Shown: piece by piece, positions 1 through 64,000 of the stretch
How positions within the stretch are numbered: the first letter of the stretch is position 1
Layout of the letters: every line of letters starts with the position of its first letter
Assembly: GCA_009841255.1 (NCBI GenBank)
Contig: VXMD01000018.1
Coordinates: forward strand, 62,001 to 126,000
DNA from: Candidatus Poribacteria bacterium
GTDB lineage: Bacteria > Poribacteria > WGA-4E > WGA-3G
DNA length: 64,000 bases
Direction: 5' to 3'
The notes under the pieces: model-generated
The model's input: only the letters and a program-made list of their open reading frames with translations
Database searches by the model: none
What the model was told of the DNA's origin: nothing
Position numbers and translations under genes: made by a program

Positions 1-66
1 GGCGGCATCTTTAACTTCTTCCGCAGTTTCGATTACCTGATCATCCATGCTTGGTATCTCATTCAT
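1..66 (-). CDS. Partial N-terminus, probable second ABC permease
   Basis: An ATG at 66 opens a frame that stays open for 22 codons to the window edge, beginning MNEIPSMDDQVIETAEEV. It is the next gene downstream of the oligopeptide permease on the same strand. In Opp/Dpp operons the second permease (OppC/DppC type) normally follows there, often with a short hydrophilic N-terminal tail like this one. No transmembrane segment is inside the window, so the identity rests on position alone. The gap to the previous gene is filled by a repeat element, and the ribosome binding site is weak. Confidence 0.45.
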   Translation of the reverse strand, partial: MNEIPSMDDQVIETAEEVKDAA

Positions 67-94
67 AATAAATCTATAGAAAAAAAATTAGACC

Positions 95-269
95 TCAGGT
101 CACCGACAACATCGGCGCAGGCGAGGCACAGCGTCTTTGCGAATGCCACACGCGCATTCGCCAGTCTATGCTACAAAAAGTAGCCTGCAACATCGGCGCA
201 GGCGGCTCGAACACGAAAACTGTCAAATCACAAACCACATGACTTCTCCGCAAGGAAAGTTTAAAAATA
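95..269. repeat. Intergenic repeat between permease genes
   Basis: Contains two copies of the short palindromic core GCCTGCAACATCGGCGCAGG (around 106-122 and 183-203) and the companion block CCGCAAGGAAAGTTTAAAA at 247-266. The same modules recur at about 4.2, 5.6, 7.3, 23.0, 30.3, 32.1, 34.3, 58.9 and 62.3 kb. Small open frames across it follow the repeat and show no protein features. Confidence 0.75.
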
Positions 270-1256
270 TTATTCATAGCGAATCCTCGGATCTACCCAA
301 GCGAGGGCTATATCTGCGATCAGATTGCCGATAACCAAAAGGAGACTCAGCATCATAATTAACGTCCCTGCAAGATAGATGTCCTCGTTCAACAAACTGC
401 GTAAGAGAATCGGTCCGACTGTTGGTAACCCCAAGACGATTGAGACAATCGCTGAACCGGAGAGAATGCCGGGTAGACTCATCCCCAAAATACTGATGAG
501 CGGGTTGATCGCAATTCGTACCGCATGCTTACTCACCACCACGATCTCTTTAAGCCCTTTTGCTCTCGCCGTTTGGACAAAAGGTTGTCCCAGAACATCA
601 AGGAGGTTGCCACGCATGATCCGCATCAAACTTGCGGTTCCATTGATTCCGACGACAATGACAGGGATCCAGAGGTGCTTGAAAAGGTCGTTCAGTTTGC
701 CCCAAGTCCACGGCGCGCCTTCATAGTAAGCCGAGAACAGTCCAAACAAGGGAACGCCAAAGATGTCAAAGGCGAATACCATCAACGAGAGTGCTAAGAG
801 GAACGCCGGTATTGACATCCCGACAAAACTGAGGAAGGTAAGAAAGTGATCCGACCATTTGTATTGATGCGTTGCGGAATAGACACCGAGCGGGATAGCG
901 ATAACATAGGTGAAGATGAGCGATCCGACAGAGATAATCAGGGTGAAGGCGATTCTATCCCATATCAGTTCGTGGACTTCCCGTTTATACTCAAACGACT
1001 CGCCGAAATTGCCACGCACAAATCCACCGATCCAGATAAAGTAGCGTTTCCAGAGTGGTTCGTTCAAACCGTAGCGTGCCCGTAATTCCTCAACGTGCGC
1101 CAGTGAACTGCTATCGCCGAACTCCTCCTCTAACCGCTGAATTTCGCGATCGAGGTAATCACCTTGCGGGAGCTGGATGATGATAAAAGAGATAACGGAA
1201 ATCGCCATGAGTGTCGGAATTGCGATCAAACATCGGCGAATGATATAAGTAATTAT
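270..1256 (-). CDS. Oligopeptide/dipeptide ABC transporter permease (OppB/DppB type)
   Basis: Inner-membrane channel subunit of a peptide-type ABC importer. The protein starts with a transmembrane helix (ITYIIRRCLIAIPTLM), has several further hydrophobic segments, and carries the permease coupling-loop signature near residues 215-245 (AKGL..VV..HA.R.A), as in OppB/DppB. The usual family length is about 310-340 residues and this start gives 328. The start is odd. The only conventional in-frame start upstream is TTG at 1322, 53 bases inside the preceding gene. A good ribosome binding site (AAAGGAGA, 1271-1264) sits seven bases before an ATA codon at 1256, where family members begin with Met. 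I therefore place the start at ATA1256 (or ATT1253). It is the fourth gene of the operon. Confidence 0.88.
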   Translation of the reverse strand: MITYIIRRCLIAIPTLMAISVISFIIIQLPQGDYLDREIQRLEEEFGDSSSLAHVEELRARYGLNEPLWKRYFIWIGGFVRGNFGESFEYKREVHELIWDRIAFTLIISVGSLIFTYVIAIPLGVYSATHQYKWSDHFLTFLSFVGMSIPAFLLALSLMVFAFDIFGVPLFGLFSAYYEGAPWTWGKLNDLFKHLWIPVIVVGINGTASLMRIMRGNLLDVLGQPFVQTARAKGLKEIVVVSKHAVRIAINPLISILGMSLPGILSGSAIVSIVLGLPTVGPILLRSLLNEDIYLAGTLIMMLSLLLVIGNLIADIALAWVDPRIRYE

Positions 1257-1269
1257 GGGTGTGTCTCCT

Positions 1270-3207
1270 TTATTCCTTAGATATCCAACACTGTTCGGGA
1301 TAACTGGTCGCGGGGGTGACAATTGCCCACGGACCCAAAATCCCGTCGTTAGGGACGTTGTGAAAATGGTTCGCCACGACTAAGAGCGATGGCGAACGTG
1401 CTGCGGAACCGAGATGGAAGGGTCCCTCGTCGATGTGAATCCTGACCGCATCCCGGACGTATTGATGCCGCTGTTTTTCATCGGGTTCCTTCTTAATTTC
1501 GTCGTATAAGTCAAGCAACTTTTTTAGCGGTCCGGTGGCGGGTTCACCCTTTTCACCGCCGGTTTCATACCATTTCCCTACTTTTGGGTGCCAGTATTTG
1601 GGGAGCGTCGGAAACACCCAATCGGGATATGTGAAGAGATCCATCTCCGCCTCACCGTGCATACTGATTGTGAATTTACCGAGCGTGCGCCGCAAACTTA
1701 ACTCAGCACCCGGCGGCGTATAGAGTAGGGTTTTCAAACCGAGTTGCTCCCACCCTTCCTGAATAATTAATCCGATGTCATTCTCTTGACTGTTCAGATT
1801 AGAACTCGGAACGTCCATGAGTATCTCAATCTGTTCACCATCTGGACGGAGTCTATAACCGTCCTCATCGCGTGCTGTGAGTCCCATTTCATCAAGAAGT
1901 CGGTTTCCCGCCGCAATATCAAAGTCTGCATCGGCGCGTTTCCATTCTTCAAAGAGAGTCTGTCCGTCTTCATCGGCGAAGTGCCATCCTTCTTGACTGA
2001 CGGTTGCCGCCTGGGGTTCCAACAAGCCGCGCCATGCGATTTCGTTACATTTCACGCGATCAATACCGTAAGCGAGTGCCTTCCGGAAACGCTGATCCCG
2101 AATGAGTTTTCTTAACACCGGATCAGGGTCAGTCCAGTTAATCAGAATAGCGGGTTGCGCACCAGCTGTGCTTTTCCAGCGACGGACCTTATAATTTCCC
2201 TTCTCCTGCCCCTTCAAATAGAGGGCAAGATCTCGGAGTTCCATCCCACGGTACTGGCAGTCGATCTCCCCAGCGAGGATTTTGAGCACACGCACCTGCG
2301 GCTCAGGTACCAAACTCGTTTTGACTCTGTCAATATAAGGGAGCTGCCTGCCGAGCTCATCAACGACATAGTAATACGGATTGCGCTCCAACTCAACACG
2401 GAATCCGCCCTTTTCATATTTCCTTACTCGCCAGGGCCACAACGTTGGACGCTCCGGATTTTGATGTGGGATGTTTTCCTTCTCAAATTGGATGAAGTCT
2501 TTGTATTTCGGGTTTTCATCTGGGTGGAACTGCATCATGTAATGCTTGGGAATGTTATACTGATTGCACCACCAAAAGCCGGTCGCTAACCAGAGCGGCA
2601 CGAGCCAGTTGGGACCTGCGAACTTCATTACAATCGTGTAATCATCGGGCGTTTCGACTTCCATCGGAATGCCGTTTACCTTGCACCAAACCGGTGGACT
2701 GTACTTATACCGCTCATCAAGACAGAGATCATAATAGAAAGCGAACGAAGCCGAAGTATAGGGATGTCCGTCCGACCATTTGACGCCCTTGCGGAGATGC
2801 AACGTCAACACACTTCCATCGTCATTAAATTCCCATGTTTTAGCAAGGCCGGGTTCCAGACCAGAAGCATCAAATTTCCATCGGATGAGGGGTGCATACC
2901 CCGCCGTCATCTTCCATGTCCCCAAATCTGGATGTGTATGGAACCGGTGCCACGTGCCACCATACGGACCGGGACGTTCATACCCGTCGAAATTTGTCTT
3001 GGCGACGAGAGGGTTTTCTGGAAGGCGTTCCGCGAGAGGCGGAAGCTTGCCTTCAGCGACCTGTTTTGCCCACATCGGTGCCTCTTTCGCTTCGATTCCA
3101 CGCGAAAAATTGGAAGTATCCTCCAATGGGTTACCCGAACATCCAACAACAAAAATCAGTACGATCATCAGTCCCTTCGCTGCAGATACCTTTTGTTTCA
3201 ACATCAT
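1270..3207 (-). CDS. ABC transporter substrate-binding lipoprotein, peptide family (SBP_bac_5)
   Basis: Extracytoplasmic receptor that should deliver peptides or related solutes to the neighbouring permease. The N-terminus is a lipoprotein signal: Lys-rich start, hydrophobic core, lipobox VVGC at about residues 20-23. The body has family 5 features such as the WSDGHPYTSASFAFYYD stretch and the RFRKALAYGIDR region (about residues 375-390). At 645 residues it is longer than the usual 530-600. Start ATG3207 overlaps the stop of the upstream ATPase gene by one base (TAATG) and has GGAG just upstream; ATG3204 is equally possible. The substrate cannot be told from sequence. Confidence 0.93.
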   Translation of the reverse strand: MMLKQKVSAAKGLMIVLIFVVGCSGNPLEDTSNFSRGIEAKEAPMWAKQVAEGKLPPLAERLPENPLVAKTNFDGYERPGPYGGTWHRFHTHPDLGTWKMTAGYAPLIRWKFDASGLEPGLAKTWEFNDDGSVLTLHLRKGVKWSDGHPYTSASFAFYYDLCLDERYKYSPPVWCKVNGIPMEVETPDDYTIVMKFAGPNWLVPLWLATGFWWCNQYNIPKHYMMQFHPDENPKYKDFIQFEKENIPHQNPERPTLWPWRVRKYEKGGFRVELERNPYYYVVDELGRQLPYIDRVKTSLVPEPQVRVLKILAGEIDCQYRGMELRDLALYLKGQEKGNYKVRRWKSTAGAQPAILINWTDPDPVLRKLIRDQRFRKALAYGIDRVKCNEIAWRGLLEPQAATVSQEGWHFADEDGQTLFEEWKRADADFDIAAGNRLLDEMGLTARDEDGYRLRPDGEQIEILMDVPSSNLNSQENDIGLIIQEGWEQLGLKTLLYTPPGAELSLRRTLGKFTISMHGEAEMDLFTYPDWVFPTLPKYWHPKVGKWYETGGEKGEPATGPLKKLLDLYDEIKKEPDEKQRHQYVRDAVRIHIDEGPFHLGSAARSPSLLVVANHFHNVPNDGILGPWAIVTPATSYPEQCWISKE

Positions 3208-4202
3208 TACACTCCCTGTAACTCCAATGTATCACTGTGATGACATGCCACTTGAACACCGGGTGCCACCTGACGGAGTTCTGGCGTTTCCTGTTTGCAT
3301 ATATCGGTTGCGTAACGGCATCGCGGGTGAAAATAGCATCCAGTGGGCGGTTGAGACGGGTCGGGGACATCCCCTTCAAGACGAATATGTTCACGTTTGC
3401 GCTGTGCACTCGGGTCTGGAAGTGGCACAGCAGATATCAAGGCTTCGGTGTAAGGGTGCTGCGGCGATTGATAGAGGGTTTCGGCATCGCTAATCTCCAC
3501 GATCTTGCCGAGATACATGACTGCGACGCGGTCACTGATGTGCTCAACGACACTCAGATCGTGGGCGATAAAGATATAAGAGAGATGGAACTTCTCGCGG
3601 AGTTCTGCCAGCAGATTGAGAATTTGTGCTTGGACGGAAACATCCAATGCCGAGACAGGTTCATCTGCGACGATGAGTTCAGGTTGAAGTGCTAACGCTC
3701 GTGCAATACCGATGCGTTGGCGTTGTCCACCGCTGAAGGCGTGTGGGTATCGGCGCATATCCTGTGATCTCAAGCCCACGGATTCCAAGAGTTCAACAAT
3801 CCGGTCTTGCAGTGCTGTCCCCTTTTCGGTTCGATTGACGCGCATCGGTTCGCCAACAATATCTCCGACTGTCATCCGTGGATTGAGCGATGCATGCGGG
3901 TCTTGGAAGATCATCTGGATACGTCTACGATACGGACGCATCTCGTGGTGGTTCAATTTCGCTAAATCTACCTCTTCCTCGCCGAAAATGAAACTCCCGC
4001 TTGTGGGTGGAATTAATCGGAGCAGGCAGCGTCCTGCTGTGGTTTTCCCGCAGCCGCTCTCACCGACAAGCCCGAGTGTTTCACCGCGTTGGACATCGAA
4101 ACTGATACCATCAACCGCTTTGACATAACCGATAGTGCGCTGAAAGATGCCTTTCTGGATCGGAAAATATTTTCTAAGGTCGTTCACCTCAAGCAATCTC
4201 AT
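3207..4202 (-). CDS. Peptide ABC transporter ATP-binding protein (OppF/DppF type)
   Basis: Cytoplasmic ATPase subunit of the importer. Visible motifs: Walker [12 protein letters not shown] (about residues 49-59), Q-loop [14 protein letters not shown] signature [12 protein letters not shown] (about 157-168), Walker [13 protein letters not shown], and H-loop AHD. The C-terminus has the oligopeptide HPY region ([12 protein letters not shown]) with a Cys pattern (CYFHPRCR...C), typical of the OppF/DppF branch. The 331-residue length is normal. The gene is preceded by the repeat block ending in CGCAAGGAAAGATTAAAAA directly before ATG4202, which supplies an AAGG ribosome binding site. Confidence 0.94.
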
Positions 4203-4205
4203 TTT

Positions 4206-4560
4206 TTAATCTTTCCTTGCGATTCGGTCAGTTGGACTTGGACTTTTATCTGCCTCTCCGTAGACTCGCCCTCCGCTACGCTTACGGGCTAAGCACTTCA
4301 GTTTATCGATAGACATTCTACTAATTGCTATTTTTTCTTGCGATTTGTTGCTGAAACCCAAGACGGTAGCCTGCAACAATACGCAGAAATACACAGAAAT
4401 ACGCAGAAACACCCAAGCAATACGCAGAAAGACTTTCTTCGCATTGGATTTCAGCGTTCGCAAAAACACCCCAAGCAAAGGCTTTCTTCGCATTGGATTT
4501 CAGCGTTCGCAAAAACACGTAGGCGGATACAAAAAAACTTCAATGAATATAAGACTCCAT
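4206..4560. repeat. Composite intergenic repeat between the two ATPase genes
   Basis: A gap of about 375 bases with no credible gene. It holds the CCGCAAGGAAAG...TTAAAA module at the oppF start, a variant of the TGCAACAATACGCAGAAATA block, and a near-identical pair of the unit CTTTCTTCGCATTGGATTTC (about 4434-4453 and 4482-4501), each followed by AGCGTTCGCAAAAACAC. The same unit recurs at 34370-34410 and, in reverse, near 23030-23095. Small frames crossing it on both strands follow the repeat and are not genes. Confidence 0.8.
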
Positions 4561-4578
4561 TTAACGCCTTGCGAACAA

Positions 4579-5628
4579 TTAAAAATCTGAGTGAAGCCAG
4601 CATCGGACAGCGTGTCCGTCGTTTTTTGTTTTCTCATTGATTCCCGCGAGTTCGGGCATCCGCTCACATGCTGGCATCCGTTCTGAACATCGGGGTTGAA
4701 ACGAGCAACCCGTTGGAAGCGTCAAGGGGTGCGGCACTGTCCCAGGTATGGAGGGCAAGGTCCGCTGGGGCGTTTTTCCGAGGACGGGTATGGACCTTAG
4801 CAATCCCTGGGTGTACGGATGCAGAGGGTTATAGAAGATGTTATCAACAGTGCCTTTTTCGACGACGCGTCCGGCGTACATAACAACGACCTCATCAGCA
4901 AGATCGGCAATAACGCCGAGGTCGTGGGTGATGAGCATAATTGCCATTCCCATTTCCGCTTGGAGTTCCTGCATGAGGCCGAGCACCTGCGCTTGGATCG
5001 TCACATCGAGTGCGGTCGTCGGTTCATCAGCGATGAGCAGTGTTGGTGAACAACAGAGTGCCATTGCAATCATGACCCGTTGACGCATGCCGCCAGAGAG
5101 CTGGTGTGGGTACTCATCAACGCGTTGCGTAGGGGCAGGTATACCGACACGAGCGATCATTTCAATGGCACGCTCGCGGGCTGTCTTCTTATCCACCTGT
5201 TCGTGTAAGACGATCGCCTCAGCAATCTGGTTCCCGATCGTATAGACTGGATTGAGGGAAGTCATCGGTTCCTGGAAGATGATAGCAATTTCGTTGCCGC
5301 GGATTTGGCGCATTAACTCGCTTTTCGGTGAGATCTGTGCGATATCCAAGGGTTCATCTTCACCGTTGCGATAAAATTGGATCTCACCGGCTTCGATACG
5401 TCCTGGTGATGGAACGAGTTGCAGCATCGATAGTCCAGTGATGCTTTTTCCGCAGCCGCTTTCACCGACAACGCCGACGGTCTGTCCGCGGTCAATTTTA
5501 AAACTAACATCGTTCACGGCATTGACGATGCCATCGTCTGTTGGAAAAACTGTTTTTAAGCCCGAAATTTCCAGGAGCGGTTTTTTAAGCTTACCTTGCG
5601 GAGGAACAACGGGAGTTTTATCTTTCAC
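4579..5628 (-). CDS. Peptide ABC transporter ATP-binding protein (OppD/DppD type)
   Basis: First gene of the importer operon and second cytoplasmic ATPase. Motifs: Walker A GESGCGKSITG (about residues 54-64), Q-loop FQEPMTSLNP, signature LSGGMRQRVMIA, Walker B LLIADEPTTALD, then HPYTQGLLRSIP and the Cys-bearing CSFQPRCSERMPAC C-terminus that groups it with OppD/DppD. The 349-residue length is slightly long. Residues 7-17 (VVPPQGKLKKP) are encoded by a CCGCAAGG-type repeat module, so either this Met is correct and the repeat became coding, or translation starts later. A consensus promoter lies 237 bases upstream. Confidence 0.94.
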   Translation of the reverse strand: MKDKTPVVPPQGKLKKPLLEISGLKTVFPTDDGIVNAVNDVSFKIDRGQTVGVVGESGCGKSITGLSMLQLVPSPGRIEAGEIQFYRNGEDEPLDIAQISPKSELMRQIRGNEIAIIFQEPMTSLNPVYTIGNQIAEAIVLHEQVDKKTARERAIEMIARVGIPAPTQRVDEYPHQLSGGMRQRVMIAMALCCSPTLLIADEPTTALDVTIQAQVLGLMQELQAEMGMAIMLITHDLGVIADLADEVVVMYAGRVVEKGTVDNIFYNPLHPYTQGLLRSIPVLGKTPQRTLPSIPGTVPHPLTLPTGCSFQPRCSERMPACERMPELAGINEKTKNDGHAVRCWLHSDF

Positions 5629-5639
5629 GTGCCTTTCTC

Positions 5640-5850
5640 AAATCCGCCTGCGCCGATGTTGCAGGCTACGGGTTTGGGTTTAACAAAAACCTCTGTAGGG
5701 GCGAGGTCACCTCGCCCCTACAACTGATAACTATAATTTTACCTTGCGGAGGAATACGCAGAAATACCCAAGCAAAAACACGTGCGTTTCGATTTTGACA
5801 TGGGTCTCTCGAATCCGCCTGCGCCGATGTTGCAGGCTTGCGAGTTCACA
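5640..5850. repeat. Repeat-rich leader of the ABC transporter operon
   Basis: Lies between the operon promoter and its first gene. It holds two copies of CCGCCTGCGCCGATGTTGCA (about 5645 and 5817), each followed by GGCT, two CCTTGCGGAGGAA modules, and a fragment of the ACGCAGAAATACCCAAGCAA block. The gap 5629-6019 contains no gene; the rest is the promoter and terminator listed separately. Confidence 0.75.
5694..5722. repeat. Perfect palindrome with 14-base arms
   Basis: Arms TGTAGGGGCGAGGT and ACCTCGCCCCTACA flank a single central C. A near copy with 12-base arms lies inside the hyuA coding sequence at 59288-59312, and shorter relatives lie at 5937-5960 and 49218-49238. These look like one family of dispersed palindromes. 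Confidence 0.85.
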
Positions 5851-5864
5851 CCCAACTATAGGCG

Positions 5865-5893
5865 ATTATACACAAAAAACTGTTGTGTGTCAA
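5865..5893 (-). promoter_or_regulatory. Consensus sigma-70 promoter of the peptide transporter operon
   Basis: On the minus strand TTGACA (5893-5888) and TATAAT (5870-5865) are separated by exactly 17 bases, a perfect match to the housekeeping consensus. Transcription would begin near 5858 and give a leader of about 230 bases, containing the repeats, before the OppD-type gene. Confidence 0.85.
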
Positions 5894-5925
5894 TTTTTTA
5901 ATTTTGGCAAGGGTCATTAAGAAAT

Positions 5926-5960
5926 AAAAAAAGTGTAGGCGCGGTTGCTACACCGCGCCT
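5926..5960 (-). terminator. Rho-independent terminator after sigma/anti-sigma operon
   Basis: A perfect 9-base stem (AGGCGCGGT/ACCGCGCCT, 5937-5945 with 5952-5960) with a 6-base loop is followed on the minus strand by ACAC and seven T. It lies downstream of the anti-sigma stop at 6020 and directly upstream of the next promoter. The stem belongs to the dispersed palindrome family. Confidence 0.75.
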
Positions 5961-6019
5961 GAATAAAAGGAAGGATTAAAAATGAAGGCACTCCGAACAG
6001 CCCGGGCGTGCGGGTATAC

Positions 6020-6748
6020 CTACAACTCGGTTTTAATGTGATTCCAAAACACAGTCAACTTTTCGCTCGCAATATCTCGGGCATAGTTAACCACGCTGGC
6101 GTCACCTGTCTCTTCCTCGTAACTGATGGTATCGGTACGCCACATCTTCGATGAATCCTGCGTGGGACTGAAGAAGTAATCCTGGGCATGCTGGACAACG
6201 ATCACAGACTGCTGCGGTGTGTCCGGGTTCTCTACCGGCACTTCAGTGTCTTTAATCAACGCCCATGGAGACGGTGAGATTTTGACGTGTTGAAGTCGTG
6301 TCCTCTCCATAGCGGTTAAGTCGAGTTCTGGTTCCGGCGTATTTGTAAAGAAGGCGAGTTTCATGACAAAACCGGAAGCAACGAGAAAGAAAAGCAAGAC
6401 AACAGCATTGACGAACCTGGGAGAGAAATCCACCTTTAATCGGTCAAGACACCATGCTAAAGGACTCGCGAAGAATGCAAGTTGCTGTTGTCGATGGAGT
6501 TGCCGGACGCTCCGTTGAATATTCCCGACTAATTCCGGGGGTGGAATCGGAGCCGCTGTATTCTCCAACACATTCGCGGTGTCCCACAACGCTTCGTACT
6601 CCCTTTGGCATTCTGGACAGGTGCGCAGATGCTCCAAAAGGGCGTGTCGCGAAATTCCTTCAGAAATCGGTTGTGTTGTCCGTGCTACTCCGTTCACAAC
6701 AAGGTGTGGCAAATTGTTAAGAGTCTGTTCGCAATTCAAATTCATCAA
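6020..6748 (-). CDS. Zinc-finger anti-sigma factor, membrane-anchored
   Basis: Probable partner that holds the adjacent ECF sigma factor inactive at the membrane. The N-terminal 60 residues carry a zf-HC2-like zinc motif (H..HLRTCPEC, about residues 37-47). A single transmembrane helix follows (VVLLFFLVASGFVMKLAFF, about 115-133), with an extracytoplasmic domain to residue 242 of unknown fold. Its start overlaps the sigma gene stop by four bases (ATGA), so the two are translationally coupled. The sensed signal is not visible. Confidence 0.82.
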   Translation of the reverse strand: MMNLNCEQTLNNLPHLVVNGVARTTQPISEGISRHALLEHLRTCPECQREYEALWDTANVLENTAAPIPPPELVGNIQRSVRQLHRQQQLAFFASPLAWCLDRLKVDFSPRFVNAVVLLFFLVASGFVMKLAFFTNTPEPELDLTAMERTRLQHVKISPSPWALIKDTEVPVENPDTPQQSVIVVQHAQDYFFSPTQDSSKMWRTDTISYEEETGDASVVNYARDIASEKLTVFWNHIKTEL

Positions 6749-7317
6749 GACCCTCCTTCCAAGAGATAATATTTGCTCAACTTCCGCTTAAGATTTTTCA
6801 GTGCCTGATTCAACCGTGAAGCCACGGTGCCTTCGGAACACTTTAAGATCTCAGCGATCTCCCGGTACTTGAGGTGCTGCATATAGTATAATGTGACGAC
6901 CTCGCGCTGTTTCTGTGGTAACCGATCAATGGCACCTTGAACCATTTCGTTCTGCTCGGTTTTCACCACCGCCCGTTCGGGAGAGTCGGTTTCAGAAACC
7001 GCGCCATCTACTTCCGTTTCTCTGGTGTAAGCGGTAAGTTTGCGTTCATGGGATTGCGATTTACGGATATACTGCTGACACGTATTGATGCCGATACTAT
7101 AGAGCCATGTTCCGAACTGCGACTGAAATCGAAACGCTTTAATTGACTTGTATGCCTCTAAAAACGTTTCCTGGGTTGCGTCAGCGGCATCTTCAGGATT
7201 GCTCAGCATTCGATACGCAAGTCCGTAAATCTTTGAATGATGCCGCTTGACGAGCTCGTTGAACGCCTCGGCATCGCCCTCCACTGTCTGGTGTACATAC
7301 ACATCATCAGGAATCAT
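6745..7317 (-). CDS. ECF-family RNA polymerase sigma factor
   Basis: A 190-residue group 4 sigma factor. Region 2 is recognisable at about residues 22-85 (AYRMLSNPEDAADATQETF, then FGTWLYSIGINTC). Region 4 lies at about 130-185 (LPQKQREVVTLYYMQHLKYR, then a helix-turn-helix EIAEILKCSEGTVASRLNQA). The anti-sigma gene overlaps downstream. The start ATG7317 follows a double CCGCAAGG repeat module that provides AAGG as ribosome binding site. I found no clear sigma-70 promoter upstream, so autoregulation is possible but not shown. Confidence 0.92.
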   Translation of the reverse strand: MIPDDVYVHQTVEGDAEAFNELVKRHHSKIYGLAYRMLSNPEDAADATQETFLEAYKSIKAFRFQSQFGTWLYSIGINTCQQYIRKSQSHERKLTAYTRETEVDGAVSETDSPERAVVKTEQNEMVQGAIDRLPQKQREVVTLYYMQHLKYREIAEILKCSEGTVASRLNQALKNLKRKLSKYYLLEGGS

Positions 7318-7430
7318 ATTTTTAATGTACCTTGCGGCTTTTTAATTTTTCCTTGCGGTTCGGTCAGGTGGGTTTGGACTTTTGTCTGCCTCTCCGTAGA
7401 CCCGCCTGCGCCGGTGTTGCAGGCTACCGA
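7318..7430. repeat. CCGCAAGG / GCCTGCAACACCGGCGCAGG intergenic repeat
   Basis: Read on the minus strand it runs from the palindromic core GCCTGCAACACCGGCGCAGG through AGAGGCAGACAAAAGTCC to two successive CCGCAAGG modules ending at the sigma factor ATG. Nearly the same order and spacing recurs before the gene starting at 58827 and, in part, before that at 4202. Confidence 0.8.
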
Positions 7431-7542
7431 AATTGGGACACTATTCACTTTGTTGCATCGGACCCAATTTTTCTTCATTATTTTTTCAAAAAAAGAAACC
7501 ATGCCCTAATTTTTTACGACTGACCCATTAAGTCTTGAACTT

Positions 7543-8109
7543 TTATACGGCTTCACACGCTTCACAGACTAAGGCGAAACGTTTGGTGCCGTTTGCCTCA
7601 AATTCGGTCTCGTAATCATAACTGACCGGCACGTTTGACGCGCCACACCAATCACAGCGCCCAGAAAAGATGTGTGCTTTCTGTCCCAACAGCATTTCCT
7701 TCTGCTCCTCAACTTTTCGGGTGGCAGCGATGAGATCAAGCGCATTTTGGCGGAGTTTCTGATCGGTTTCCTCTTTGACAATCCTCTCAAGGAGCGGTTG
7801 GAGTCTCGGATCGTTTGGGTTCCCGCCGTCCTCGAGTGTATGCCATGCGGCTTTGCGGACGCGCAGATCGGGATCGACCAAGCCCTTGTAGAGTGCTACC
7901 CATACTTTGTCAATGCTTTTCCGAACGTGGCAGGGACAGAGATTGTCCATCGCCTCGACGCGATCATCTGGATTGGAAGAATACGCCAGAGAGAGGTAGT
8001 ACTCGACCTCATTACCGCGCAATCGATCCTCACGTCGGCGGTGCGCTTTTTTCTGATACTTGTTCATGCCTCTCATTTTTCTTTCCTTCGGAATTCCATG
8101 TTTTGGCAT
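7543..8109 (-). CDS. HEAT-repeat-like protein with C-terminal zinc-binding motif
   Basis: I do not recognise a named family. The 188-residue protein has a very basic N-terminus (KKAHRRREDRLRGN), then helical repeats resembling HEAT/PBS-lyase units (DPDLRVRKAAWHTLEDG, about residues 80-96). A C-terminal zinc-ribbon-like pattern CDWC at about 153-156 pairs with CEAC near 183-186. HEAT repeats usually mediate protein contacts. The start ATG8109 has a strong ribosome binding site (GGGAGGAAACAG). It stands alone between the sigma operon and the defence block. Confidence 0.7.
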   Translation of the reverse strand: MPKHGIPKERKMRGMNKYQKKAHRRREDRLRGNEVEYYLSLAYSSNPDDRVEAMDNLCPCHVRKSIDKVWVALYKGLVDPDLRVRKAAWHTLEDGGNPNDPRLQPLLERIVKEETDQKLRQNALDLIAATRKVEEQKEMLLGQKAHIFSGRCDWCGASNVPVSYDYETEFEANGTKRFALVCEACEAV

Positions 8110-8134
8110 CTGTTTCCTCCCAAAAAATATAATT

Positions 8135-8200
8135 TTGAATCGCGGATTGTCACGGATTCATCAGATTTCGCGGATTTTAGCATCCTCTGTATATCCAACG
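8135..8200. repeat. Short repeat with ATTTCGCGGATT motifs
   Basis: Contains AATCGCGGATTGTCACGGAT and then ATTTCGCGGATTTTAG. A related copy in the opposite orientation occurs at about 53868-53915 (AAATCCGCGAAATCTGTGAA). The gap 8110-8262 shows no gene. Confidence 0.6.
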
Positions 8201-8262
8201 TTTCTGATAAGATATCGGGGTTTCCTTTTTTAACCCAATTGACGCTGTTTTTCTTCAGGAAA

Positions 8263-11200
8263 CTAATCAAACTTCAGTTCATCCGTGACTTTGCGAAGTG
8301 CCTCGTTTATCTTTTCTAATACTTCATTAGATGGAGGTTCGCCTTCAGCGGTAATTGTGACACGAAACTGAAAGTCAAGCTCAGGGGCAATGTCAGCCAA
8401 ATCAGCAACCGTTTCAGCCAAATCCTGAATTTCAATTTCTGTAAGGAAGGACTCAGCGTGTCGTATCCACTTACCCTGTCTTGCTGACACATGGTAAAAG
8501 TCGGGGGTTAACGAGCCCCCTAAAACGATTAAGCCACTACCAATTGCGCCTTCGACCGCTTCGAGAAATACATGATCAGATATAGTAGTCCCTATATTAG
8601 ACTCAAGTGTCTCCTTAATCAATCCGAGCGTAGGGTTTCCAGATTCCCACGCGGCTTTTGCGTCACTTCCGATGAGATCCTTTGGTGCTATTTTTACTGT
8701 TGCTTGTGAAACTTTTAGACCGACCTTATCGGCTTCTTCGGGAGCACAGGGCCACGAGGGACTCCCCTCAATGAATTCAAAGAGCTGTTTCTCGCGAGCG
8801 TCATTGATAGCATCAACAATCAATGACCACGGAATCGGCGAACCTTTGAGTGCTGATAGCGCACGTATTATTTTACCGACAGATGATGTTTCGTTCTCCC
8901 ATGCGTCCAGTAGAGTTTTGTGGCTGATTTCTAAACCGCTGATGGGTTGTAGCGGCTCGAGTAATTCCAGATCGTTGGTTATCTCCGCGTCAGGAACGGG
9001 TTCTTTAAGATATGCTTTGTCCTCGCGGCGTGCCATGAGTAAACTGTTCTGGACAGCAGCCTGAATTGTCTCAAAGAGAATCTTGTCAGAAGCGAGTTTG
9101 GGAACATCGTCTCCCTTGAAGAATTCCCGAATTGCGCCTACTGTTATCGGGACATTATCACCTTGCCACAACTCTGGTAGTTGACCCGGAACTAATAAAT
9201 CAGCACTAAGGGTGTGGAGTTCGGCGTGTTCAATGGGAACGATTTCTAACGCTTTTTGCCAGTAATCTTCATCTGTAGTGAGCGTCTCGCGCCAATAAGT
9301 ATGTTGGGAGTCATCTGGACGGACGGTGCGTAGCACAATCTGACCTTCCGTAACGCCGCGCCGAAGTGTGTCAACGAATACCTGTCGGTTCAACAGCCGC
9401 GGTAGACGCGGAAGGCTGGCAAACATACCGTATAACCCTTGAACGGGTTTGGCGGTTTCGTCTTCTCCCCAGATATCAAAGTAACTCTCTGGTGTGAGCA
9501 GGTCTGGATCGAGTGAGGTTGTCAGCAATCTATCTTCGTCTACCAAAGCAGCTTTGACCCGTTCAAAAGGCGACTCTGGTCCCGATGGTAACAAACTTGC
9601 TTTAGTGTTGCCATCCTCGTCAACGGCAATTAACACGCTATACGCCGATATGACAGAGTCTAACATCCCGGATTCATCCTCTTGCTTACGTTGTAAGAGG
9701 AGTGCCTTCTGTGGTTCACTCAAAAGGTTCATATCGTCTCCGCTTTCGATATTTTGCCATGCAAGGATCTTACGGATGCGCTGTCGCAATCCTATGAGTC
9801 GAGCGTTTTCGGGAGCAAGCACAATGACGGTGTTCCGGTAGGTTCTATTGAAAAAGGCGGCGAGTGCGTCTGAAACGTTTTCGCCTGGCCCTGCTGCCCA
9901 TGCAGGACCGGCAACTACAAAGTGGAGTTCGGGATTGTCAGGAATATCAGCAGGCGAATGAGGTAATGTGTGAACATTCACGCTATCGGTGTTCCGACCA
10001 AGTTTGGCATCTCTTATCCGCTTCTCCAGATTTTCTGTGATTTGGTCTTCGTTAATTCTCGCCATGGCACGGACGTGCATATTGGTGAGATTGGGAGTCG
10101 TTCCCAAAGCCCAACTACTTTCGTTTTCTTTGAGGAACCAGGAAACTTCTCTCCAGTCAGAAAGCCCTTTCTCGATTGACATCGGGTCAATGTCAGCGTG
10201 TGCAAGCAACAGATAGAGGTCTGCCAATTCTGCTTTCTGTCCGATGGGTTGCGAATGCAAAAAAGTGGATAGTACTGCGGCTTCAACTTCTCGGAATTTG
10301 AGGCGTGGTAAATCTTTCTGAATGTTACGGGCTCTTTCAAGCTCACCTGTGAGGATGGGTGTCCACTGTGTGCCTTCATCACACGCCCTAACAAGTTCTT
10401 GAAGAGCATCCGAGAGTCCGGTATCGGTGGTGAGGAGTGCATTGGGTCCGACAAACGCCGCCGTGTCTTTTTCAGCGGCTTCTCTCAGCATCAATGCGAA
10501 GGTCCGAAACATCCCGCGTGTTCCTTGAAAATTGTTCAGCTGCGTCCATTTTTGATAGAAGGCCTCAATCAGATCAGGATGAAATGGATAAGATCGCAAG
10601 AGTTCATCATAAGCTTCCTGATGCTTATCTACTTCACGGAGTGGGAGTTTTTGTCTGGATGCGACGAGGCGATCTACAACAGCACGGCGTATTCGCTCAG
10701 GTGGAACAGATTCAAACAAGCGACGGCGCAATAATTCCGAAACATCGTCCCGCGACACAGGTTCGACATTGTGTTCCAAACGCCGAAACACCCCTTCCAG
10801 CATATTTAGCACGCTAACGCTGGTCGGATCATCGGCGATAATGTCAGAGGTGATGAGGCTTGCAACGATTGCCGAGCGTTTTACTTTACCGATTGCTTGC
10901 GTAAGCCCCTGGAAAAAATCTCGCAAAGTTCCCAAGCGATTTCGGTCCGCATCAACGGTACCACGTGTATACATGAGGGCTTCGTCGAGTAAGATAAGGG
11001 TGGACAATCCTTCGGTCTGTGGTGCTTTGAGTAGGTCAACAAGTATTGGCTCAGCAGGCGTAGTATAATCGGCTTCATGTCCGGCGACTCTTGCGAGTCC
11101 CTCATCGCCGACGAGTTGATACGCTAATGCCCCCCAAGGTGTTTTGAGCTGCCGTTTCTTACCGTTGGGACCTACCACTGAAAGTCCGTTTTTCACGTCG

Positions 11201-11607
11201 AATTTGTCAAAAGGGAGAATAGCAACTCTCGCCTGCGGTAGTGTATCTAAGCCACTGAATCCGGTAAATTCCCGAACAGTCGAATGTGTTTGCAATTCAG
11301 TGCCGTGTTCTGCCAAATGTAAGAGAGCAATCAGGGCATGGGTTTTTCCCCCGCCGTAAGCGACTTGAAGGGTGATGACAGGATTGCCGCCTTCTCCTGC
11401 TAACCGTCGGAGAACGTCTCGCGCCAACGTTTTGAGATTATAGGTCGGGTAGGTGCGGTCGAAAAAGAGGGTTGGGACTCGATAGACATTAGGGGCATCC
11501 CCTGTTCGCACAGCATAGAGATCCGCTGCGAATTCTGCGAGTTCCAGTGTGCCTTGTCGGACATCATCCCTTAAAATACAGTGTTCATGCCATGCGTTAG
11601 TGCTCAT
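8263..11607 (-). CDS. DUF499-family large P-loop ATPase
   Basis: Large AAA-type ATPase of the kind annotated DUF499, a family found in prokaryotic defence islands with DNA methylases and helicases. The Walker A is VAYGGGKTHALIALLHLAEH (about residues 82-101 from Met1607) and Walker B LSTLILLDEAL lies near residue 203. The remaining ~900 residues show no catalytic motif I can name; the last 80 are acidic and helical. The ATG at 11607 is chosen over GTG11652 because GGGAAGGGAT lies 7-12 bases upstream; length is then 1114. It is the last gene of the seven-gene block and may have its own promoter at 11643-11671. Its size and partnership with a methylase recall BrxC/PglY of BREX, but that is analogy only. 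Confidence 0.85.
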   Translation of the reverse strand: MSTNAWHEHCILRDDVRQGTLELAEFAADLYAVRTGDAPNVYRVPTLFFDRTYPTYNLKTLARDVLRRLAGEGGNPVITLQVAYGGGKTHALIALLHLAEHGTELQTHSTVREFTGFSGLDTLPQARVAILPFDKFDVKNGLSVVGPNGKKRQLKTPWGALAYQLVGDEGLARVAGHEADYTTPAEPILVDLLKAPQTEGLSTLILLDEALMYTRGTVDADRNRLGTLRDFFQGLTQAIGKVKRSAIVASLITSDIIADDPTSVSVLNMLEGVFRRLEHNVEPVSRDDVSELLRRRLFESVPPERIRRAVVDRLVASRQKLPLREVDKHQEAYDELLRSYPFHPDLIEAFYQKWTQLNNFQGTRGMFRTFALMLREAAEKDTAAFVGPNALLTTDTGLSDALQELVRACDEGTQWTPILTGELERARNIQKDLPRLKFREVEAAVLSTFLHSQPIGQKAELADLYLLLAHADIDPMSIEKGLSDWREVSWFLKENESSWALGTTPNLTNMHVRAMARINEDQITENLEKRIRDAKLGRNTDSVNVHTLPHSPADIPDNPELHFVVAGPAWAAGPGENVSDALAAFFNRTYRNTVIVLAPENARLIGLRQRIRKILAWQNIESGDDMNLLSEPQKALLLQRKQEDESGMLDSVISAYSVLIAVDEDGNTKASLLPSGPESPFERVKAALVDEDRLLTTSLDPDLLTPESYFDIWGEDETAKPVQGLYGMFASLPRLPRLLNRQVFVDTLRRGVTEGQIVLRTVRPDDSQHTYWRETLTTDEDYWQKALEIVPIEHAELHTLSADLLVPGQLPELWQGDNVPITVGAIREFFKGDDVPKLASDKILFETIQAAVQNSLLMARREDKAYLKEPVPDAEITNDLELLEPLQPISGLEISHKTLLDAWENETSSVGKIIRALSALKGSPIPWSLIVDAINDAREKQLFEFIEGSPSWPCAPEEADKVGLKVSQATVKIAPKDLIGSDAKAAWESGNPTLGLIKETLESNIGTTISDHVFLEAVEGAIGSGLIVLGGSLTPDFYHVSARQGKWIRHAESFLTEIEIQDLAETVADLADIAPELDFQFRVTITAEGEPPSNEVLEKINEALRKVTDELKFD

Positions 11608-11642
11608 GGACTTATCCCTTCCCAGGTTATAGGGGGTTGGAC

Positions 11643-11671
11643 ATTTTACCACGATCAGCTGAATAAGGCAA
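11643..11671 (-). promoter_or_regulatory. Possible internal promoter for the DUF499 gene
   Basis: Minus-strand TTGCCT (11671-11666) and TAAAAT (11648-11643) are spaced 17 bases apart, overlapping the end of the coiled-coil gene. TSS would fall about 30 bases before ATG11607. The -35 match is modest. Confidence 0.35.
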
Positions 11672-11999
11672 TCAGCGCGATAATCACTGCTGCAATTGCT
11701 GCCCCTGTTGTGAAGACGGTCAACATTCTACCGCTGCCTTCCTGCTTCCCCTCCAATTTTCCTTTGACCCATCCGACATCGTGCTTCAATTGCCCGACGT
11801 GGGTTTCTATAGCATCGAGCCGTTTTTCTAAGCGTTCGTTATCCTTTTCCCTTTGTGTCTCAATAGCATCGAGTCGTTTTTCTAAGCGTTCGTTATCTTC
11901 TCTCCTTTGTGCTTCAATGCTATCAAGTCGTTTTTCTAAACGCGATTCAATCCCCGACAAGGCTTCAAAAACCCTGTCCTGAAAATTTTGATCGGTCAT
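11655..11999 (-). CDS. Small coiled-coil protein with C-terminal membrane helix
   Basis: A 114-residue protein not assignable to a named family. Residues about 15-60 are three tandem copies of a 17-residue unit (LEKRLDAIETQREKDNE and variants) that should form a coiled coil. A shorter linker (GQLKHDVGWVKGKLEGKQ) leads to a C-terminal hydrophobic segment (LTVFTTGAAIAAVIIALIAL) that would anchor it in the inner membrane with the coil in the cytoplasm. Similar small DUF-type coiled-coil/TM proteins exist widely. I choose ATG11999 because AGAGAGGTAATAGAG precedes it. It lies two bases from the DUF499 frame's upstream extension and 137 bases after the methylase. Confidence 0.72.
   Translation of the reverse strand: MTDQNFQDRVFEALSGIESRLEKRLDSIEAQRREDNERLEKRLDAIETQREKDNERLEKRLDAIETHVGQLKHDVGWVKGKLEGKQEGSGRMLTVFTTGAAIAAVIIALIALFS
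11815..11960. repeat. 51-base tandem repeats inside the coiled-coil gene
   Basis: Three in-frame copies of a unit containing AGTCGTTTTTCTAAGCGTTC at 51-base spacing. Two copies are almost identical at DNA level, including silent positions, which indicates recent expansion or contraction. Confidence 0.8.
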
Positions 12000-12043
12000 C
12001 TCTATTACCTCTCTTGAGAACTCGCTCGCATACGATATAGTGC

Positions 12044-12073
12044 AGTTTAGCACGATTTCTCCGCTAAAGTCAA
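12044..12073 (-). promoter_or_regulatory. Possible internal promoter before the coiled-coil gene
   Basis: TTGACT (12073-12068) and TAAACT (12049-12044) on the minus strand, 18 bases apart, in the gap after the methylase. It would let the last two genes of the block be transcribed separately. Confidence 0.5.
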
Positions 12074-12135
12074 CCGAAAATTAACTGTGATTCTGATGAT
12101 TGACTGTAATTTTTGTGAGAACCACAACGCGGATT

Positions 12136-15054
12136 TTAAGAAATATCGTTAAATGTGAGCTGCTGTTCGGTTTCATTCGCAGCCTGCCGTGGAAACGAAA
12201 CACCACTGACCACTTCCCCCGGTTCGTAGTTGATGAGTGTCTCCAAAAGCGATCTTTCGCTGGCACCTTGCGGACTCGTTTCGATGAGTGCCTGAACGAC
12301 TGCCTTGAAAAGAGGGTTCTCTTGAAGCCCGTGCTCGTGGAAGTAGGCGTCGATGTGTGCGCTGTCACTCTTATCCCAGAGTTTCATGATCCTATGGATC
12401 ATGTCTATCATAGGAATCCTACCGGAGGTGTGTGCATAACCAACTCGGTCTGAAGTGCGTTCGGTATGTCCAAGCAGTTTTAGTGCGCTGCCGGATGAGA
12501 CCTTCTTTAAAAACCCGGTCTGTGCCGCCCGTAAATCGTCAAGTAACACACCATAGCCTTGTGCCAAGAGGATGCACTCACCTACAGGTGCGTTTTCCGT
12601 ACCGAAATAATCCTTGTGCATTAGGTAGTAGCGGGTCCATTCGTCCAAGGCTTCCGTGCTTGTCCCGTGCAGTATCTGTCCTAAGGCGAAATCGGTTACA
12701 ATACGCCGGACCTCTGTCAGAAATTCTGTTACTGTGAAAGGTTCACCCGTACTCCGCCTGACCTCTTTGTAACTGGAGTAGCTCTCTAATGCAGGTCCGA
12801 TGGCTGACCAGACAAAATCGGGGCCTCGGACACCTTCGTCCCAGAAGTAGCGGAGGCGTTCAGTAATCCGATCCTGCATCCCGCGTTTGACTTTGCCGTA
12901 ATGCCCAACTCTTGCTTTTATCGGACGTTTTCGACAGACCATCCAGAGCGAAGTTGCAAGTGCAGCGCGATTTAATTTAAGGCCACCCTGAAGTTCCGTG
13001 TCAATCGGCCACGACGCTGTAATGACGAGTCCCGATTGAATCATTGCCTTTGTTAGAGTCTCCCAAGCATCAGGGTTTTTGTGGGCAAAAACAATTACTA
13101 TTAAACCGTCCGTCGATAACGATTGATACGCCGCCCGAAAACTCTCAGCCATTCCATCTTCGTAAAATGCTTTTGCCGCTTTTTTGTCCCCATCAAAACG
13201 TTCTGAATGTTGAACAAGTTCCGCCGGCTTAGGCGTAAGAGGTTCGGTAAAAGCATCAGGGTATCCATCGCCAATTGAACGCCGGAGCCATACATAGAAA
13301 AAATCCGACAGGTGTGCATAAGGTATTGCGTCGTAGTAAGGTGGATCTGTAATAATTGCATCGACTTCCCCTTCAAGTCCTTGCTGTGCGGATGAAATCA
13401 CAACCTTGGGTCGCGGGAAATCCGAGCACAAGCCTGCTAGGGTTTTTTCCAAGAAACGCCCAACAGAATCAATTGCTCCTCTATAGTATCTATTTGAATC
13501 AAAAAGCGGATTGCCCTCCGCAAAGTCCCAAATTATAGGAAAGGCAAATCGAAGAAATGTCTGTTTGACTTCCTCCGCGTTCTGTTCCCAGATACAAGCC
13601 GTACTGGCATAGTTGGAAAGTCGATTGATCAAGATACCCAAATACGCTACAACTGACTCAATCCATTCTACCGAATACCCTAGCCTCGCCATATCGTCTT
13701 GGGCTGTTCGCGTCCATTTTACAAACGTCATTAATGCCAATAATTGTCGAGTTGAAAACACATCTGACCATTTCTTGAAACCATAGAGTGGGATACTAAA
13801 TCCGAGTGTCTGAGGCCCCGGCATCGCTTCCTCAGGTACTCCGTGTGGAATTTGGTCAGCGATTGCTCCCAATTCCTCTGTCGATACTTCCGCTTTATCA
13901 ATTTCTTCCTGTGCCGGTGAGCGGTACTCCTTACCGTATTCCTCTTGATAAACGACTGCTGTCATCTGTGCCTTGAGTTTACCTTCATGTCCACACTGTT
14001 TGATATAGTCATCGGGCTGCTGTGAACCACAGTCAGGAAATGGACAGATCGCTCCTGAACCTGACTTTGTGGGTTTACCAACATCATCTGCGTTTTTAGG
14101 TGCGATAATCTCAAATCGGACACGTTTTGTCTTAGGATCCGGGCAAAGTTTGAGGGCGCGCTTTCCGTTGATAATAACTTTAGTCTGATTTTTCGTCTCT
14201 TTGAGTCGGAGAAAGTCAGGACGTTCTCGATTTTCCGGTGTGTCTGGAAGGGTTTTCTCCGCTTTTTTGCAAACCCACAGTGTCTTAAGTAGCGGAATCG
14301 TGGCACCACACTGTGGATCTTGGCACGGAATGGTTCTTGCCCAGAGATAAGCAACCGTTGGCTTGTTGTCAACTACAGGATAGTATTGCACAAGTTCCTT
14401 CCGAGCACTTTCCAAAACCCATTGTCCCCATAAGCGGACATGATCGGCGAGATCTCCCTCCCTCAGATTAGGTTTTTCATCAAGATTGAGATCAGGGAGC
14501 TTCGCTGTTTTTCCGGCGAGACGTTGTGGATATTCAAGAGAGCATTTGAGAAGGAACCACGCAACTGGGTTATAGTCGCTTGCGGTGACCTCACAGCCAA
14601 GGCGCATCGCCTCCAAGGGAATAGCACCTCCGCCTGCGAACATATCCATCACTTTCGGTGGATGTCCATCATAAGCCATTAGGATGAGATCCCTGGCGAT
14701 ATGGAGTTTATTGAGCCACCGGTCATTCTTATCTTTTGCATTCCAATCAGCATGTCCGTTTTCGTCGCCCCACCGAGTTAGTGAAGCAATCAGATCATTG
14801 CACAAATATTCTCGCTGTTTTTCAGGTAAAGGGGACCCGGAAAGGCGTGTGTATTCTGCCTTTATTTTCTCAGGGGCATCGGCGGGATCCGGCAGTAATG
14901 TAGCTATCGTCACGGCGCGGCATGCGGCAAGAGGACGACGCGCAGGCCAGATATGAAGTGTGGAAATATGACCGTGACGGACATTCTTTTCATGTTTTGA
15001 GTCTTCGGAGACCTTTTGTAGTGGAAAGGCTTCCTCAATAAGTCTACGTGGCAA
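12136..15054 (-). CDS. DUF1156 adenine-type DNA methyltransferase
   Basis: Large DNA methylase of the DUF1156 type. The N-terminus is the DUF1156 signature (RRLIEEAFPLQKVS, then HISTLHIWPARRPLAACRAV, residues 2-48). SAM-binding motif I is DMFAGGGAIPLEA (about 136-148). Catalytic motif IV is TDPPYYDAIPYAHLSDFFYV near residue 569. Two Cys-rich pairs between them (CQDPQC..., CPFPDCGSQ...) look like zinc ribbons. The 972-residue length suits the family, which is recurrent in defence islands next to DUF499 ATPases and helicases. The start is TTG15054 with AGGAG nine bases upstream. Expected product is N6-methyladenine; the target site is unknown. Confidence 0.88.
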   Translation of the reverse strand: MPRRLIEEAFPLQKVSEDSKHEKNVRHGHISTLHIWPARRPLAACRAVTIATLLPDPADAPEKIKAEYTRLSGSPLPEKQREYLCNDLIASLTRWGDENGHADWNAKDKNDRWLNKLHIARDLILMAYDGHPPKVMDMFAGGGAIPLEAMRLGCEVTASDYNPVAWFLLKCSLEYPQRLAGKTAKLPDLNLDEKPNLREGDLADHVRLWGQWVLESARKELVQYYPVVDNKPTVAYLWARTIPCQDPQCGATIPLLKTLWVCKKAEKTLPDTPENRERPDFLRLKETKNQTKVIINGKRALKLCPDPKTKRVRFEIIAPKNADDVGKPTKSGSGAICPFPDCGSQQPDDYIKQCGHEGKLKAQMTAVVYQEEYGKEYRSPAQEEIDKAEVSTEELGAIADQIPHGVPEEAMPGPQTLGFSIPLYGFKKWSDVFSTRQLLALMTFVKWTRTAQDDMARLGYSVEWIESVVAYLGILINRLSNYASTACIWEQNAEEVKQTFLRFAFPIIWDFAEGNPLFDSNRYYRGAIDSVGRFLEKTLAGLCSDFPRPKVVISSAQQGLEGEVDAIITDPPYYDAIPYAHLSDFFYVWLRRSIGDGYPDAFTEPLTPKPAELVQHSERFDGDKKAAKAFYEDGMAESFRAAYQSLSTDGLIVIVFAHKNPDAWETLTKAMIQSGLVITASWPIDTELQGGLKLNRAALATSLWMVCRKRPIKARVGHYGKVKRGMQDRITERLRYFWDEGVRGPDFVWSAIGPALESYSSYKEVRRSTGEPFTVTEFLTEVRRIVTDFALGQILHGTSTEALDEWTRYYLMHKDYFGTENAPVGECILLAQGYGVLLDDLRAAQTGFLKKVSSGSALKLLGHTERTSDRVGYAHTSGRIPMIDMIHRIMKLWDKSDSAHIDAYFHEHGLQENPLFKAVVQALIETSPQGASERSLLETLINYEPGEVVSGVSFPRQAANETEQQLTFNDIS

Positions 15055-15070
15055 TTGAGAATTCTCCTAT

Positions 15071-15883
15071 TTATGTTTTAACCTGTTCCAATCTGATAAA
15101 TGGTTGAAAAAGCGGATGCTCCATCATTCGTTGCTTAATAACCCATCCAAGAATAATTGGAAACTTCAACTGGAATTCATTCGGGATTTCAAGGAAAAGG
15201 GTTGGCTGCGATGGAGTCTCCTGAGATGCCAAGCGTAGTAAGATATAACATGTCCATTGAGTGACATGGTGCAAAAAAGGATTTGGCACGAACTTCCCAT
15301 CCGATAACGCTTGAAGTTTTTCACGAGCATTCGTACTCATATTCACTTGATCCAGCCATCGCTTGATTTGGATATGTTTCATCTCTGGCTCCCCTTGCGC
15401 CATGCATAGAAAGAGCGCAGTATCTGTGTCATAAAATACCGATCTCTCAAGATTATCGGTGACAGGAGCAAGCAAGTAAGGGTCGTCAAAACGGAGTTTG
15501 TCAACAACAAGAAGAAGGGATTCAAGAACCAAACTGCGAAGACTCGAGTTATGATGATTTAGATTAGCACGTGCCATATTTATCCAAGACGAGTCTGAGG
15601 AAAGCGCGTACAGTGCAACTTCAATCGGCAACAATCCATACCACTTCCTACGCCTGAAATCGACGTGTTGTTTCGTTTCACAGGCAAAAGCAGAGATTTC
15701 GTCGATCAATGCCTGTTTAAAACACTCAGGAGCAAAAACAGCGAACCATTGGACAAAAAAGGCGCGCAGCTCTTGTGCTTCCGGAATCGGCCTTTGGTCA
15801 AAATTATGAACCCAAAGTTCAAATTCCGATTGTAGAATCCTTGATAATTTTTCTTGGTTAATGGGAAGTAAAGGAACAAACAT
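15071..15883 (-). CDS. Unknown protein in defence block
   Basis: A 270-residue soluble protein that I do not recognise. No catalytic motif, signal or membrane segment stands out. It is predicted mostly helical, rich in Leu, Trp and Phe, with a middle part (about residues 95-150) resembling helical repeats (SLRSLVLESLLLVVDKLRFD). It lies 16 bases upstream of the methylase and 66 bases downstream of the HNH gene on the same strand, so it is likely co-expressed and may be a scaffold or specificity partner. ATG15883 has only a weak ribosome binding site. Confidence 0.75.
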   Translation of the reverse strand: MFVPLLPINQEKLSRILQSEFELWVHNFDQRPIPEAQELRAFFVQWFAVFAPECFKQALIDEISAFACETKQHVDFRRRKWYGLLPIEVALYALSSDSSWINMARANLNHHNSSLRSLVLESLLLVVDKLRFDDPYLLAPVTDNLERSVFYDTDTALFLCMAQGEPEMKHIQIKRWLDQVNMSTNAREKLQALSDGKFVPNPFLHHVTQWTCYILLRLASQETPSQPTLFLEIPNEFQLKFPIILGWVIKQRMMEHPLFQPFIRLEQVKT

Positions 15884-15949
15884 TTTTATTACTCTTGGTT
15901 GCTGATGATTAAAGCATCAAAAACCTCTATAAGTCCTGCCTCATACAAT

Positions 15950-16828
15950 TCAACGCCCAGATACAGAAGAAAGTTCATCGAAGTACCGGATCATACCCGC
16001 AAATGGTGCCCTTGGAGCCTTCATTCTCTCTATGGTGTTTATGATATCGATCCGCATTTCTGGAGAGGTCCTATCATTTTCAAGTGCCATTCTAAAGACC
16101 CTATACGAATGGTATAAATCATATCTCTGGACCTTGAGCTCTATACGATTCAAGCCGTAGTGTTGGATAGATGCCGTAGCAATAGACTCAACTTCAGGGT
16201 TTTCAGTGTTAACGATGACCTCAACTTGGAAATTTTCAGAGTTAGGCGTGACTTCAACTTCCTTCAGCACATCATCAGCACGCCATGCAAAGTATTCAGC
16301 AGGATCATCGAAATACGGGTTGAGTAGGCGTGGACGTTCCTGTTTATGTTGGTAAATGAAATCATTAACTTCATCTTGATTTAGCGGATCAGGACCGATC
16401 GTTCCCGCTTTAGAGGCTATAAACGCATCTGTTGTGTCCCGACGAACTATTGGCCCCCGCATCTTCTGACCTTGGATTGGGAAAGCATCCTTCTTGAACC
16501 TCTGATTACAAATTTGACATGAAGCGAGATAATTGTCGTAGCAATAGACGAGCCACCAATAGGTGCTTTTGGGGCGGTAATGGTCGACATCCCCGAAGGC
16601 AACCCCTGACACCGGTGCTTCGCAATAGGCACATTTGCCGCCTGTCTCGGCAAGGAGTTGTTTTTTCGCTGGTTTCCAACGGTTGTTGTTGAAGATATGT
16701 TTTTGAATCTCACCGAGCCTGATACGCCGCTGGTCAATCAATAAGTCCTCCTCAAACGCCTTCTTTTTTTCGCCGTGAAAGTTGGCGTGGATGTCTGTTT
16801 TTAATCGACTTCTCCTTAAGCGTATCAC
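15950..16828 (-). CDS. HNH endonuclease, PtuB-like
   Basis: A 292-residue HNH nuclease with the zinc-stabilised form of the fold: CAYC (residues 66-69), the DVDHYRPKS core with catalytic His about 83, and CQIC (104-107). This arrangement matches the retron/Septu-associated HNH group (PtuB-like). Its GTG start overlaps the stop of the upstream ATPase gene by four bases (GTGA), so the pair is translationally coupled, exactly as PtuA-PtuB are. By analogy the nuclease degrades nucleic acid when released or activated by the ATPase. No reverse transcriptase is nearby, so this is not a retron. Confidence 0.85.
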   Translation of the reverse strand: MIRLRRSRLKTDIHANFHGEKKKAFEEDLLIDQRRIRLGEIQKHIFNNNRWKPAKKQLLAETGGKCAYCEAPVSGVAFGDVDHYRPKSTYWWLVYCYDNYLASCQICNQRFKKDAFPIQGQKMRGPIVRRDTTDAFIASKAGTIGPDPLNQDEVNDFIYQHKQERPRLLNPYFDDPAEYFAWRADDVLKEVEVTPNSENFQVEVIVNTENPEVESIATASIQHYGLNRIELKVQRYDLYHSYRVFRMALENDRTSPEMRIDIINTIERMKAPRAPFAGMIRYFDELSSVSGR

Positions 16829-18087
16829 CCCCTGCCCTCCAGCAATTCTTTCTCAATTTTTTGCAAAAGCTGCGCGTGTTCTTCGGAGAGTTTCATATTT
16901 GACCTGTCGCTAGTCGGGAGTTCCGTTAGGGTCGCTTTTAACTGGTTCAACTCCTCTTGATCCTTAGACGACAGATTCGCTTTGTCGCGGAGGTGACGGT
17001 ATCGATTCTTCATATCCTCAATCTCTTTTGATTCATCTGTATCCAATCCAAAGGCAGGAGACATCACCAGTTGGTGTAAAAGGAGTGTGTTCGGGGCACC
17101 GGAAAAGGGGTAGAGGTGAATTTTCCGCCTTTCGCGCGTCAAACAGTGGAGTTCTCCCTCCCTCGCTTGTTGGGCGGCCATGGGTGAATGTGTTGTTACA
17201 ACGAGTTGAAAATTGGGTAACCATTTGTCAAGAAACGCTAACAGTTCGCGTTGCCGCTTTGGATGGAGATGCAGGTCAACCTCGTCGATGAGGAGCAGAC
17301 CCTTTGCAGTAAGAGGTTGTTCTTGTAAGTCATCAAAGTTCTCTAAAACTCGGAATAAGAGGTCCCCCATCCAAGCTGCCATTGCGAGATAGCCATCACT
17401 GAGACAATGTAAGGGGATAATGCCATCTGGGGTTTTAAATAGTAAGTGTCCGCTCTGTTTATCAATACGGTGAAACTTTATTTCTGGGAGCAAATTGCTC
17501 AGCACTTTCCGGACAGTTTCCAACCCAGTGCGATTTTCAAGATAATCAAGGTCCATTGCCCATGAATCAAGCGACGTGGTGGTTGCGTTGGGGTCAAACA
17601 GGGTAGCGACGCTTTGAGCTCTTTTGTTTGTAAACGTTGATGTGTTCGTTCTCCGGCTGTCGACTGTATTGAGGTGTCGGGACGCGCCGAAACCGAGAAC
17701 AAAATAGTCTTCCTTTTTCTGCTTTAGTGCGTCATCAAGCCATACGAGATTATGTTTGTTCTTTACAATAACATCGGCGCGGGTGTCCTTAGATTCAATC
17801 CGTAAACTTATCTTTTCCTCCTCTCTTTCTTTGGTGACCAAAACGGCAGAAATTTCACAATTTTGCGCTTTATACCGAATCCAGTCAGAAGGTTCGTCCA
17901 ACAGATCGTTTATCGCGTCACTCCCCCCAGTTATTAAAGCGATAGCTTTCAGAAGCGTGCTCTTCCCCATGCCATTTTCAGCCAGCAAGAGGGTCCGCTT
18001 GCGGATGTCGCCACGCTCGTTTTCAAATGATAAAGCAATGTCAGAAAAACATTTGACATTGTTCAAATAGATTGATTTGAGAAACAT
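16825..18087 (-). CDS. ABC-type (SMC-like) ATPase, PtuA-like
   Basis: A 420-residue ATPase with the split ABC/SMC head fold. Walker A is AENGMGKST (about residues 36-44), with the family start LKSIYLNNVKCFSDIALSF. The ABC signature region is CLSDGYLAMAAWMGDLL. Walker B is GLLLIDEVDLHLHPKRQREL, followed by switch His VVTTHSPMAAQQA. The C-terminus is a helical, charged tail (about 340-420). It is coupled to the HNH gene, which suggests the Septu PtuAB pair. The gene starts 5 bases after the helicase stop, so the pair is part of the larger operon and not a stand-alone insertion. Confidence 0.85.
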   Translation of the reverse strand: MFLKSIYLNNVKCFSDIALSFENERGDIRKRTLLLAENGMGKSTLLKAIALITGGSDAINDLLDEPSDWIRYKAQNCEISAVLVTKEREEEKISLRIESKDTRADVIVKNKHNLVWLDDALKQKKEDYFVLGFGASRHLNTVDSRRTNTSTFTNKRAQSVATLFDPNATTTSLDSWAMDLDYLENRTGLETVRKVLSNLLPEIKFHRIDKQSGHLLFKTPDGIIPLHCLSDGYLAMAAWMGDLLFRVLENFDDLQEQPLTAKGLLLIDEVDLHLHPKRQRELLAFLDKWLPNFQLVVTTHSPMAAQQAREGELHCLTRERRKIHLYPFSGAPNTLLLHQLVMSPAFGLDTDESKEIEDMKNRYRHLRDKANLSSKDQEELNQLKATLTELPTSDRSNMKLSEEHAQLLQKIEKELLEGRG

Positions 18088-18092
18088 CTTAT

Positions 18093-21000
18093 CTATTCCC
18101 TTATGGTTGGATTGAAGTTTGTATTGAATGTCTCTACACTCGAGTTTCTCATGATGTCACCGGCATTGATCCGTATGCTACCTGTGGCTCTTGCGGTCAA
18201 AGTGCCAAAGGGATCTCGGCATGGGTATAGCCGCGGTTCATCAGTATCACAATGATAGACGACGTAGAGCCAGTAACGGTCCCGATGATTGGCGGCTTGT
18301 CGCCACTCATTTGCTGTCAATTCGACGCTTGAAACGCCTGTGCGTCCTTTAACTTCAATGTATCGCACCTCGCCAGTTGGATGTGTAGATTGCAGGTCAA
18401 ATCCCTTTTTGAGGTTTGGATTGGAAACATCTTTGACTTCAGCGCAACACTTGTTTTCATGTTCTATAGCAATATTGATCGCTATCGCCTCGGCATCTCG
18501 TAGTGTTTTTGTCGGAATTTCTTCAATTGAAGATGGCGTAACAAAGGCGCGGACATAGATAGATACGGGACCCAATAGCGTGTTTTCGATCTCCTTAATG
18601 AGATTTGCTTCTGCTACTTCGCGCTTTTTAGGGAGCGCTTTGATCTCCTGTTCACAGGTGTTTAGTTTCGCTTGGGCTACAGGCACCCCCTTCACAACAG
18701 CATCTTTCAGGTTACGTCGCTGTTCAAGCAGTTCCGCCTTCCGCAAGTTAGACGAAACCTGAATTTGTCTGATTCTATTCTCCAACTGGGACTTAAGTGT
18801 ATCGTGAATGCCAGACAATTTCGGATATCCGAAGTTTTCACAGACAAATTTTTTAATGGGTTTTGTCTCGTCGGCGAGGTTAAGCCAGTCAGCGGACAAA
18901 GTAGAAGGCATGTCTTGTTGTGCTGTTCGCGGTGTCAGCGTCAATAAGAGATGTGCCGGTGTCTCTTCACACCGTCCATCTAACGATTGTTTGACTCCCA
19001 CAAGCATATCTTCAAGCACTTGAGAGGCTTCATCGGTTTTTCGCAGGATAGGCACTCTCACCAAATAGAACAGATAGGGTTCATCCGCATCTGGATCGAA
19101 ATAGACTGCCCCGCGCTCGCCTTCAGCGTTGAACTTTTCTAAAAAGCCGGTGCGAATCGCGTCAAAAATCGGCTCGCCCGGGTGGAGAAAAATCGCCTTT
19201 GATTTCTCGGACCCAGTGGGCAGTGCAATATCTCGGGAGAACGTTAACCGATCTCGGAGATGCGACGGATAGGCATCAATAGCATTTTGTACAGATACAG
19301 GATAGTCAGATAACTTAAAAGTCGCTTCAATGTCTCCGTCAATCCGATAACCTAGCAAGGGAGCTGCATCTTCAAAGAAACTTCGGACATACGCGGGAAG
19401 CAGGCGAAGCGTTTCGGCAGATTCTCTCTGCTCTTGGACGTTAGTGAGTAAACGTTTGACCGCGCTACTGGCGACCGATTTCTGCTGCCCCTCAAGTTGT
19501 TTTTGTATATTTTTGAGCGTAAATTGTGTATTGATAGTATGAATTGAGGTCTCGACTTGATTTTCCGTGATGGCTTTTGTGATAAGTTCCTTCAAAGAGA
19601 TCTGACTGAACTGTTGCCCAATCACATCAAACACCTTATCGTCATTCAATTCCTCACGCATCTTTTGCATTTTTTCCAGCAATACTCTTAACACACGTCC
19701 TTCACGCGTATCTTCAGCAACGAGATTCAGCAAAACCACCGTCCGTGTCTGCTTGTATCGGTGAATCCTTCCCATCCGCTGTTCAAGTCGAGCGGGGTTC
19801 CAAGGGATGTCGTAGTTGACCATGAGCCAACAGAATTGGAGGTTGATACCTTCCCCTGCTGCATCAGTTGCGACGAGATATTGCGCGCCGTTCGAGTCGC
19901 GAAAGAATTCCACCTGTTCCTCGCGTTCACTATATTTCATACCGCCGTGGATTTGTGCAACTTTATCGGTAAAACCCAATGCTTCTAAGCGTTCGATAAT
20001 AAAACACATCGTGTCGCGATGCTCAGTGAAAACCAGAACCTTTGTGTCTGGATACTCCGTTAATGCCTCCCAGAGTTTTCCAAATTTGCTTTCGGCTTTT
20101 AGATTATAAACCTTGCTTGCCAGCTCGGCAAGGTTTTGAACGTGAGAAATTTCAGTTTTAAGTTCAGTGATTGAACGAGCAGCGGTTGCACGTTCAAGGT
20201 CCTCATCAACCTGTTCTGCCTCTTCCTTTCCGTCAATAACTTCTTCTTCATCGCCTGTCTTTTCGTCTCTGATGTCAATATCGGAAAGTTCCGCTTGTGC
20301 TTTTTCCAACCTCTCTGTTGATAAGCTGCCATCTTTGAGGTCGCGAAGGGTGATTTGGAGTTTTTCTGCACGTCTGATCAGACTCTGCTGCAGCGCGAAC
20401 GTTGAACTGGCGAGTCTTCTTTGTAATACCATCATCGCCATTTTTGCCGCGCTCCGATTGTATTGACCAGCGAGATCAAAATATTTCTCACAATATGCTG
20501 TGACAGCATCGTACAAAGATTGCTCGCTTATTTCTCCCTGCTTGAGCGGATAGGCAATCGTCTGACTCCGCCGCGGTGGGTAGATAGGTTTCTCATCAAA
20601 TGTGATCATCTCCTCTTTCATGCGCCGAAGCAGGTGTTTAGATTTCTCTTGGTCAGGTAACCGTTCAAACGCCTTTTGTGCGGCCAGGTGCTCAGGTAAA
20701 AGCAATCGCCACAAAAAATAGTAGGCATCATCCTTCCCCATGTGCGGCGTTGCTGTGAGCAACAACAGATTTTTTTGTTGCGCGGCAATCCGTTCGGCAA
20801 GCTCATACCGTTTCGATTTGTCTACAGTTCCATCCGACTCATATCGTGCGGAGAGTTTATGTGCCTCGTCAAAAACGACTAAATCATAGGGTTGCGCTTC
20901 AAAGAGATAGTTCTGCATCCGCTCTTGCCGTAATGTATCAAGACTGATAATAGCCAAGCGATTTTTTGGGTCAGTAAAGGGATTGGTATCTGTTGCATCA

Positions 21001-21560
21001 GCACTGGACAGGATGCAGAATTGGAGACGGAAACAGACTCGTAATTCACGTTCCCAGTTTCCAATCAGTCCCGCTGGTGGTACAATCAGCACGCGTTCCA
21101 CTTGCTGCCGGAGTAACGCCTCTTGGATATAGAGGCCGGTCATAATTGTCTTTCCAGCACCCGCATCGTCAGCCAATAAGAACCGTAAGGGGACATGTTT
21201 GAGTAGATGTTCATAGACCGCGATGAATTGATGTGGCAGTGGATCAATCAGTGATGTTTCTGTGGCAAAGATCGGATTAAACAGATAAGCGTGTTGAAGG
21301 CGATGTGCCTCAGCAATAAGTCTTACCAGATTCGCATCCGCACGAAACGCATCGGATACAATTTCAAAACGGGATTGTAGTTGTTCAACGGAATCAGTAA
21401 ATGGTTCATCATCATTTTCAAAAAAGAGTCGCACGAAGGTATTGTGGGGCTCAATTCGACGAATTACCTTTTCCTCGTTTTGGTAAGTGTCGATTAACGT
21501 TACGCCGGGGTGAAGATCACCAATATGGAGTGTGTTTGTTTGCTGTGCTACGGAGTTCAT
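18093..21560 (-). CDS. SNF2-family helicase with C-terminal DUF3883
   Basis: A superfamily 2 DNA translocase of 1155 residues and first gene of the block. Motif I is DDAGAGKT (131-138), motif II DEAH (231-234), motif III LLLTATPHMGKDD, then VLVFTEHRDT (motif IV), ATDAAGEGINLQ (V) and EQRMGRIHRYKQ (VI). An insert of acidic coiled-coil lies at about 385-480. The last ~110 residues (CCAEVKDVSNPN, then YIEVKGR and YWLYVVY) match DUF3883, a PD-(D/E)xK-like domain; the E.K of IEVKGR is consistent with a nuclease-like fold. SNF2 helicases with this tail accompany DISARM-like and other defence methylases. The gene follows pepP by 58 bases with no clear promoter. Confidence 0.9.
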   Translation of the reverse strand: MNSVAQQTNTLHIGDLHPGVTLIDTYQNEEKVIRRIEPHNTFVRLFFENDDEPFTDSVEQLQSRFEIVSDAFRADANLVRLIAEAHRLQHAYLFNPIFATETSLIDPLPHQFIAVYEHLLKHVPLRFLLADDAGAGKTIMTGLYIQEALLRQQVERVLIVPPAGLIGNWERELRVCFRLQFCILSSADATDTNPFTDPKNRLAIISLDTLRQERMQNYLFEAQPYDLVVFDEAHKLSARYESDGTVDKSKRYELAERIAAQQKNLLLLTATPHMGKDDAYYFLWRLLLPEHLAAQKAFERLPDQEKSKHLLRRMKEEMITFDEKPIYPPRRSQTIAYPLKQGEISEQSLYDAVTAYCEKYFDLAGQYNRSAAKMAMMVLQRRLASSTFALQQSLIRRAEKLQITLRDLKDGSLSTERLEKAQAELSDIDIRDEKTGDEEEVIDGKEEAEQVDEDLERATAARSITELKTEISHVQNLAELASKVYNLKAESKFGKLWEALTEYPDTKVLVFTEHRDTMCFIIERLEALGFTDKVAQIHGGMKYSEREEQVEFFRDSNGAQYLVATDAAGEGINLQFCWLMVNYDIPWNPARLEQRMGRIHRYKQTRTVVLLNLVAEDTREGRVLRVLLEKMQKMREELNDDKVFDVIGQQFSQISLKELITKAITENQVETSIHTINTQFTLKNIQKQLEGQQKSVASSAVKRLLTNVQEQRESAETLRLLPAYVRSFFEDAAPLLGYRIDGDIEATFKLSDYPVSVQNAIDAYPSHLRDRLTFSRDIALPTGSEKSKAIFLHPGEPIFDAIRTGFLEKFNAEGERGAVYFDPDADEPYLFYLVRVPILRKTDEASQVLEDMLVGVKQSLDGRCEETPAHLLLTLTPRTAQQDMPSTLSADWLNLADETKPIKKFVCENFGYPKLSGIHDTLKSQLENRIRQIQVSSNLRKAELLEQRRNLKDAVVKGVPVAQAKLNTCEQEIKALPKKREVAEANLIKEIENTLLGPVSIYVRAFVTPSSIEEIPTKTLRDAEAIAINIAIEHENKCCAEVKDVSNPNLKKGFDLQSTHPTGEVRYIEVKGRTGVSSVELTANEWRQAANHRDRYWLYVVYHCDTDEPRLYPCRDPFGTLTARATGSIRINAGDIMRNSSVETFNTNFNPTIRE

Positions 21561-21578
21561 TGATATGTTGAGAATGGA

Positions 21579-21600
21579 AGTTCCCTTCTACAGGAGAACT
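21579..21600. repeat. Imperfect palindrome AGTTCCC...GAGAACT
   Basis: AGTTCCCTTCTACAGGAGAACT upstream of the helicase start. A near copy lies at 33336-33357 between two divergent genes. Both have a GAANTGAATG tail. Could act as a weak terminator or a dispersed repeat. Confidence 0.6.
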
Positions 21601-21618
21601 GAATGTTCTGGAGTGTGC

Positions 21619-22926
21619 CTACCATTTTCTTGCTTGGACAAGTTCTTCAACTTCGTCAATCTCTTTTGGGACACCGTCTGTGAGGACTTCACAACCGTCC
21701 TCTGTGATGAGAACATCGTCCTCTATACGGACACCGATGCTGAGATACGCCGGTGGGACATCCTTTGTCCCCTCATCGACGTAGAGTCCGGGTTCAATCG
21801 TCATCACCATTCCGGGTTGGAAGGTTTTAAAATCGCCGTTGGATTCGTGGACGCAATTGACATCGTGGACATCCAAGCCGAGCATATGTCCGATTCGGTA
21901 CATGTAAAACTGCCGGTATGCCTCTTCCTTTATCAATTTCTTTGCTTTCCCCTTAAGAAGACCGAGACTGAGCATCCCTTCCGTCAACAATTCAATCGAC
22001 TTTTGGTGCGGTTCGTCAATGGAAACCCCTGGACGGATAGAATCAATAATGGTATAGTGTGCGTCAAGGACAATCTGATAAATTTCCCGCTGTGCTTCGG
22101 TGAAGGTGCCGTTTGCCGGGAAGGTCCGGGTCACATCGCCGGAGTACCGACCATATTCCGCGCCTGCGTCAATCAGCACAAGCGTTTCATCTTCAATCCG
22201 ACAGTCATTTGTTGTGTAGTGGAGCGTCGTGGCGTTTCCGCCACTCGCAACGATAGTCGGAAAAGCGCTGCCGTTCGCGCCGTTCATGCGGAACGTGGAC
22301 TCGACGAGCCCCTCCAGTTCGTATTCATAGAGTCCCGGACGAACTGCCTTCATTGCGGCGACGTGTCCGGCTACAGTAATTTCCGTCGCCAGTCGGGTGC
22401 GCTGCAGTTCGGTCTCATTTTTGATTAACCGCAACTCGCTGAGAATAGGACTCGGATCGACAAGCGTATCGAACCCTTTCCCGGATCGGATTCGTGATCT
22501 GACGGACTGTGTGAAAAGCGAGAGGGCTTCGGCGTCAACATCCGGATTGGAACCGAGGGTATAGTAAAGCCGCTCGGCATTCTGTAAGTATTTCCCGATT
22601 TTCTCACTGAATTTCTCTATCGAATAGGCTTTATCTGCCCCGTAGCGTTTACGGGCACCCTTAACGCCGACGCGCTTACCGTTCCAAATCTCCGCCTGTT
22701 TATCTTTCGGACGAACGAACAGAATGTACTGATGTTTCGGATGATCGGGCGCGATGACACAGATCGACTCTGGTTCTTCAAACCCCGTCAGGTAATAAAA
22801 ATTCGGATCCGGACGATAGTTATACTCGGTGTCGTGATTCCAGATTGCGGGGGGTTTACTGGCGAAGATAGCGACCCCGCCACGTCCCATCTTTTCAATA
22901 AAGGCTTCGCGATTTTGTTTGTACAA
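21619..22926 (-). CDS. pepP: Xaa-Pro aminopeptidase (M24B)
   Basis: Cytoplasmic metallopeptidase that removes N-terminal residues before proline. It has an aminopeptidase P N-terminal domain (about residues 1-150) and a pita-bread M24 domain carrying the metal ligands: Asp in LIDAGAEY and in YSGDVTRTFP, His in RIGHMLGLDVHD, Glu in TIEPGLYVDE and in GVRIEDDVL. Length 435 is normal for PepP. The start is TTG22926, with GAGGAGAA about eight bases upstream and a CCTTGCGGAGG repeat module before that. Confidence 0.92.
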   Translation of the reverse strand: MYKQNREAFIEKMGRGGVAIFASKPPAIWNHDTEYNYRPDPNFYYLTGFEEPESICVIAPDHPKHQYILFVRPKDKQAEIWNGKRVGVKGARKRYGADKAYSIEKFSEKIGKYLQNAERLYYTLGSNPDVDAEALSLFTQSVRSRIRSGKGFDTLVDPSPILSELRLIKNETELQRTRLATEITVAGHVAAMKAVRPGLYEYELEGLVESTFRMNGANGSAFPTIVASGGNATTLHYTTNDCRIEDETLVLIDAGAEYGRYSGDVTRTFPANGTFTEAQREIYQIVLDAHYTIIDSIRPGVSIDEPHQKSIELLTEGMLSLGLLKGKAKKLIKEEAYRQFYMYRIGHMLGLDVHDVNCVHESNGDFKTFQPGMVMTIEPGLYVDEGTKDVPPAYLSIGVRIEDDVLITEDGCEVLTDGVPKEIDEVEELVQARKW

Positions 22927-22939
22927 TGCGTGTTCTCCT

Positions 22940-23105
22940 CATATTTTAATTTTACCTTGCGGAGGAATCACGTCTGTTAGAACTATCAGATGCATTCCTT
23001 ATATCCGCCCGCGTGTTTTTGCTTGGGGTCTTTGCTTGGGGTCTTTGCTTGGGCGTTTCTGCGTATTTCTGCGGATTTCTGCGTATTGTTGCAGGCTGCG
23101 GGTTT
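22940..23105. repeat. Composite intergenic repeat
   Basis: Holds a CCTTGCGGAGGAAT module, three tandem copies of GGGTCTTTGCTT (about 23026-23060), and the reverse form of the CGCAGAAATACGCAGAAA block (TTTCTGCGTATTTCTGCGGA) leading to TTGCAGGC. No gene seen in 22927-23161. Confidence 0.75.
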
Positions 23106-23161
23106 TGACTGCACAACCTAACAGGTTATGCTACAAAAGAGCAGTATGCGTAAGTCCTGCT

Positions 23162-24148
23162 TTAGAGATATTCGATGGGTGTGCCGATTTTGCCGACGAT
23201 CCCACCGCTGGCGACCATTGGATAGATGGGCTTCGCCCAGAAAACACCATCGACTGGGGCACGAATAGACTCCCGCACATTGCCAAATACATCGCAGATA
23301 TCCGCTACCGGTTGATACCTCGCAAGCTGTTCATATAATTCCGCTTTGTAATAGACGAATCCGCCCTCATTACTAAGGATCGGTACAAACTGTTTGACAA
23401 CGATTTGCCGTTCCGGAATCTGTGGAGTTCCGGCAATGAATTTATAATATTGTAAGACATTGCGTACGCCGCGCACCCCCTTTTCGATGCTCGCAGCATC
23501 CCATCCGTGGGTGCCGCCTAACTCCGGATCAATCGTTGGAATGCCGACCTCTGGTGCCGCTTGCGCGAGTTGTCCCTCCGGTCCCTTCTGATTGAGAATG
23601 TGCCCTATGCCGAAGACGCGTGCAAGTTCAAGGCAGGCACCGTGCAGTGTATGTTTCTCGTCAACACGCACACGGACCTCGTCGATCATTGGATGTACGC
23701 CGCCTTGGTGCAGATCGAGGCAGTAATCGGCTTGCTGGATGGCGCGCCGAAAGAGATGATATGCTATCCGTTCGCTTGATGTTCCATCGCGCCTACCGGG
23801 AAAACAGCGATTCATTTTGCGGTTGTCTACGGGGTTGAGTGCCTGTTTCGTGTGAAACGCGTGGAAGTTGACGAGCGGTACAGCGATAATCTTCCCGTAT
23901 AACTGCTCTGGTGTGATCTCACAGAGTAGTTTGTGAATAACGGCGATTCCGTTGAGTTCATCTCCGTCGCTAATCGCTTGGATGTAGAGTGTTTTGCCGG
24001 GGTACCTCCCGTTGATGAGCACAACAGGCAATCGGACAGCCGTTCCGTCGGGCATGTTGCCGACCTTGATATGTCCTTCTATTCGGGTTCCGGGTTCGGC
24101 GACTAATTGCCCAACGACCAGCTGGCTATGGCGAATCTTATTCCTCAT
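23162..24148 (-). CDS. Aspartoacylase/succinylglutamate desuccinylase-family deacylase
   Basis: Zinc carboxypeptidase-fold hydrolase that should cleave an N-acyl amino acid or similar amide. From Met at 24148 the zinc site reads DGDE (residues 61-64) where most members have HGDE or HGNE, followed by DLHQGG (His147) and a catalytic Glu in IDPELGG (about 212). The C-terminal beta domain (about 240-325) has the biotin-like fold seen in this group. The upstream TTG at 24184 is not used in my model because a promoter covers it. The first ligand being Asp is a family variant that should still bind zinc. Substrate is not deducible. Confidence 0.85.
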   Translation of the reverse strand: MRNKIRHSQLVVGQLVAEPGTRIEGHIKVGNMPDGTAVRLPVVLINGRYPGKTLYIQAISDGDELNGIAVIHKLLCEITPEQLYGKIIAVPLVNFHAFHTKQALNPVDNRKMNRCFPGRRDGTSSERIAYHLFRRAIQQADYCLDLHQGGVHPMIDEVRVRVDEKHTLHGACLELARVFGIGHILNQKGPEGQLAQAAPEVGIPTIDPELGGTHGWDAASIEKGVRGVRNVLQYYKFIAGTPQIPERQIVVKQFVPILSNEGGFVYYKAELYEQLARYQPVADICDVFGNVRESIRAPVDGVFWAKPIYPMVASGGIVGKIGTPIEYL

Positions 24149-24155
24149 AACGGCT

Positions 24156-24184
24156 ATTTTAACAGAATCAGCGAAATAAGTCAA
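24156..24184 (-). promoter_or_regulatory. Sigma-70 promoter giving a leaderless deacylase mRNA
   Basis: TTGACT (24184-24179) and TAAAAT (24161-24156) are 17 bases apart. The expected start, seven bases past the -10, coincides with the A of ATG24148. Confidence 0.7.
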
Positions 24185-24244
24185 ATCATTAGCGGTCAGC
24201 GGTCCGGATTTGGAGACACCTTTTACTGGACTTCAGGTTGTCAC

Positions 24245-24273
24245 TTGATTTCAAGAGGATTTTCTGTTAAACT
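24245..24273 (+). promoter_or_regulatory. Sigma-70 promoter of rpiA
   Basis: TTGATT (24245-24250) and TAAACT (24268-24273), 17 bases apart. The expected start is about four bases before ATG24284, so the message would be almost leaderless. It is divergent from the deacylase promoter. Confidence 0.6.
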
Positions 24274-24283
24274 TATAGGCATC

Positions 24284-24973
24284 ATGAACACAGAAAATCA
24301 GAAAAAAATTGCCGCAGAAAAAGCGACAGAGAGCGTCCGGTCGGGTATGGTTGTCGGCTTAGGGACAGGTTCTACCGTTTACTACGCGCTCTTGAAACTC
24401 GGTGAGATGATACAGGCGGGGCTTGATATTGTTGGCATTCCCACCTCTGCAGGCACGGAAAAAATAGCGACAGCACAACAGATACCGCTCGCGACGCTTG
24501 CAATGTATCCCACTCTCGATCTGACGATTGACGGTGCCGACGAAGTTGACGCACATCTGAATCTGATTAAAGGTGGCGGTGCAGCCCTCGTCAGAGAAAA
24601 GATTATTGCTAACGCCTCCAAAGAGATATTGATTGTCGTCGATGAAAGCAAGGTGTCCCGTGTTCTCGGCACAACCTTTCCACTTCCCGTGGAAATTGTG
24701 CGATTCGGATGGGAGGCAACACAAACCGAAGTCAATCGGATTTGTGGGAAATCCACGTTACGACTTACCCCCGCCCAAGACGGAAACCAACGCCCACTTA
24801 TTACTGATAACGGTAACTATATTCTCGATTGTCACTTTGATGGGATTCCGGCACCTGAAGCGGTTGAACTACAACTGAACAACATTCCCGGCGTCGTGGA
24901 GAATGGAATCTTCGTCAACCGCGCTGATAAGATCATCATCGGTACACCCGCTGGCATTCAGTATATGGAGTAA
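24284..24973 (+). CDS. rpiA: Ribose-5-phosphate isomerase A
   Basis: Interconverts ribose 5-phosphate and ribulose 5-phosphate in the pentose phosphate pathway. All RpiA signature pieces are present: VGLGTGSTVYYAL (about residues 25-37), TIDGADEVDAHLNLIKGGGA (about 82-101) with the catalytic Asp and the following Lys/Glu (LVREKI), and the VDESKVSRVLG segment. Length 229 fits. The frame extends upstream to 24107 but that part runs over the divergent deacylase gene and its promoter, so ATG24284 is chosen. Confidence 0.95.
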   Translation: MNTENQKKIAAEKATESVRSGMVVGLGTGSTVYYALLKLGEMIQAGLDIVGIPTSAGTEKIATAQQIPLATLAMYPTLDLTIDGADEVDAHLNLIKGGGAALVREKIIANASKEILIVVDESKVSRVLGTTFPLPVEIVRFGWEATQTEVNRICGKSTLRLTPAQDGNQRPLITDNGNYILDCHFDGIPAPEAVELQLNNIPGVVENGIFVNRADKIIIGTPAGIQYME

Positions 24974-24981
24974 AATTCATA

Positions 24982-25839
24982 ATGGTTAAGCACTGGATCT
25001 TGCTCCTTCTGCTCGTCTCTGCATCCATCATGGTCTCTTATCCGGTCAGCAGCGAAATATTTACAGAGCGTGGATTGGTGGATATCCCAACGGGTCGGGT
25101 GCTGAAACACGGGATATTCGGGGCGGGCACATACATGGCTTTCCAGCATTCCACTGAAACCGGATCCACGACTGGGGAGAATAACGCCTTTGGGAATGCT
25201 ATTGCGGCTCGTCTTAACTTCGGGCTGTTTGATCGGGTCGGCGTCGGATTAAAATACCTATGGAACGAACACAACACTGAATCTTTCATTGATTGGACTG
25301 CGACCCTGAAGGTCCAACTCTTAAAGGAGCAAGAGGTTGGCACAATTCCGAGTGTAGCGATAGGGGTTGAGACGCTCAGCGATAAACTTTTTTCAGGGAA
25401 TTCGGAAGCGGGAGAGAATGAAAATCCCTCTGCGTTTCTCGCCGTCAGCAAGACCTTTAATCTGCCACGGATTCATCAATTTTCTGGGCACCTCGGCGTT
25501 GGCACGCAGCGATTTGCTTTCCAAGAAAGCCCTATCGGTCTGTTTTTTGGACTGAGCAAAGAGTTTCAACCGGCTTTTGCGAGGGGTGACATCACGATGA
25601 ACCTGGAATTCGATGGTACAGGTGTGAACGCCGGAGTGCGGTATATCACCCCAAGCGGACTTCAGGTTGCCCTCGGTGCCGAGACTTTGAATAGCCCAGA
25701 TGAATTACGGTATCTCGCTGCTGTTTCATGGACAAACGAGCGACTGGTCGCCGAGATTGATGAAATAAGACGGTCGATTATACGCGCGACAAAACTCGTT
25801 ATTGAAGCGAGACGCGCGATTTCAGGGCGTTCTAAATAG
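24982..25839 (+). CDS. YjbH-like outer-membrane/exported beta-rich protein
   Basis: A 285-residue exported protein with an N-terminal signal peptide (cleavage near VSS-EI, residues 22-25). The mature start FTERGLVDIPTGRVLKHG resembles the TPTAR-type N-terminus of YjbH-like proteins. The remainder alternates aromatic/hydrophobic strands with Gly-rich turns, consistent with a small outer-membrane barrel. The last 40 residues are helical and charged (RRSIIRATKLVIEARRAI). It starts eight bases after rpiA stop and may be co-transcribed. Function unknown; YjbH relatives are tied to exopolysaccharide export. Confidence 0.6.
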   Translation: MVKHWILLLLLVSASIMVSYPVSSEIFTERGLVDIPTGRVLKHGIFGAGTYMAFQHSTETGSTTGENNAFGNAIAARLNFGLFDRVGVGLKYLWNEHNTESFIDWTATLKVQLLKEQEVGTIPSVAIGVETLSDKLFSGNSEAGENENPSAFLAVSKTFNLPRIHQFSGHLGVGTQRFAFQESPIGLFFGLSKEFQPAFARGDITMNLEFDGTGVNAGVRYITPSGLQVALGAETLNSPDELRYLAAVSWTNERLVAEIDEIRRSIIRATKLVIEARRAISGRSK

Positions 25840-25866
25840 CAAGCTGTTACAAAGAGACAACAGTAA

Positions 25867-26769
25867 TTACTGAGATGCCTTCGTCTCAATAGATTCCATC
25901 ACCTTTTGGAGCGAAGTCAGTAGTTCCGATAAGAAATCTTGGGGTGGCACGAGTATAATTTCGATTCTCCGATTCTTGGCTTTCGCTTCGGGTGTGTCAA
26001 CGGTATCTATGGGTTGGTAGAAAGCGTATCCTGTGGCTGCCAAGCGTTGGGCATTGACCTTCGCATGTACCTGTAAGTACTTCACGGCGGCGATTGCCCG
26101 CTCGGTTGAGAGGTTCCAGTTGCGGAGTTCGGAACCGCCAATGGGGGTATTGTCGGTATGTCCTTCAACCCGCACCGCGTAATCTGCATAATTCGTATTC
26201 AGTAGAACTTCCTCAGCGATTGCATCAAGAAGTGCCTTTCCGTCTGTACTCAGGATCGCACTGCCTGTCTCAAACAGAATTTTCCCTTTAACATCGAGTC
26301 TCAACCGTCCTGCGTCGTCTAATACCGCACCAACCGTATCTTTAAATTTCTCTTGGATAGCAGCGATTGAACGCTGTGATTGTACCCGAATTCGTTGTAA
26401 TTCCGATTCAATTTCGGTCAGTTTTGCGCGAAGACTCTCTTTTTCGTGTTCAAGGGCACTTTTGTCCTGTTGGAGCGCGTTCCGTTCGGCAGCAATTTTC
26501 CGAGTGGCCTCGCTTGCGTTCTGTAATATCTCCTGTGTTTGACTGAGCTCTGAACGCGTTTCGGACAACGCGCGCTGGGCCTGGGTTAACTTTTTCTCCA
26601 GATCTGCCTTTGCGGTCTCCGTTCTCTGCAACGTGATATGAGTAGCAGCCAATTCTGCTTGTGTCTGTTTAAGTTCGCCTGAGGTTGAATAGAGGACTAC
26701 TGCCAGAACGATGGCGGCAACAATAGCAACACAGATAGATACAGTCGCGAGGATTCCTTTTTTAGACAT
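25867..26769 (-). CDS. OmpA/MotB-domain protein with N-terminal membrane helix and coiled coil
   Basis: Inner-membrane anchored peptidoglycan-binding protein. Residues 7-30 form a transmembrane helix, about 32-150 a long coiled coil rich in Leu heptads, and about 155-275 the OmpA-like domain (ILFETGSAILSTDGK, VRVEGHTDNTPIGG, NWNLSTERA, NRRIEIILVP). Its start overlaps the RNHCP gene by eight bases and has GGGAGA upstream. It ends the four-gene operon that begins with the AAA ATPase at 28825. Confidence 0.88.
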   Translation of the reverse strand: MSKKGILATVSICVAIVAAIVLAVVLYSTSGELKQTQAELAATHITLQRTETAKADLEKKLTQAQRALSETRSELSQTQEILQNASEATRKIAAERNALQQDKSALEHEKESLRAKLTEIESELQRIRVQSQRSIAAIQEKFKDTVGAVLDDAGRLRLDVKGKILFETGSAILSTDGKALLDAIAEEVLLNTNYADYAVRVEGHTDNTPIGGSELRNWNLSTERAIAAVKYLQVHAKVNAQRLAATGYAFYQPIDTVDTPEAKAKNRRIEIILVPPQDFLSELLTSLQKVMESIETKASQ

Positions 26770-27067
26770 TTGGTTCTCCCTGTAGGCTAAGGATAGCCTC
26801 GAAGTTGTCGTCTTTCGATGTTTTATTTTTTTTCTCTATGCCACACCTTATACAGCAGTGAGTAAGGATATAATCACCGTGTTTTACAGTAAAGCCTATC
26901 GGCTCCATCAAGCCGCGACAGGACGCGGATCGGTCGCCGGGGTTCACATCAACATGCCGACTCCAGAGGCATTCCGGACAGTGATTGGTGTAGCCGTTCC
27001 CCTTGACAGCAGCACCACACTGCGCGCAGGTGAAATCTTCAATGTGGCGTTGGAATTTTTTGTTCAC
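26762..27067 (-). CDS. RNHCP domain protein
   Basis: A 101-residue zinc-binding protein of the RNHCP family, whose role is unknown. Signature parts: FTCAQCGAAV, NHCPECLWSRHVD with PGDR, CRGLMEPIGF, and a final HCCIRCG pair. The start is GTG27067, overlapping the stop of the upstream gene (GTGA), so coupling is likely. Length is normal for the family. Confidence 0.88.
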   Translation of the reverse strand: MNKKFQRHIEDFTCAQCGAAVKGNGYTNHCPECLWSRHVDVNPGDRSASCRGLMEPIGFTVKHGDYILTHCCIRCGIEKKNKTSKDDNFEAILSLQGEPNV

Positions 27068-27674
27068 TGGTTAGTACTGACATTTCTTCCTTGACGGATT
27101 CGGTCCACTGTTCGCTTTAAACTTGGAGATGCAGAAGCGGCGCGTTCCAAATCCCAATGGTCTCGGACAAACTGACTCAAACGCGTGTTATACCCATAAC
27201 CTACTGGAATTCTTGCCCCTGGTTTCGGAACCAATTCCTCCCGCAATTTTCTTTTTTTGCTGCCCCGTGCAAGTGAAACAAGGAATTCTTTGGGGTCAGG
27301 GATATTATCCGTGCTGGGTGGGATCCGATTAATTGGTATTGATAGAAATTCCGCGACCGCTTTTCGATCAGCCATAAGCCATGATTCAACCTCCATGATT
27401 GCCACTCGAAATAAAAATCTTGGATTGAGAGGTCCCTTAATCCATGAACGAATAAGCTCCAAAGGGCAACCCTTCGGCGAATCTAAATCAGTTAATAGAA
27501 AAATATCTAACCCTTTAGCGGATCTGTTGAATTCAGGAGATTTTTTTGAAGGTACCCATTTCCATTGTTTCCAAGTACAACCATGATTTCGATATCAAAA
27601 CTTTTTAGAATTTTAGTCGAAATCACTTCACTGAGTTCATCCTCAACTGCAAGAATCACATTGTTTAACATCAT
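27064..27674 (-). pseudogene. Frameshifted DUF4276-like partner of AAA ATPase
   Basis: Two open frames together make one gene. The first starts at ATG27674 (overlapping the ATPase stop, TGA 27673-27671) with MLNNVILAVEDELSEVIS and stops at about 27510. The second continues from about 27540 with KSPEFNRSAKGLDIFLLTDL to 27064. They meet at a run of seven A (minus strand of 27541-27547); adding one A restores a continuous 203-residue protein. The assembled sequence has VEDE (about residue 9) and LTDLDS (about 57), a TOPRIM-like Glu plus DxD spacing typical of DUF4276 partners of ABC ATPases. It may be a real mutation, a sequencing error, or programmed slippage. Confidence 0.75.
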
Positions 27675-28825
27675 TCTAATAAGCTCAGCTGTTCAGGGTT
27701 CTCGGGTCGAGTTCGTGGAAGTACAACCTCGCCAACCGTAAATCCATTCTCCAAGAGTGTAGATACTTCATCAAAATCAGAAGAAGACTGAACTCCGGTC
27801 CCTTCTTTAGAAGGGATGAGGAGGAGAACTTCTTTACCGTCAATACCTGGTTCCTTAAGAAGGGCATCGCTGTGCGTGCTAACTAATACCTGGGATCTTC
27901 TACTTCTTTGCATCCTGGATATCAACGGAGCAAGTTGTGATACAATTCCCGCGTTTAATGAGAGTTCAGGCTCTTCCAACAGGAGAACCGAATCGCTCTC
28001 GAGTAGGGACCACATAAGTCCAAGTAGTCGGAGCGTGCCATCAGAAAATTGGTCTTCTTGTTGCCAGCCCGCTTTCGCGCGCCAATGGGAATAGAGTGCC
28101 CGTAAATGTGGACGCCCTGTGTTCTCATCACGAAGAAATTCCAGTTGCTTAAATTGTGGAACTGCAATTTTAAGTGCTGATTCGATCTTCTTTAATCGCG
28201 AACGGCGAGTTCTTTCGGTAACACTCGCAACCTTTTCAAGGAACCCTTGTCCAAATGGATCTTCTTCAACGACTTTACCTTGAATTGAATCCGCAAAACG
28301 AAGGAACTGTGGTACCAAGTGAAGATAGGTAATATTTTGAAGGAATTGTGGAATTTCTCGGAATTTGGCATTTACATTGATCTGCTCTAAGAATGTTTGG
28401 GTAAGTCGATCTGGATCCAACTTGTCCTCCTTATCCGGTCTATTAAGAAGTAACTTATCCTCTTTTCGCACACGTTCATATGTGAGATAAGTTCGGCGAT
28501 GCCCGCGAGGTTCCTGTCGAAACCCTAAGGCGTATTGCCATATAGCAGGATCATTTGGTGTGTCTGCAATGTGAATCTCAATGGTGACTTCTGGATCCTG
28601 TCTCGCGGACAGACATCGGATTTTAGAAACTCCCCCTCGATCTTTGACTGCCTTTTGAAACCCACCACCGTCCATTTTGACAATATCTCGGAGAAATCGA
28701 AAAATATCTAAGAGGTTGGATTTACCTGATGCATTTGGGCCAACAATAAACTGGCGTTCATTCAACTGTATATCAACATGCTGAAAATTTCGCCAATTTT
28801 TTGCAATAAGTCGACTGATAATCAT
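27671..28825 (-). CDS. AAA_21-type ABC ATPase
   Basis: A 384-residue ATPase with ABC-like head. Walker A is GPNASGKSN (about residues 29-37) after the N-terminal IISRLIAKNWRNFQHVDI. The signature region is DQFSDGTLRLLGLMWSLL, Walker B VLLLEEPELSLN (about 273-284), and the switch His VLVSTHSDALL. Such ATPases are often coupled to small TOPRIM-like DUF4276 proteins and occur in defence islands. It overlaps the next gene by four bases and heads the operon ATPase, DUF4276-like, RNHCP, OmpA-like. Confidence 0.88.
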   Translation of the reverse strand: MIISRLIAKNWRNFQHVDIQLNERQFIVGPNASGKSNLLDIFRFLRDIVKMDGGGFQKAVKDRGGVSKIRCLSARQDPEVTIEIHIADTPNDPAIWQYALGFRQEPRGHRRTYLTYERVRKEDKLLLNRPDKEDKLDPDRLTQTFLEQINVNAKFREIPQFLQNITYLHLVPQFLRFADSIQGKVVEEDPFGQGFLEKVASVTERTRRSRLKKIESALKIAVPQFKQLEFLRDENTGRPHLRALYSHWRAKAGWQQEDQFSDGTLRLLGLMWSLLESDSVLLLEEPELSLNAGIVSQLAPLISRMQRSRRSQVLVSTHSDALLKEPGIDGKEVLLLIPSKEGTGVQSSSDFDEVSTLLENGFTVGEVVLPRTRPENPEQLSLLE

Positions 28826-28867
28826 AACGAGCAGTTCCCTTTACATACTTCTGATGCAGATTCAGAA

Positions 28868-28957
28868 TTTAATTCAGTAATTTCCTAATGAGGTCCGGTG
28901 CGGTTACATGAAGATTTAAAAATTAATTCGGTAATTTATTGGTGAAATTCGGTTACG
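28868..28957. repeat. Two degenerate direct repeats
   Basis: TTAATTCAGTAATTTCCTAA at about 28869 and TTAATTCGGTAATTTATTGG at about 28923, each continuing to a GGTTAC end. The gap 28826-29083 has no gene. Confidence 0.6.
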
Positions 28958-29083
28958 AAAATAATAACATGTCTAAGGCACAGATGACAATCCAAAACGG
29001 ACCGGCATTCGATTTGGATTGGAATTAACTCTGCCTTATAGACCATGCAAAGGCAGAAAGGTTGCACTATATAGTATCTATAA

Positions 29084-30322
29084 TTATAGTTCCGCGCGGG
29101 TCATGAAGGTTGCGTAGATAGAGGAAGTTCTGACCAGATCGGGGATATGGACGCGCTCATTGATGGCGTGTCCGCCCTCACCGCTCGGTCCGTAGCCAAC
29201 TCCGGGTAAGCCCGTATTAACGAAATAGTGCAAGTCCGTGAATCCGGTAGTGCCCTTAAATCTCGGTTGATTGAAACGGACGATACGCACTGCATCAGCG
29301 AATGCCTGTGCTATCGGTGAATCAGTATCCGTCAAGCACGGTTCAATTCGCAAGATGGCTCGCGCTTCTGCCTTCAAATCGGGGTAGTATTGGCACGCCC
29401 CAGAAATCGCTTCCCGCAATTCGAGTTCGGCAAATTCAAGTTCCTCATTCGGCGTAATCCGTCGGTCAATTGAGAAGGTGACACGAGCGGGGACGGTGTT
29501 GACTTTATCGCCATCGGTTCCGCGGAACGTTCCACCGATATTCAATGTTGGATACCGGTCACTACCATCGGTGAGTTTAAATGCGCGCTCCGGCGATTTT
29601 AAATTCCGTTTAACCCGTTGGAGCGCTGTTACGAGTTCAGCAGCCTTCTCAAAGGCGTTTATCCCCTTATCCGGCTGTGCGCCGTGCGCCGCTTTGCCCT
29701 GAACCTCAACCTCTAACCAGAGGACACCGTTATGCCCGTTGCCGATGTTCATTTCCGAGCCACCTTCGCAGTTGACGACGTAGTCTGCGTTGACTAAATC
29801 TGCTTCGACAACATACCCGGCACCCAACTCCCCACCGGTTTCCTCATCGCAGGTAAAAGAGCATTCAATGTTAAACTTCGGTTCGGTGCCAGTCTTTTGA
29901 ACCGCCTGAATTGCAAACAGAAGTGCGGCAATGGCATCTTTCATATCGTCGGCCCCGCGCCCGTATAGCCACTCGCCCTCAATCTCGCCACTGAATGGAT
30001 CATCGAAACGCCACTCCCCTGCAACGGGGACGACATCGTAGTGTGCGTTGAAATGTACCGTCTTTTCTGCCCCGACATCCCAGCGCGCAATGAGGTTCAA
30101 CCGCGGATGGCTTTCGGCATTTGGAATAATCTGCTCAGCACGCGCTGTGGGAACCTCGGCAATCTGGGTCTGCATTCCCAATGCTTGACACTTCGCGTCC
30201 AGTAGCCCAACAATTTCAGCATAATTTTCGCCGGGTGGGTTGACAGTCGGAATCCTGACGAGTTCCTGAAGCAATGCACAAAGCGCGACTTGATTGTCCT
30301 TGATATAGGTTTGAACGGACAT
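29084..30322 (-). CDS. M20-family metallopeptidase (ArgE/DapE/CPG2 type)
   Basis: Two-zinc hydrolase that should cleave an N-acyl amino acid or dipeptide. Metal ligands are visible: His in FNAHYDVVPV (about residue 92), Asp in RGADDMKD (about 122), catalytic Glu pair in CDEETGGELG (about 156), Asp/Glu in NCEGG, and His in GEGGHAINERVH (about 385). The middle dimerisation domain is present. Length 412 is normal. The exact substrate is not clear. ATG30322 follows a CCGCAAGGAACAATTAAAAG module. Confidence 0.9.
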   Translation of the reverse strand: MSVQTYIKDNQVALCALLQELVRIPTVNPPGENYAEIVGLLDAKCQALGMQTQIAEVPTARAEQIIPNAESHPRLNLIARWDVGAEKTVHFNAHYDVVPVAGEWRFDDPFSGEIEGEWLYGRGADDMKDAIAALLFAIQAVQKTGTEPKFNIECSFTCDEETGGELGAGYVVEADLVNADYVVNCEGGSEMNIGNGHNGVLWLEVEVQGKAAHGAQPDKGINAFEKAAELVTALQRVKRNLKSPERAFKLTDGSDRYPTLNIGGTFRGTDGDKVNTVPARVTFSIDRRITPNEELEFAELELREAISGACQYYPDLKAEARAILRIEPCLTDTDSPIAQAFADAVRIVRFNQPRFKGTTGFTDLHYFVNTGLPGVGYGPSGEGGHAINERVHIPDLVRTSSIYATFMTRAEL

Positions 30323-30440
30323 CTTTTAATTGTTCCTTGCGGATAAGTCATAGCATTTGTAAACCTAATGCTTTTCGTGTTCGAGTCGTCCTCCACTTCG
30401 TTACGGACTCGGGATCCGATTTCAAGAAGGACATACAAGA
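30323..30440. repeat. CCGCAAGG leader repeat of the M20 gene
   Basis: A truncated copy of the intergenic repeat: CCGCAAGGAACAATTAAAAG directly before ATG30322, without the palindromic core. The rest to 30495 shows no gene. Confidence 0.55.
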
Positions 30441-30495
30441 TAATTTGGCTCGTAATGGAATAGAGAGCGGGCAGAAGCCCACCAATTAAAAATCA

Positions 30496-30909
30496 TCATT
30501 TGACAACTGCCTGATCGCTCGGTGACAAGTGTTCCACGGTTTCGCCTGTCTCTGTAAAGGTGCGGGTCACACTGACAGACGCGTAGGTCCATAGGATTTT
30601 CATGGGCGCATCGCTATCATTCCAAAACCGATGCGGGATACCCGCTGGAACAAATGTCGTGTCAAAGGCTTTCATGGCGAAGACTTCACCATCAACCTCA
30701 CAGGAAGCTTCGCCTTCGAGAATCGTAACGGATTCATCGCAGTTGTGATAGTGGCGTGCGATTGCGGCGCCGGGGTCAAACATTGTCACGCCGTTGGTGA
30801 GTGACGTAGAGTCAATCCATTTACCAGCTAACGGTACGGTTTTCACACCGGTTCCCCGGTCAATCGGGTTTTGCTTCTCAAAGTCGATAATATGTGCTTT
30901 TGCACTCAT
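30496..30909 (-). CDS. Cupin-domain protein
   Basis: Small single-cupin protein of 137 residues. First cupin motif: [18 protein letters not shown] with HxH and Glu; second: [12 protein letters not shown] with His. It is probably a metal-binding enzyme or sensor of unknown substrate. No transmembrane or signal part. A promoter is visible directly upstream, so it is a single-gene unit. Confidence 0.85.
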
Positions 30910-30942
30910 TTTGGATCCGCCATCTTTTTTTGGATTTGCTAC

Positions 30943-30971
30943 AGTTTAGCACGAAGCGAGAAAAAATTCAA
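30943..30971 (-). promoter_or_regulatory. Promoter of the cupin gene
   Basis: TTGAAT (30971-30966) and TAAACT (30948-30943) on the minus strand, 17 bases apart, 34 bases upstream of ATG30909. Confidence 0.6.
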
Positions 30972-30981
30972 GGGATGAAAT

Positions 30982-32211
30982 TTAGGGAAGGACTGCTGTA
31001 AATGCATCAATCGCACGTTGGATTTCCGCTTCCGTGTGCGTTGCCATGACGGTAAGCCTTAATCGGCTCGTTCCTGCAGGAACAGCCGGAGGACGGATCG
31101 CTGGCGCGAATACGCCTGCTGTGAGTAGGGCTTCCGCCACGCTTGTTGCCCGTTGCGGACTCCCCAATACGACGGGTAGGATTTGTGTTTCACTCGGCAA
31201 TAGGGAATATCCTAAATCCATCAACACTGTTTTGAGGCGTTTTGCATGCGAGAACAGGCGTTGGCGTAACTCGGGTTCAGATCGCATAACATCGAGTGCT
31301 GCATCTGCAGCAGCCAACGTCGCCGGTGGGAGTCCTGTCGTGAAGATGAAGCCACGTGCACGGTTGACGAGCACCTCAATCAAGGCACGACTCCCGGCGA
31401 TATACCCACCGAGTGCTCCAACTGCTTTGCTGAGCGTACCCATCTGAATAATGTTTTCCGCTTCCAATCCAAAATGCGCGACGGTCCCGCTCCCGTCTTC
31501 CCCCAACACACCAAATCCGTGGGCATCATCTACCAGCAGCATTGCATCGTGCTCTACAGCGAGATTGCAAATATCGGGTAGGGGCGCAATATCGCCGTCC
31601 ATACTGAAAACGCCATCTGTCACGATGAGCCGTCGTCGAAACGCAGTAGATTCCGATAACAAAAGCCGGAGGTGTTCCATATCGCAGTGCCGATAGACTT
31701 CTTTGGTAGCACGACTCAGGCGGCATCCGTCTATGATACTAGCGTGGTTGAGGGTGTCGCTTAAGATGAGATCGCCTTCTCCGGCAAGCACGGGGATAAC
31801 ACTCGTATTGGCGGCATAGCCTGAACTGAAGACGAGCGCCGCTTCGGTCCCTTTTGCCTTCGCAAGATTGGTTTCCAAAGTTGCGTAGCGTTCGCTATTT
31901 CCTGAAATGAGACGTGAACCGCTTGATCCCGTGCCAAAAACTTGGGTTGCCTCAACGGCAGCAGCGATAACCCTGGGATGTGTGCTTAACCCCAAATAGT
32001 TGTTTGAACCGAGCAACACAACGTCGCATCCATCAAGATTAATCGTCCCTGTTGGGGCACTCATGACAGTACGGAGGTGGCGTTGTAAGCCCGCTTGCGC
32101 CAGTGCTTTACGTTCCGTGTCCAACCAGTTTTTTAACTTACCTTGCGGTTCGGTCAAGTGCGTCTTAGATTTCATTTCCCTTTGCGTAGATCTGAAGAAA
32201 TGCCCAAGCAA
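30982..32211 (-). CDS. bioF: 8-amino-7-oxononanoate synthase-type alpha-oxoamine synthase
   Basis: PLP enzyme that condenses pimeloyl thioester and alanine (BioF) or a related pair (KBL). Diagnostic parts: GSNNYLGLSTHPRV, GTGSSGSRLISGN, the VDDAHGFGVLG motif with Asp/His, and the PLP Lys in MGTLSKAVGALGGY. From about residue 30 the length matches BioF. The first ~28 residues (through THLTEPQGKLKN) are encoded by a CCGCAAGG-type repeat, so the true start may be the TTG that gives LDTERKALAQAG at about 32118. BioF versus KBL cannot be settled here; no other biotin gene is nearby. Confidence 0.85.
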   Translation of the reverse strand: MLGHFFRSTQREMKSKTHLTEPQGKLKNWLDTERKALAQAGLQRHLRTVMSAPTGTINLDGCDVVLLGSNNYLGLSTHPRVIAAAVEATQVFGTGSSGSRLISGNSERYATLETNLAKAKGTEAALVFSSGYAANTSVIPVLAGEGDLILSDTLNHASIIDGCRLSRATKEVYRHCDMEHLRLLLSESTAFRRRLIVTDGVFSMDGDIAPLPDICNLAVEHDAMLLVDDAHGFGVLGEDGSGTVAHFGLEAENIIQMGTLSKAVGALGGYIAGSRALIEVLVNRARGFIFTTGLPPATLAAADAALDVMRSEPELRQRLFSHAKRLKTVLMDLGYSLLPSETQILPVVLGSPQRATSVAEALLTAGVFAPAIRPPAVPAGTSRLRLTVMATHTEAEIQRAIDAFTAVLP

Positions 32212-32250
32212 AAACCCCTCAGCTTCGCTTACGGGCTTAGTTTTTGATGC
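32130..32250. repeat. Intergenic repeat partly inside the bioF N-terminus
   Basis: CCTTGCGGTTCGGTCAAGTG with GCGTAGATCTGAAGAAATGC, then CCCAAGCAAAAACCCC. Matches the arrangement before the genes at 4202, 7317 and 58827. Confidence 0.7.
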
Positions 32251-32323
32251 TATACCGTACCTATCTTTAAACCAATGAAGTCTGGAATCGGGGTTCCTTC
32301 TACGAGCATCTACAGCGGTAGAT

Positions 32324-33238
32324 TTATCCCATGAACTGTCTCAGGAAGATGTGGCTTTGGCTCAAAGCACGCTGTCGCGCCTCCAACGTTTCCTCATAAG
32401 CCCGATCCTCTACCTCAACGCAGACTGCCCCGTCATAACCCGTATCGCTCAAGACGGAGAAGAAGTTGCCCCAATTGACATCCCCTAACCCCGGCAGTTT
32501 CGGTGTATGATACGACAAAGGCGTTGCGAGGATGCTCACCTCGTCAAGTTTTGCTCTGTCCAACCGTGCGTCTTTGGCATGTACATGGAAGATTCGATCC
32601 GCAAAGGTTATGAGCGGCTTCAGGTAGTCCATCTGGAGCCATATAAAATGGGAGGGATCGAAGTTGAGTCCGAAATTCGGGGCGGGAATCTCCGCAAACA
32701 TCCGCTCCCAAACTTCGGGACAATAGGCGAGGTTTTGTCCAGCGGGCCATTCGTCCTCGGTGAAGAACATCGGGCAATTCTCAATCCCGATGCGGATCCC
32801 GTGGTCGGCGGCGAATTGGATTAAGGGTTTCCATACCTGTTTGAAACGGTGCCAATTCTCATCTATCGTGCGTGTCTGGTCTCTACCGATAAACGTATTT
32901 ACAATGCCTACCGACAGACGCTCCGCTGCCAGAATCAGTTTTTTGAGGTGTTCGCTATAGATAGCGGCTTCTGTTTCGTCAGGGGTTAGGGGGTTGGGAT
33001 AGTAGCCTAATCCGCTGATGGTTATCCCGGCATCCGAGGCGCATTGTAGGATTTCATCGACTTCCGTTTCGGAAAGTTCTGTTACGTCAACGTGGGTTAC
33101 GCCAGCGTAACGGCGTTCCGCTTTTCCCTTGGGCCAACACATCAATTCAACGCAGTCATAGCCGGTGTCCGCTGCGAACTGGACAACTTCTGCCAACGTC
33201 TGCTCCGGCAAAATTGCACTCACAAATCCGAGTTTCAT
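32324..33238 (-). CDS. Sugar phosphate isomerase/epimerase (xylose isomerase-like TIM barrel)
   Basis: AP-endonuclease-2-like TIM barrel of 304 residues, a family that isomerises or epimerises sugars or acts on cyclitols. Divalent-metal residues seem in place: Glu in [10 protein letters not shown] (about 148 region), Asp/His in [10 protein letters not shown], His in FHVHAKDAR, and Glu in CVEVEDRAY. The frame extends to 33373, but ATG33238 has AGAGG upstream and a promoter 27-55 bases before it. The gene sits near Gfo/Idh/MocA and PhyH genes, a common mix in this lineage. Substrate unknown. Confidence 0.85.
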
Positions 33239-33264
33239 ACACGACCTCTGTTTCGTTTTTAGCC

Positions 33265-33293
33265 ATTTTACCATAGAAAGAGGCAGCTTGCAA
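33265..33293 (-). promoter_or_regulatory. Promoter of the epimerase gene
   Basis: TTGCAA (33293-33288) and TAAAAT (33270-33265) on the minus strand, 17 bases apart. Confidence 0.6.
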
Positions 33294-33335
33294 GTATCTT
33301 CCCGCAAAAATAGAGCCAATATTGTCGGGAATCGG

Positions 33336-33357
33336 AGTTCCCTCCTACAGGAGAATT
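33336..33357. repeat. Imperfect palindrome AGTTCCC...GAGAATT
   Basis: Near-identical to 21579-21600, with the tail GAATTGAATGCCTCTG that recurs at 54577-54592. Sits between divergent promoters. Confidence 0.6.
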
Positions 33358-33383
33358 GAATGCCTCTGTTCACAAAAAGACTT

Positions 33384-33412
33384 TTGACGAAAATTGGGAT
33401 TGTGTGTATAAT
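33384..33412 (+). promoter_or_regulatory. Promoter of the PhyH gene
   Basis: TTGACG (33384-33389) and TATAAT (33407-33412), 17 bases apart, 43 bases upstream of ATG33456. Confidence 0.75.
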
Positions 33413-33455
33413 TCACGAAAAAGAGCATGTCCAACGAATCCAATGGGAGTGAAGA

Positions 33456-34295
33456 ATGACACCAGAGCAACGCTATCTGTTTGACGTTACAGGCTATTTA
33501 CACATCAAGGGCGCAGTCAAAGGCGATGCCCTGAAGGCGGCACAGGAGGCTGTGGATCAATATATCCACATGCCGCTTGATGAACGTCCAGCAGGATTTA
33601 CGACGCGCCCGCGCGACTTGGAACCCGGCAAAGGTGGAAGATATGAACACGGATTCGCTTTTGATCGATCGCTTGAAGCGATGACGGTGCATCCCGCTAT
33701 CTGGCCCCTTATCAAAGAGTTCACCTTCGACCAACCGAGGTTTGTCACGGGCACGCTTACACTCGAACAGCACAACCCGGACAGGCAGCCCATGGGGACA
33801 AATCCGGCAGGTTTGCACTGTGCGCGTGAGGGACGGCACTGGCTCACCCGTTACGAGGTTCAGAGCGACCAAATCTACTGCAACGATTTCGTGGCGTTTT
33901 TCTATCTGACAGATGTGCAGCCCGGCGACGGCGGACTTATTGTTATCCCAGGTTCGCATAAGAGCAAATTCGAGAGACCTGAAGATTTATTAACGCCGGG
34001 ACCTGACGGCATTGACCCTGAACCGGACGACGTTTTTACGAATATCACCCCGAAAGCAGGGGATTTCGTCGTCATCTCTGAACTATTGACACACGGTGTT
34101 TTGCGGTGGAAACCGACGGATCGGGATAGACGTTTCCTGATTCTCCGCTATCGCCCGCAATATGAGGGTAACCCGAGTCTGCCGGAGACAATCATCAACC
34201 GGTTAACACCCGAAGTTCAGGAGTTAGTGCAAACGGCGTCTTATGGACATACGAAAGAAATTGTCAAACAAGATGTAGTAGCGTTTAACGTCTAA
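33456..34295 (+). CDS. Phytanoyl-CoA dioxygenase-family protein with HxA motif
   Basis: Fe(II)/2-oxoglutarate enzyme of the PhyH family, 279 residues. The cupin core is clear: YNAPGLHCAREG-type segment at about 117-126 (AGLHCAREG here), VQPGDGGLIVIPGSHKS (about 155-170), distal His213 in LTHGVLRW and the Arg that binds 2-oxoglutarate in LRYRPQ. The usual HxD facial triad appears as H121-C122-A123, with Glu125 nearby. In SyrB2-type halogenases an HxA/HxG motif at this place leaves room for halide, so the protein may be a halogenase, may use Glu125, or may be inactive. No partner carrier protein is adjacent. Confidence 0.85.
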   Translation: MTPEQRYLFDVTGYLHIKGAVKGDALKAAQEAVDQYIHMPLDERPAGFTTRPRDLEPGKGGRYEHGFAFDRSLEAMTVHPAIWPLIKEFTFDQPRFVTGTLTLEQHNPDRQPMGTNPAGLHCAREGRHWLTRYEVQSDQIYCNDFVAFFYLTDVQPGDGGLIVIPGSHKSKFERPEDLLTPGPDGIDPEPDDVFTNITPKAGDFVVISELLTHGVLRWKPTDRDRRFLILRYRPQYEGNPSLPETIINRLTPEVQELVQTASYGHTKEIVKQDVVAFNV

Positions 34296-34309
34296 CGTAT
34301 TTCTACCAA

Positions 34310-34420
34310 ACCCGTAGTCTGCAACAATACGCAGAAATACGCAGAAATACGCAGAAACGCCCAAGCAAAGACTTTCTTCGCATTGGATTTCAGCGTTCGC
34401 AAAAACGCGCAGGCGGACAT
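34310..34420. repeat. CGCAGAAATACGCAGAAA repeat block
   Basis: Tandem ATACGCAGAAATACGCAG units, then GACTTTCTTCGCATTGGATT and AGCGTTCGCAAAAACGCG. Same order as in 4375-4530. Confidence 0.8.
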
Positions 34421-34478
34421 AAGAAACGCACTTCACAGTCCAAACGCACGTTGTTTAACCACAAGGAGTAATTAAGAA

Positions 34479-35522
34479 ATGGGAACGAATCAATACCGTG
34501 TTTGCATTGTTGGTTGTGGTAGAATGGGCGGCACCATCGATGAAGAGGTCCGTGCGACACCGCATGGGGCGTTACCCTATTCTCACGCCGCAGGGTATAC
34601 CGCTTTTGAGCGGACAGACATTGTCGCTGCCGCAGATGTCCTCGAAGAGAAGGCACAATACGTCTGCGACAAATGGAATATCCCGAAGTACTACTTAGAC
34701 TATCAAGAGATGATAGTTGAGGAGAAACCGGATATTGTCAGCATCGCTACACGTCCTGGTAATCATGCCGACATCACGCAATTCGCGGCGGAAAACGGCG
34801 TGAAGGGCATCTATTGCGATAAACCGCTTTGTGCGTCTATGGAAGAAGCCGATGCCATGGTAGCGGTGTGTGAGAAATATAACGTCAAGTTCAACCTCGG
34901 CACGCAGCGTCGTTATACGCCGGGATATATAAAGATGCGCGAGCTCCTCGAAAGCGGCGAACTTGGCGAAAGACGTTCTATCATCGCTTATAGCGGCGGT
35001 TCTGCGCTTTGGGGATACACGCATGCTGCGGATATGCTTCTCTTTTTAGCAAGCGACTCTCCAATAGAATACGTCCAAGGTAACGTCGCTGTTGACGATG
35101 CCGATTTTGAAGACAATCGCACTGAAACCGATCCCGGGATCGTAATGGGATTCATCCGTTTTCAGAACGGCATTAACGGCATCAGTATTCCCGGCACGGC
35201 TTATGAATTTGAGGTGAACTGTAGCGAAGGCACCGTTCGTGCGCTCAATAACGGACTCGGTTTTCATCTCCGCAAACGGCAAGGGGAGTTTAACGAGATT
35301 TTGGAAGCGCAATTCCCACCCTACGAACGGAAGAGCGGCACCGTTGGTTGCATTGAGGACATCGTCGAGGCAATTGAGACAGATACCGAGACGCAGGGCA
35401 ATATCCACCTCGCACACCGAAGCACCGAGATGGTTTTCGCAATCGTTGACTCACAACGGCAGCAGGGCGTCCGAGTGCCGATGCCGATGGAAAACCGAGG
35501 GCTCTACCTCGGCAGGTGGTAA
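34479..35522 (+). CDS. Gfo/Idh/MocA-family NAD(P)-dependent oxidoreductase
   Basis: Sugar or cyclitol dehydrogenase of 347 residues. N-terminal Rossmann fold (VCIVGCGRMGGTID, about residues 8-21), then the catalytic CDKPLC with Lys about 118, and the C-terminal alpha/beta domain (GTQRRYTPGYIKMRELLESG). The downstream methyltransferase gene starts 52 bases after its stop. ATG34479 follows CACAAGGAGTAATTAAGAA, a good ribosome binding site. The true substrate is not clear. Confidence 0.92.
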   Translation: MGTNQYRVCIVGCGRMGGTIDEEVRATPHGALPYSHAAGYTAFERTDIVAAADVLEEKAQYVCDKWNIPKYYLDYQEMIVEEKPDIVSIATRPGNHADITQFAAENGVKGIYCDKPLCASMEEADAMVAVCEKYNVKFNLGTQRRYTPGYIKMRELLESGELGERRSIIAYSGGSALWGYTHAADMLLFLASDSPIEYVQGNVAVDDADFEDNRTETDPGIVMGFIRFQNGINGISIPGTAYEFEVNCSEGTVRALNNGLGFHLRKRQGEFNEILEAQFPPYERKSGTVGCIEDIVEAIETDTETQGNIHLAHRSTEMVFAIVDSQRQQGVRVPMPMENRGLYLGRW

Positions 35523-35574
35523 CCTATTGTCTGAGTCAGGATTATCTGCACTCGAAAAACAGGGAGCCAAATTG

Positions 35575-36339
35575 ATGGTAAGAAAACTTGGTGAGTTTAC
35601 TAAGCAGATCTATCTGAAATTGCTGATTGTTAGCGTGGCTCTCTTGGTGAGTCACGCCATAAATGCAGAAAATGCTCAGCGTCCAGCAAGTACGCGCTAC
35701 GAACAGCGCACACCCAGTCAAGACGGTATCGGCAAATTCTACATGGGACGCGAAATCTCTCACGTCATGGGGCACCAAGGTGCGGAATGGTTGGAACGTC
35801 CGGAACGTGAACGCGAAGAGATGCCAAACGTCCTCGTCGAACTGCTGAAGCTCAAAGAGGGAGATGTCGTGGCAGACATTGGTGTTGGTACGGGTTACAT
35901 CGCTCGGCGTATCTCTCCGAAGATCGGAAAAACGGGGATCGTCTACGGTGTTGAAATTCAGCAGGAGATGCTTGACATCCTTGCTGAGAAGATGGCAGAA
36001 GAAGGTATTACCAATATCAAAGGGGTCTTAGGCACGATTACTGATCCGAAACTGCCGCCGGAATCGGTAGATGTGGCAATTATGGTAGATGTTTATCACG
36101 AGTTCTCGCATCCGTATGAGATGCTGCAGAATATCTGTCGCGGTCTCAAAACGGGTGGCAGGGTCGTTTTCGTTGAATACCGTGCCGAAGACAGGAGTGT
36201 CCCGATCAAACGTTTGCACAAGATGAGTGAGTTGCAGGTGATTAAAGAGGCGACCCCGCATCCACTTGTGTGGGTAGAAACTCTCGATGATCTGCCGTGG
36301 CAGCATGTTATCATTTTTGAGAAGATTGCGGTACAGTAG
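35575..36339 (+). CDS. Exported class I SAM-dependent methyltransferase
   Basis: A 254-residue methyltransferase with an N-terminal signal peptide or anchor (KLLIVSVALLVSHAINAEN, about residues 15-33). SAM motif I is VADIGVGTGYIARRI (about 98-112), then GVEIQQEMLDIL, and the DVAIMVDVYHEFSHP motif typical of Methyltransf_11/ubiE-like proteins. The frame extends upstream into the Gfo gene, but ATG35575 has GGGAG ten bases before it. An exported SAM enzyme is odd because SAM is cytoplasmic; the signal may be a membrane anchor with the enzyme inside. Confidence 0.85.
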   Translation: MVRKLGEFTKQIYLKLLIVSVALLVSHAINAENAQRPASTRYEQRTPSQDGIGKFYMGREISHVMGHQGAEWLERPEREREEMPNVLVELLKLKEGDVVADIGVGTGYIARRISPKIGKTGIVYGVEIQQEMLDILAEKMAEEGITNIKGVLGTITDPKLPPESVDVAIMVDVYHEFSHPYEMLQNICRGLKTGGRVVFVEYRAEDRSVPIKRLHKMSELQVIKEATPHPLVWVETLDDLPWQHVIIFEKIAVQ

Positions 36340-36395
36340 GACTTCTCCTTACGATTTAGTATACATAAGATTCCGACAATCAGATCGGGAAATAT

Positions 36396-36424
36396 TTGAC
36401 AAAAACGCAATCTCATCGTAAAAT
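36396..36424 (+). promoter_or_regulatory. Promoter upstream of the DUF1549 gene
   Basis: TTGACA (36396-36401) and TAAAAT (36419-36424), 17 bases apart, about 150 bases upstream of the start. Confidence 0.7.
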
Positions 36425-36571
36425 TGTAGGCAAATTGCTAAACCTTTTGATGAATCTTGCGTCACAATTGCCAATTCCAGTATTTCTACTATAGCGAATT
36501 GCGGCTCACGCTTTTTTTCTACAGGAAAGGAGCAAGCTGCGCCTTAAACGCTGAAAAGGGAGAGAATTCCT

Positions 36572-39500
36572 GTGAAGCCTGCTAAAAATACGATTCCACT
36601 TATAGGAACCTTGTTGGTATGTTTCTGTCTCACCGTATTAGGACTTCCCACTGCCCCCGCGGAACATCACGAAACGCCACAAGCCCCCGTTAATTACAAT
36701 CTCGACATCCGTCCCATTCTTGCGGACAATTGCTATGCCTGTCACGGACCAGATGCGAAGAGTCGACAAGCCAACCTGCGACTCGATACGAAAGCAGGAG
36801 CGTTCTCCGAACCGAGTGGATATCCGGTCATTATTCCAGGTAAACCGGAAGAGAGCGAACTCCATATTCGCGTCATTTCCAACGATGACAATTACCGCAT
36901 GCCCCCAGCGGGTTTCAACAAGACCCTGACACCGGAAGAAATTGAAGTGATTACACAATGGATTCTCGAAGGTGCGAAATGGGAAGAGCATTGGGCATTC
37001 ACCACACCGACCCGTCCAACGCCGCCAGATGTCAAGAACGGAGATTGGGTGCGAAATCCGATTGATGCGTTCATACTCTCACGCCTTGAAAAAGAGGATT
37101 TACAACCGGCAAATGAAGCCGATAAGCGGACGCTCATCCGACGTTTAAGTTTTGATCTCACTGGCTTACCTCCGACGCGTGAGGAAATCCATCAATTCCT
37201 TGCCGACGATTCACCCGACGCTTATGAAAAAGTGATTGATGCCTTTATGGCAAAGCCGGAATACGGCGAACATCAGGGACGCTTCTGGTTAGATGTCGCA
37301 CGTTACGGTGACACGCACGGACTCCATTTAGACAACTACCGTGAAATGTGGCCCTATCGCGACTGGGTTATTGAAGCCTTCAATAAAAATATGCCGTTTG
37401 ACCAGTTCACGATCGAGCAATTAGCGGGTGATCTTTTACCAGAACCGACCCTTGAACAAAAAATTGCCACCGGTTTTAACAGATGCCATGTCACGACAAG
37501 TGAAGGCGGCTCGATCGATGAGGAATACTATGTCCAATACGCGATTGACAGAGCAGATACCACCTCTACTGTCTGGATGGGATTAACTGCCGGATGCGCG
37601 CAGTGCCACGATCATAAATACGATCCGATCACGCAGAAGGAATTCTATCAACTTTACGCCTATTTCAACAATATCACCGAAAAGGCGATGGACGGCAACC
37701 GCAAGGACTCTCCTCCCGTTGTGAAGTTGCCGACGCCCGAGCAGGAAACCGAACTCGCTGCATTCGATGAACAGATTACCGAACTGGATACGCAGACGAA
37801 AGCACCTATCCCTGAAATAGATGCGACACAAATCGCTTGGGAAAACAGGACACCGCGTTGGGCAACACTGAAACCGACCGCGCTTTACTCAAAAGGCGGC
37901 GCGACGCTTGAAGTCTTAGAGGATAACTCCATATTGGTCAGTGGTACTAACCCTGAACAGGAGATTTACGAGATCATCGCAGAACTGCCACCCGGAAACC
38001 AATGGAGTGCCGTCCGCTTAGAAGGTCTCACACACGAATCTTTACCGAAAGGTGGGGTTGGCAGAAGTGATAACAGCAATGTCGTCCTGACTGATTTTGC
38101 CCTCTTCATCGCTCCACCCGCAGCGGACAGCGAAACACCACCCGAAACGGAAAGCACCGATACCGAGGTTAGTGCCGAAACGCAAGCGGAGGCGGGAAGC
38201 ACCGTTGATGCCGACGCTGAAGCAGCGGCGGAAAATACGCCTGCTGTCGAGACCGGTGCCGAAGACCAAACGGACAGCGAATCAACAGAGGAAGCATGGG
38301 CAGAGGCAGAAGATGAGATGGAAAGCACCGATACCGAGGACCCGTGGACCCCGATCCAAGTCGTGCATGCGTGGGCAGACCACGAGCAAGCACTCGGGGA
38401 AAACAATCTCGAGGGTATCGTTTCAAATGCGATTGATGACAAGCCGGAAACCGGATGGGCACTCGATAGAAAGCGCGAAAATCGGCAAGCCATCTTCCTT
38501 GTCGCCGCTCCGTTTGGGATGGAAGGCGGCAGATTGAAAATCCGTCTTAAGCATGAATACGACTTGCGGCAGAAGCAGCTTGGACGCTTCCGGCTCGCCC
38601 TTACAGATGTCACAACGATTTATCCGATCGGCTCCAAAATCACTTTAGGCGACTGGCACGCCGCGGGTCCGTTCACCGCTGAACACGGCAACCTCGCTTT
38701 CTACAAAGTCTACGAACCGGAAACGAAAGATGTCAACACAGGCGATACATTTGAGGTGAACGGAAAAACCATCAAATGGGAGAAGCAGACACATTGGGTT
38801 GACGAACAGGTGCACAACGACATCGTTGGCGAAAGTAGTGCCACCTACATCTTCCGAAACATCGCCTCTGTGACGCAACAGAAAGCACTCCTGTACATCG
38901 GAAGCAACGATGCCCTGAAAGTTTGGGTCAACGGCACGGAACTGCTCACCAAAAACGTTCAGCGGGATGCCGCTGCCGACCAAGAACAGGTGCAAGTCAC
39001 TCTCAAACCCGGTAACAATGCGCTGCTCCTGAAAGTCGTTAACTACTCGGGTCCCTCGGGTTTCTACTTCCGTATGGAAAGTGCACCACCGATGGTGCCA
39101 GCAGATATTGTTGATATCGCGGGAATGCCGCGCGGTGACCGTGAAACCGCACAGACGGAACAGATCCGAGATTACTATCGGAAGAACATTACGTTAGATA
39201 AGACAGTCAACGAAAATACCAAGCGCGCCTTCGCAGATTTGCAAACGCTTTTTGCTGACCTATCAGAGGTTCAAGGGAAGCGGGACACGCTGGACGCATC
39301 CCTCACGACTACGCTTGTCATGCAAGAGCGAGAGGAACCGAGAGGTGCCTATGTCTTAGCACGTGGTGAATATCAGCACCGAGAGGAACAGGTTTATCCG
39401 CAAACCCCAACAGTGTTGCCGCCGCTGCCGGAAGACACAACCCCGGATCGTCTCGGTTTTGCGAAGTGGCTGCTTTTACCGGAACATCCACTGACTGCTC

Positions 39501-40399
39501 GTGTGGCGATTAACCGTTTCTGGCAAGATGTCTTCGGTATCGGAATTGTAGAAACGGCGGAGGATTTTGGGACACAAGGGAAACCGCCGGTGCATCCGGA
39601 ACTTCTTGACTGGCTCGCGACGGAATTTGTTGCATCGGGATGGGATGTTCAAGCCATGCTCAAATTGATGCTTACCTCGGCAACATATCGTCAGAGTGCC
39701 CAGGTCACACCCGAAAAGTTGGAACGCGATGCAGATAACGCCTTACTCTCCCGCAGTCCACGGTATCGACTGGATGCTGAAGTAGTGCGAGATAACGCAC
39801 TCGCCCTCAGCGGTTTGCTGTACACTAAAATTGGGGGTCCGAGTGTTAAACCGCCACAACCGGATGGACTCTGGAAAGCCGTCGGGTTTACTGGATCTAA
39901 CACCGATACGTTTGTTAAAGATACGGGTGCCGATAAGGTGTACCGCCGCAGTCTCTATACATTCTGGAAGCGCACCGCCCCCCCACCGCAAATGAATATC
40001 CTGGACGCGCCGTCACGTGAAGCGTGTACAATTCGGCGTGAACGTACCAACACGCCGATGCAGGCGTTAATGTTGATGAACGACCCACAGTTCTTTGAAG
40101 CGGCTCGCGTTTTTGCGGAGCGCACCATCAAGGAGGGAGGCGACACACCGGAAGCACGTATCGCCTATATTTTTGAGATGGCAACCGCTCGGCTTCCAAA
40201 GCCGAAAGAGGAGGCACTGTTGTTGAAGACGTTCCAAGTCCACTACCAGGAATTGGAAGCAAACCCGGAAGCCGCGAAAGAACTAACTGCTGTGGGTGAA
40301 TCACCACCCGATGAGACGTTAGATGCGGTCGAAGTCGCGGCATGGACGATGATTGCAAACCTGATTCTTAATCTGGACGAAGTCCTCAATAAGGGATAA
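36572..40399 (+). CDS. PSCyt1/DUF1549/DUF1553 surface cytochrome-like protein
   Basis: A 1275-residue exported protein of the planctomycete-type cytochrome family. The signal peptide ends near residue 28-30. A haem site CxxCH is at 54-58 (CYACH), inside the PSCyt1 domain. DUF1549 spans about 150-360 and includes a second CAQCHDHKYDP motif. A Glu/Thr/Ala-rich linker at about 512-592 separates it from a beta-rich region with an ALLYIGSNDALKVWVNG segment (about 700-850). The C-terminal DUF1553 lies at about 960-1230. Family members with DUF1501 partners are common in Planctomycetes and Poribacteria, with proposed roles in polysaccharide turnover; the reaction is unproven. Confidence 0.9.
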   Translation: MKPAKNTIPLIGTLLVCFCLTVLGLPTAPAEHHETPQAPVNYNLDIRPILADNCYACHGPDAKSRQANLRLDTKAGAFSEPSGYPVIIPGKPEESELHIRVISNDDNYRMPPAGFNKTLTPEEIEVITQWILEGAKWEEHWAFTTPTRPTPPDVKNGDWVRNPIDAFILSRLEKEDLQPANEADKRTLIRRLSFDLTGLPPTREEIHQFLADDSPDAYEKVIDAFMAKPEYGEHQGRFWLDVARYGDTHGLHLDNYREMWPYRDWVIEAFNKNMPFDQFTIEQLAGDLLPEPTLEQKIATGFNRCHVTTSEGGSIDEEYYVQYAIDRADTTSTVWMGLTAGCAQCHDHKYDPITQKEFYQLYAYFNNITEKAMDGNRKDSPPVVKLPTPEQETELAAFDEQITELDTQTKAPIPEIDATQIAWENRTPRWATLKPTALYSKGGATLEVLEDNSILVSGTNPEQEIYEIIAELPPGNQWSAVRLEGLTHESLPKGGVGRSDNSNVVLTDFALFIAPPAADSETPPETESTDTEVSAETQAEAGSTVDADAEAAAENTPAVETGAEDQTDSESTEEAWAEAEDEMESTDTEDPWTPIQVVHAWADHEQALGENNLEGIVSNAIDDKPETGWALDRKRENRQAIFLVAAPFGMEGGRLKIRLKHEYDLRQKQLGRFRLALTDVTTIYPIGSKITLGDWHAAGPFTAEHGNLAFYKVYEPETKDVNTGDTFEVNGKTIKWEKQTHWVDEQVHNDIVGESSATYIFRNIASVTQQKALLYIGSNDALKVWVNGTELLTKNVQRDAAADQEQVQVTLKPGNNALLLKVVNYSGPSGFYFRMESAPPMVPADIVDIAGMPRGDRETAQTEQIRDYYRKNITLDKTVNENTKRAFADLQTLFADLSEVQGKRDTLDASLTTTLVMQEREEPRGAYVLARGEYQHREEQVYPQTPTVLPPLPEDTTPDRLGFAKWLLLPEHPLTARVAINRFWQDVFGIGIVETAEDFGTQGKPPVHPELLDWLATEFVASGWDVQAMLKLMLTSATYRQSAQVTPEKLERDADNALLSRSPRYRLDAEVVRDNALALSGLLYTKIGGPSVKPPQPDGLWKAVGFTGSNTDTFVKDTGADKVYRRSLYTFWKRTAPPPQMNILDAPSREACTIRRERTNTPMQALMLMNDPQFFEAARVFAERTIKEGGDTPEARIAYIFEMATARLPKPKEEALLLKTFQVHYQELEANPEAAKELTAVGESPPDETLDAVEVAAWTMIANLILNLDEVLNKG

Positions 40400-40448
40400 A
40401 ATGGTTGTCGGTTAGACGACCAACAACTCTTAAGCAAGGAGATAGATA

Positions 40449-41927
40449 ATGGACCCAATTAAGGAATACTTGAAACTTGAAACCCGTCGCCAATTCTTTG
40501 GTAAATGTGCGTCAGGTCTGGGTGGTGCGGCACTCGCTACGCTGCTACCGAATGCCGTTGTTAACGCGCTCACAAGTCAAGCCAAACCGAGATTTGGGGG
40601 TTTGCCGGAACTCCCACACTTTGCCCCGAAAGCAAAACGCGCCATTTACCTGTTTATGTCGGGTGCGCCGTCCCAACTGGACCTCTATGACTATAAACCG
40701 AATATGGGGAAATGGTTCGATACGGATCTGCCAGAATCCGTCCGGATGGGTCAACGCCTCACAACGATGACTTCAGGACAGGATAAGTTCCCGATTGCGC
40801 CGTCCATATTTGAATTCAAGAAGTATGACAACGGGGGTGACGGCGTCTGGATGAGCGAACTGCTACCGCACACTGGCTCGGTGGCAAAAGACCTCGCGGT
40901 TATCAAAACGGTACACACCGAAGCGATTAATCACGACCCCGCTATTACTTTTTTCTGTACCGGCGATGAAAGTCCGGGTAAACCGAGTCTCGGTGCCTGG
41001 TTGAGTTACGGACTCGGTAGTGAAAACGAAAACTTGCCTGCTTTTATTGTGATGAACGCCACATGGAGCGGTCCGAAGGGTGCACAGGCACTCTATAATC
41101 GGCTTTGGGGTTCTGGTTTCCTCCCCTCGGAACACCAAGGCGTGCTCCTTCGCAGCCAAGGCGATCCTGTCCTCTTCCTCTCGAATCCGGAAGGTGTCAA
41201 TGAAAAGACGAGGAAACAGATGTTAGATACCCTCGTTGAACTCAACAAGGAGCTCTACGAGGAGGTCGGCGATCCCGAAACGCATGCGCGCATCTCACAA
41301 TACGAAATGGCATTTCGTATGCAGACGAGTGTGCCTGAATTGACCGATTTATCTCAGGAACCTGAGCACGTCTTAGAACTGTATGGACCTGAGGTAAAAA
41401 CCCCCGGCACGTTCGCGAACTGCTGTATCCTCGCACGTCGGATGATGGAGCGTGATGTTCGTCTCGCTCAAATCTTCCACCGTGGGTGGGATCAGCACGG
41501 ACAACTGCCCACGAACATCCGCAACCAGGCTCGCGATATCGATCAGCCTTCGGCTGGCCTAATCAAGGATTTGAAACAACGCGGCATGCTCGACGAAACC
41601 TTAGTCGTCTGGGGCGGCGAGTTCGGACGCACTGTCTACTGCCAAGGCACACTCACGCCGGATAATTATGGGCGTGACCATCATCCGAAATGCTTTACAC
41701 GTTGGATGGCTGGTGGCGGTATCAAGGGGGGTGTCGTTCATGGTGAAACCGATGACTTCAGTTACAATATCGTCAAAGACCCTGTTCACGTTCGGGATAT
41801 AAATGCCACGATTCTCCATCTCCTCGGCATCGATCACGAGCGGTTAACTTTTAAGTTCCAAGGGCTTGATCATCGGTTAACAGGCGTTGAGGAACAAGCG
41901 CGGCTCGTCCGTGAGATTTTAGCATAA
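40449..41927 (+). CDS. DUF1501 protein with Tat-like signal
   Basis: A 492-residue member of DUF1501, an alkaline phosphatase/sulfatase-like fold. N-terminal [20 protein letters not shown] (residues 13-32) looks like a Tat signal (twin Arg). Core pieces include [20 protein letters not shown], the W-GGEFGRT segment near 387-400, and [15 protein letters not shown]. It starts 50 bases after the PSCyt gene and is its usual partner; the pair is probably one operon. A terminator follows. Confidence 0.9.
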
Positions 41928-41950
41928 GCGTGGGGAATGGTTTTCAGTTC

Positions 41951-41972
41951 GGATTTTTCTTGCGAAAAATCC
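41951..41972 (+). repeat. Perfect hairpin after the DUF1501 gene
   Basis: Arms GGATTTTTC and GAAAAATCC with loop TTGC. It may assist the terminator that follows. Confidence 0.6.
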
Positions 41973-41990
41973 TTTCGGTTATCAGTTAAG

Positions 41991-42020
41991 ACGCAAGTGT
42001 AACAGTTGCGTTTCTTTCTT
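41991..42020 (+). terminator. Rho-independent terminator after DUF1501 gene
   Basis: ACGCAA and TTGCGT arms (41991-41996, 42006-42011) with a T-rich tail TTCTTTCTT. Flanking GTTAAGA/TCTTAAC lengthen the stem. Together with the hairpin it separates the DUF1501 unit from the channel cassette. Confidence 0.6.
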
Positions 42021-42048
42021 AACCGACAACCGACAACTATTTATAGGT

Positions 42049-43212
42049 ATGCAGACTTATCACGGGACTGAAGAAACCCTCGATGCGAGAACGTTCCTCT
42101 CAATTTTAGACGGGGACTATGAAAGCATCTTTTTGACGAGCTGTGTCATTGAAGGCGCAGTTATTTTTTCTACGGAATCCGCGGTAAAATCTGATGGACT
42201 GTCCGTGGTTAACAAGGAAATTGTCTGCATCGGATGCACGTTTAAAAACGTCGTCAAATTTGAGAAAACCCATTTCCAAAAGGAGGTTTTTTTCGGAAAT
42301 TCCGATTTCCAAGAGACTGTGCATTTTCGTGGGGCAGTCTTTCAAAATACATGCGACTTTGGAGAGTCGAAGTTTGAGGGTCCGGCACTCTTCCAAGGAA
42401 CCTCCTTTCACGGAAAGACGAACTTTCGGCAAACATGTTTCCAGCAAGTTGCTGATTTTAAAAAGGTGGAGTTCCAAGAGAACGCTGTTTTTAGGAATGC
42501 TGTGTTCCAAGATGCCGTGCATTTCGGTTGGGCCTCTTTCAATAAAGCGTTGGACTTCGTACAAGCACATTTTTTCGAAAGGACTGCTTTTAATCATTCA
42601 AAATTCCGCGGAAAAATAGATTTCACTTCCGCAAGATTCGCTATCTCGGCCTCCTATCAAGATGTCCGTTATACGACAGACACAATATGGCAATGGCTTC
42701 GGAATAAGTGGAAACAGCAACCTGATCAGCCAACGGAATTCTATCTGGACAGTGAAGATATTAACGAGGTTTTGAACCCATTTTTTAAACGTTACGTAGC
42801 GGATCAGCAGTTCATACGCGCCTTTAAAGAGAAAAATCCATTTTGGGCTCAAATTTGGAGGTGGAGTTCGGATTACGGTCGCAGTTTAGCACTTTGGGCA
42901 CTGTGGTCCCTGCTCATCGCCCTCTCCTTTTCGCTTCTGTATATGACGCCGGGACCTTCATGGCTTCCGGAACGGTTCCAGGAGCGGATGCCACGATTCC
43001 ATCAAGTCACTGGAACGGACACGGGGCTACCCTTAACGTTTTGGAAATCTTTTTACTTCAGTATTGTCACGTTTACAACTTTGGGATTCGGGGACGTTGT
43101 TGCGGACAATACTTTGGCGCGTATTCTCGTTACGCTTGAGGTCATCTTGGGATATATCATGTTGGGCGGTTTGATTAGTATCTTCGCCAATAAACTCGCT
43201 AGTCGGAGTTAA
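42049..43212 (+). CDS. Pentapeptide-repeat potassium-channel-like membrane protein (copy 1)
   Basis: A 387-residue protein. The N-terminal ~200 residues contain many units of the FxxxxF type (e.g. VHFRGAVFQNTCDFGESKF), a pentapeptide-repeat right-handed beta helix. A linker with the FFKRYVADQQFIRAF segment (about 245-259) follows, then a two-helix pore module: TM1 (LALWALWSLLIALSFSLLYM), pore helix, and selectivity filter TTLGFGD (about 343-349), then TM2 ending in a short cytoplasmic tail. The filter TxGFGD differs from the usual TVGYGD but is a recognised variant. It probably forms a K+-selective channel gated by its N-terminal domain. Paralogue at 44823. Confidence 0.85.
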   Translation: MQTYHGTEETLDARTFLSILDGDYESIFLTSCVIEGAVIFSTESAVKSDGLSVVNKEIVCIGCTFKNVVKFEKTHFQKEVFFGNSDFQETVHFRGAVFQNTCDFGESKFEGPALFQGTSFHGKTNFRQTCFQQVADFKKVEFQENAVFRNAVFQDAVHFGWASFNKALDFVQAHFFERTAFNHSKFRGKIDFTSARFAISASYQDVRYTTDTIWQWLRNKWKQQPDQPTEFYLDSEDINEVLNPFFKRYVADQQFIRAFKEKNPFWAQIWRWSSDYGRSLALWALWSLLIALSFSLLYMTPGPSWLPERFQERMPRFHQVTGTDTGLPLTFWKSFYFSIVTFTTLGFGDVVADNTLARILVTLEVILGYIMLGGLISIFANKLASRS

Positions 43213-43282
43213 CCCTTATTTCACTTGGAAACCCTCGATTCAATCGCTCACACGCGACATCTTACCCCTTCCTGGAGGCTCT

Positions 43283-44761
43283 ATGCCTAAACTATTTGTC
43301 AAAAATTTTATAAACATCCGCGAAGCAGAAATTGATATGGATAAAACTTTGGTGGTTTTCATCGGTGAGACCGCCAGCGGGAAAAGCGTCCTTGCGAAGT
43401 TGCTCTACCTTTTCCAAGAGTTAATCCGTGACTTTCGCCAATACATCAGGCAAATTAATACCTACCCCCCAGAACATCTGAAAATATCCGGTCAGGAAGT
43501 GTCAACGGTGTTTCGCACGCAAATTGCCCGTAAATTCCGTGAGTTTTTTGGTGATGCGACAGGGTTTCCAACACTGAATGGCAGTCAGCAAGAGGACGTA
43601 AACCTTAAACGGAAACCGACCGGGGACTCGCCGATAGCCGATGGCCGCTTTGAAATCACCTACCACTATACAGCGGAAAGTGCGATCAGATTGATATTAA
43701 CCGATGAGGAATCGCTCCATATCGAATTACCCGCCGTTATGGACAAAGTTGAAGACCTCTGTTACAACTTATTGGAAAAACTGAAAAGCGTTGACATAAA
43801 GCCGTCTCACAGTATCGCAACGGAACCGGAGTCTGGGAAAGAAACAGATGCGTCCGCAGAGGATACCCCACAGAGAAATAAAAACACCGACCAATTCCAC
43901 TATATTTTGAATATGGCAATCGGAATGAGTGACATCACGGAGACATTAGCGGGTAAACATCGCGACGGTCTCTTCATTCCCGCAGATAGGAATATTGCTT
44001 CCAACTATCCAGATGCCCTAAAAAGAATCTTCTATGGTGGTATCAAAAGCGATCTTCATACGCGTACTGCCACCCGTTCACGTGCCAATCTGCATCTGAT
44101 TGCACGCTTTTTGGAAAAAAATGAAGAATTCCTTGATACCTTTAGCACGCAGAACTTTCGGAACCTTTTTGACGAAAGAATTGCGGAAGAAGCCAAAGAG
44201 GTTGATAAACCGATAATGGAATTCCTGCTCAAGAAGATTTCCCTTATCTTAAACGGTGAATATGAAACAATAGACAAGATTTCTCAATCTCGACTTTTTT
44301 CCCATCCGACCGGTGAGAACACAACTTTTTTAGAAAATGCATCGACAGGGCAGCAAAATCTCATTCGAATCCTACAAGATGCTTTCATGAGTATGCTTTA
44401 CAATGAAATGGTTTTTCGCGTGATTGAAGAACCCGAAGCACATCTCCATCCAGCAACGCAGAAACACCTGATGCATATCATTGCCTTGATGCGGAATCAC
44501 ATTGATAGCCAGATCGTTATGACCACCCACAGTCCGTATCTTTTGGCGGTGCTTAAAAACCTCTTAACCGCCGGACGACGGTCAAAGAAGAATCCAAAAG
44601 CCGCTGCTGAAATAGAGGGGCGTATCCCAAAGTTATGTTGGCTCATGCCTGAAGATGTGGAAGTTTATCACCTTAAAGACGGGATAAGCCGTGCCATTGT
44701 CCAGCCGAAAAAGAAATCGATTCTGCCGAATCCGCTTGCTGACCTTCTTACAGGATTTTGA
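43283..44761 (+). CDS. ABC-type AAA ATPase between channel genes
   Basis: A 492-residue ATPase (AAA_15/21-like). Walker A is GETASGKS (28-35), after the typical FVKNFINIREAEIDM start. The signature region is STGQQNLIRIL (about 355-366) and Walker B FRVIEEPEAHLHP (about 377-389), with switch His MTTHSPYLL. Residues about 120-330 form a helical arm. There is no TOPRIM domain, so it is not an OLD-type nuclease. It starts after GGAGG and lies 70 bases past copy 1; the next channel gene follows 61 bases later. Likely senses or regulates the channel pair. Confidence 0.88.
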   Translation: MPKLFVKNFINIREAEIDMDKTLVVFIGETASGKSVLAKLLYLFQELIRDFRQYIRQINTYPPEHLKISGQEVSTVFRTQIARKFREFFGDATGFPTLNGSQQEDVNLKRKPTGDSPIADGRFEITYHYTAESAIRLILTDEESLHIELPAVMDKVEDLCYNLLEKLKSVDIKPSHSIATEPESGKETDASAEDTPQRNKNTDQFHYILNMAIGMSDITETLAGKHRDGLFIPADRNIASNYPDALKRIFYGGIKSDLHTRTATRSRANLHLIARFLEKNEEFLDTFSTQNFRNLFDERIAEEAKEVDKPIMEFLLKKISLILNGEYETIDKISQSRLFSHPTGENTTFLENASTGQQNLIRILQDAFMSMLYNEMVFRVIEEPEAHLHPATQKHLMHIIALMRNHIDSQIVMTTHSPYLLAVLKNLLTAGRRSKKNPKAAAEIEGRIPKLCWLMPEDVEVYHLKDGISRAIVQPKKKSILPNPLADLLTGF

Positions 44762-44822
44762 CGCAGAGCACTCCCCGCTGCCCTATTATAAAAAAATAGA
44801 AACCAAGGTAAAAAAACGACAG

Positions 44823-45980
44823 ATGTACGAGAAGCACGGAGAAACAATCAAAGCACAAACCTTCCTTGATGCATTGCAAAGCGATGCTGTATCTGTTACT
44901 TTCACGAATTGCACGATTGAAGGGGTTGTTGATCTTTTTTTTCTGGAATTGGAGCGGGATGAAAAGGATCGTATCCTTCTGAATAAGAAACTCTCCTGCA
45001 TCGGGTGTACGTTTAAAAACATCGTTAATTTCCGGACGGTCGTCTTCCAACAAGAGGTGGATTTTCGGCGTACCCTCTTTGAGGCAGACCTCGATTTCGA
45101 TGAAGCGATTCTACACGGCACCTGTGCCTTCCGTGAAGCCATCTTTCAGAGACGTGCGGATTTTCACAGTGTGATTTTCCATAGGAGTGCCAGTTTTTGG
45201 CGGGCGAGATTTCACAATGTCGCTGATTTCCATAGGGTTCAATTCCGTGAAAACGCAGTTTTTCATGAGGCTAACTTCTTCACTGAAGCCAATTTTCGGC
45301 GTGTATTGTTCCAAGGTATCCTCGACTGCACAGGGACCTGGTTTTCTGAAACGATAGCGTTCAACAACGCCACATTTTTCGGTACCGCCAACTTTACTGC
45401 CGCACAGTTTGTCTCTGTCGCTACTTTCCGCGACGTTAAGTATATCCCAAATACACTCTTCCACGCCGTGAAAGCCAAACTTAGCAGAAAACAGCATCGT
45501 CCGACTGAGTTCTACTTAGACAGTCGCCATATAGACGAAGTTGCGAGTCCTTTTTTTAAGAGGTACGTCGCCGACCAGCAGTTCATACGTGAATTCAATC
45601 AGGCAAATCCGATATTGGCACAGTTATGGCGATGGAGTTCTGACTACGGTCGGAGTCTGACACTTTGGGCGTTCTGGTCTCTTTTCTTTGCGTTTCTGTT
45701 CGCGCTTGCTTACCTGCCGCTCCCGACGTGGGTGCCAGATTGGATGCAAGACTGGTCCCCCCACTTTCATCAAACGACGGGTGCTTACAGCGACGAGCCA
45801 CTAACGTTTTGGAACTGTTTCTATTTCAGCATTGTTACCTTCACAACGCTTGGTTTCGGAGATGTCGTCGCCGACAATGCCGCAGCGCGTTTTCTCGTTA
45901 CACTGGAAGTCATCTTTGGGTATATGATGTTAGGTGGATTAATCAGCATCTTCTCAAACAAACTGGCGAGTCGGAGTTAA
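44823..45980 (+). CDS. Pentapeptide-repeat potassium-channel-like membrane protein (copy 2)
   Basis: A 385-residue paralogue of copy 1 with the same order: N-terminal repeat beta helix (VNFRTVVFQQEVDFRRTLF and related units), a conserved linker (FFKRYVADQQFIREF), TM1, pore and filter TTLGFGD (about 341-347), and the same C-terminal tail LISIFSNKLASRS. The start ATG44823 is supported by AAGG 12-15 bases upstream; the frame extends to 44691 into the ATPase. The sequences of the pores are almost the same while the N-terminal halves differ, indicating duplication with changed sensor parts. Confidence 0.85.
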   Translation: MYEKHGETIKAQTFLDALQSDAVSVTFTNCTIEGVVDLFFLELERDEKDRILLNKKLSCIGCTFKNIVNFRTVVFQQEVDFRRTLFEADLDFDEAILHGTCAFREAIFQRRADFHSVIFHRSASFWRARFHNVADFHRVQFRENAVFHEANFFTEANFRRVLFQGILDCTGTWFSETIAFNNATFFGTANFTAAQFVSVATFRDVKYIPNTLFHAVKAKLSRKQHRPTEFYLDSRHIDEVASPFFKRYVADQQFIREFNQANPILAQLWRWSSDYGRSLTLWAFWSLFFAFLFALAYLPLPTWVPDWMQDWSPHFHQTTGAYSDEPLTFWNCFYFSIVTFTTLGFGDVVADNAAARFLVTLEVIFGYMMLGGLISIFSNKLASRS

Positions 45981-46003
45981 TTCACCGTAGAAAAGGGTTC
46001 TCT

Positions 46004-48421
46004 ATGCCAACCAGAATTTTACAGACATTCTTCGTTGTTATCTTCATCGTATTTGCTTCCACAACATACATAACAGCACATGACTCCGCGCCGTCATCGA
46101 CTGCGGACTATTTTGACTATATCACGCTTTTCTCTCAGGGACGTATCACGCGTTTTACGGAGATGCCGATTCGGGTGTATATCTCACCTGTCCTGAAAGA
46201 GAGTCCATACCTCCCTGAAATCCGATACGCCATGCAAGCGTGGCAGACTGCTAGTGATGGGATTCTCCTGTTTGAAGAAACCGAGACCCCTCAGAACGCA
46301 GATATCCGTGTGAGTTGGGGATATACCGGTCTCCTCGCTGATTTCCAAGATACGAGACTCGGTAGTGCGGAGTTAACACGCCTCAAAGATAGCGTCCAAA
46401 TCGGCACATTTTCTAACGGATTAGAAGTCGGTTCTACCACTGCAGTTGAAGACCGATCCACCGAAACAGAACAGGAGATCAGTTTTACAGTCGAGGTTAT
46501 CCTGATGTTAGAAGGTTACGGAACTGTCGGGGAATTGTCGCAGGAAGAGATGCGAACGGTATGCATCCACGAATTCGGGCACGCAATCGGCTTGTGGGGA
46601 CACAGTCCACATCCCGGAGACATCTGTTATCCGACAGCAACGGCACAACAGCCCTCTGACCGCGATATAGTGACGCTGCGTAAACTCTATAACACCCCCC
46701 TTAATACACCACAACACGATGTCGCCATCAAGGTCCTGAAAACCGAGATTGAACAGAAACCGTATGCAGACCCTCAAACACAGCTGCGGACACGCTATCT
46801 GCTCGGAGCCGTCTACTTCGACAAAGGCGACATACCCGCCGCTATCGCTACCTTCCAAACCTGTAGGACCTTAAATCCCAAGTTTCAACCCGCAATAGAA
46901 AAACTCATTCAAATCTACCACGAAACAGGAAAGACCGATCAAGCCATAGCACTTGTTGAGAAACGGGTCGCGGAGAAACCGGCGGCAGCGGATTACAATA
47001 CGCTCGGCATCTTCTACTATGACAAAAAGGACGTTGAAAAGGCGGTACAAGCCTTTGAAAAGGCACTGCACATCGCACCCTATCACAAAGCCGCACGGCG
47101 AAACCTACATCAACTCCTCCGAGCAAAAGGCTTCAAAGCACTGGCATCAAAGGATTTCGAGACTGCCACAACCACTTTTGAAAGGGTGCTGCAGATGGAG
47201 CCGCTCGACGCGCCTACCTATCAACTGATGGGCAATGGATACGCCCAAGCCGGGCAATTTGAACAGGCGATCCACTACTATCAGAAAGCGATTGACCTGA
47301 ATCCTGTCGACGTGCTGACACAGCATAACTTCGCACACTGCTATAACAATTACGGTGTATCGCTACGAAACCGTGGAAAATGGGACGAGGCGATTGATGC
47401 GTATCGCAACGCTTTAAGGTTGATGCCGACGCTCCAAATCGCCCGAACGAACCTGAGCGACGCATTTACCCGAAAGGCGAATGCACATAGTGAAGTAGGC
47501 GAATTAGACGAAGCCGTGGCGGCGTATCTCGAATTACAGAAACTCCATCCGGATGAAATGCATATCCGTAATTTGCTCGGAGAACTGTATCTGAAAAAAG
47601 GGGACTACGCCGAGGCGTTGTCGGTATTTCAGCACGTCTATACCGTTAATCCCAACGCTGATCACGCCTTACATAACCTGATCGCCGCCTATCATCATTA
47701 TGCCCGAAGCCTTAGCGATACGGAAGATTACACGACAGCGATTCAACTGCTTGAAGAGGCACTCCGACTCGCGCCTACTGATCTGAATTTACGGCTGAGT
47801 CTGGCGAATGCATACCAAGGTGCTGAAGACTACGAGCGTGCCGCTACGGAAATATCACGCGTTTTGGCGCAATCACCGGGAAATCTACAGGCACAAGAGG
47901 AGCAGATTAACCTGAAAATCCGACGGGGTAACGCGCTAATGCGGCAACGGCAGCACACCGCCGCGCTCGCGGAATTTGAGGCGATTCCCGAATCCGCGCG
48001 CGACATCGAGATTTATAACACCATCGGTTATCTCCATCTCGTGGAAGGTGAACACGCGAAAGCGTTCGCTGGTTTTGAAACTGTGCTACGGAAAGACCCG
48101 ATTAACAGGCCCGCTTTTAGGAACCTACTGTCGTTAGAATCCCAGTTGATTCGTAGACGTCGGAATGAAATGAGAGAGGCTACCCTCGTCCAGGTCCGAT
48201 GCCTCCTCGCTATCGCCTTGATGCATCGAAAACAGTCGACCGCGGCGGTGGAAAAATATCAGCTTGCGCTGACGTCTGGTAGGAAATTTGGTAAATCTGA
48301 AGAGATAGATTCGCGCCTTATTGAAACGGGTAGACGACTCGCCAATTGGTTCCAGCAACATGGGGACGCTGAAAACCGTGAGATGATTCTCGATTGGGTC
48401 GAAGAGCACGGTGGTAACTGA
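46004..48421 (+). CDS. Matrixin-type metalloprotease with TPR repeats
   Basis: An exported 805-residue protein. Signal peptide about residues 1-26 (TFFVVIFIVFASTTYITAHD). A matrixin-like zinc protease domain lies at about 40-230; its motif HEFGHAIGLWGH is at 189-200, with MxxxE-like turn not seen clearly. About 260-800 is at least ten TPR units (DKGDIPAAIATFQTCRTLNP, AGQFEQAIHYYQKAIDLNP and others). A combined protease-TPR chain is unusual. It starts 24 bases after copy 2 with AAAAGGG upstream, so it may share its transcript. Chosen over an earlier frame start inside copy 2. Role unknown; possibly cell-surface. Confidence 0.85.
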   Translation: MPTRILQTFFVVIFIVFASTTYITAHDSAPSSTADYFDYITLFSQGRITRFTEMPIRVYISPVLKESPYLPEIRYAMQAWQTASDGILLFEETETPQNADIRVSWGYTGLLADFQDTRLGSAELTRLKDSVQIGTFSNGLEVGSTTAVEDRSTETEQEISFTVEVILMLEGYGTVGELSQEEMRTVCIHEFGHAIGLWGHSPHPGDICYPTATAQQPSDRDIVTLRKLYNTPLNTPQHDVAIKVLKTEIEQKPYADPQTQLRTRYLLGAVYFDKGDIPAAIATFQTCRTLNPKFQPAIEKLIQIYHETGKTDQAIALVEKRVAEKPAAADYNTLGIFYYDKKDVEKAVQAFEKALHIAPYHKAARRNLHQLLRAKGFKALASKDFETATTTFERVLQMEPLDAPTYQLMGNGYAQAGQFEQAIHYYQKAIDLNPVDVLTQHNFAHCYNNYGVSLRNRGKWDEAIDAYRNALRLMPTLQIARTNLSDAFTRKANAHSEVGELDEAVAAYLELQKLHPDEMHIRNLLGELYLKKGDYAEALSVFQHVYTVNPNADHALHNLIAAYHHYARSLSDTEDYTTAIQLLEEALRLAPTDLNLRLSLANAYQGAEDYERAATEISRVLAQSPGNLQAQEEQINLKIRRGNALMRQRQHTAALAEFEAIPESARDIEIYNTIGYLHLVEGEHAKAFAGFETVLRKDPINRPAFRNLLSLESQLIRRRRNEMREATLVQVRCLLAIALMHRKQSTAAVEKYQLALTSGRKFGKSEEIDSRLIETGRRLANWFQQHGDAENREMILDWVEEHGGN

Positions 48422-48465
48422 TTTTTGGAGAATCGCGAGTACAACTCGCTCTACAGAAAGCGGCT

Positions 48466-48497
48466 AAAAAAGAAAGGTCGGACGAAAAGCCCGACCT
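48466..48497 (-). terminator. Rho-independent terminator for the 48529-49050 gene
   Basis: AGGTCGG (48475-48481) pairs with CCGACCT (48491-48497); the minus strand continues TTTCTTTTTT. It lies 30 bases past the gene's stop. The plus strand has no T run, so the terminator serves the minus-strand gene. Confidence 0.75.
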
Positions 48498-48528
48498 GAA
48501 AGGTAATAACGAATAAGACGTGCGTTTG

Positions 48529-49050
48529 CTACTGTCTGGCACCACCGCCACCGCGACGGTCCCCACCACCACGCCAACGGTTCATACGTTGCTGCTGTTG
48601 CATCTGACGCTCTTTGGTCAATGCGTTGAGTTTCGTCATCTGCTCTTCAGTCAAAACCTCTTTGAGACTCATTTGGAACTCTTTACCGACGGTTACCGCA
48701 AAACTTTGCATCTCCGCCATAGCTGCTCGTCTATCGTCGGATGCCTGTGCCTCTTTCATCTTCGCTTCAAATTTATCGCGAGCCGTCTGATAGATAGGGC
48801 GTGCCTTAATGAGTGTGTCATCATCGACTTTCAGCGCAAAGGTCAAATCGACCCAAGAATCATCGACTAAAGAAGCGGGGTTCATCATTCCCGTCATTCC
48901 TCCGCCACCCCGGTTGCCGCCTTGACGGTTTCCACGTTGACCTTGTGCGTTCCGGTCGGGACGCTGTGCTGACGTTGCGTGCTCAAAAACAAACAAACCT
49001 ACGATTGCGATAACTGCGATTGCACCGATTGCCAAAAATTTCTGCTTCAT
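48529..49050 (-). CDS. Spy/CpxP-like LTxxQ periplasmic protein, Gly/Arg-rich
   Basis: A 173-residue exported protein with signal peptide (AIGAIAVIAIVGLFVFEHATSA). Disordered Gln/Gly/Arg-rich segments flank a helical core with LTEEQMTKLNALTKERQ (about 135-151), resembling the LTxxQ motif of Spy/CpxP-type periplasmic chaperones. The extreme C-terminus (RWRGGGDRRGGGGARQ) is also Gly/Arg-rich. Role unclear; the domain assignment is tentative. Confidence 0.65.
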   Translation of the reverse strand: MKQKFLAIGAIAVIAIVGLFVFEHATSAQRPDRNAQGQRGNRQGGNRGGGGMTGMMNPASLVDDSWVDLTFALKVDDDTLIKARPIYQTARDKFEAKMKEAQASDDRRAAMAEMQSFAVTVGKEFQMSLKEVLTEEQMTKLNALTKERQMQQQQRMNRWRGGGDRRGGGGARQ

Positions 49051-49217
49051 TTTCTTTTCTCCTATTGGAATTTTGATTTTGTGAATGCCTCTAATGCTTT
49101 TTGAAAGACGTTCACAATTGGGTTCTGCCTTTTTAGTCAGATCTGTTCGGAAAAGGTTCGTTTTTTAATTTCTTTCTTTAAATGCAAGGATATGTTTATA
49201 GGGGCTTAATATTGGTA

Positions 49218-49238
49218 GGCGAGGTTTCTAACCTCGCC
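49218..49238. repeat. Palindrome GGCGAGGTT-TCT-AACCTCGCC
   Basis: Nine-base arms with a three-base loop, a relative of the palindrome at 5694. The gap 49051-49358 contains this, a promoter, and no gene. Confidence 0.75.
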
Positions 49239-49282
49239 GATCTTTCCAAGCAGGTAGCACGTTATAGTCTCTACACTTTCTC

Positions 49283-49312
49283 TTGCAATTGACCTTCACA
49301 TCCGTGTATAAT
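49283..49312 (+). promoter_or_regulatory. Promoter of the type ISP/IIG gene
   Basis: TTGCAA (49283-49288) and TATAAT (49307-49312), 18 bases apart, about 46 bases upstream of the GTG start. Confidence 0.65.
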
Positions 49313-49358
49313 TGGCATTACCCTCAATTCAATTGACGAAAATACGCGGAGAAAACTC

Positions 49359-52300
49359 GTGCCGACACTCAACATCAAACTGACACATAAACCCATCAAA
49401 AACTACTACACCGAACTTGCGGAATACGCGAAAGTCGGCGTAGAACACGAAGGCGCAGTCCGAACCGCATTCCAAAACCTACTCCAACACTACTGCCGAC
49501 AAGCAGACCTCATCCTCGTCTGTGAAAAGACACGTTACACCCCACAGAAAAGGCGAATCCAGATAGACGGTGAAGTTGTTGACGCATTCGACTTGCCACA
49601 TGGACACTGGGAAGCAAAAGATGCACACGACGACCTGCCTACAGAAGCACGGAAGAAATTGGAAGCAGGCTACCCGTTTAAAAATATCATCGTTCAGTCG
49701 CCGACCCACGCACTCCTCTATCAAAACGGACACCTCCGACTTGATGTAGACCTCACGGATCCAAGCAACCTTATCAATCTGTTAAACATCTTCTTTGCGT
49801 ATCGGGAAGAAAACATCGTCGATTGGTACGCCGCCGTTGAAGAATTCAAAGAAAAGGTCCCGGTGTTAGGGCGCGGTGTCACAAAGCGTATTGAGACCGA
49901 AATGCAGGATAATCCCGAATTCCGACAAGCATTCGGGAATTTCCATCAACAATGCCGCGCATCTATTGACCCGAACCTCACCGAGGCACAGGTTGAAGAA
50001 ATGCTTATCCAACACCTTCTCACCGAGCGAATTTTCCGCACCGTCTTTGACAATCCTGATTTTACCAACAGAAACATCATTGCCCAAGAAATTGAGAAGG
50101 TGATTCAGATCCTCACCCGTCGTTCTCCGAGTCGTTCCGAGTTCCTCCGTCCTCTGGATCCGTTCTACGTTGCGATTGAGAAAACCGCCGCCACCATCAC
50201 CGATTTCTCACAGAAACAGGCTTTCCTAAATACTGTTTACGAGCAGTTCTTTCAAGGTTTCTCCGTTGATATCGCTGACACGCATGGTATCGTCTACACA
50301 CCACAGTCAATCGTCGATTTCATGGTGAAAAGCGTTGATCACGTTCTCGTGACTGAATTCGGACGCTCATTGTCGAATATGGGTGTTCACATTATCGATC
50401 CATTTGTCGGTACTGGGAACTTCATCGTCCGACTCATGCAGGAGATTCGGGGGCAGCGATTGCCACAGAAATACCGTGAGGAGCTCCATTGCAATGAGGT
50501 GATGCTGCTCCCTTACTACATCGCCAGTCTGAACATTGAGCACGCCTATTATGAGAAGACCGGCAATTATGAACCTTTTCCACATATCTGCTTCGTGGAT
50601 ACGTTTGATACGTTCGGTCTGATGGACGCACCCCACCAAACTGGAGAGTTCACCTATTTTACGCCGGAGAATACGCTGCGGGTGGAGGAGCAGAAAGAGG
50701 TTCCAATGTTTGTTGTTATCGGAAATCCACCCTATAATGCCAGACAGGCAAACGAGAACGATAACAACAAAAATAAGCCGCACGCAGGGGTTGATGGTCG
50801 GGTGCGCGCGACATACGCCGCCGCTTCGAGCGCACAACTGAAAAATAAACTCTATGATCCCTATGTGAAAGCAATTCGGTGGGCAACAGACAAACTGGGT
50901 GATGCAGGCATTGTCGTATTCGTGACAAATAATAGTTTTATCGACGCACAGATGTTTGATGGCATGCGGCAACATCTTGTAGATGAGTTTGATACACTCT
51001 ATATTCTGGATTTAGGTGGTAATATCCGTAAGGGACAGCCGGGAGATTCCAATGTGTTCGGCATTCAGGTCGGAGTGAGTATCAATGTCCTCATAAAATC
51101 AAAACAAAATCAAGGGTTTCCAGCACGTATCTTGTATAATGACGAAACGGCAGATCTGCCTAAAGAACGGACATTTGCGTTTCTAGAGGAAAAGCAGAAC
51201 ATCGGCAATTTGGAATGGCAGGAACTGACACCCGATAAACGACAGACATGGCTCACGGCGGATCTCCACACCGATTTTGACACCTTTATCCCCATGGGAA
51301 GCAAATCCGCAAAGGCAACCCGGGGCGTTGTAGAGGATGCCTTTTTTAAAACCTATAGTGTTGGTGTGCTAACAGCCCGTGATGCCTGGGCTTACAACTT
51401 CAACCGAAACGCCCTTGCTGAAAATATGCAAGCGATGATGGAATTTTATAACTCAGAGGTATCTAAGTGGGAACGACGCGTTAAACGGGCACAAAGTGTT
51501 GATGCTTTTGTATCAACCGACAGTAGAAAAATAAAATGGACAGATCGATTGAAGACAGAACTAACAAAGGGCAGATTAGTCGAGTTCGCACCGGAACAGA
51601 TAAGGAATTCTCTTTATCGTCCATTTACAAAATCTAACCTCTACTTTGATAAATTGATGAACCAGCGGACTTACTTGTTCCCTTCTATCTTTCCAACACC
51701 TGATACTGAGCTGGATAATCGTGTGATATGGCTCAAAGTTGGACAAGAGTGGCCAATGTTCGCGCTAATGGCAAACCAAATTCCTGAAGCCCTACCCCAA
51801 GGGGCCTCTCAATGCTTCCCCTTCTACACCTACAACGAAGATGGGGCAAATCGGCGCGAAAACATCACCGATTGGGCACTGTCCCAGTTTCGAACGCATT
51901 ACCGAAACGACACTATCACAAAGTGGGGCATCTTCCACTATACCTACGGGATCCTGCATCATCCCAATTATCGCGAGCGGTATCAGGAAAATCTCAAGCG
52001 AGACTTACCACATATCCCTTTTGCCGAAGACTTCTGGGGATTTGCCAACGCGGGTGCGCGGTTGGCAGACATCCACATCAACTACGAATCGCAACCCGAA
52101 TACGATAAACTTAATCCCACAGAGACACCAGGGATGCAAGTGGATATGTCTATAGAGCGGATGAAATTCTCCAAAGATAAGACGCAATTGAGATACAACG
52201 ACTTTCTGACATTAGAGGGTATCCCTCTGGAGGTGTTTGATTATCGGTTGGGAAATCGGTCTGCGCTGGAGTGGGTGGTGGATCAGTATCGTGTCAAAAT

Positions 52301-52433
52301 AGATAAACGGAGCGGCATCGTCAACAATCCGAATCGCGAGGAAGACCCGGAGTATATCCTCCGCTTGATTGGGCAGGTGATTACGGTGAGTCTGGAGACG
52401 GTAGATATTGTTAACGGATTGCCTGCGCTTTAG
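49359..52433 (+). CDS. One-protein restriction-methylation enzyme (type ISP/IIG-like)
   Basis: A 1024-residue putative bifunctional enzyme. N-terminal region has VDAFDLPHGHWEAKD with D75...E85-x-K87, a possible PD-(D/E)xK nuclease site. The N6 adenine methylase core is clear: motif I IIDPFVGTGNFIV (about 345-357) and motif IV IGNPPYN (about 453-459). The C-terminal ~350 residues resemble the type ISP specificity region (YRPFTKSNLYFDKLMN, then RTYLFPSIFPTPDTE). No helicase domain is present, unlike true type ISP enzymes. The start is GTG with GGAG seven bases before. Single-gene restriction-modification is proposed; the target site is unknown. Confidence 0.82.
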   Translation: MPTLNIKLTHKPIKNYYTELAEYAKVGVEHEGAVRTAFQNLLQHYCRQADLILVCEKTRYTPQKRRIQIDGEVVDAFDLPHGHWEAKDAHDDLPTEARKKLEAGYPFKNIIVQSPTHALLYQNGHLRLDVDLTDPSNLINLLNIFFAYREENIVDWYAAVEEFKEKVPVLGRGVTKRIETEMQDNPEFRQAFGNFHQQCRASIDPNLTEAQVEEMLIQHLLTERIFRTVFDNPDFTNRNIIAQEIEKVIQILTRRSPSRSEFLRPLDPFYVAIEKTAATITDFSQKQAFLNTVYEQFFQGFSVDIADTHGIVYTPQSIVDFMVKSVDHVLVTEFGRSLSNMGVHIIDPFVGTGNFIVRLMQEIRGQRLPQKYREELHCNEVMLLPYYIASLNIEHAYYEKTGNYEPFPHICFVDTFDTFGLMDAPHQTGEFTYFTPENTLRVEEQKEVPMFVVIGNPPYNARQANENDNNKNKPHAGVDGRVRATYAAASSAQLKNKLYDPYVKAIRWATDKLGDAGIVVFVTNNSFIDAQMFDGMRQHLVDEFDTLYILDLGGNIRKGQPGDSNVFGIQVGVSINVLIKSKQNQGFPARILYNDETADLPKERTFAFLEEKQNIGNLEWQELTPDKRQTWLTADLHTDFDTFIPMGSKSAKATRGVVEDAFFKTYSVGVLTARDAWAYNFNRNALAENMQAMMEFYNSEVSKWERRVKRAQSVDAFVSTDSRKIKWTDRLKTELTKGRLVEFAPEQIRNSLYRPFTKSNLYFDKLMNQRTYLFPSIFPTPDTELDNRVIWLKVGQEWPMFALMANQIPEALPQGASQCFPFYTYNEDGANRRENITDWALSQFRTHYRNDTITKWGIFHYTYGILHHPNYRERYQENLKRDLPHIPFAEDFWGFANAGARLADIHINYESQPEYDKLNPTETPGMQVDMSIERMKFSKDKTQLRYNDFLTLEGIPLEVFDYRLGNRSALEWVVDQYRVKIDKRSGIVNNPNREEDPEYILRLIGQVITVSLETVDIVNGLPAL

Positions 52434-52494
52434 TAAACATACACTGTATGCCGTAATCCGTTGACTAATGCCGCTTAAAACAAGGAGATCAGTG

Positions 52495-53860
52495 ATGCTT
52501 GAGAAGATCGGGATAGGGATTTTAACGAAAGTGGTTCCAGGATTTCTAAAAGGAGCTTGGGAGAGGGTTAAAAATAAACACCAAAACTCAAAAAATACTT
52601 CTCATAATTATAGTAACCACTACAAGAAGCGTCACGGCCAAATCATAGTTACCTGTGTTGGAATGGAACCAGCAAGATCGCTTGATGAGGTCTATGTAGC
52701 GATGTAGTTCCTAGTTAAGAGAAGAGCAACAACGTATGGATCAATCGAAGACATTGAAAAAGGATTGCGAGAAAGAAAGGGGTTGTCCTTCGCTTCAACA
52801 TCAGATGAACGTCAAGAAGGGATGAGGGTTGCTAATAACGAACAGTATCTAATGGTGCTCGGTGGTCCTGGAGTTGGAAAATCAACATTTCTTCGAAAAG
52901 TAGGACTTGAAACCTTGAACGGAGAAGAAGGGAATTTTGAACACACATGTACTCCCGTTTTTCTTGAACTGAAGAGATTCACCGAGGATCAAATTGATAT
53001 TGAGTCATGGATTACCGAAGAGTTTAAGGTATGTGGTTATCCATATCCTGAGCAGATGATGAAGACTACATTGGAATCAGATAAACTCCTTTTGCTCCTT
53101 GATGGACTTGACGAAGTGCCAAAGGAGAATATTAATAAGGGGGTTTACACAATTTACTAATGTGGAGATGGCAGACTTTGACGATTCACAGATTAAGAGG
53201 TATATTAACAATTGGTTTCCATTAACATCTAATGGATCGCCCCAGCAACTTGATGATGAAATAACGACTGCCGATTTGTGTTGGGAGGCGTTGAATATGC
53301 CATATCATCAAGCAATCAAAGAATTAGTACGGAATCCGTTATTACTCGCACTTCTGTGTGTGGTTTACGAGCACTCGCAAGACTTGCCGCGAAATCGCTC
53401 AGAGTTTTATGAGAAGGCAGTCAACATTTTTCTTAAAAAGTGGCCGGCTGAGAAACATGTTAACCGAGACTTGTCAGTAAGCCAGTACTTGAACGTTGGA
53501 GATGAAGAGCATCTGCTCTCTGAAATTGCAGCAAAGAATTTTGAGGAAGATCGTCTACTCTTCACAGAAAAGGAACTTATTGATCAGATTAAGGAGTTCG
53601 GTGAACAAAATTCCATCACATTGTCAAACGTTGAGACTCGCAAGGTTTTGGAGGCTATTACCGTCGAGCAAGGATTTTTCGTAGAGAGAGTGAGTGGAGT
53701 TTTTACTTTTCTTCATCTGAGCTTTCAGGAGTATCTGACAGCGAATTATTTTGTCAGTACACAGTCAATCCAGAGATTGGTGACGGATCATTTACATGAC
53801 AAGCGGTGGTGAGAGGTTTTCTTATTCGCTAATGCTCAACAAAGGACGCTGGATACACAG
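52495..53860 (+). pseudogene. Decayed NACHT NTPase (bacterial NLR-like)
   Basis: Fragments of one NACHT-type NTPase remain. From ATG52495 (AAGGAGA upstream) the frame is closed by TAG at 52705-52707; reading through continues KRRATTYGSIEDIEKGLRER and leads to Walker A GGPGVGKSTFLRK (about 52858) and Walker B LLLLLDGLDEVP. At about 53133-53145 the frame changes and the usual ~35-residue segment after Walker B is missing. The new frame resumes FTQFTNVEMADFDDSQIKRY and runs to TGA at 53810-53812, beyond which EVFLFANAQQ again continues the family. Thus two nonsense changes, a deletion/frameshift and a lost C-terminus. The region is visibly more AT-rich than its neighbours. Confidence 0.85.
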
Positions 53861-54060
53861 AACCCCAAAAATCCGCGAAATCTGTGAAATTCGCGTCAGT
53901 CCGCGATTCGGAGGATACGAACATAACATCACTTCAGCAAGAACATTCAAAAAATGTTACACCTTCCGTCAAATTATTTTTTTTCACAACGGAAAGATGG
54001 GAAAAAGAGGCTATAAACCCTTACGGCCACTATGTTCCAGGCAGATAGCCGTTACCTACC
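53861..54060. other. Gene-free stretch after NACHT remnant
   Basis: AT-rich DNA with a copy of the AAATCCGCGAAATCTGTGAA repeat (about 53868) and an inverted pair TTCCGT...ACGGAA (53966-53996). No gene visible. Confidence 0.55.
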
Positions 54061-54084
54061 AAATGTTACACTGGTGTAACATTT
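54061..54084. repeat. Perfect 11-base-arm palindrome
   Basis: AAATGTTACAC and GTGTAACATTT flank TG. A lone half-site AAAATGTTACAC occurs at about 53954. This could be an operator for a dimeric regulator or a small terminator-like hairpin; I cannot name a family. Confidence 0.7.
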
Positions 54085-54128
54085 TAACGTGATTATTTAT
54101 CAATATGTTATATTTACTTAAACAAAAA

Positions 54129-54360
54129 ATTTCATAGTAAACGCCAAAAGCACCAATTTTCCAAACAGGCTCTGAACCCAGACCACGACTATGTTTTCAA
54201 GGGATCGGAGGATTCCCTAATTTTATAATTTCATAGTAAATGCTAAAAAATGAGACAGTCTCCAAGAGGCTCTAAACCCAGACCACGACTACGTTCTCAA
54301 GGAGTTACAACGCTCCTTTCTGAAATGCTTACTATGAATCACTATGAATTACTATGAAAT
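54129..54360. repeat. Two ~100-base direct repeats ending in variable hairpins, with inverted flank
   Basis: Copies at 54129-54202 and 54228-54302 share ATTTCATAGTAAA, GGCTCT, AACCCAGACCACGACTA and TTCTCAAGG-type segments. Each ends in a small hairpin of different sequence (AGGGA..TCCCT and AAGGAG..CTCCTT). After them, ACTATGAATC, ACTATGAATT and ACTATGAAAT follow at 10-base steps (54331-54360), the reverse of the ATTTCATAGT starts. No open frame. Confidence 0.7.
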
Positions 54361-54504
54361 TTTCATATTTCTGTCCCGAGCGAGCATCACCTTACTTTCC
54401 ATCGTTTCGTTTAAGCTTCGCGTCCAATCTTCCAAGACTCACCGAAAACTGAACGGCTCTGGGTCGCGATTCAGAGCCATTTAATTGTCGGTTTTTTGCG
54501 CATT

Positions 54505-54596
54505 TTCGCATAGGGATCGCGAGCACAGCTCGCTCCTACAGCGAAGAGACCTCAAGCAGAAAATCGAAATTATGGGGAATTGAATGCCTCTGGTCG
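54505..54596. repeat. Palindrome-family and GAATTGAATGCCTCTG tail
   Basis: CGCGAGCACAGCTCGCTCCT resembles the dispersed palindromes, followed at 54577 by GAATTGAATGCCTCTG shared with 33350-33368. Confidence 0.5.
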
Positions 54597-54609
54597 CGAT
54601 GTCTGGTAT

Positions 54610-54638
54610 TTGAAATTCAAAATGAGATATGATATACT
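54610..54638 (+). promoter_or_regulatory. Promoter of the restriction-modification pair
   Basis: TTGAAA (54610-54615) and TATACT (54633-54638), 17 bases apart, about 60 bases upstream of GTG54699. Confidence 0.6.
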
Positions 54639-54698
54639 TCAATAAGTAGTGGGCAAGTCTTGAAGTGAGTTCATAACTTTTCCGTGTGGAGGCATTCA

Positions 54699-55841
54699 GT
54701 GGCGACGCTCTATTTGAAAGGCTTCATAAGAGATGCGACATACACACCACATCTCAATCCAGAGAAATTTGAAGCGTATGATATAACCCAATTTGATGTG
54801 AATCAAGCACAAGCATCCGGACTCATTGATTTGGGAACATCAGGAAATAATCTGGCTTTTTCAAAGTGGGTTTCGCCGAAACGGACGCGCTCCTACCCTT
54901 TTGCACGGATTTATAACACGTTCCATTTCAATACAAAAAAGGTAACAATTATTCCGATTATCAAAGATGAAGGGGCGGGTACGCAGAATAACGATCGAAT
55001 TAACTTCATCACATTTTCATGGATGAATCTCTTGAACATCTACATTATCTTAGCGTGGTATGAAGATGCGGAGAGGAAACCAGGCACAACCGACCGAATT
55101 ACTAATCAGATTTTGAACGTTGAAAGCGTGCGTGAGAAATTGTTTGAGGTGAGTCGGTATCAGATGACTGCGTTACATTGGAACACAACACACTTTGAGA
55201 GAGACTTTGAGGCAATTTACCTTAATGCAGTTGATGGATACAAGAAAATATCTCAGGAGAGAAACGTCGCCGTTCACAGTCCCAAAAATCACCTGCAAAC
55301 TCTTGAACGGTTTAAAGTAACGGGTCATTTCAGTCTAAACTCGTTTAAAGAAGCAAGTCTTCCACGCTCGTATGAAGCTGCCCATAGGGAGTCTGTAACA
55401 ACACACGTCTTAGAATCCCTTCAAGAAAACACTAAGGGTGTTTTCAGCATTTCAAACTATCTGGGTGGGCAGTATTATTTAACCGCCGATGAAGTTTATT
55501 GGAAAAATGAACAGTTAGTTATACAAGAATCCAAGAACAGTAGCAAAGGGAAACTCCCATCTGAAGATGACATCAAGGATGGTTTATTCAAATTGATTCT
55601 TTTTGCGAGTATGGAAGAAGTGGCAATTGATGAAAGAACAAATATCCAGTTTACCACCCGATTGAAACTAACAGGCGATCTCATTGGTAACCTACTTCTA
55701 CCTTGCACCATAGAGGATGTGTTTAATTTTTCTGCAACAAATCGTTTAACACAAGCCCATCAAAAAAGGCTCATTTTGCTTAACCAAGAAGCAAGTAAAA
55801 ATAACAGATTACAAGTATGGATAACCGGTCACCATGCGTAA
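54699..55841 (+). CDS. Putative type II restriction endonuclease
   Basis: A 380-residue soluble protein without a family I can name. I identify it as an endonuclease from its overlap with an adenine methylase and a PD-(D/E)xK-like core: TADEVYW then VIQESKNS, with Asp at about 264 and E277-x-K279. A Trp/Tyr-rich N-terminal half would serve DNA binding. The GTG start at 54699 has GGAGG six bases upstream; the frame extends 15 bases earlier. It overlaps the methylase gene by eight bases. The region is AT-rich relative to neighbours, suggesting acquisition by transfer. Confidence 0.7.
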   Translation: MATLYLKGFIRDATYTPHLNPEKFEAYDITQFDVNQAQASGLIDLGTSGNNLAFSKWVSPKRTRSYPFARIYNTFHFNTKKVTIIPIIKDEGAGTQNNDRINFITFSWMNLLNIYIILAWYEDAERKPGTTDRITNQILNVESVREKLFEVSRYQMTALHWNTTHFERDFEAIYLNAVDGYKKISQERNVAVHSPKNHLQTLERFKVTGHFSLNSFKEASLPRSYEAAHRESVTTHVLESLQENTKGVFSISNYLGGQYYLTADEVYWKNEQLVIQESKNSSKGKLPSEDDIKDGLFKLILFASMEEVAIDERTNIQFTTRLKLTGDLIGNLLLPCTIEDVFNFSATNRLTQAHQKRLILLNQEASKNNRLQVWITGHHA

Positions 55842-56667
55842 ATTAGCAAAAAGCCCACTGCGGTATCCAGGGGGTAAATCGAGGGCACTCAAACAGATTC
55901 TTCCATTGATTCCGGTGAATATATCCGAATTTCGTGAACCTTTCGTCGGTGGAGGATCTGTCTTTTTTGCGATCCGAAGCCTCTTTCAAAACCGGATCAC
56001 ATCCTATTGGATTAACGATCTTAACTATGACCTCTACTGTTTCTGGAAACAAGCAAGAGATGATGGCCCCAGTTTGGTTGATGCACTCATAGAAAAACGC
56101 TCAACCGCTACAGATGGGCGGACCCTGTTTGAAGAACTCACAAAAACGAAAGACGAACTGAGTCAAAACCGGGAACTTCTTTGCGAGTTTCAACGCGCGG
56201 TGCGCTTCTTCGTGCTCAACCGCATCACTTTTTCTGGCGTGGTGGATTCCGGTGGATATTCACAATCTGCTTTTGAGAAGCGTTTCACGGATTCATCTAT
56301 CGAACGTGTGAAAAATATTTGTCCCTATCTTTCCGATGTCAAAATCACGAACGGAGATTATATCGATGCTTTGTTCCAAGACGGTAAGGATGTATTTATT
56401 TTTTTGGATCCACCCTATTGGAAGGCAACGGAGTCAAAATTGTACGGAGTGAGAGGCACACTGCATACGGCTTTTGACCATGTGCAATTCGCTGAGGATA
56501 TGCGAAAGTGTCCACACAAATGGTTGATCACCTATGACGACTCGCCTGTCATCAGGGACCTCTTCGACTTTGCTGAGATTCAGGAATGGACGCTCCAATA
56601 CGGAATGAATAACTACCGACAAGGGAATGCGGCAAAAGGGAGAGAGTTGTTTATCAAGAATTATTGA
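55834..56667 (+). CDS. D12-class (Dam-family) DNA adenine methylase
   Basis: A 277-residue N6-adenine methylase of the Dam/D12 class. Signature order: LRYPGGKSRALKQILPLIP, motif I FREPFVGGGSVFFAIR (about residues 33-48), WINDLNYDLYCFW, and the catalytic LDPPYW (D192-Y195). Length and order match Dam-type methylases of type II systems. It partners the upstream endonuclease, protecting its own sites. The C-terminus NNYRQGNAAKGRELFIKNY is typical for the family. Confidence 0.92.
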   Translation: MRKLAKSPLRYPGGKSRALKQILPLIPVNISEFREPFVGGGSVFFAIRSLFQNRITSYWINDLNYDLYCFWKQARDDGPSLVDALIEKRSTATDGRTLFEELTKTKDELSQNRELLCEFQRAVRFFVLNRITFSGVVDSGGYSQSAFEKRFTDSSIERVKNICPYLSDVKITNGDYIDALFQDGKDVFIFLDPPYWKATESKLYGVRGTLHTAFDHVQFAEDMRKCPHKWLITYDDSPVIRDLFDFAEIQEWTLQYGMNNYRQGNAAKGRELFIKNY

Positions 56668-56680
56668 GAGGAATGGCGAT

Positions 56681-57589
56681 ATGGAGTGGAAAGAGGCGCT
56701 GCTGGGCATTGTAAAGGATTCAGGCGCACGACTGCGGTTTGGGGAACCCCTCGCAAAGCACACCTATTTCGGCATCGGTGGTGAAGCCACTGCTTACATA
56801 GAAATTAGTACGGTAAGCGAATTGGCGGCGGTGGCTCGGTTCCATCGGCAGTGGGAGGTTCCGGTCGCGATGATTGGTCGTGGCTCAAATCTGTTGGTGA
56901 GCGATACCGGCTTCAACGGCATCAGCATCAGGCTAGTCGGGGAGTTAGCGAAATTACAGGTCGATGGGAAGGTTATTTCGGTCGGTGCGGGTCTCTCATT
57001 GCCGCGACTCTCAAAAACAATGTCGCGAGGCGGTCTGAGCGGTGTGGAATTCGCACTCGGCATCCCCGGCTCCGTCGGCGGGGCACTGATTATGAACGCT
57101 GGTGCCTGGGGGAGCAGTTTTGGGGATATCGTCACAGACGTCACGGTCATGAACAATACGGGTGAACTGCTCACCTTAACCCACGCCGAAGCGGAATTTG
57201 AATACCGACACAGCGGTTTGGACGCTTATTTCTGTGTCACAGGGGCGACGCTGAGACTCGAACCGGGAAACGTTGACACCATCACGGCGCGGATGCAAGC
57301 ATTTTACAAGCAGAAAGTCGAAACACAACCCTTCGCTGAAGAGAATGCGGGATGTATGTTCAAAAATCCGCCCGGTGATTCCGCAGGGCGGCTGATCGAC
57401 CTCAGTGGTCTGAAAGGTCATCGTATCGGTGGCGCAGAGGTATCAACGGTACATGGGAATTTTATTCTCAATATCGACAACGCAACAGCGGCGGATGTGT
57501 TGGATTTGGTGGCTTACATCCAAGAGCAGGTGCGTGAAAAGACGGGGATATCCCTACAAACAGAAGTAAAACGACTGGGTTTTGATTAG
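56681..57589 (+). CDS. murB: UDP-N-acetylenolpyruvoylglucosamine reductase
   Basis: FAD enzyme that reduces UDP-GlcNAc-enolpyruvate to UDP-MurNAc in peptidoglycan synthesis. N-terminal KHTYFGIGGEA, FAD-binding GRGSNLLVSDTGF (about 70-82), GIPGSVGGALIMNAGAWGS, the substrate-binding AGCMFKNPPGDSAGRLID with catalytic Ser, and C-terminal AEVSTVHGNFILN. Length 302 from ATG56681 is normal; the frame extends upstream. AGAGGA lies upstream. Starts 13 bases after the methylase stop, so it may be expressed with it, which ties a core gene to a defence pair. Confidence 0.95.
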   Translation: MEWKEALLGIVKDSGARLRFGEPLAKHTYFGIGGEATAYIEISTVSELAAVARFHRQWEVPVAMIGRGSNLLVSDTGFNGISIRLVGELAKLQVDGKVISVGAGLSLPRLSKTMSRGGLSGVEFALGIPGSVGGALIMNAGAWGSSFGDIVTDVTVMNNTGELLTLTHAEAEFEYRHSGLDAYFCVTGATLRLEPGNVDTITARMQAFYKQKVETQPFAEENAGCMFKNPPGDSAGRLIDLSGLKGHRIGGAEVSTVHGNFILNIDNATAADVLDLVAYIQEQVREKTGISLQTEVKRLGFD

Positions 57590-57630
57590 GACAGGCACAA
57601 GACCTGCCCCTACGGAACGAACTATTACAC

Positions 57631-58827
57631 TTAAGGTCGGATAACCGTGCCGTCCATCCGCCGCACGGGTGCCCAACCGCCGTTAAGAGGATCCTCTGGG
57701 AACGGGAATCGCGCCGCGAGTTCCTCATCTACATCAATCCCAAGACCCGGTGCCTCATTTACCCAAAAACAGCCATCTCGAATCTCGGGACAACCGGGGA
57801 AGACTTCCTTGGTGTTTTCACCAAAGACGTGTTGCTCCTGAATCCCGAAGTTATAGCAGGCGAGATCCAGCGCAACGTTGGCGGCATGCCCAACCGGAGA
57901 GACATCGCCAGGACCGTGCCATGCGGTGCGTACGCCGAAGAATTCACAGAACGCGGCGAGTTTGCGCGCAGGACTGATACCCCCGATTTGTGAGATATGC
58001 ACCCGGATAAAGTCGATAAGCCGATCTTTGATAAGGTGGACGTATTCGTTCGGATTGTTGAACAGTTCACCCATCGCAATCGGGATGCTCGTCTGTTGAC
58101 GCATGAGTTGGAAATAGTCAACATCTTCAGGGGCAAACGGGTCCTCAAGGAAGAAGAGGTTATACGGTTCCAGTCCTTTTGCGAGATTAATCGCTTGGAT
58201 GGGCGGGATACGTTCATGCACGTCGTGGAGGAGTTCTATCTCGTCGCCGAGCTGTGTCCGCAAATGATCGAAGAGTTTAATGACGGTATTGACGTAAGGG
58301 GTCGGTTCAAAAGCGGGTGAACTCCGCCTTCTTCCACCGCCTGCACCATACGTCGAATACCCCGGTATTGCTACCTGCGAGCGGACATAGCGATACCCCT
58401 GCTCCATATAACGGCGGATGCTCTCCTCCACTTCCTCGAAAGTGCTACCGCCTGCGTGTGCATAAAGCGTTGCAGCTTCTCGGCATTTACCGCCGAGCAG
58501 TTGGTAGACGGGCATGTTGGCACGCTTGCCCATGATGTCCCACAAAGCGATATCCACACCACTGAGTGCATTGTTCAGCACTGGACCGTTCCGCCAATAG
58601 GAGCTGACAAAACTGGTCTGGAAGATGTCCTCTATGTTCGCCGGATCTTTCCCAATGAGAAAGGGTTTGAGGTACTCATCAACTGCGGTGGCTACGGCAA
58701 GTGGACGCTGTGTAAAGGTTGCGCATCCGATACCGTATAAACCGGGTTCACTCGTTTCAATCTTAACAACGACGAGTCGAGTGCCATTCGGTGCCGTCAA
58801 AATCGTTTTCACATCCGTAATCTTCAT
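57631..58827 (-). CDS. Enolase-superfamily dehydratase (RspA/mannonate dehydratase type)
   Basis: Member of the MLE/MR enolase superfamily, 398 residues, closest in look to ManD/RspA. N-terminal capping domain then TIM barrel. Metal ligands: HDVHER (Asp about 210, His 212), FFLEDPF (Glu about 236), and MGELFNNP (Glu about 262), plus AWHGPGD near 312. ManD has this order and spacing. Several relatives are D-mannonate or D-gluconate dehydratases, so sugar-acid breakdown is likely. It is preceded by a CCGCAAGG repeat module at ATG58827. Confidence 0.9.
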   Translation of the reverse strand: MKITDVKTILTAPNGTRLVVVKIETSEPGLYGIGCATFTQRPLAVATAVDEYLKPFLIGKDPANIEDIFQTSFVSSYWRNGPVLNNALSGVDIALWDIMGKRANMPVYQLLGGKCREAATLYAHAGGSTFEEVEESIRRYMEQGYRYVRSQVAIPGYSTYGAGGGRRRSSPAFEPTPYVNTVIKLFDHLRTQLGDEIELLHDVHERIPPIQAINLAKGLEPYNLFFLEDPFAPEDVDYFQLMRQQTSIPIAMGELFNNPNEYVHLIKDRLIDFIRVHISQIGGISPARKLAAFCEFFGVRTAWHGPGDVSPVGHAANVALDLACYNFGIQEQHVFGENTKEVFPGCPEIRDGCFWVNEAPGLGIDVDEELAARFPFPEDPLNGGWAPVRRMDGTVIRP

Positions 58828-58829
58828 AT

Positions 58830-59010
58830 TTTAAGCTTTCCTTGCGGTTCGGTTAGGGCAGTTTGATAAATAAAGTGCCTCTCCGTAGACCCGCCTGCGC
58901 CGTTGTTGCAGGCTTTTTTAATTATTCCTTACGGCTTAGTCAGGGTGGTTTGATAGAGTGGTTCGGTTAGGACAGTTTGATAGATAAAGTACCTCTCCGT
59001 AAACCCCCAG
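58830..59010. repeat. Intergenic repeat with two Poribacteria-like modules
   Basis: CCTTGCGGTTCGGTTAGGGC, TGCCTCTCCGTAGACCCGCC and GCCTGCAACAACGGCGCAGG, followed by a second degenerate copy (58935-59005, CCTTACGGCTTAGTCAGGGT). No gene in 58828-59097. Confidence 0.75.
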
Positions 59011-59097
59011 TAAACAAAACACCGTATTTCTCGCCTCGCGAACATTTAAAAAAGTATATCAAACGGAATGCGCCGTGTCAAAGGAATTTGCCCACTC

Positions 59098-61188
59098 CTA
59101 TTTCTTCGTCAAAATAAGATTCTGGTAGACATCAACAACGGCAGAGAAATTTGGAGGGACTACAGTGGTGGCACTAAATTCTGTTACAATCGCAGGACCT
59201 GCGATTTGATTGCCGGGACGCAACGCCTCACGTCGGTAGAAATCGGTCGGGAGTGCGTCCCCCTCAAAGATAACAGGATTTTGGGAATAGGGGCGAGGTA
59301 ACCTCGCCCCTACTGCGGCATCCGTATCGGCGAGTGCGACCGATTGAATGGGAGGTTTGTCAGTCTCTCCAGTGGCTGTCAGTCGAAGGTTCACCACCTC
59401 CACCGGCGCATCGGTGCGGGCATAGCCAAACCGCAACGCATGCGCGGCGTGAAATCTTTCAACAAGTACCTCTATTTCGGTTGAAGGAACATGTTCTGCG
59501 GTAAAACACGGGATATTCAATTCATAAGATTGTCCCTCATACCGCATATCAAGCGAACGGTCAATTTTAAGCTGATGCGGGCGGAACCCCTCACTTCTCA
59601 TCTCACCTTCTGCGCGGGTTAAGAGTGTGTCAAAACCAGCGTTCAACGCGCCAACAAGGCTTGGGCTACTTTCGCTGCTCCTTTCAAACTGCCATAATAC
59701 TGTCTGTGAGTAATCTTTAACGACATCTGCGAAGAGCATCCCGTAAGCAGAGAGCAAACCGCCGTTTGGCGGAATAAGCACTGTCTCAATGCCGAGATTC
59801 TCTGCCATAAATGCGGCATGTAAACCGCCAGCACCACCGAAAGAGATGAGCGTGAAATCGCGTGTATCAAATCCGCGCTCCACCGAGATGACCTTGATGG
59901 CGCGTTCCATCGCCGCGTTAGCGACCTTAAGAATGCCATCCGCCGCTTGTAGCGGTGGAACGCCAAGACGCTTCGCAAATTTCTCAATGTGTGTGCGGGT
60001 CTTATCGGAATTAAGAGACATTGCCCCCCCTAAAAATTGGGTCGCTGCGATACGTCCCAAGTAGAGGTTCGCGTCGGTTACGGTGATGTCTCCGCCGTTG
60101 TTTCCGTAGCAGATGGGACCTGGATCTGCGCCTGCACTTTCCGGTCCGACGCGTAGGGCACCGCCGGCATCTATAGTCGCAATAGAACCGCCGCCAGCAC
60201 CAACGGTGTGAATATCAATCAGCGGAACCTTGATCGGGAGCCCACTAATCGTACTCTCGGTCGTGAGGGAGATACCGCCATTGCAGAGGCTCACATCCGT
60301 TGAAGTGCCACCCATATCAAACGTGATGATCTGGTCGTAGCCAGCGGCCTTGGCGACTTGATACGCACCAATAACACCACCGGCGGGACCGGAAAGGACA
60401 GTACGGATCCCCGCGGATTCAAAGTTCTCAGCAGAGATACACCCTCCGTTCGAGAGCATCAAACGGAACGCGGCTGGAAACTGCTCAGCATCAGTCAGCG
60501 TCGAGAGATGCCGTTCCAAAGTCGGACGGATATACGCGTTGGCCACAGTGGTACTGAACCGTGCATACTCTCGATATTCCGGTAAGACTTCGTATGAACA
60601 GGAGACGGGTATACCGAGTCGGGCAAGGTGTTTCGCGACAATCTGTTCGTTCCGTGGATTGACGTAGGCAAAAAGGAAACAAACGGCGACAGCATCAAGT
60701 TCCAACGTAGCGAGTTCGGACGCGAGCACCTCTAAATCGCGTGGTTCAATCTCAGTCTGGATTTCACCTGTGTGCAGTGTCCGTTCTGATATACCGAAGC
60801 GTCTATCGGCAGAAACAAGCGGAGCGGGTCGTTCGACGAAAAAATCATAGAGGTTCGGACGTGCCTGCCTACCGATCTCTAAAATATCCTCAAAATCTTT
60901 CGTTGTGACGAGGGCGATACGCGCACCTCTCCGCTCAAGGAGTGCGTTCGTTGCGACTGTCGAGCCGTGAACAATGTCCGGTTTCCGTTCGGTATCGATG
61001 TCGTGCTGATGCAAGATTTCACTCACACCCTGTATTACGGCGAGGGCAGGATTCCGCGGCGTGGACAGGACCTTGTGCGTGAATAGATCGCCACCCATAC
61101 GCATCACAATGTCGGTGAACGTGCCACCCGTATCAACCCCGATACTTTTAGTTATTAAATCTAGTCGATGCTCCATTTCATTACGCAT
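59098..61188 (-). CDS. hyuA: Hydantoinase/oxoprolinase A subunit (N-methylhydantoinase A-like)
   Basis: ATP-dependent hydantoinase/oxoprolinase A-type protein of 696 residues. N-terminal SIGVDTGGTFTDIVM (about residues 15-29) is the ASKHA-type phosphate-binding motif, FDMGGTSTDVSLCNGG (about 290-305) the second, and GPAGGVIGAY the third. Catalyses ATP-dependent ring opening of hydantoins or 5-oxoproline with a B subunit. No hyuB is adjacent. A repeat palindrome (59288-59312) encodes VGARLPRP near residue 627, so the reading frame carries a mobile-type repeat. The 696-residue length is close to the usual 690. Confidence 0.92.
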   Translation of the reverse strand: MRNEMEHRLDLITKSIGVDTGGTFTDIVMRMGGDLFTHKVLSTPRNPALAVIQGVSEILHQHDIDTERKPDIVHGSTVATNALLERRGARIALVTTKDFEDILEIGRQARPNLYDFFVERPAPLVSADRRFGISERTLHTGEIQTEIEPRDLEVLASELATLELDAVAVCFLFAYVNPRNEQIVAKHLARLGIPVSCSYEVLPEYREYARFSTTVANAYIRPTLERHLSTLTDAEQFPAAFRLMLSNGGCISAENFESAGIRTVLSGPAGGVIGAYQVAKAAGYDQIITFDMGGTSTDVSLCNGGISLTTESTISGLPIKVPLIDIHTVGAGGGSIATIDAGGALRVGPESAGADPGPICYGNNGGDITVTDANLYLGRIAATQFLGGAMSLNSDKTRTHIEKFAKRLGVPPLQAADGILKVANAAMERAIKVISVERGFDTRDFTLISFGGAGGLHAAFMAENLGIETVLIPPNGGLLSAYGMLFADVVKDYSQTVLWQFERSSESSPSLVGALNAGFDTLLTRAEGEMRSEGFRPHQLKIDRSLDMRYEGQSYELNIPCFTAEHVPSTEIEVLVERFHAAHALRFGYARTDAPVEVVNLRLTATGETDKPPIQSVALADTDAAVGARLPRPYSQNPVIFEGDALPTDFYRREALRPGNQIAGPAIVTEFSATTVVPPNFSAVVDVYQNLILTKK
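59288..59312. repeat. Coding palindrome inside hyuA
   Basis: Arms TAGGGGCGAGGT and ACCTCGCCCCTA with one central A. On the coding strand the palindrome reads through in frame as VGARLPRPYS. The same palindrome is intergenic at 5694-5722. Confidence 0.85.
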
Positions 61189-61236
61189 CGGTTTCCGATG
61201 AATTCTGATCCTTTCTGGTCACTCGTTAAAAAGTCT

Positions 61237-61264
61237 TTTATACCCTAAAGTCGGTTTTTACCAA
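61237..61264 (-). promoter_or_regulatory. Possible promoter of hyuA
   Basis: TTGGTA (61264-61259) and TATAAA (61242-61237) on the minus strand with 16-base spacing, 49 bases upstream of ATG61188. Spacing is slightly short. Confidence 0.4.
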
Positions 61265-61316
61265 TTTTATTAGATCGGGATAGATAGGAACCCTCCGAGC
61301 CCTCATCGTTAAAAAA

Positions 61317-62303
61317 TTAGACAACCACGTTCTGTGGTGTGCCTTCCAAAAAAGCGATGATATTGTCCACGGCGCCCTCATTAAGCAGCTCAACGCCTTC
61401 AGGTGTCATATCCGCACAATGTGGGGTCAAAATTACCTGCTCACATTCCAGAAGCGGGTGGTCCACTGGGGGCGGTTCTTGATCATAGACATCAATCGCG
61501 GCACCACCGAGGTGTCCGCCGTTCAAGGCAGCGACCAAGGCGTCTGTATCAATTACACCGCCACGTGCGACGTTGATTAAGAGGGCGTCCTGCTTCATCA
61601 AACCGAGTTCCCGTTCCCCAATGAGATGGTGACTCTCGTCTGTCAGCCTAACGTGCAGACTCACCACATCGGCGGTACGGAGCAGTTTCTCCAGCGGAAC
61701 AAACTGTACCCCCAATGTCGCTGCGCGTGCCGCTGAGGGGTGATACGTCCACGCGATAACGTTCATCCCGATTGCCCGTCCCAGACGTGTCATCTCTGCC
61801 CCGATATGCCCCGTGCCTATAATTCCCAAGGTTTTGCCTTGAAGGTAAACGTTGTCCATACGGGGCCATTCACCCGCCTTCATAGATGTTGTCAGGAACG
61901 CCGCTCGTTTGGCGAGTGCGAACATCAATCCAAACCCGTGTTCCGCTACAACTGGGGCGGTCCGTCCGGGTTGATTGCAAACGGTAATTCCACGCTTTTT
62001 CGCTTCATCAAGTCCAATCATATCGGTGCCGATAGAGCAGAGCGAAATTAATTTGAGTTTCGGGAGTTGGCAGAGAATTTCATCGGACCATTTGACGATG
62101 CCGCGTGAATTGATGAGGATATCTGCATCTTCAGCACGGCGAATTTTTTCTTCGGAGGTTTCGGGTCGGTCGGTGTAGAGCACAACATCGCCATAAGGTT
62201 TGAGGCGTTCCAGATGCGCGGAACCTTGGATTTGCGGTGGCGAATCCCCAGGGACAACAATTTTTAATTTTCGCAGGGCGTTAGATGAAGTTTTTTGTTT
62301 CAT
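61317..62303 (-). CDS. D-2-hydroxyacid dehydrogenase (SerA/phosphoglycerate dehydrogenase-like)
   Basis: NAD-dependent dehydrogenase with the 2-hydroxyacid fold. NAD-binding GIIGTGHIGAEM (about residues 160-171 from ATG62303), catalytic Arg in NVARGGVIDTDAL, Glu in VYDQEPPPVDHP, and His in LTPHCADMT. The frame extends upstream to 62408, but residues before Met at 62303 are encoded by the repeat GCGTCGCCTGCGTCCGTTGT, so the start is set there (328 residues). It lies in a sugar-acid/diol metabolic run with the alcohol dehydrogenase. Confidence 0.88.
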   Translation of the reverse strand: MKQKTSSNALRKLKIVVPGDSPPQIQGSAHLERLKPYGDVVLYTDRPETSEEKIRRAEDADILINSRGIVKWSDEILCQLPKLKLISLCSIGTDMIGLDEAKKRGITVCNQPGRTAPVVAEHGFGLMFALAKRAAFLTTSMKAGEWPRMDNVYLQGKTLGIIGTGHIGAEMTRLGRAIGMNVIAWTYHPSAARAATLGVQFVPLEKLLRTADVVSLHVRLTDESHHLIGERELGLMKQDALLINVARGGVIDTDALVAALNGGHLGGAAIDVYDQEPPPVDHPLLECEQVILTPHCADMTPEGVELLNEGAVDNIIAFLEGTPQNVVV

Positions 62304-62307
62304 AGCA

Positions 62308-62350
62308 GTTTTTGGGTTAGCGTCGCCTGCGTCCGTTGTAGCAGGCTTCG
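62308..62350. repeat. Repeat core inside dehydrogenase 5' extension
   Basis: GCCTGCTACAACGGACGCAG on the minus strand, a variant of GCCTGCAACATCGGCGCAGG. Marks the region as non-coding leader. Confidence 0.6.
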
Positions 62351-62439
62351 GTTTAGGCAAAAGAGGGTAGTCTCGGGATATCGTAATTGAACAGTCCTGT
62401 ATCTCCATGGTTAAAAGGTTTAAAGAACTTTACAAAGAC

Positions 62440-63690
62440 CTAATTAATCAGTTTATCTATTGAATCTGCCAAATTACTAAAGGCATTCTGTAATTTTACT
62501 GATGGATCGGGTGTTTCTACGTCGCCATCGCGAGGAGCGAAGCATTTCCGATAGAGTGCGATGATCTCTTCAACCGTTGCTTGCCGTGGATTGTTCGCAG
62601 GACTTCCACTTGCGATGGCATCCTTCGCCATTTGCTCAATGACAGCCTCAAATTTTTCCTTCTCAATACCGATTTCACCGAGTCGTGGCATCTGAATATC
62701 GGTGACGAGTCGTTCCACGGCATCAATCGCGGCGTCCGCCTGTTTCATCGGGGATAACCCATCGATCGGCTCGCCCATGGCGCGTGCAATATCAGCAAAG
62801 CGATCAGGTGCACCGACGACGCTAAATTCCATTACATCCCGTAACAACACCGAATTTGACAACCCGTGGTGGATGTGGAAATACGCACCGATGGGCCGCG
62901 ACATCCCGTGCACTAAAGCGACAGACGAATTGCTGAACGCCATGCCTGCGATAGACGCACCGATCATCATATCCGTGCGGGCTGGGATGTTTTCACCGTC
63001 CGCCCACGCTTGCCGAAGCGAACCGGAGATCATGTCAATCGCCTTCAAGGCGAGTGCGTCGGTTATCGGTTGGGCGCGTTTGGAGATGTATGCCTCTATT
63101 GCGTGCGTTAACGCATCCACACCGACCGCGGCGGTCAAATGCGGTGGGGTTGTTAGGGATAACAGAGGGTCCACCAGTGCAACAGATGCCAATAGGCACG
63201 GGCTACTGAGCATCATCTTGACGTTTCGTTCGGTATCGGTGATGACAGTAACCTTAGAGACTTCGCTACCCGTTCCGCCTGTGGTCGGTATCGCAATGAG
63301 AGGCGCGCCTGGATTCGGGATTTTATCCACCCCCATGTAATCGGCGAAGTCATCGTCGTTCGTCAGTTTCATGGCGATGCCTTTTCCGCAGTCGATCGCA
63401 CTTCCGCCACCGATGCTTACGATGACATCACAGGCTTCTTCAGCATACTGCTTTAAGCCGTCTCGGACGTTCTGTAAAGTTGGATCGGGTGTTACATCGG
63501 AGAAGCACGTACTACTGATTCCAGCACCGTGTAAATTTTGAGCGATCTTGTCGGCGTATCCGATTTTAGCGATACCCGGATCTGTTACGATGAGCGCGTT
63601 CGTTGCACCGAGCCGTTGCGTCTGTTCGCCGACGCTCTCGGACGCGCCTGCGCCTGTAATTATTGTGGATGGGAGTGTTAATGTTCTATC
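62440..63690 (-). CDS. Iron-containing alcohol dehydrogenase (group III)
   Basis: NAD(P)-dependent dehydrogenase of 416 residues. Cofactor motif is GGGSAIDCGKGIA (about 93-105), Fe ligands include the HAIEAY and HGMSRPIGAYFHIHHG motifs (about 195-290), with Asp in TGGTGSEVSKV region. The frame extends to 63744, but Met63690 matches the usual family N-terminus (LTLPSTIITGAGAS). Acts on a primary alcohol, lactaldehyde or similar. No clear promoter. Confidence 0.88.
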   Translation of the reverse strand, partial: DRTLTLPSTIITGAGASESVGEQTQRLGATNALIVTDPGIAKIGYADKIAQNLHGAGISSTCFSDVTPDPTLQNVRDGLKQYAEEACDVIVSIGGGSAIDCGKGIAMKLTNDDDFADYMGVDKIPNPGAPLIAIPTTGGTGSEVSKVTVITDTERNVKMMLSSPCLLASVALVDPLLSLTTPPHLTAAVGVDALTHAIEAYISKRAQPITDALALKAIDMISGSLRQAWADGENIPARTDMMIGASIAGMAFSNSSVALVHGMSRPIGAYFHIHHGLSNSVLLRDVMEFSVVGAPDRFADIARAMGEPIDGLSPMKQADAAIDAVERLVTDIQMPRLGEIGIEKEKFEAVIEQMAKDAIASGSPANNPRQATVEEIIALYRKCFAPRDGDVETPDPSVKLQNAFSNLADSIDKLIN

Positions 63691-63744
63691 CATTTTGAAT
63701 TTTAGGGTAGGTTCATAGTAGTACGATTTATCGCACGTTAACAA

Positions 63745-63788
63745 AGGGCATTGTCCCGCAAGTCCACACGCGACTTGCGAATTGCCCT
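63745..63788 (-). terminator. Imperfect hairpin after HicA-like gene
   Basis: AGGGCATT...CGCAAGTC pairs loosely with GACTTGCG AATTGCCCT; a weak T run follows on the minus strand. Candidate terminator, poorly supported. Confidence 0.35.
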
Positions 63789-63865
63789 ACTACAAACAGA
63801 ATCATCTATACTGTGAAGTTTGACAAAGCATTAGTGTTGTAGGCAATTTTTAATTCCGCTAAGAG

Positions 63866-64000
63866 TTACAGCAGCCCAAGACGCTCAAGATCTGTTTCTG
63901 TCCATTGTACTTGTCGCCCAATAATAGCCCTGAGAGTACCAGGAGCAAAAGTTTGGCTCATTTTGTGAAGATGAATGGTTGTTGTCCGTCCATCTGGATG
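63866..64000 (-). CDS. Partial HicA-like toxin C-terminus
   Basis: The frame ending at TAA (63866-63868) reads HPDGRTTTIHLHKM, then APGTLRAIIGRQVQ, and continues to the window edge. The HPDGR and PGTLRAII pieces are typical of the C-terminal half of HicA/YcfA mRNA-interferase toxins. No HicB-like frame lies downstream on this strand, so any antitoxin would be upstream, outside the window. Confidence 0.65.
   Translation of the reverse strand, partial: HPDGRTTTIHLHKMSQTFAPGTLRAIIGRQVQWTETDLERLGLL

Follow-up and report, generated by a model that had tools for sequence, protein, structure and literature searches.

A predicted Hma operon with an embedded Septu-type gene pair in a sponge-associated Candidatus Poribacteria genome

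The gene arrangement HmaA-HmaB-HmaC was described as the Hma system, the discovery of which came via its frequent co-occurrence with Septu type I (PMC8565338). The same arrangement was described as Type-1 BR in a report on DUF499-centred BREX-related (BR) systems, which covers the Type-1 BR mechanism and nucleases inside the locus (PMC12839542). Dyads of an OLD-ABC ATPase and an HNH protein within BREX and BR loci are also reported there, in a main text that does not use the name Septu. Accessory genes within Hma operons form an established category, the Hma-embedded candidates, some members of which are reported to be active (PMC12988326; PMC10855318); the HEC families of this category go back to the Payne 2024 preprint, as cited in PMC12988326. 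Septu of Escherichia coli cuts tRNA-Tyr, and the Walker residues of PtuA and the HNH residues of PtuB are required (PMC13096335).

Analysis of a window of 64,000 nucleotides (the whole stretch of DNA that was analysed, located in a 205-kb contig of a 5.7-Mb assembly of a sponge-associated Poribacteria MAG) revealed a block of seven co-oriented open reading frames on the minus strand at positions 8263 to 21560. A sequence-only reading of the window had placed seven close genes here, and their coordinates and order were confirmed. In the direction of transcription, the block and its two boundary genes are as follows.

21619 to 22926, minus strand: upstream boundary gene, Xaa-Pro aminopeptidase-like (by eye), kept at occupied and empty sites
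18093 to 21560, minus strand: HmaA, RapA/DrmD-like SNF2 helicase with a C-terminal NOV_C (DUF3883) domain
16825 to 18087, minus strand: PtuA-like, OLD/ABC-type ATPase of Septu, PADLOC match over residues 1-414 of 420
15950 to 16828, minus strand: PtuB-like, HNH nuclease family, 4-nt overlap with PtuA
15071 to 15883, minus strand: X270, 270 aa, predicted all-helical accessory that matches no family model
12136 to 15054, minus strand: HmaB, DUF1156 amino-methyltransferase with a DPPY motif and a TTG start
11655 to 12053, minus strand: coiled-coil/TM protein, 132 aa, one C-terminal hydrophobic helix, located in the HmaB/HmaC gap
8263 to 11607, minus strand: HmaC, DUF499 AAA+ ATPase, start moved from 11652 to 11607
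7543 to 8109, minus strand: downstream boundary gene, 188 aa, HEAT-like (by eye), kept at occupied and empty sites

The spacings from HmaA to HmaC are 5, -4 (overlap), 66, 16, 82 and 2 bases, the last of which is counted from position 11652. Nearly all HmaC relatives align from the conserved Met16 (position 11607), which is probably the true start; the gap to the coiled-coil gene is then 47 bases rather than 2. The HEAT-like gene is followed downstream by genes for an ECF sigma factor, an ABC transporter and a solute-binding protein, and no further defence genes were found among the neighbouring genes examined. Rfam and tRNA scans of the window gave no matches, and a scan for consensus promoters and terminators performed no better than on shuffled sequence. 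The closest public records of the whole gene cluster are Candidatus Poribacteria MAGs. Elsewhere in the same genome (G000:C78, L013), a second DUF1156 and DUF499 pair with 28-30% identity and a different gene order adjoins the gene for a 1180-aa protein that weakly matches a predicted nuclease.

Comparison with PADLOC profiles assigned the core genes to HmaA (1.4e-188), HmaB (3.9e-123) and HmaC (4.2e-101), and the flanked ATPase and HNH genes to PtuA (6.9e-128) and PtuB (6.2e-34). At the Pfam level, DUF499 (1.6e-20), DUF1156 (2e-20) and AAA_15 (7.4e-18) were recovered, and HmaA was found to contain SNF2, Helicase_C and NOV_C/DUF3883 domains, with NOV_C at 4.5e-20. The best PDB match of HmaA is RapA (5e-32); HmaB and HmaC have no PDB relative detectable by sequence. 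The D and ExK residues of the HmaA motif GFDL...IEVKG are invariant in 18/18 Poribacteria copies. NOV_C belongs to what we take to be the PD-(D/E)XK nuclease clan, and the domain is a probable nuclease of this type. Type-1 BR helicases are characterised by an active nuclease domain at the C-terminus together with TUDOR and inactive REase domains at the N-terminus. HmaB shows invariant DMFAGGG and DPPYYD motifs in 21/21 copies; among 17 copies of HmaC, YGGGKTH is invariant and LLDEALM largely conserved. Judged by these profiles and motifs, the core of the block is an Hma system, alias a Type-1 BREX-related system: all three core genes are present in the order HmaA-HmaB-HmaC, the helicase carries a C-terminal domain of probable nuclease type, and neither PglZ nor DUF3780 occurs. 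It differs from many, not all, Type-1 BR systems in that HmaC has no HEPN fusion, and from the described arrangement in the extra genes that occupy two inter-gene gaps.

The ATPase/HNH pair between HmaA and HmaB is assigned, likewise by homology, to Septu PtuA/PtuB. The best PDB matches of PtuA are the PtuA proteins of retron Ec78 and Septu, its Walker A and Walker B/H-loop residues are conserved in 16 copies, and the CxxC...[DE]H...N...CxxC residues of PtuB are conserved in 13/13 copies. As in Septu type I, both genes are adjacent, overlapping and full-length, with conserved motifs. In contrast to Septu type I, the pair is not free-standing, a third gene (X270) lies downstream, and PtuA belongs to a PADLOC PDLC00295-like subfamily distinct from the PtuA of E. 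coli and retrons. Retron I-A/Septu type II (RT-PtuA-PtuB) shares the PtuA and PtuB homologues and was rejected: a reverse transcriptase is missing, the gene that ends 5 bases before PtuA is HmaA, and no Rfam match was obtained. The pair is of the same dyad class as the OLD-ABC ATPase and HNH dyads of BREX/BR loci, and it resembles Hma-embedded candidates in being an accessory defence unit within an Hma operon, with HEC/PDC families in the same gaps of relatives; the cargo here, by contrast, is no new HEC but Septu, a system that already has a name.

The domain assignments of the sequence-only reading (DUF1156, DUF499, SNF2/DUF3883, PtuA-like and PtuB-like) were thus upheld by profile searches. 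The profiles also support its proposal of a defence-type locus in which a methylase may mark self, alongside a helicase, a DUF499 ATPase and, as the potential cutter of nucleic acid, the PtuAB pair. Its claim to know of no described system with this gene set fell, because HmaABC is already known as Hma and the association with Septu is already published (PMC8565338). The comparison with DISARM, BREX, Dpd and Druantia that it had called for yielded no fit, since defining genes are missing. No PglZ is encoded among the seven genes (BREX and Type-3 BR); HmaA has no PLD domain in Pfam and the block gave no DUF3780 match (Type-2 BR). The DrmD model of DISARM scored 319 bits against a cut-off of 610 bits, with no match to DrmB or DrmC, and DpdE of Dpd reached 184 bits where 500 are required, its partner genes being absent from the block. 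DruE and other defining genes of Druantia were likewise not found in the block.

The distribution of the block was surveyed in 85 genomes of the phylum, with at least 65% identity as the cut-off for the HmaB subfamily; all loci of this clade derive from MAGs. Of the genomes with HmaB of the subfamily, 16 also have PtuA and 5 lack it (G066, G029 with three copies, G046, G027 and G028). All 16 full-length copies of the PtuA subfamily lie in Hma loci and none stands alone; in 14 of the 16 loci, PtuA is located between HmaA and HmaB on a single contig, the G052 locus being split across two contigs and the G055 contig stopping before HmaA. About 15 other Poribacteria genomes share the gene order, and in most cases the block occupies a single, common chromosomal site. 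These results indicate that the block is a conserved, real unit, and chance juxtaposition or an assembly artefact is ruled out by the many independent assemblies. PtuB is absent in two loci with intact PtuA (L073 and L079), and in L079 a 337-aa protein directly follows PtuA.

Most loci of the genus share common flanking genes wherever the contig extends to them, and the HEAT-like gene was found in 37/38 genus genomes. The boundaries drawn in the sequence-only reading match a unit that is present or absent between these same two genes. Elsewhere in the genus the site is empty or holds only Hma scraps, and in many block-less genomes the aminopeptidase-like gene is joined straight to the HEAT-like gene. 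Since flanks are joined or scraps left at Hma-less sites, the block is an old resident that has been repeatedly lost as a unit. A recent mobile-island insertion in the genus was rejected: the flanks are shared, and scraps at some empty sites point to loss. In one genome of another family (G021, L085), the block lies at a different place with other flanks; therefore, some transfer happens. Among Hma-less sites, L130 and L131 retain part of an MntA-like gene (by eye), L132 retains the HmaB tail and the coiled-coil gene, and L141 retains the HmaC tail.

Outside the phylum, 19 PtuA relatives with 40-57% identity were found, in Zixibacteria, Pseudomonadota, Chloroflexota and Myxococcota. PtuB lies beside PtuA in 18 of them, and Hma genes lie beside PtuA in none (0/19) across the flanking sequence retrieved, of which there is only a short length for L110 and L122. 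Full-length HmaB occurs anywhere in only one of these genomes (G101), on a contig other than that of PtuA. A scan of viral contigs gave no relative of the PtuA subfamily of the block.

Analysis of the gaps revealed exchangeable cargo. Between HmaA and HmaB, four loci (L077, L082, L087 and L088) have no gene of at least 90 aa and lack PtuAB, and in L075 (G066) two other ORFs replace PtuAB. A 296-aa ORF of the latter locus (L075:7108-7998) resembles, by eye, an Rpn/PD-(D/E)XK transposase-like nuclease and has no Pfam match. In related Hma loci outside the phylum, the HmaA/HmaB gap takes HEPN, NYN, OLD-ATPase plus TOPRIM and PARIS-like cargo: an AriA/PDC-M07A-type ATPase with a 242-aa protein (L190), an AriA/AriB pair (L191), an OLD-type ATPase (L164), RelE/HigA (L163), HEC-09, an NYN-type protein by eye (L195), HEC-08/DUF3644 (L203) and PDC-M38 with PDC-S06 (L205). 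In a pseudomonadotal locus (L202) this gap is filled by a PtuA-PtuB pair of another, canonical type (1.2e-180 and 7.1e-97), and Septu therefore entered it at least two times. In Poribacteria, the HmaB/HmaC gap is occupied by the coiled-coil gene, by MntA, HepT or both, or by nothing recognisable; elsewhere it also takes VapBC and HicAB. Coiled-coil homologues occupy the same gap in L075, L081, L083 and L084, and the number of short EKRLDAIETQ-like repeats in this gene differs among relatives. Hma-type operons with RelE/HigA, VapBC, HicAB, PARIS-like or OLD-type modules in these two gaps were seen on cyanobacterial and Thermus plasmids (L163, L164, L188 and L190-L193).

The stretch 3' of PtuB is also variable: X270 is found in 5 genomes, an unrelated family of 336-363 aa in 3, a DUF3644-HEPN gene (PDC-S19) in 1 and other ORFs in 1, or it is empty. 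X270 was detected in 5/85 phylum genomes; where its neighbours can be read from the contig, it adjoins PtuB, HmaB or both. It has no match in Pfam, PADLOC (including HEC/PDC models), NCBIfam or PHROG and none significant in the PDB; an AF2 prediction is all-helical at low confidence (pLDDT 49).

Relative to the window copy, HmaA, HmaB, HmaC and PtuA have a median dN/dS of 0.12-0.15, PtuB of 0.21 and X270 of 0.28, compared with 0.06-0.08 for the two boundary genes; with synonymous differences as large as 0.4-0.67, these values are approximate. Nearly every copy retains its catalytic motifs. The three Hma genes and both Septu genes are under purifying selection. Distance matrices of PtuA and HmaA are correlated (r 0.60, p 0.0005), which is the only firm result of 21 tests with 7-13 loci each; HmaB and HmaC gave r 0.38 (p 0.02). 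No correlation was found between these two halves of the locus, and PtuA does not track HmaB or HmaC. Between PtuA and PtuB the correlation in the genus is only weak (r 0.15, p 0.07), and as PtuA tracks HmaA, the pair does not act here like a perfectly co-inherited module. The locus looks like a mosaic recombining near its middle. The gene trees of HmaA, HmaB, HmaC and PtuA are mutually discordant, so that no single history of gain and loss can be drawn.

The gene identities, intact motifs, purifying selection, gene order, fixed site and turnover of cargo are most readily accommodated by an Hma operon of restriction-modification (RM) type that carries an embedded Septu module, and we consider it likely that the two work in layers, the enzymatic activities and the layering being what we infer. 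HmaB would methylate host DNA at the target site. HmaC and HmaA would survey DNA, and the NOV_C domain of HmaA would cut when DNA is unmethylated. PtuA would hold PtuB in check; once set off by infection, or by a breakdown of the first layer, PtuB would cut nucleic acid, possibly host tRNA as in E. coli Septu, and phage production would stop. Septu would thus be a back-up effector, possibly abortive, behind the RM-like Hma core, with X270 and the coiled-coil/TM protein as exchangeable accessories.

The sequence-only reading had leaned towards one seven-gene system. In an integrated system of this kind, PtuAB (with X270) would be the dedicated effector of this Hma lineage, switched by HmaC/HmaA sensing, and neither half would defend alone. 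Its expectation of a recurrent order held, with 16 loci and the order kept within the phylum. The restriction of this PtuA subfamily to Hma loci in the phylum (16/16), the 5-nt HmaA-PtuA spacing with the 4-nt PtuA/PtuB overlap, and the tracking of HmaA distances by those of PtuA all favour such integration. On the single-system part the outcome went the other way: PtuAB stands without Hma in 19/19 cases outside the phylum and Hma homologues bear other cargo in the same gap, which points to a module embedded in Hma and away from a machine of seven parts. Integration is further opposed by the Poribacteria Hma loci with no PtuAB or with a replacement, by the two loci that lack PtuB and by PtuA distances that do not track HmaB or HmaC; we regard it as quite improbable. 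A narrower version, in which Septu is an obligate Hma-triggered second stage here and the coupling of methylation sensing to PtuAB, or immunity, is supplied by X270 or by what stands in its place (the family of 336-363 aa or DUF3644-HEPN), seems very doubtful.

At the other extreme, Septu may simply be co-transcribed from an insertion-tolerant gap, so that shared expression and transfer would be its only ties to Hma. Passive linkage fits the unrelated modules, RelE/HigA among them, that other phyla carry in the same gap, as well as the hosting of MntA-HepT, VapBC and HicAB in the HmaB/HmaC gap. However, the pair is retained under purifying selection across deep divergence in the genus, and most of the cargo, in a small sample, is of nuclease or defence type and not a random assortment of genes. 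Passive linkage is judged unlikely, and the layered Hma operon with an embedded Septu module is preferred.

The combination has already been reported in the literature, and the locus is a largely ordinary yet instructive example: a well-preserved natural case of one defence system nested in another. It also contributes X270, a small family from the Hma/Septu context that matches no function model. Across the genus, this one site may contain Hma together with Septu, Hma with different cargo, only remnants of Hma or nothing, and relatives carry Hma without Septu; this variety makes the question of whether Septu is a coupled back-up or a passenger directly testable.

Follow-up and report, generated by a model that had tools for sequence, protein, structure and literature searches.

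Two-transmembrane (2TM) K+ channels of the KirBac type and others are built from two transmembrane (TM) helices, a pore helix and a T-x-G-F-G filter, a plan that recurs in the proteins described here. The PARIS system contains AriA, an AAA_15-type ABC ATPase that, like the ATPase of this study, has no nuclease domain of its own. The PADLOC candidate PDC-M29 consists of an ATPase (PDC-M29A) and a small protein (PDC-M29B); no paper for 'PDC-M29' was found in the literature searched. In RexAB and in gp30/gp31 of Sbash, a soluble sensor is proposed to open a membrane channel (PMC6426596, PMC12894663). RexA and gp30 carry DUF4747, and four TM segments are present in each of RexB and gp31; the combination of ATPase and channels at our locus matches neither pair.

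The locus lies in a 64,000-nucleotide stretch of a Candidatus Poribacteria genome (the window). An initial annotation had described two paralogous proteins, each with pentapeptide repeats and a pore (A and B), flanking an ABC-type ATPase on one strand. Open reading frames and Pfam confirm this arrangement, with pores of the 2TM channel type and an intact ATPase. It knew of no described system with this set; we likewise found no channel-ATPase-channel set in the literature searched, nor any bacterial K+ channel with pentapeptide repeats that is paired with an ATPase. The features of the locus are as follows.

36572..40399, + strand, PSCyt1/DUF1549/DUF1553 protein, syntenic, upstream (Pfam, synteny)
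40449..41927, + strand, DUF1501 protein, syntenic, upstream (Pfam, synteny)
42049..43212, + strand, channel A, 387 aa, N-terminal pentapeptide-repeat beta-helix, then a 2TM K+-channel-type pore (Pfam)
43075..43095, + strand, TTLGFGD selectivity-filter motif of channel A (sequence)
43283..44761, + strand, stand-alone AAA_15/AAA_21 ATPase (ABC/RecF/OLD-like), 492 aa (Pfam)
43364..43387, + strand, Walker A, ATPase residues 28-35 (23-row alignment)
44342..44356, + strand, signature-like STGQQ, ATPase residues 354-358 (23-row alignment)
44420..44437, + strand, Walker B VIEEPE, ATPase residues 380-385 (23-row alignment)
44528-44530, + strand, H416 of the ATPase (23-row alignment)
44823..45980, + strand, channel B, 385 aa, pentapeptide-repeat beta-helix, then a 2TM K+-channel-type pore (Pfam and model m1418aca271fa)
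45843..45863, + strand, TTLGFGD selectivity-filter motif of channel B (sequence)
46004..48421, + strand, matrixin-like/TPR protein, syntenic, downstream (Pfam, synteny)

The start given for channel B is the ATG common to its relatives; the open reading frame list opens at a GTG at 44691.

Both channels exceed the Pfam cut-offs for Pentapeptide_3 and Ion_trans_2 (1.2e-19 and 1.3e-12 in channel A), with four to five Pentapeptide_3 stretches, and the TTLGFGD pore motif present in both paralogues is invariant across 31 aligned channels. End to end, A and B are 51% identical. Their N-terminal halves differ as had been noted (37% identity, residues 1-225), but the description of the pore halves as almost identical holds for the part from the filter to TM2 (86%, residues 327-385) and not for the whole pore part (70%, residues 275-385). 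Gene conversion between A and B was rejected, as they form separate clades in channel trees of 45 and 80 rows (both omitting the truncated channel of G015, and the larger tree also the channels of G049 and G054).

In the structure model of channel B, an N-terminal beta-helix (residues 1-205) is followed by a TM helix, a pore helix, the filter and a second TM helix, the helices spanning residues 275-297, 329-342 and 353-384. The tandem pentapeptide repeats fold into a right-handed quadrilateral beta-helix (Pfam, model) resembling those of MfpA, Qnr, AlbG and HetL (Z 14-16.5 in a structure comparison of the model), and the T-x-G-[YF]-G filter, pore helix and two TM helices of a 2TM K+ channel are all present (alignment, Pfam, model). 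KirBac3.1 was the top Foldseek match of this model (E 0.018, with nothing at E 0.001 or better) and was also among the phmmer matches. We infer that A and B are subunits of 2TM K+ channels, with K+ selectivity itself presumed, and that their beta-helices would lie on the cytosolic face. The net charge of the N-terminal part is near zero (27 K/R versus 27 D/E in B, 24 versus 27 in A), which gives no support to the idea that the beta-helix docks as a DNA mimic in a DNA-binding ATPase; DNA-mimic pentapeptide proteins with a Qnr/MfpA-like function are marked by a strongly acidic surface.

The ATPase matches AAA_15 (6.4e-27) and also AAA_21. Across the 23 aligned rows, G28, A31, S32, G33, K34 and S35 of Walker A are invariant, as are S354, G356 and Q358 of the signature-like motif, the complete Walker B motif and H416. 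Pfam and PADLOC revealed neither a Toprim domain nor any other effector domain at the C-terminus of its 492 aa. Its structure model was poor (mean pLDDT 44.6) and was left aside. Among PADLOC models AriA scored best (114.7 bits) and PDC-M29A reached 65 bits; the ATPase core is matched by 136 PADLOC families. Membership of PARIS was rejected, since an AriB (Toprim/DUF4435) partner or fusion is missing from the ATPase and the five window neighbours scanned. The lack of Toprim, and of a helicase among the neighbours scanned, likewise removed OLD and Gabija GajA, and RexAB was set aside on domain content (AAA_15 and Pentapeptide_3/Ion_trans_2 rather than DUF4747 and a four-TM protein). PDC-M29 was rejected because tblastn found no small protein beside the ATPase in the window or in the g1 loci searched, its matches being confined to L030/L100, L154 and L155.

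We counted genomes within the G set of 84 only; loci L034-L055 overlap partly with the loci of that set. G082 and G083 stand outside the synteny table, the gene trees compared below (among them the 45-row channel tree) and the gap measurements; G082 was included in the search for ATPase remnants. The ATPase is present in 27 of 38 same-genus Poribacteria genomes, always directly upstream of channel B and on the same strand, at a distance of 36-205 bp (median 62; 26 genomes measured). The co-occurrence with pentapeptide-repeat channels that the initial annotation proposed to check was found in every same-genus carrier (27/27), and the result by which it would have been refuted, an ATPase never near such channels in other genomes, did not arise. 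The strict order A-ATPase-B occurs in two of the 38 genomes, and all three genes share one cluster in 11. Channel B is the most widely kept member in the genus (35/38); eight genomes, forming a clade, have it without the ATPase, and G033 lacks both together. No ATPase remnants were detected in nine ATPase-less loci (tblastn, E 0.05, 23 queries). In the sister genus (g19), 17 of 18 genomes carry one or both channels, without the ATPase and often in the order A-oxidoreductase-B at the same DUF1501 site, the oxidoreductase at the locus matching Pfam GFO_IDH_MocA.

The wider context, from DUF1549 and DUF1501 to the TPR gene, is constant; the gene trees are largely congruent and the locus has been inherited vertically. 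Owing to this common ancestry, the 27 cases of ATPase-B adjacency amount to about one event, not 27. At this site the channels are the older genes and the ATPase the later arrival, and the evolving unit is not the A-ATPase-B trio. The best explanation places A and B at a chromosomal locus that is ancestral and syntenic in one Poribacteria family; in one genus, a stand-alone AAA_15 ATPase has settled between B and the oxidoreductase gene and become fixed. Median pairwise dN/dS was 0.13 for the ATPase, 0.10 for channel B and 0.12 for channel A; all three are thus under purifying selection, which argues that the gene set is not a product of chance. For these values and for the distance correlations below, genes with less than 80% coverage or fewer than 600 bases, and G082 and G083, were left out.

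We tentatively favour, at a little under an even chance, the reading in which the ATPase was added to a house K+ channel as its regulator. The cytosolic ATPase would act as an ATP-driven dimer and bind the near-neutral beta-helix of channel B, and binding would alter the open probability of the channel, coupling K+ flux to a signal that depends on ATP or a ligand; the channel would be able to work without the ATPase. Physical coupling of the two proteins and the direction of gating are presumed. This reading draws on the unbroken adjacency, common strand and short gap in ATPase carriers, on purifying selection together with invariant nucleotide-binding motifs, on the joint absence in G033 and on the likeness of the beta-helix to MfpA, Qnr and HetL. 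Terminator-like sites on the + strand are missing between ATPase and B, which also favours it, and between A and ATPase; the three promoter-like sites at the locus are fewer than in shuffled sequence. Against it stand the single ancestry of the 27 cases, the persistence of B without the ATPase and the presence of both channels in the sister genus. With a neighbour gene controlled, moreover, the distance correlation of ATPase and B is weak (0.18) and is exceeded by that of ATPase and oxidoreductase (0.45), and in G063 a 44% ATPase homologue lies ~2.35 Mb from that genome's channel. In G024 the ATPase belongs to the lineage of the genome itself and the channel B next to it comes from the ATPase-free clade, an exchange that speaks against tight co-adaptation.

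The main rival, which we consider quite possible if somewhat doubtful, is that the ATPase, one of many of the AAA_15 kind in this genome, is a passenger: it would have landed at a conserved locus, in an intergenic site that tolerates insertions, and be passed on together with that locus, with no functional tie to the channel. The weak coevolution signal, the clade of eight, the greater age and independence of the channels and the 33 AAA_15 matches in the source genome all fit a passenger, as does the site itself, where A, the oxidoreductase and a block behind B come and go. The gene upstream of the ATPase varies (oxidoreductase, channel A or DUF1501) and the gene downstream of B differs in seven genomes, yet the ATPase-B boundary is unbroken in all 27 carriers, and this, with the shared strand, the short gap and purifying selection on the ATPase across the genus, is not what a mere passenger would lead one to expect. 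Alternatively, A and B could assemble into a single hetero-oligomeric channel that has the Gfo/Idh/MocA (NAD(P)-binding) oxidoreductase as its partner, the ATPase being a local accessory. The gene order in g19 and the Pfam match point that way, but G008, G023, G031 and G082 have B with neither A nor the oxidoreductase, and we regard this alternative as very improbable.

The initial annotation had suggested a possible membrane-depolarising defence or stress system, noting that ATPases coupled to membrane effectors recur in abortive infection. In an abortive defence, the ATPase would sense infection and open the channel, and the membrane potential would collapse, as proposed for RexAB and Sbash gp30/gp31. 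A dedicated depolarising defence was not supported by the comparison: the channels predate the ATPase and are kept where it is absent, the locus is fixed rather than a variable island, and no PADLOC model matches A or B up to E 1. The ATPase had no match among 72,556 plasmids; among 50,697 phage records, three gave partial, low-identity matches. Synteny, vertical inheritance and the missing plasmid match led us to reject a mobile defence island. A K+-selective pore alone is expected to hold or raise the membrane potential and not to depolarise, which also counts against abortive infection. In its favour, the ATPase superfamily includes defence ATPases, as the PADLOC scores indicate, and in three distant relatives (L154, L155 and G049/L100) the ATPase gene is directly followed by that of a small protein; a weak match to PDC-M29B was seen for two of these small proteins, and viral contigs make up two of the three loci. 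On balance we consider abortive infection unlikely, while the PDC-M29B-like partner of these relatives makes a defence ancestry of the ATPase possible. A further reading, which we deem improbable, is a partner swap: an ATPase whose lineage elsewhere drives a small nuclease-like (PDC-M29-like) protein would have adopted the resident pentapeptide-repeat K+ channel as its output. The soluble, RecF/OLD-like enzyme would then gate a bacterial 2TM K+ channel, docking on the rod of the beta-helix, in a response to stress or infection.

Should the ATPase gate the channel, as in the regulator reading, this would be a bacterial case of a 2TM K+ channel that a soluble, RecF/OLD-like ATPase controls via a pentapeptide beta-helix, a domain for whose role on channels the literature searched held no description. 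Natural controls are offered by G024, in which channel B was exchanged, and by the eight genomes that have B but no ATPase. Even with the ATPase as a passenger, sponge-associated bacteria have in the family-wide A-oxidoreductase-B locus a K+-channel system that is tractable and uncharacterised.

Fusions of PF13576 and PF07885 in the same order occur outside the family in the Poribacteria phylum (G049, G054 and G060), and a Haladaptatus plasmid protein has pentapeptide and channel domains in this order, its Ion_trans_2 match just below cut-off. None of the pentapeptide/ion-channel fusions examined elsewhere adjoins such an ATPase, and none is characterised in the literature searched. Compared with KirBac, A and B carry an N-terminal beta-helix as sensor domain and end after TM2 (385/387); the KirBac/Kir (IRK) C-terminal domain gave no Pfam match in either, and the IRK transmembrane model stayed below cut-off. 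In KATP (SUR and Kir6), a 2TM K+ channel whose filter reads G-F-G is under the control of an ABC-type ATPase. The parallel is one of analogy only, SUR being a homologue of membrane ABC transporters and the ATPase here soluble and RecF/OLD-like. In contrast to PARIS, the neighbours here are DUF1501, the oxidoreductase, the channels and the TPR protein, with no AriB-type partner, and in contrast to PDC-M29, it is a channel that lies downstream of the ATPase, in the place of the small protein.

The locus (window 42049-45980) comprises three genes, all on the + strand:

42049-43212, + strand: channel A, Pentapeptide_3 repeats and an Ion_trans_2 pore, both over the Pfam cut-offs
43283-44761, + strand: ATPase, AAA_15/AAA_21 (Pfam)
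44823-45980, + strand: channel B, Pentapeptide_3 repeats and an Ion_trans_2 pore, both over the Pfam cut-offs

The two channels share 51% identity overall: 37% within the first 225 residues, 70% for residues 275-385 and 86% from residue 327 onward. They are the only genes of the source genome with Pentapeptide_3 over the cut-off; AAA_15 matches number 33. In the ATPase, the Walker A, signature-like, Walker B and switch-histidine positions were invariant in an alignment of 23 relatives. AlphaFold2 modelled B (mean pLDDT 77.7, pTM 0.54) as a confident beta-helix (residues 1-205), a poorly modelled linker, TM1 (275-297), a pore helix (329-342) and TM2 (353-384). The beta-helix part, near neutral in charge, aligned with pentapeptide-repeat proteins at Z 14-16.5 (VIA-align), followed by unrelated beta-helix lyases at 12-14. 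KirBac3.1 was the top Foldseek match of B (E 0.018), and nothing was returned at E 0.001 or better. No signal peptide was apparent by eye. Given two TM segments, both channel ends would lie on one face, presumably in the cytosol.

Profiles of the ATPase (E up to 1e-40) and of the channel (E up to 1e-20) were run against the same 84 genomes of the phylum. The ATPase was found in 28 (27/38 of the source's own genus, g1, and 1/2 of genus g18), and the channel in 60 (37/38 of g1, 2/2 of g18, 17/18 of the sister genus g19, plus G049, G054, G060 and G061). Channel B lay directly downstream of the ATPase, on the same strand, in 27/27 g1 genomes with the ATPase (median gap 62 bp, range 36-205 bp, 26 measured). 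B was present in 35 of the 38 g1 genomes, and eight carried it without the ATPase (G012, G022, G023, G025, G028, G031, G035, G082). The other three g1 genomes were G033 (A only), G015 (contig end inside A) and G002 (none found; 86% complete). All three genes occurred in 11/38 (G000, G003, G004, G006, G014, G016, G021, G024, G029, G032, G083); A immediately preceded the ATPase in G000 and G024 only, and G017 retained a remnant of A.

One of the 35 B genes, in G018 (L113; L052 in the same genome), carries an insertion of ~1.3 kb that interrupts the pore-coding part; the adjacent ATPase is intact. The inserted ORF (373 aa, L052 8738-9859) resembles an IS605-type OrfB. In G063 (g18), the ATPase homologue (44% identical) lies at 4.24 Mb of the contig and the channel at 1.89 Mb. 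Caspase-like and SUMF1-like motifs were recognised by eye in the product of a gene downstream of this unlinked homologue (L055 9332-11311), a gene that has lipoprotein-like neighbours.

The site is syntenic, running from a DUF1549/1553 and a DUF1501 gene through A and a Gfo/Idh/MocA oxidoreductase, both variably present, to the ATPase, B and a TPR/matrixin-like gene (domains by Pfam). The gene upstream of the ATPase differed between g1 genomes (oxidoreductase, A or DUF1501), and another gene block followed B in seven genomes. The same site in g19 held A, the oxidoreductase and B to varying completeness, and never the ATPase (18 genomes searched). In eight g1 genomes a block behind the channel (B or A) opens with a lipoprotein-like gene, C11 (L087, L093, L132). 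On contigs that extend far enough, the next genes encode a WD40 protein, in which caspase-like motifs were recognised by eye, and a DUF4384-like protein. This block was seen both with and without the ATPase. A Type ISP restriction-modification enzyme (49359-52433; Type_ISP_C 6.7e-98) lies near the locus; only some relatives have it at or close to this position.

In a tree of 80 channels the A/B split preceded the g1/g19 split, so the duplication predates the arrival of the ATPase at the site. The ATPase tree splits like that of the neighbouring TPR gene, so the g1 ancestor probably already had the ATPase. The TPR tree (30 rows) required two changes in ATPase presence, which we read as two losses, one in a clade of seven (eight when G082 is counted) and the other in G033, which lacks B too. 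No ATPase remnants were left in nine ATPase-less loci searched. Separately, channel A of four g1 genomes (L114, L115, L122, L123) grouped with A of two g19 genomes (L142, L143; support 98), and the two share the order DUF1501-A-DUF1501, a segment likely exchanged between the genera.

We tentatively prefer the reading that the ATPase would be an add-on regulator of channel B. That it is a passenger follows closely, as a somewhat less probable account; the regulator ranks higher because only the ATPase-B boundary stayed unbroken while genes on both sides changed, and because G033 lacks both. The 27 conserved adjacencies count as nearly one event, since all were inherited together. Tight co-adaptation is disfavoured by G024, whose ATPase clusters with those of G008 and G017 and adjoins a channel that evolved without an ATPase: the B of G024 clusters with the ATPase-less clade in channel trees (starred support) and is nearer to G012 (78-98%) than to its relative G008 (65-89%) in 6/7 segments of 55 residues.

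Median pairwise dN/dS (pairs with 0.1 < dS < 1.2) was 0.129 for the ATPase (126 pairs), 0.101 for B (181), 0.123 for A (23), 0.090 for the oxidoreductase (94), 0.110 for the TPR gene (126) and 0.030 for the DUF1501 gene (186). Partial distance correlations given the TPR gene, with the number of 500 permutations as high, were 0.18 for ATPase-B (n=21; 13), 0.45 for ATPase-oxidoreductase (n=14; 3), 0.04 for B-oxidoreductase (n=17; 207), -0.06 for ATPase-DUF1501 (n=21; 337) and 0.22 for B-DUF1501 (n=28; 11). B is thus not singled out as the partner of the ATPase.

Abortive defence, raised in the initial annotation, appears unlikely. Papers on Rex-type systems describe a sensor with a membrane channel, in a proposed scheme for depolarising the cell (PMC6426596, PMC12894663); the dye test of the P. 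putida paper reportedly showed no depolarisation (PMC12894663).

PADLOC matched our ATPase to 136 families, best to AriA, the PARIS ATPase (115 bits), and next to PDC-M29A of a defence candidate (65 bits). Two full-span relatives came from a scan of viral contigs (L154, L155; local identity 31-43% over parts), and G049, of the same order, has one that is ~30% identical over 263 residues (L100). All three AAA_15 ATPases have a small protein of 139-145 aa encoded directly 3' of them, and these small proteins are related:

L154 5001-6712: ATPase and small-protein module
L155 4995-6715: ATPase and small-protein module
L100 7060-8528: ATPase and small-protein module

Two of the three small proteins weakly matched PDC-M29B (E 3e-6, 1e-5), and Pfam returned no hit over a cut-off; an E-L-K motif, by our reading, would make them nuclease-like. 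No copy was found beside the ATPase in the g1 loci examined. These pairings suggest that the ATPase may have descended from ATPase-effector pairs. In contrast to the ATPase-small-protein pairs, the downstream gene at the g1 locus is a channel, and one older than the pairing.
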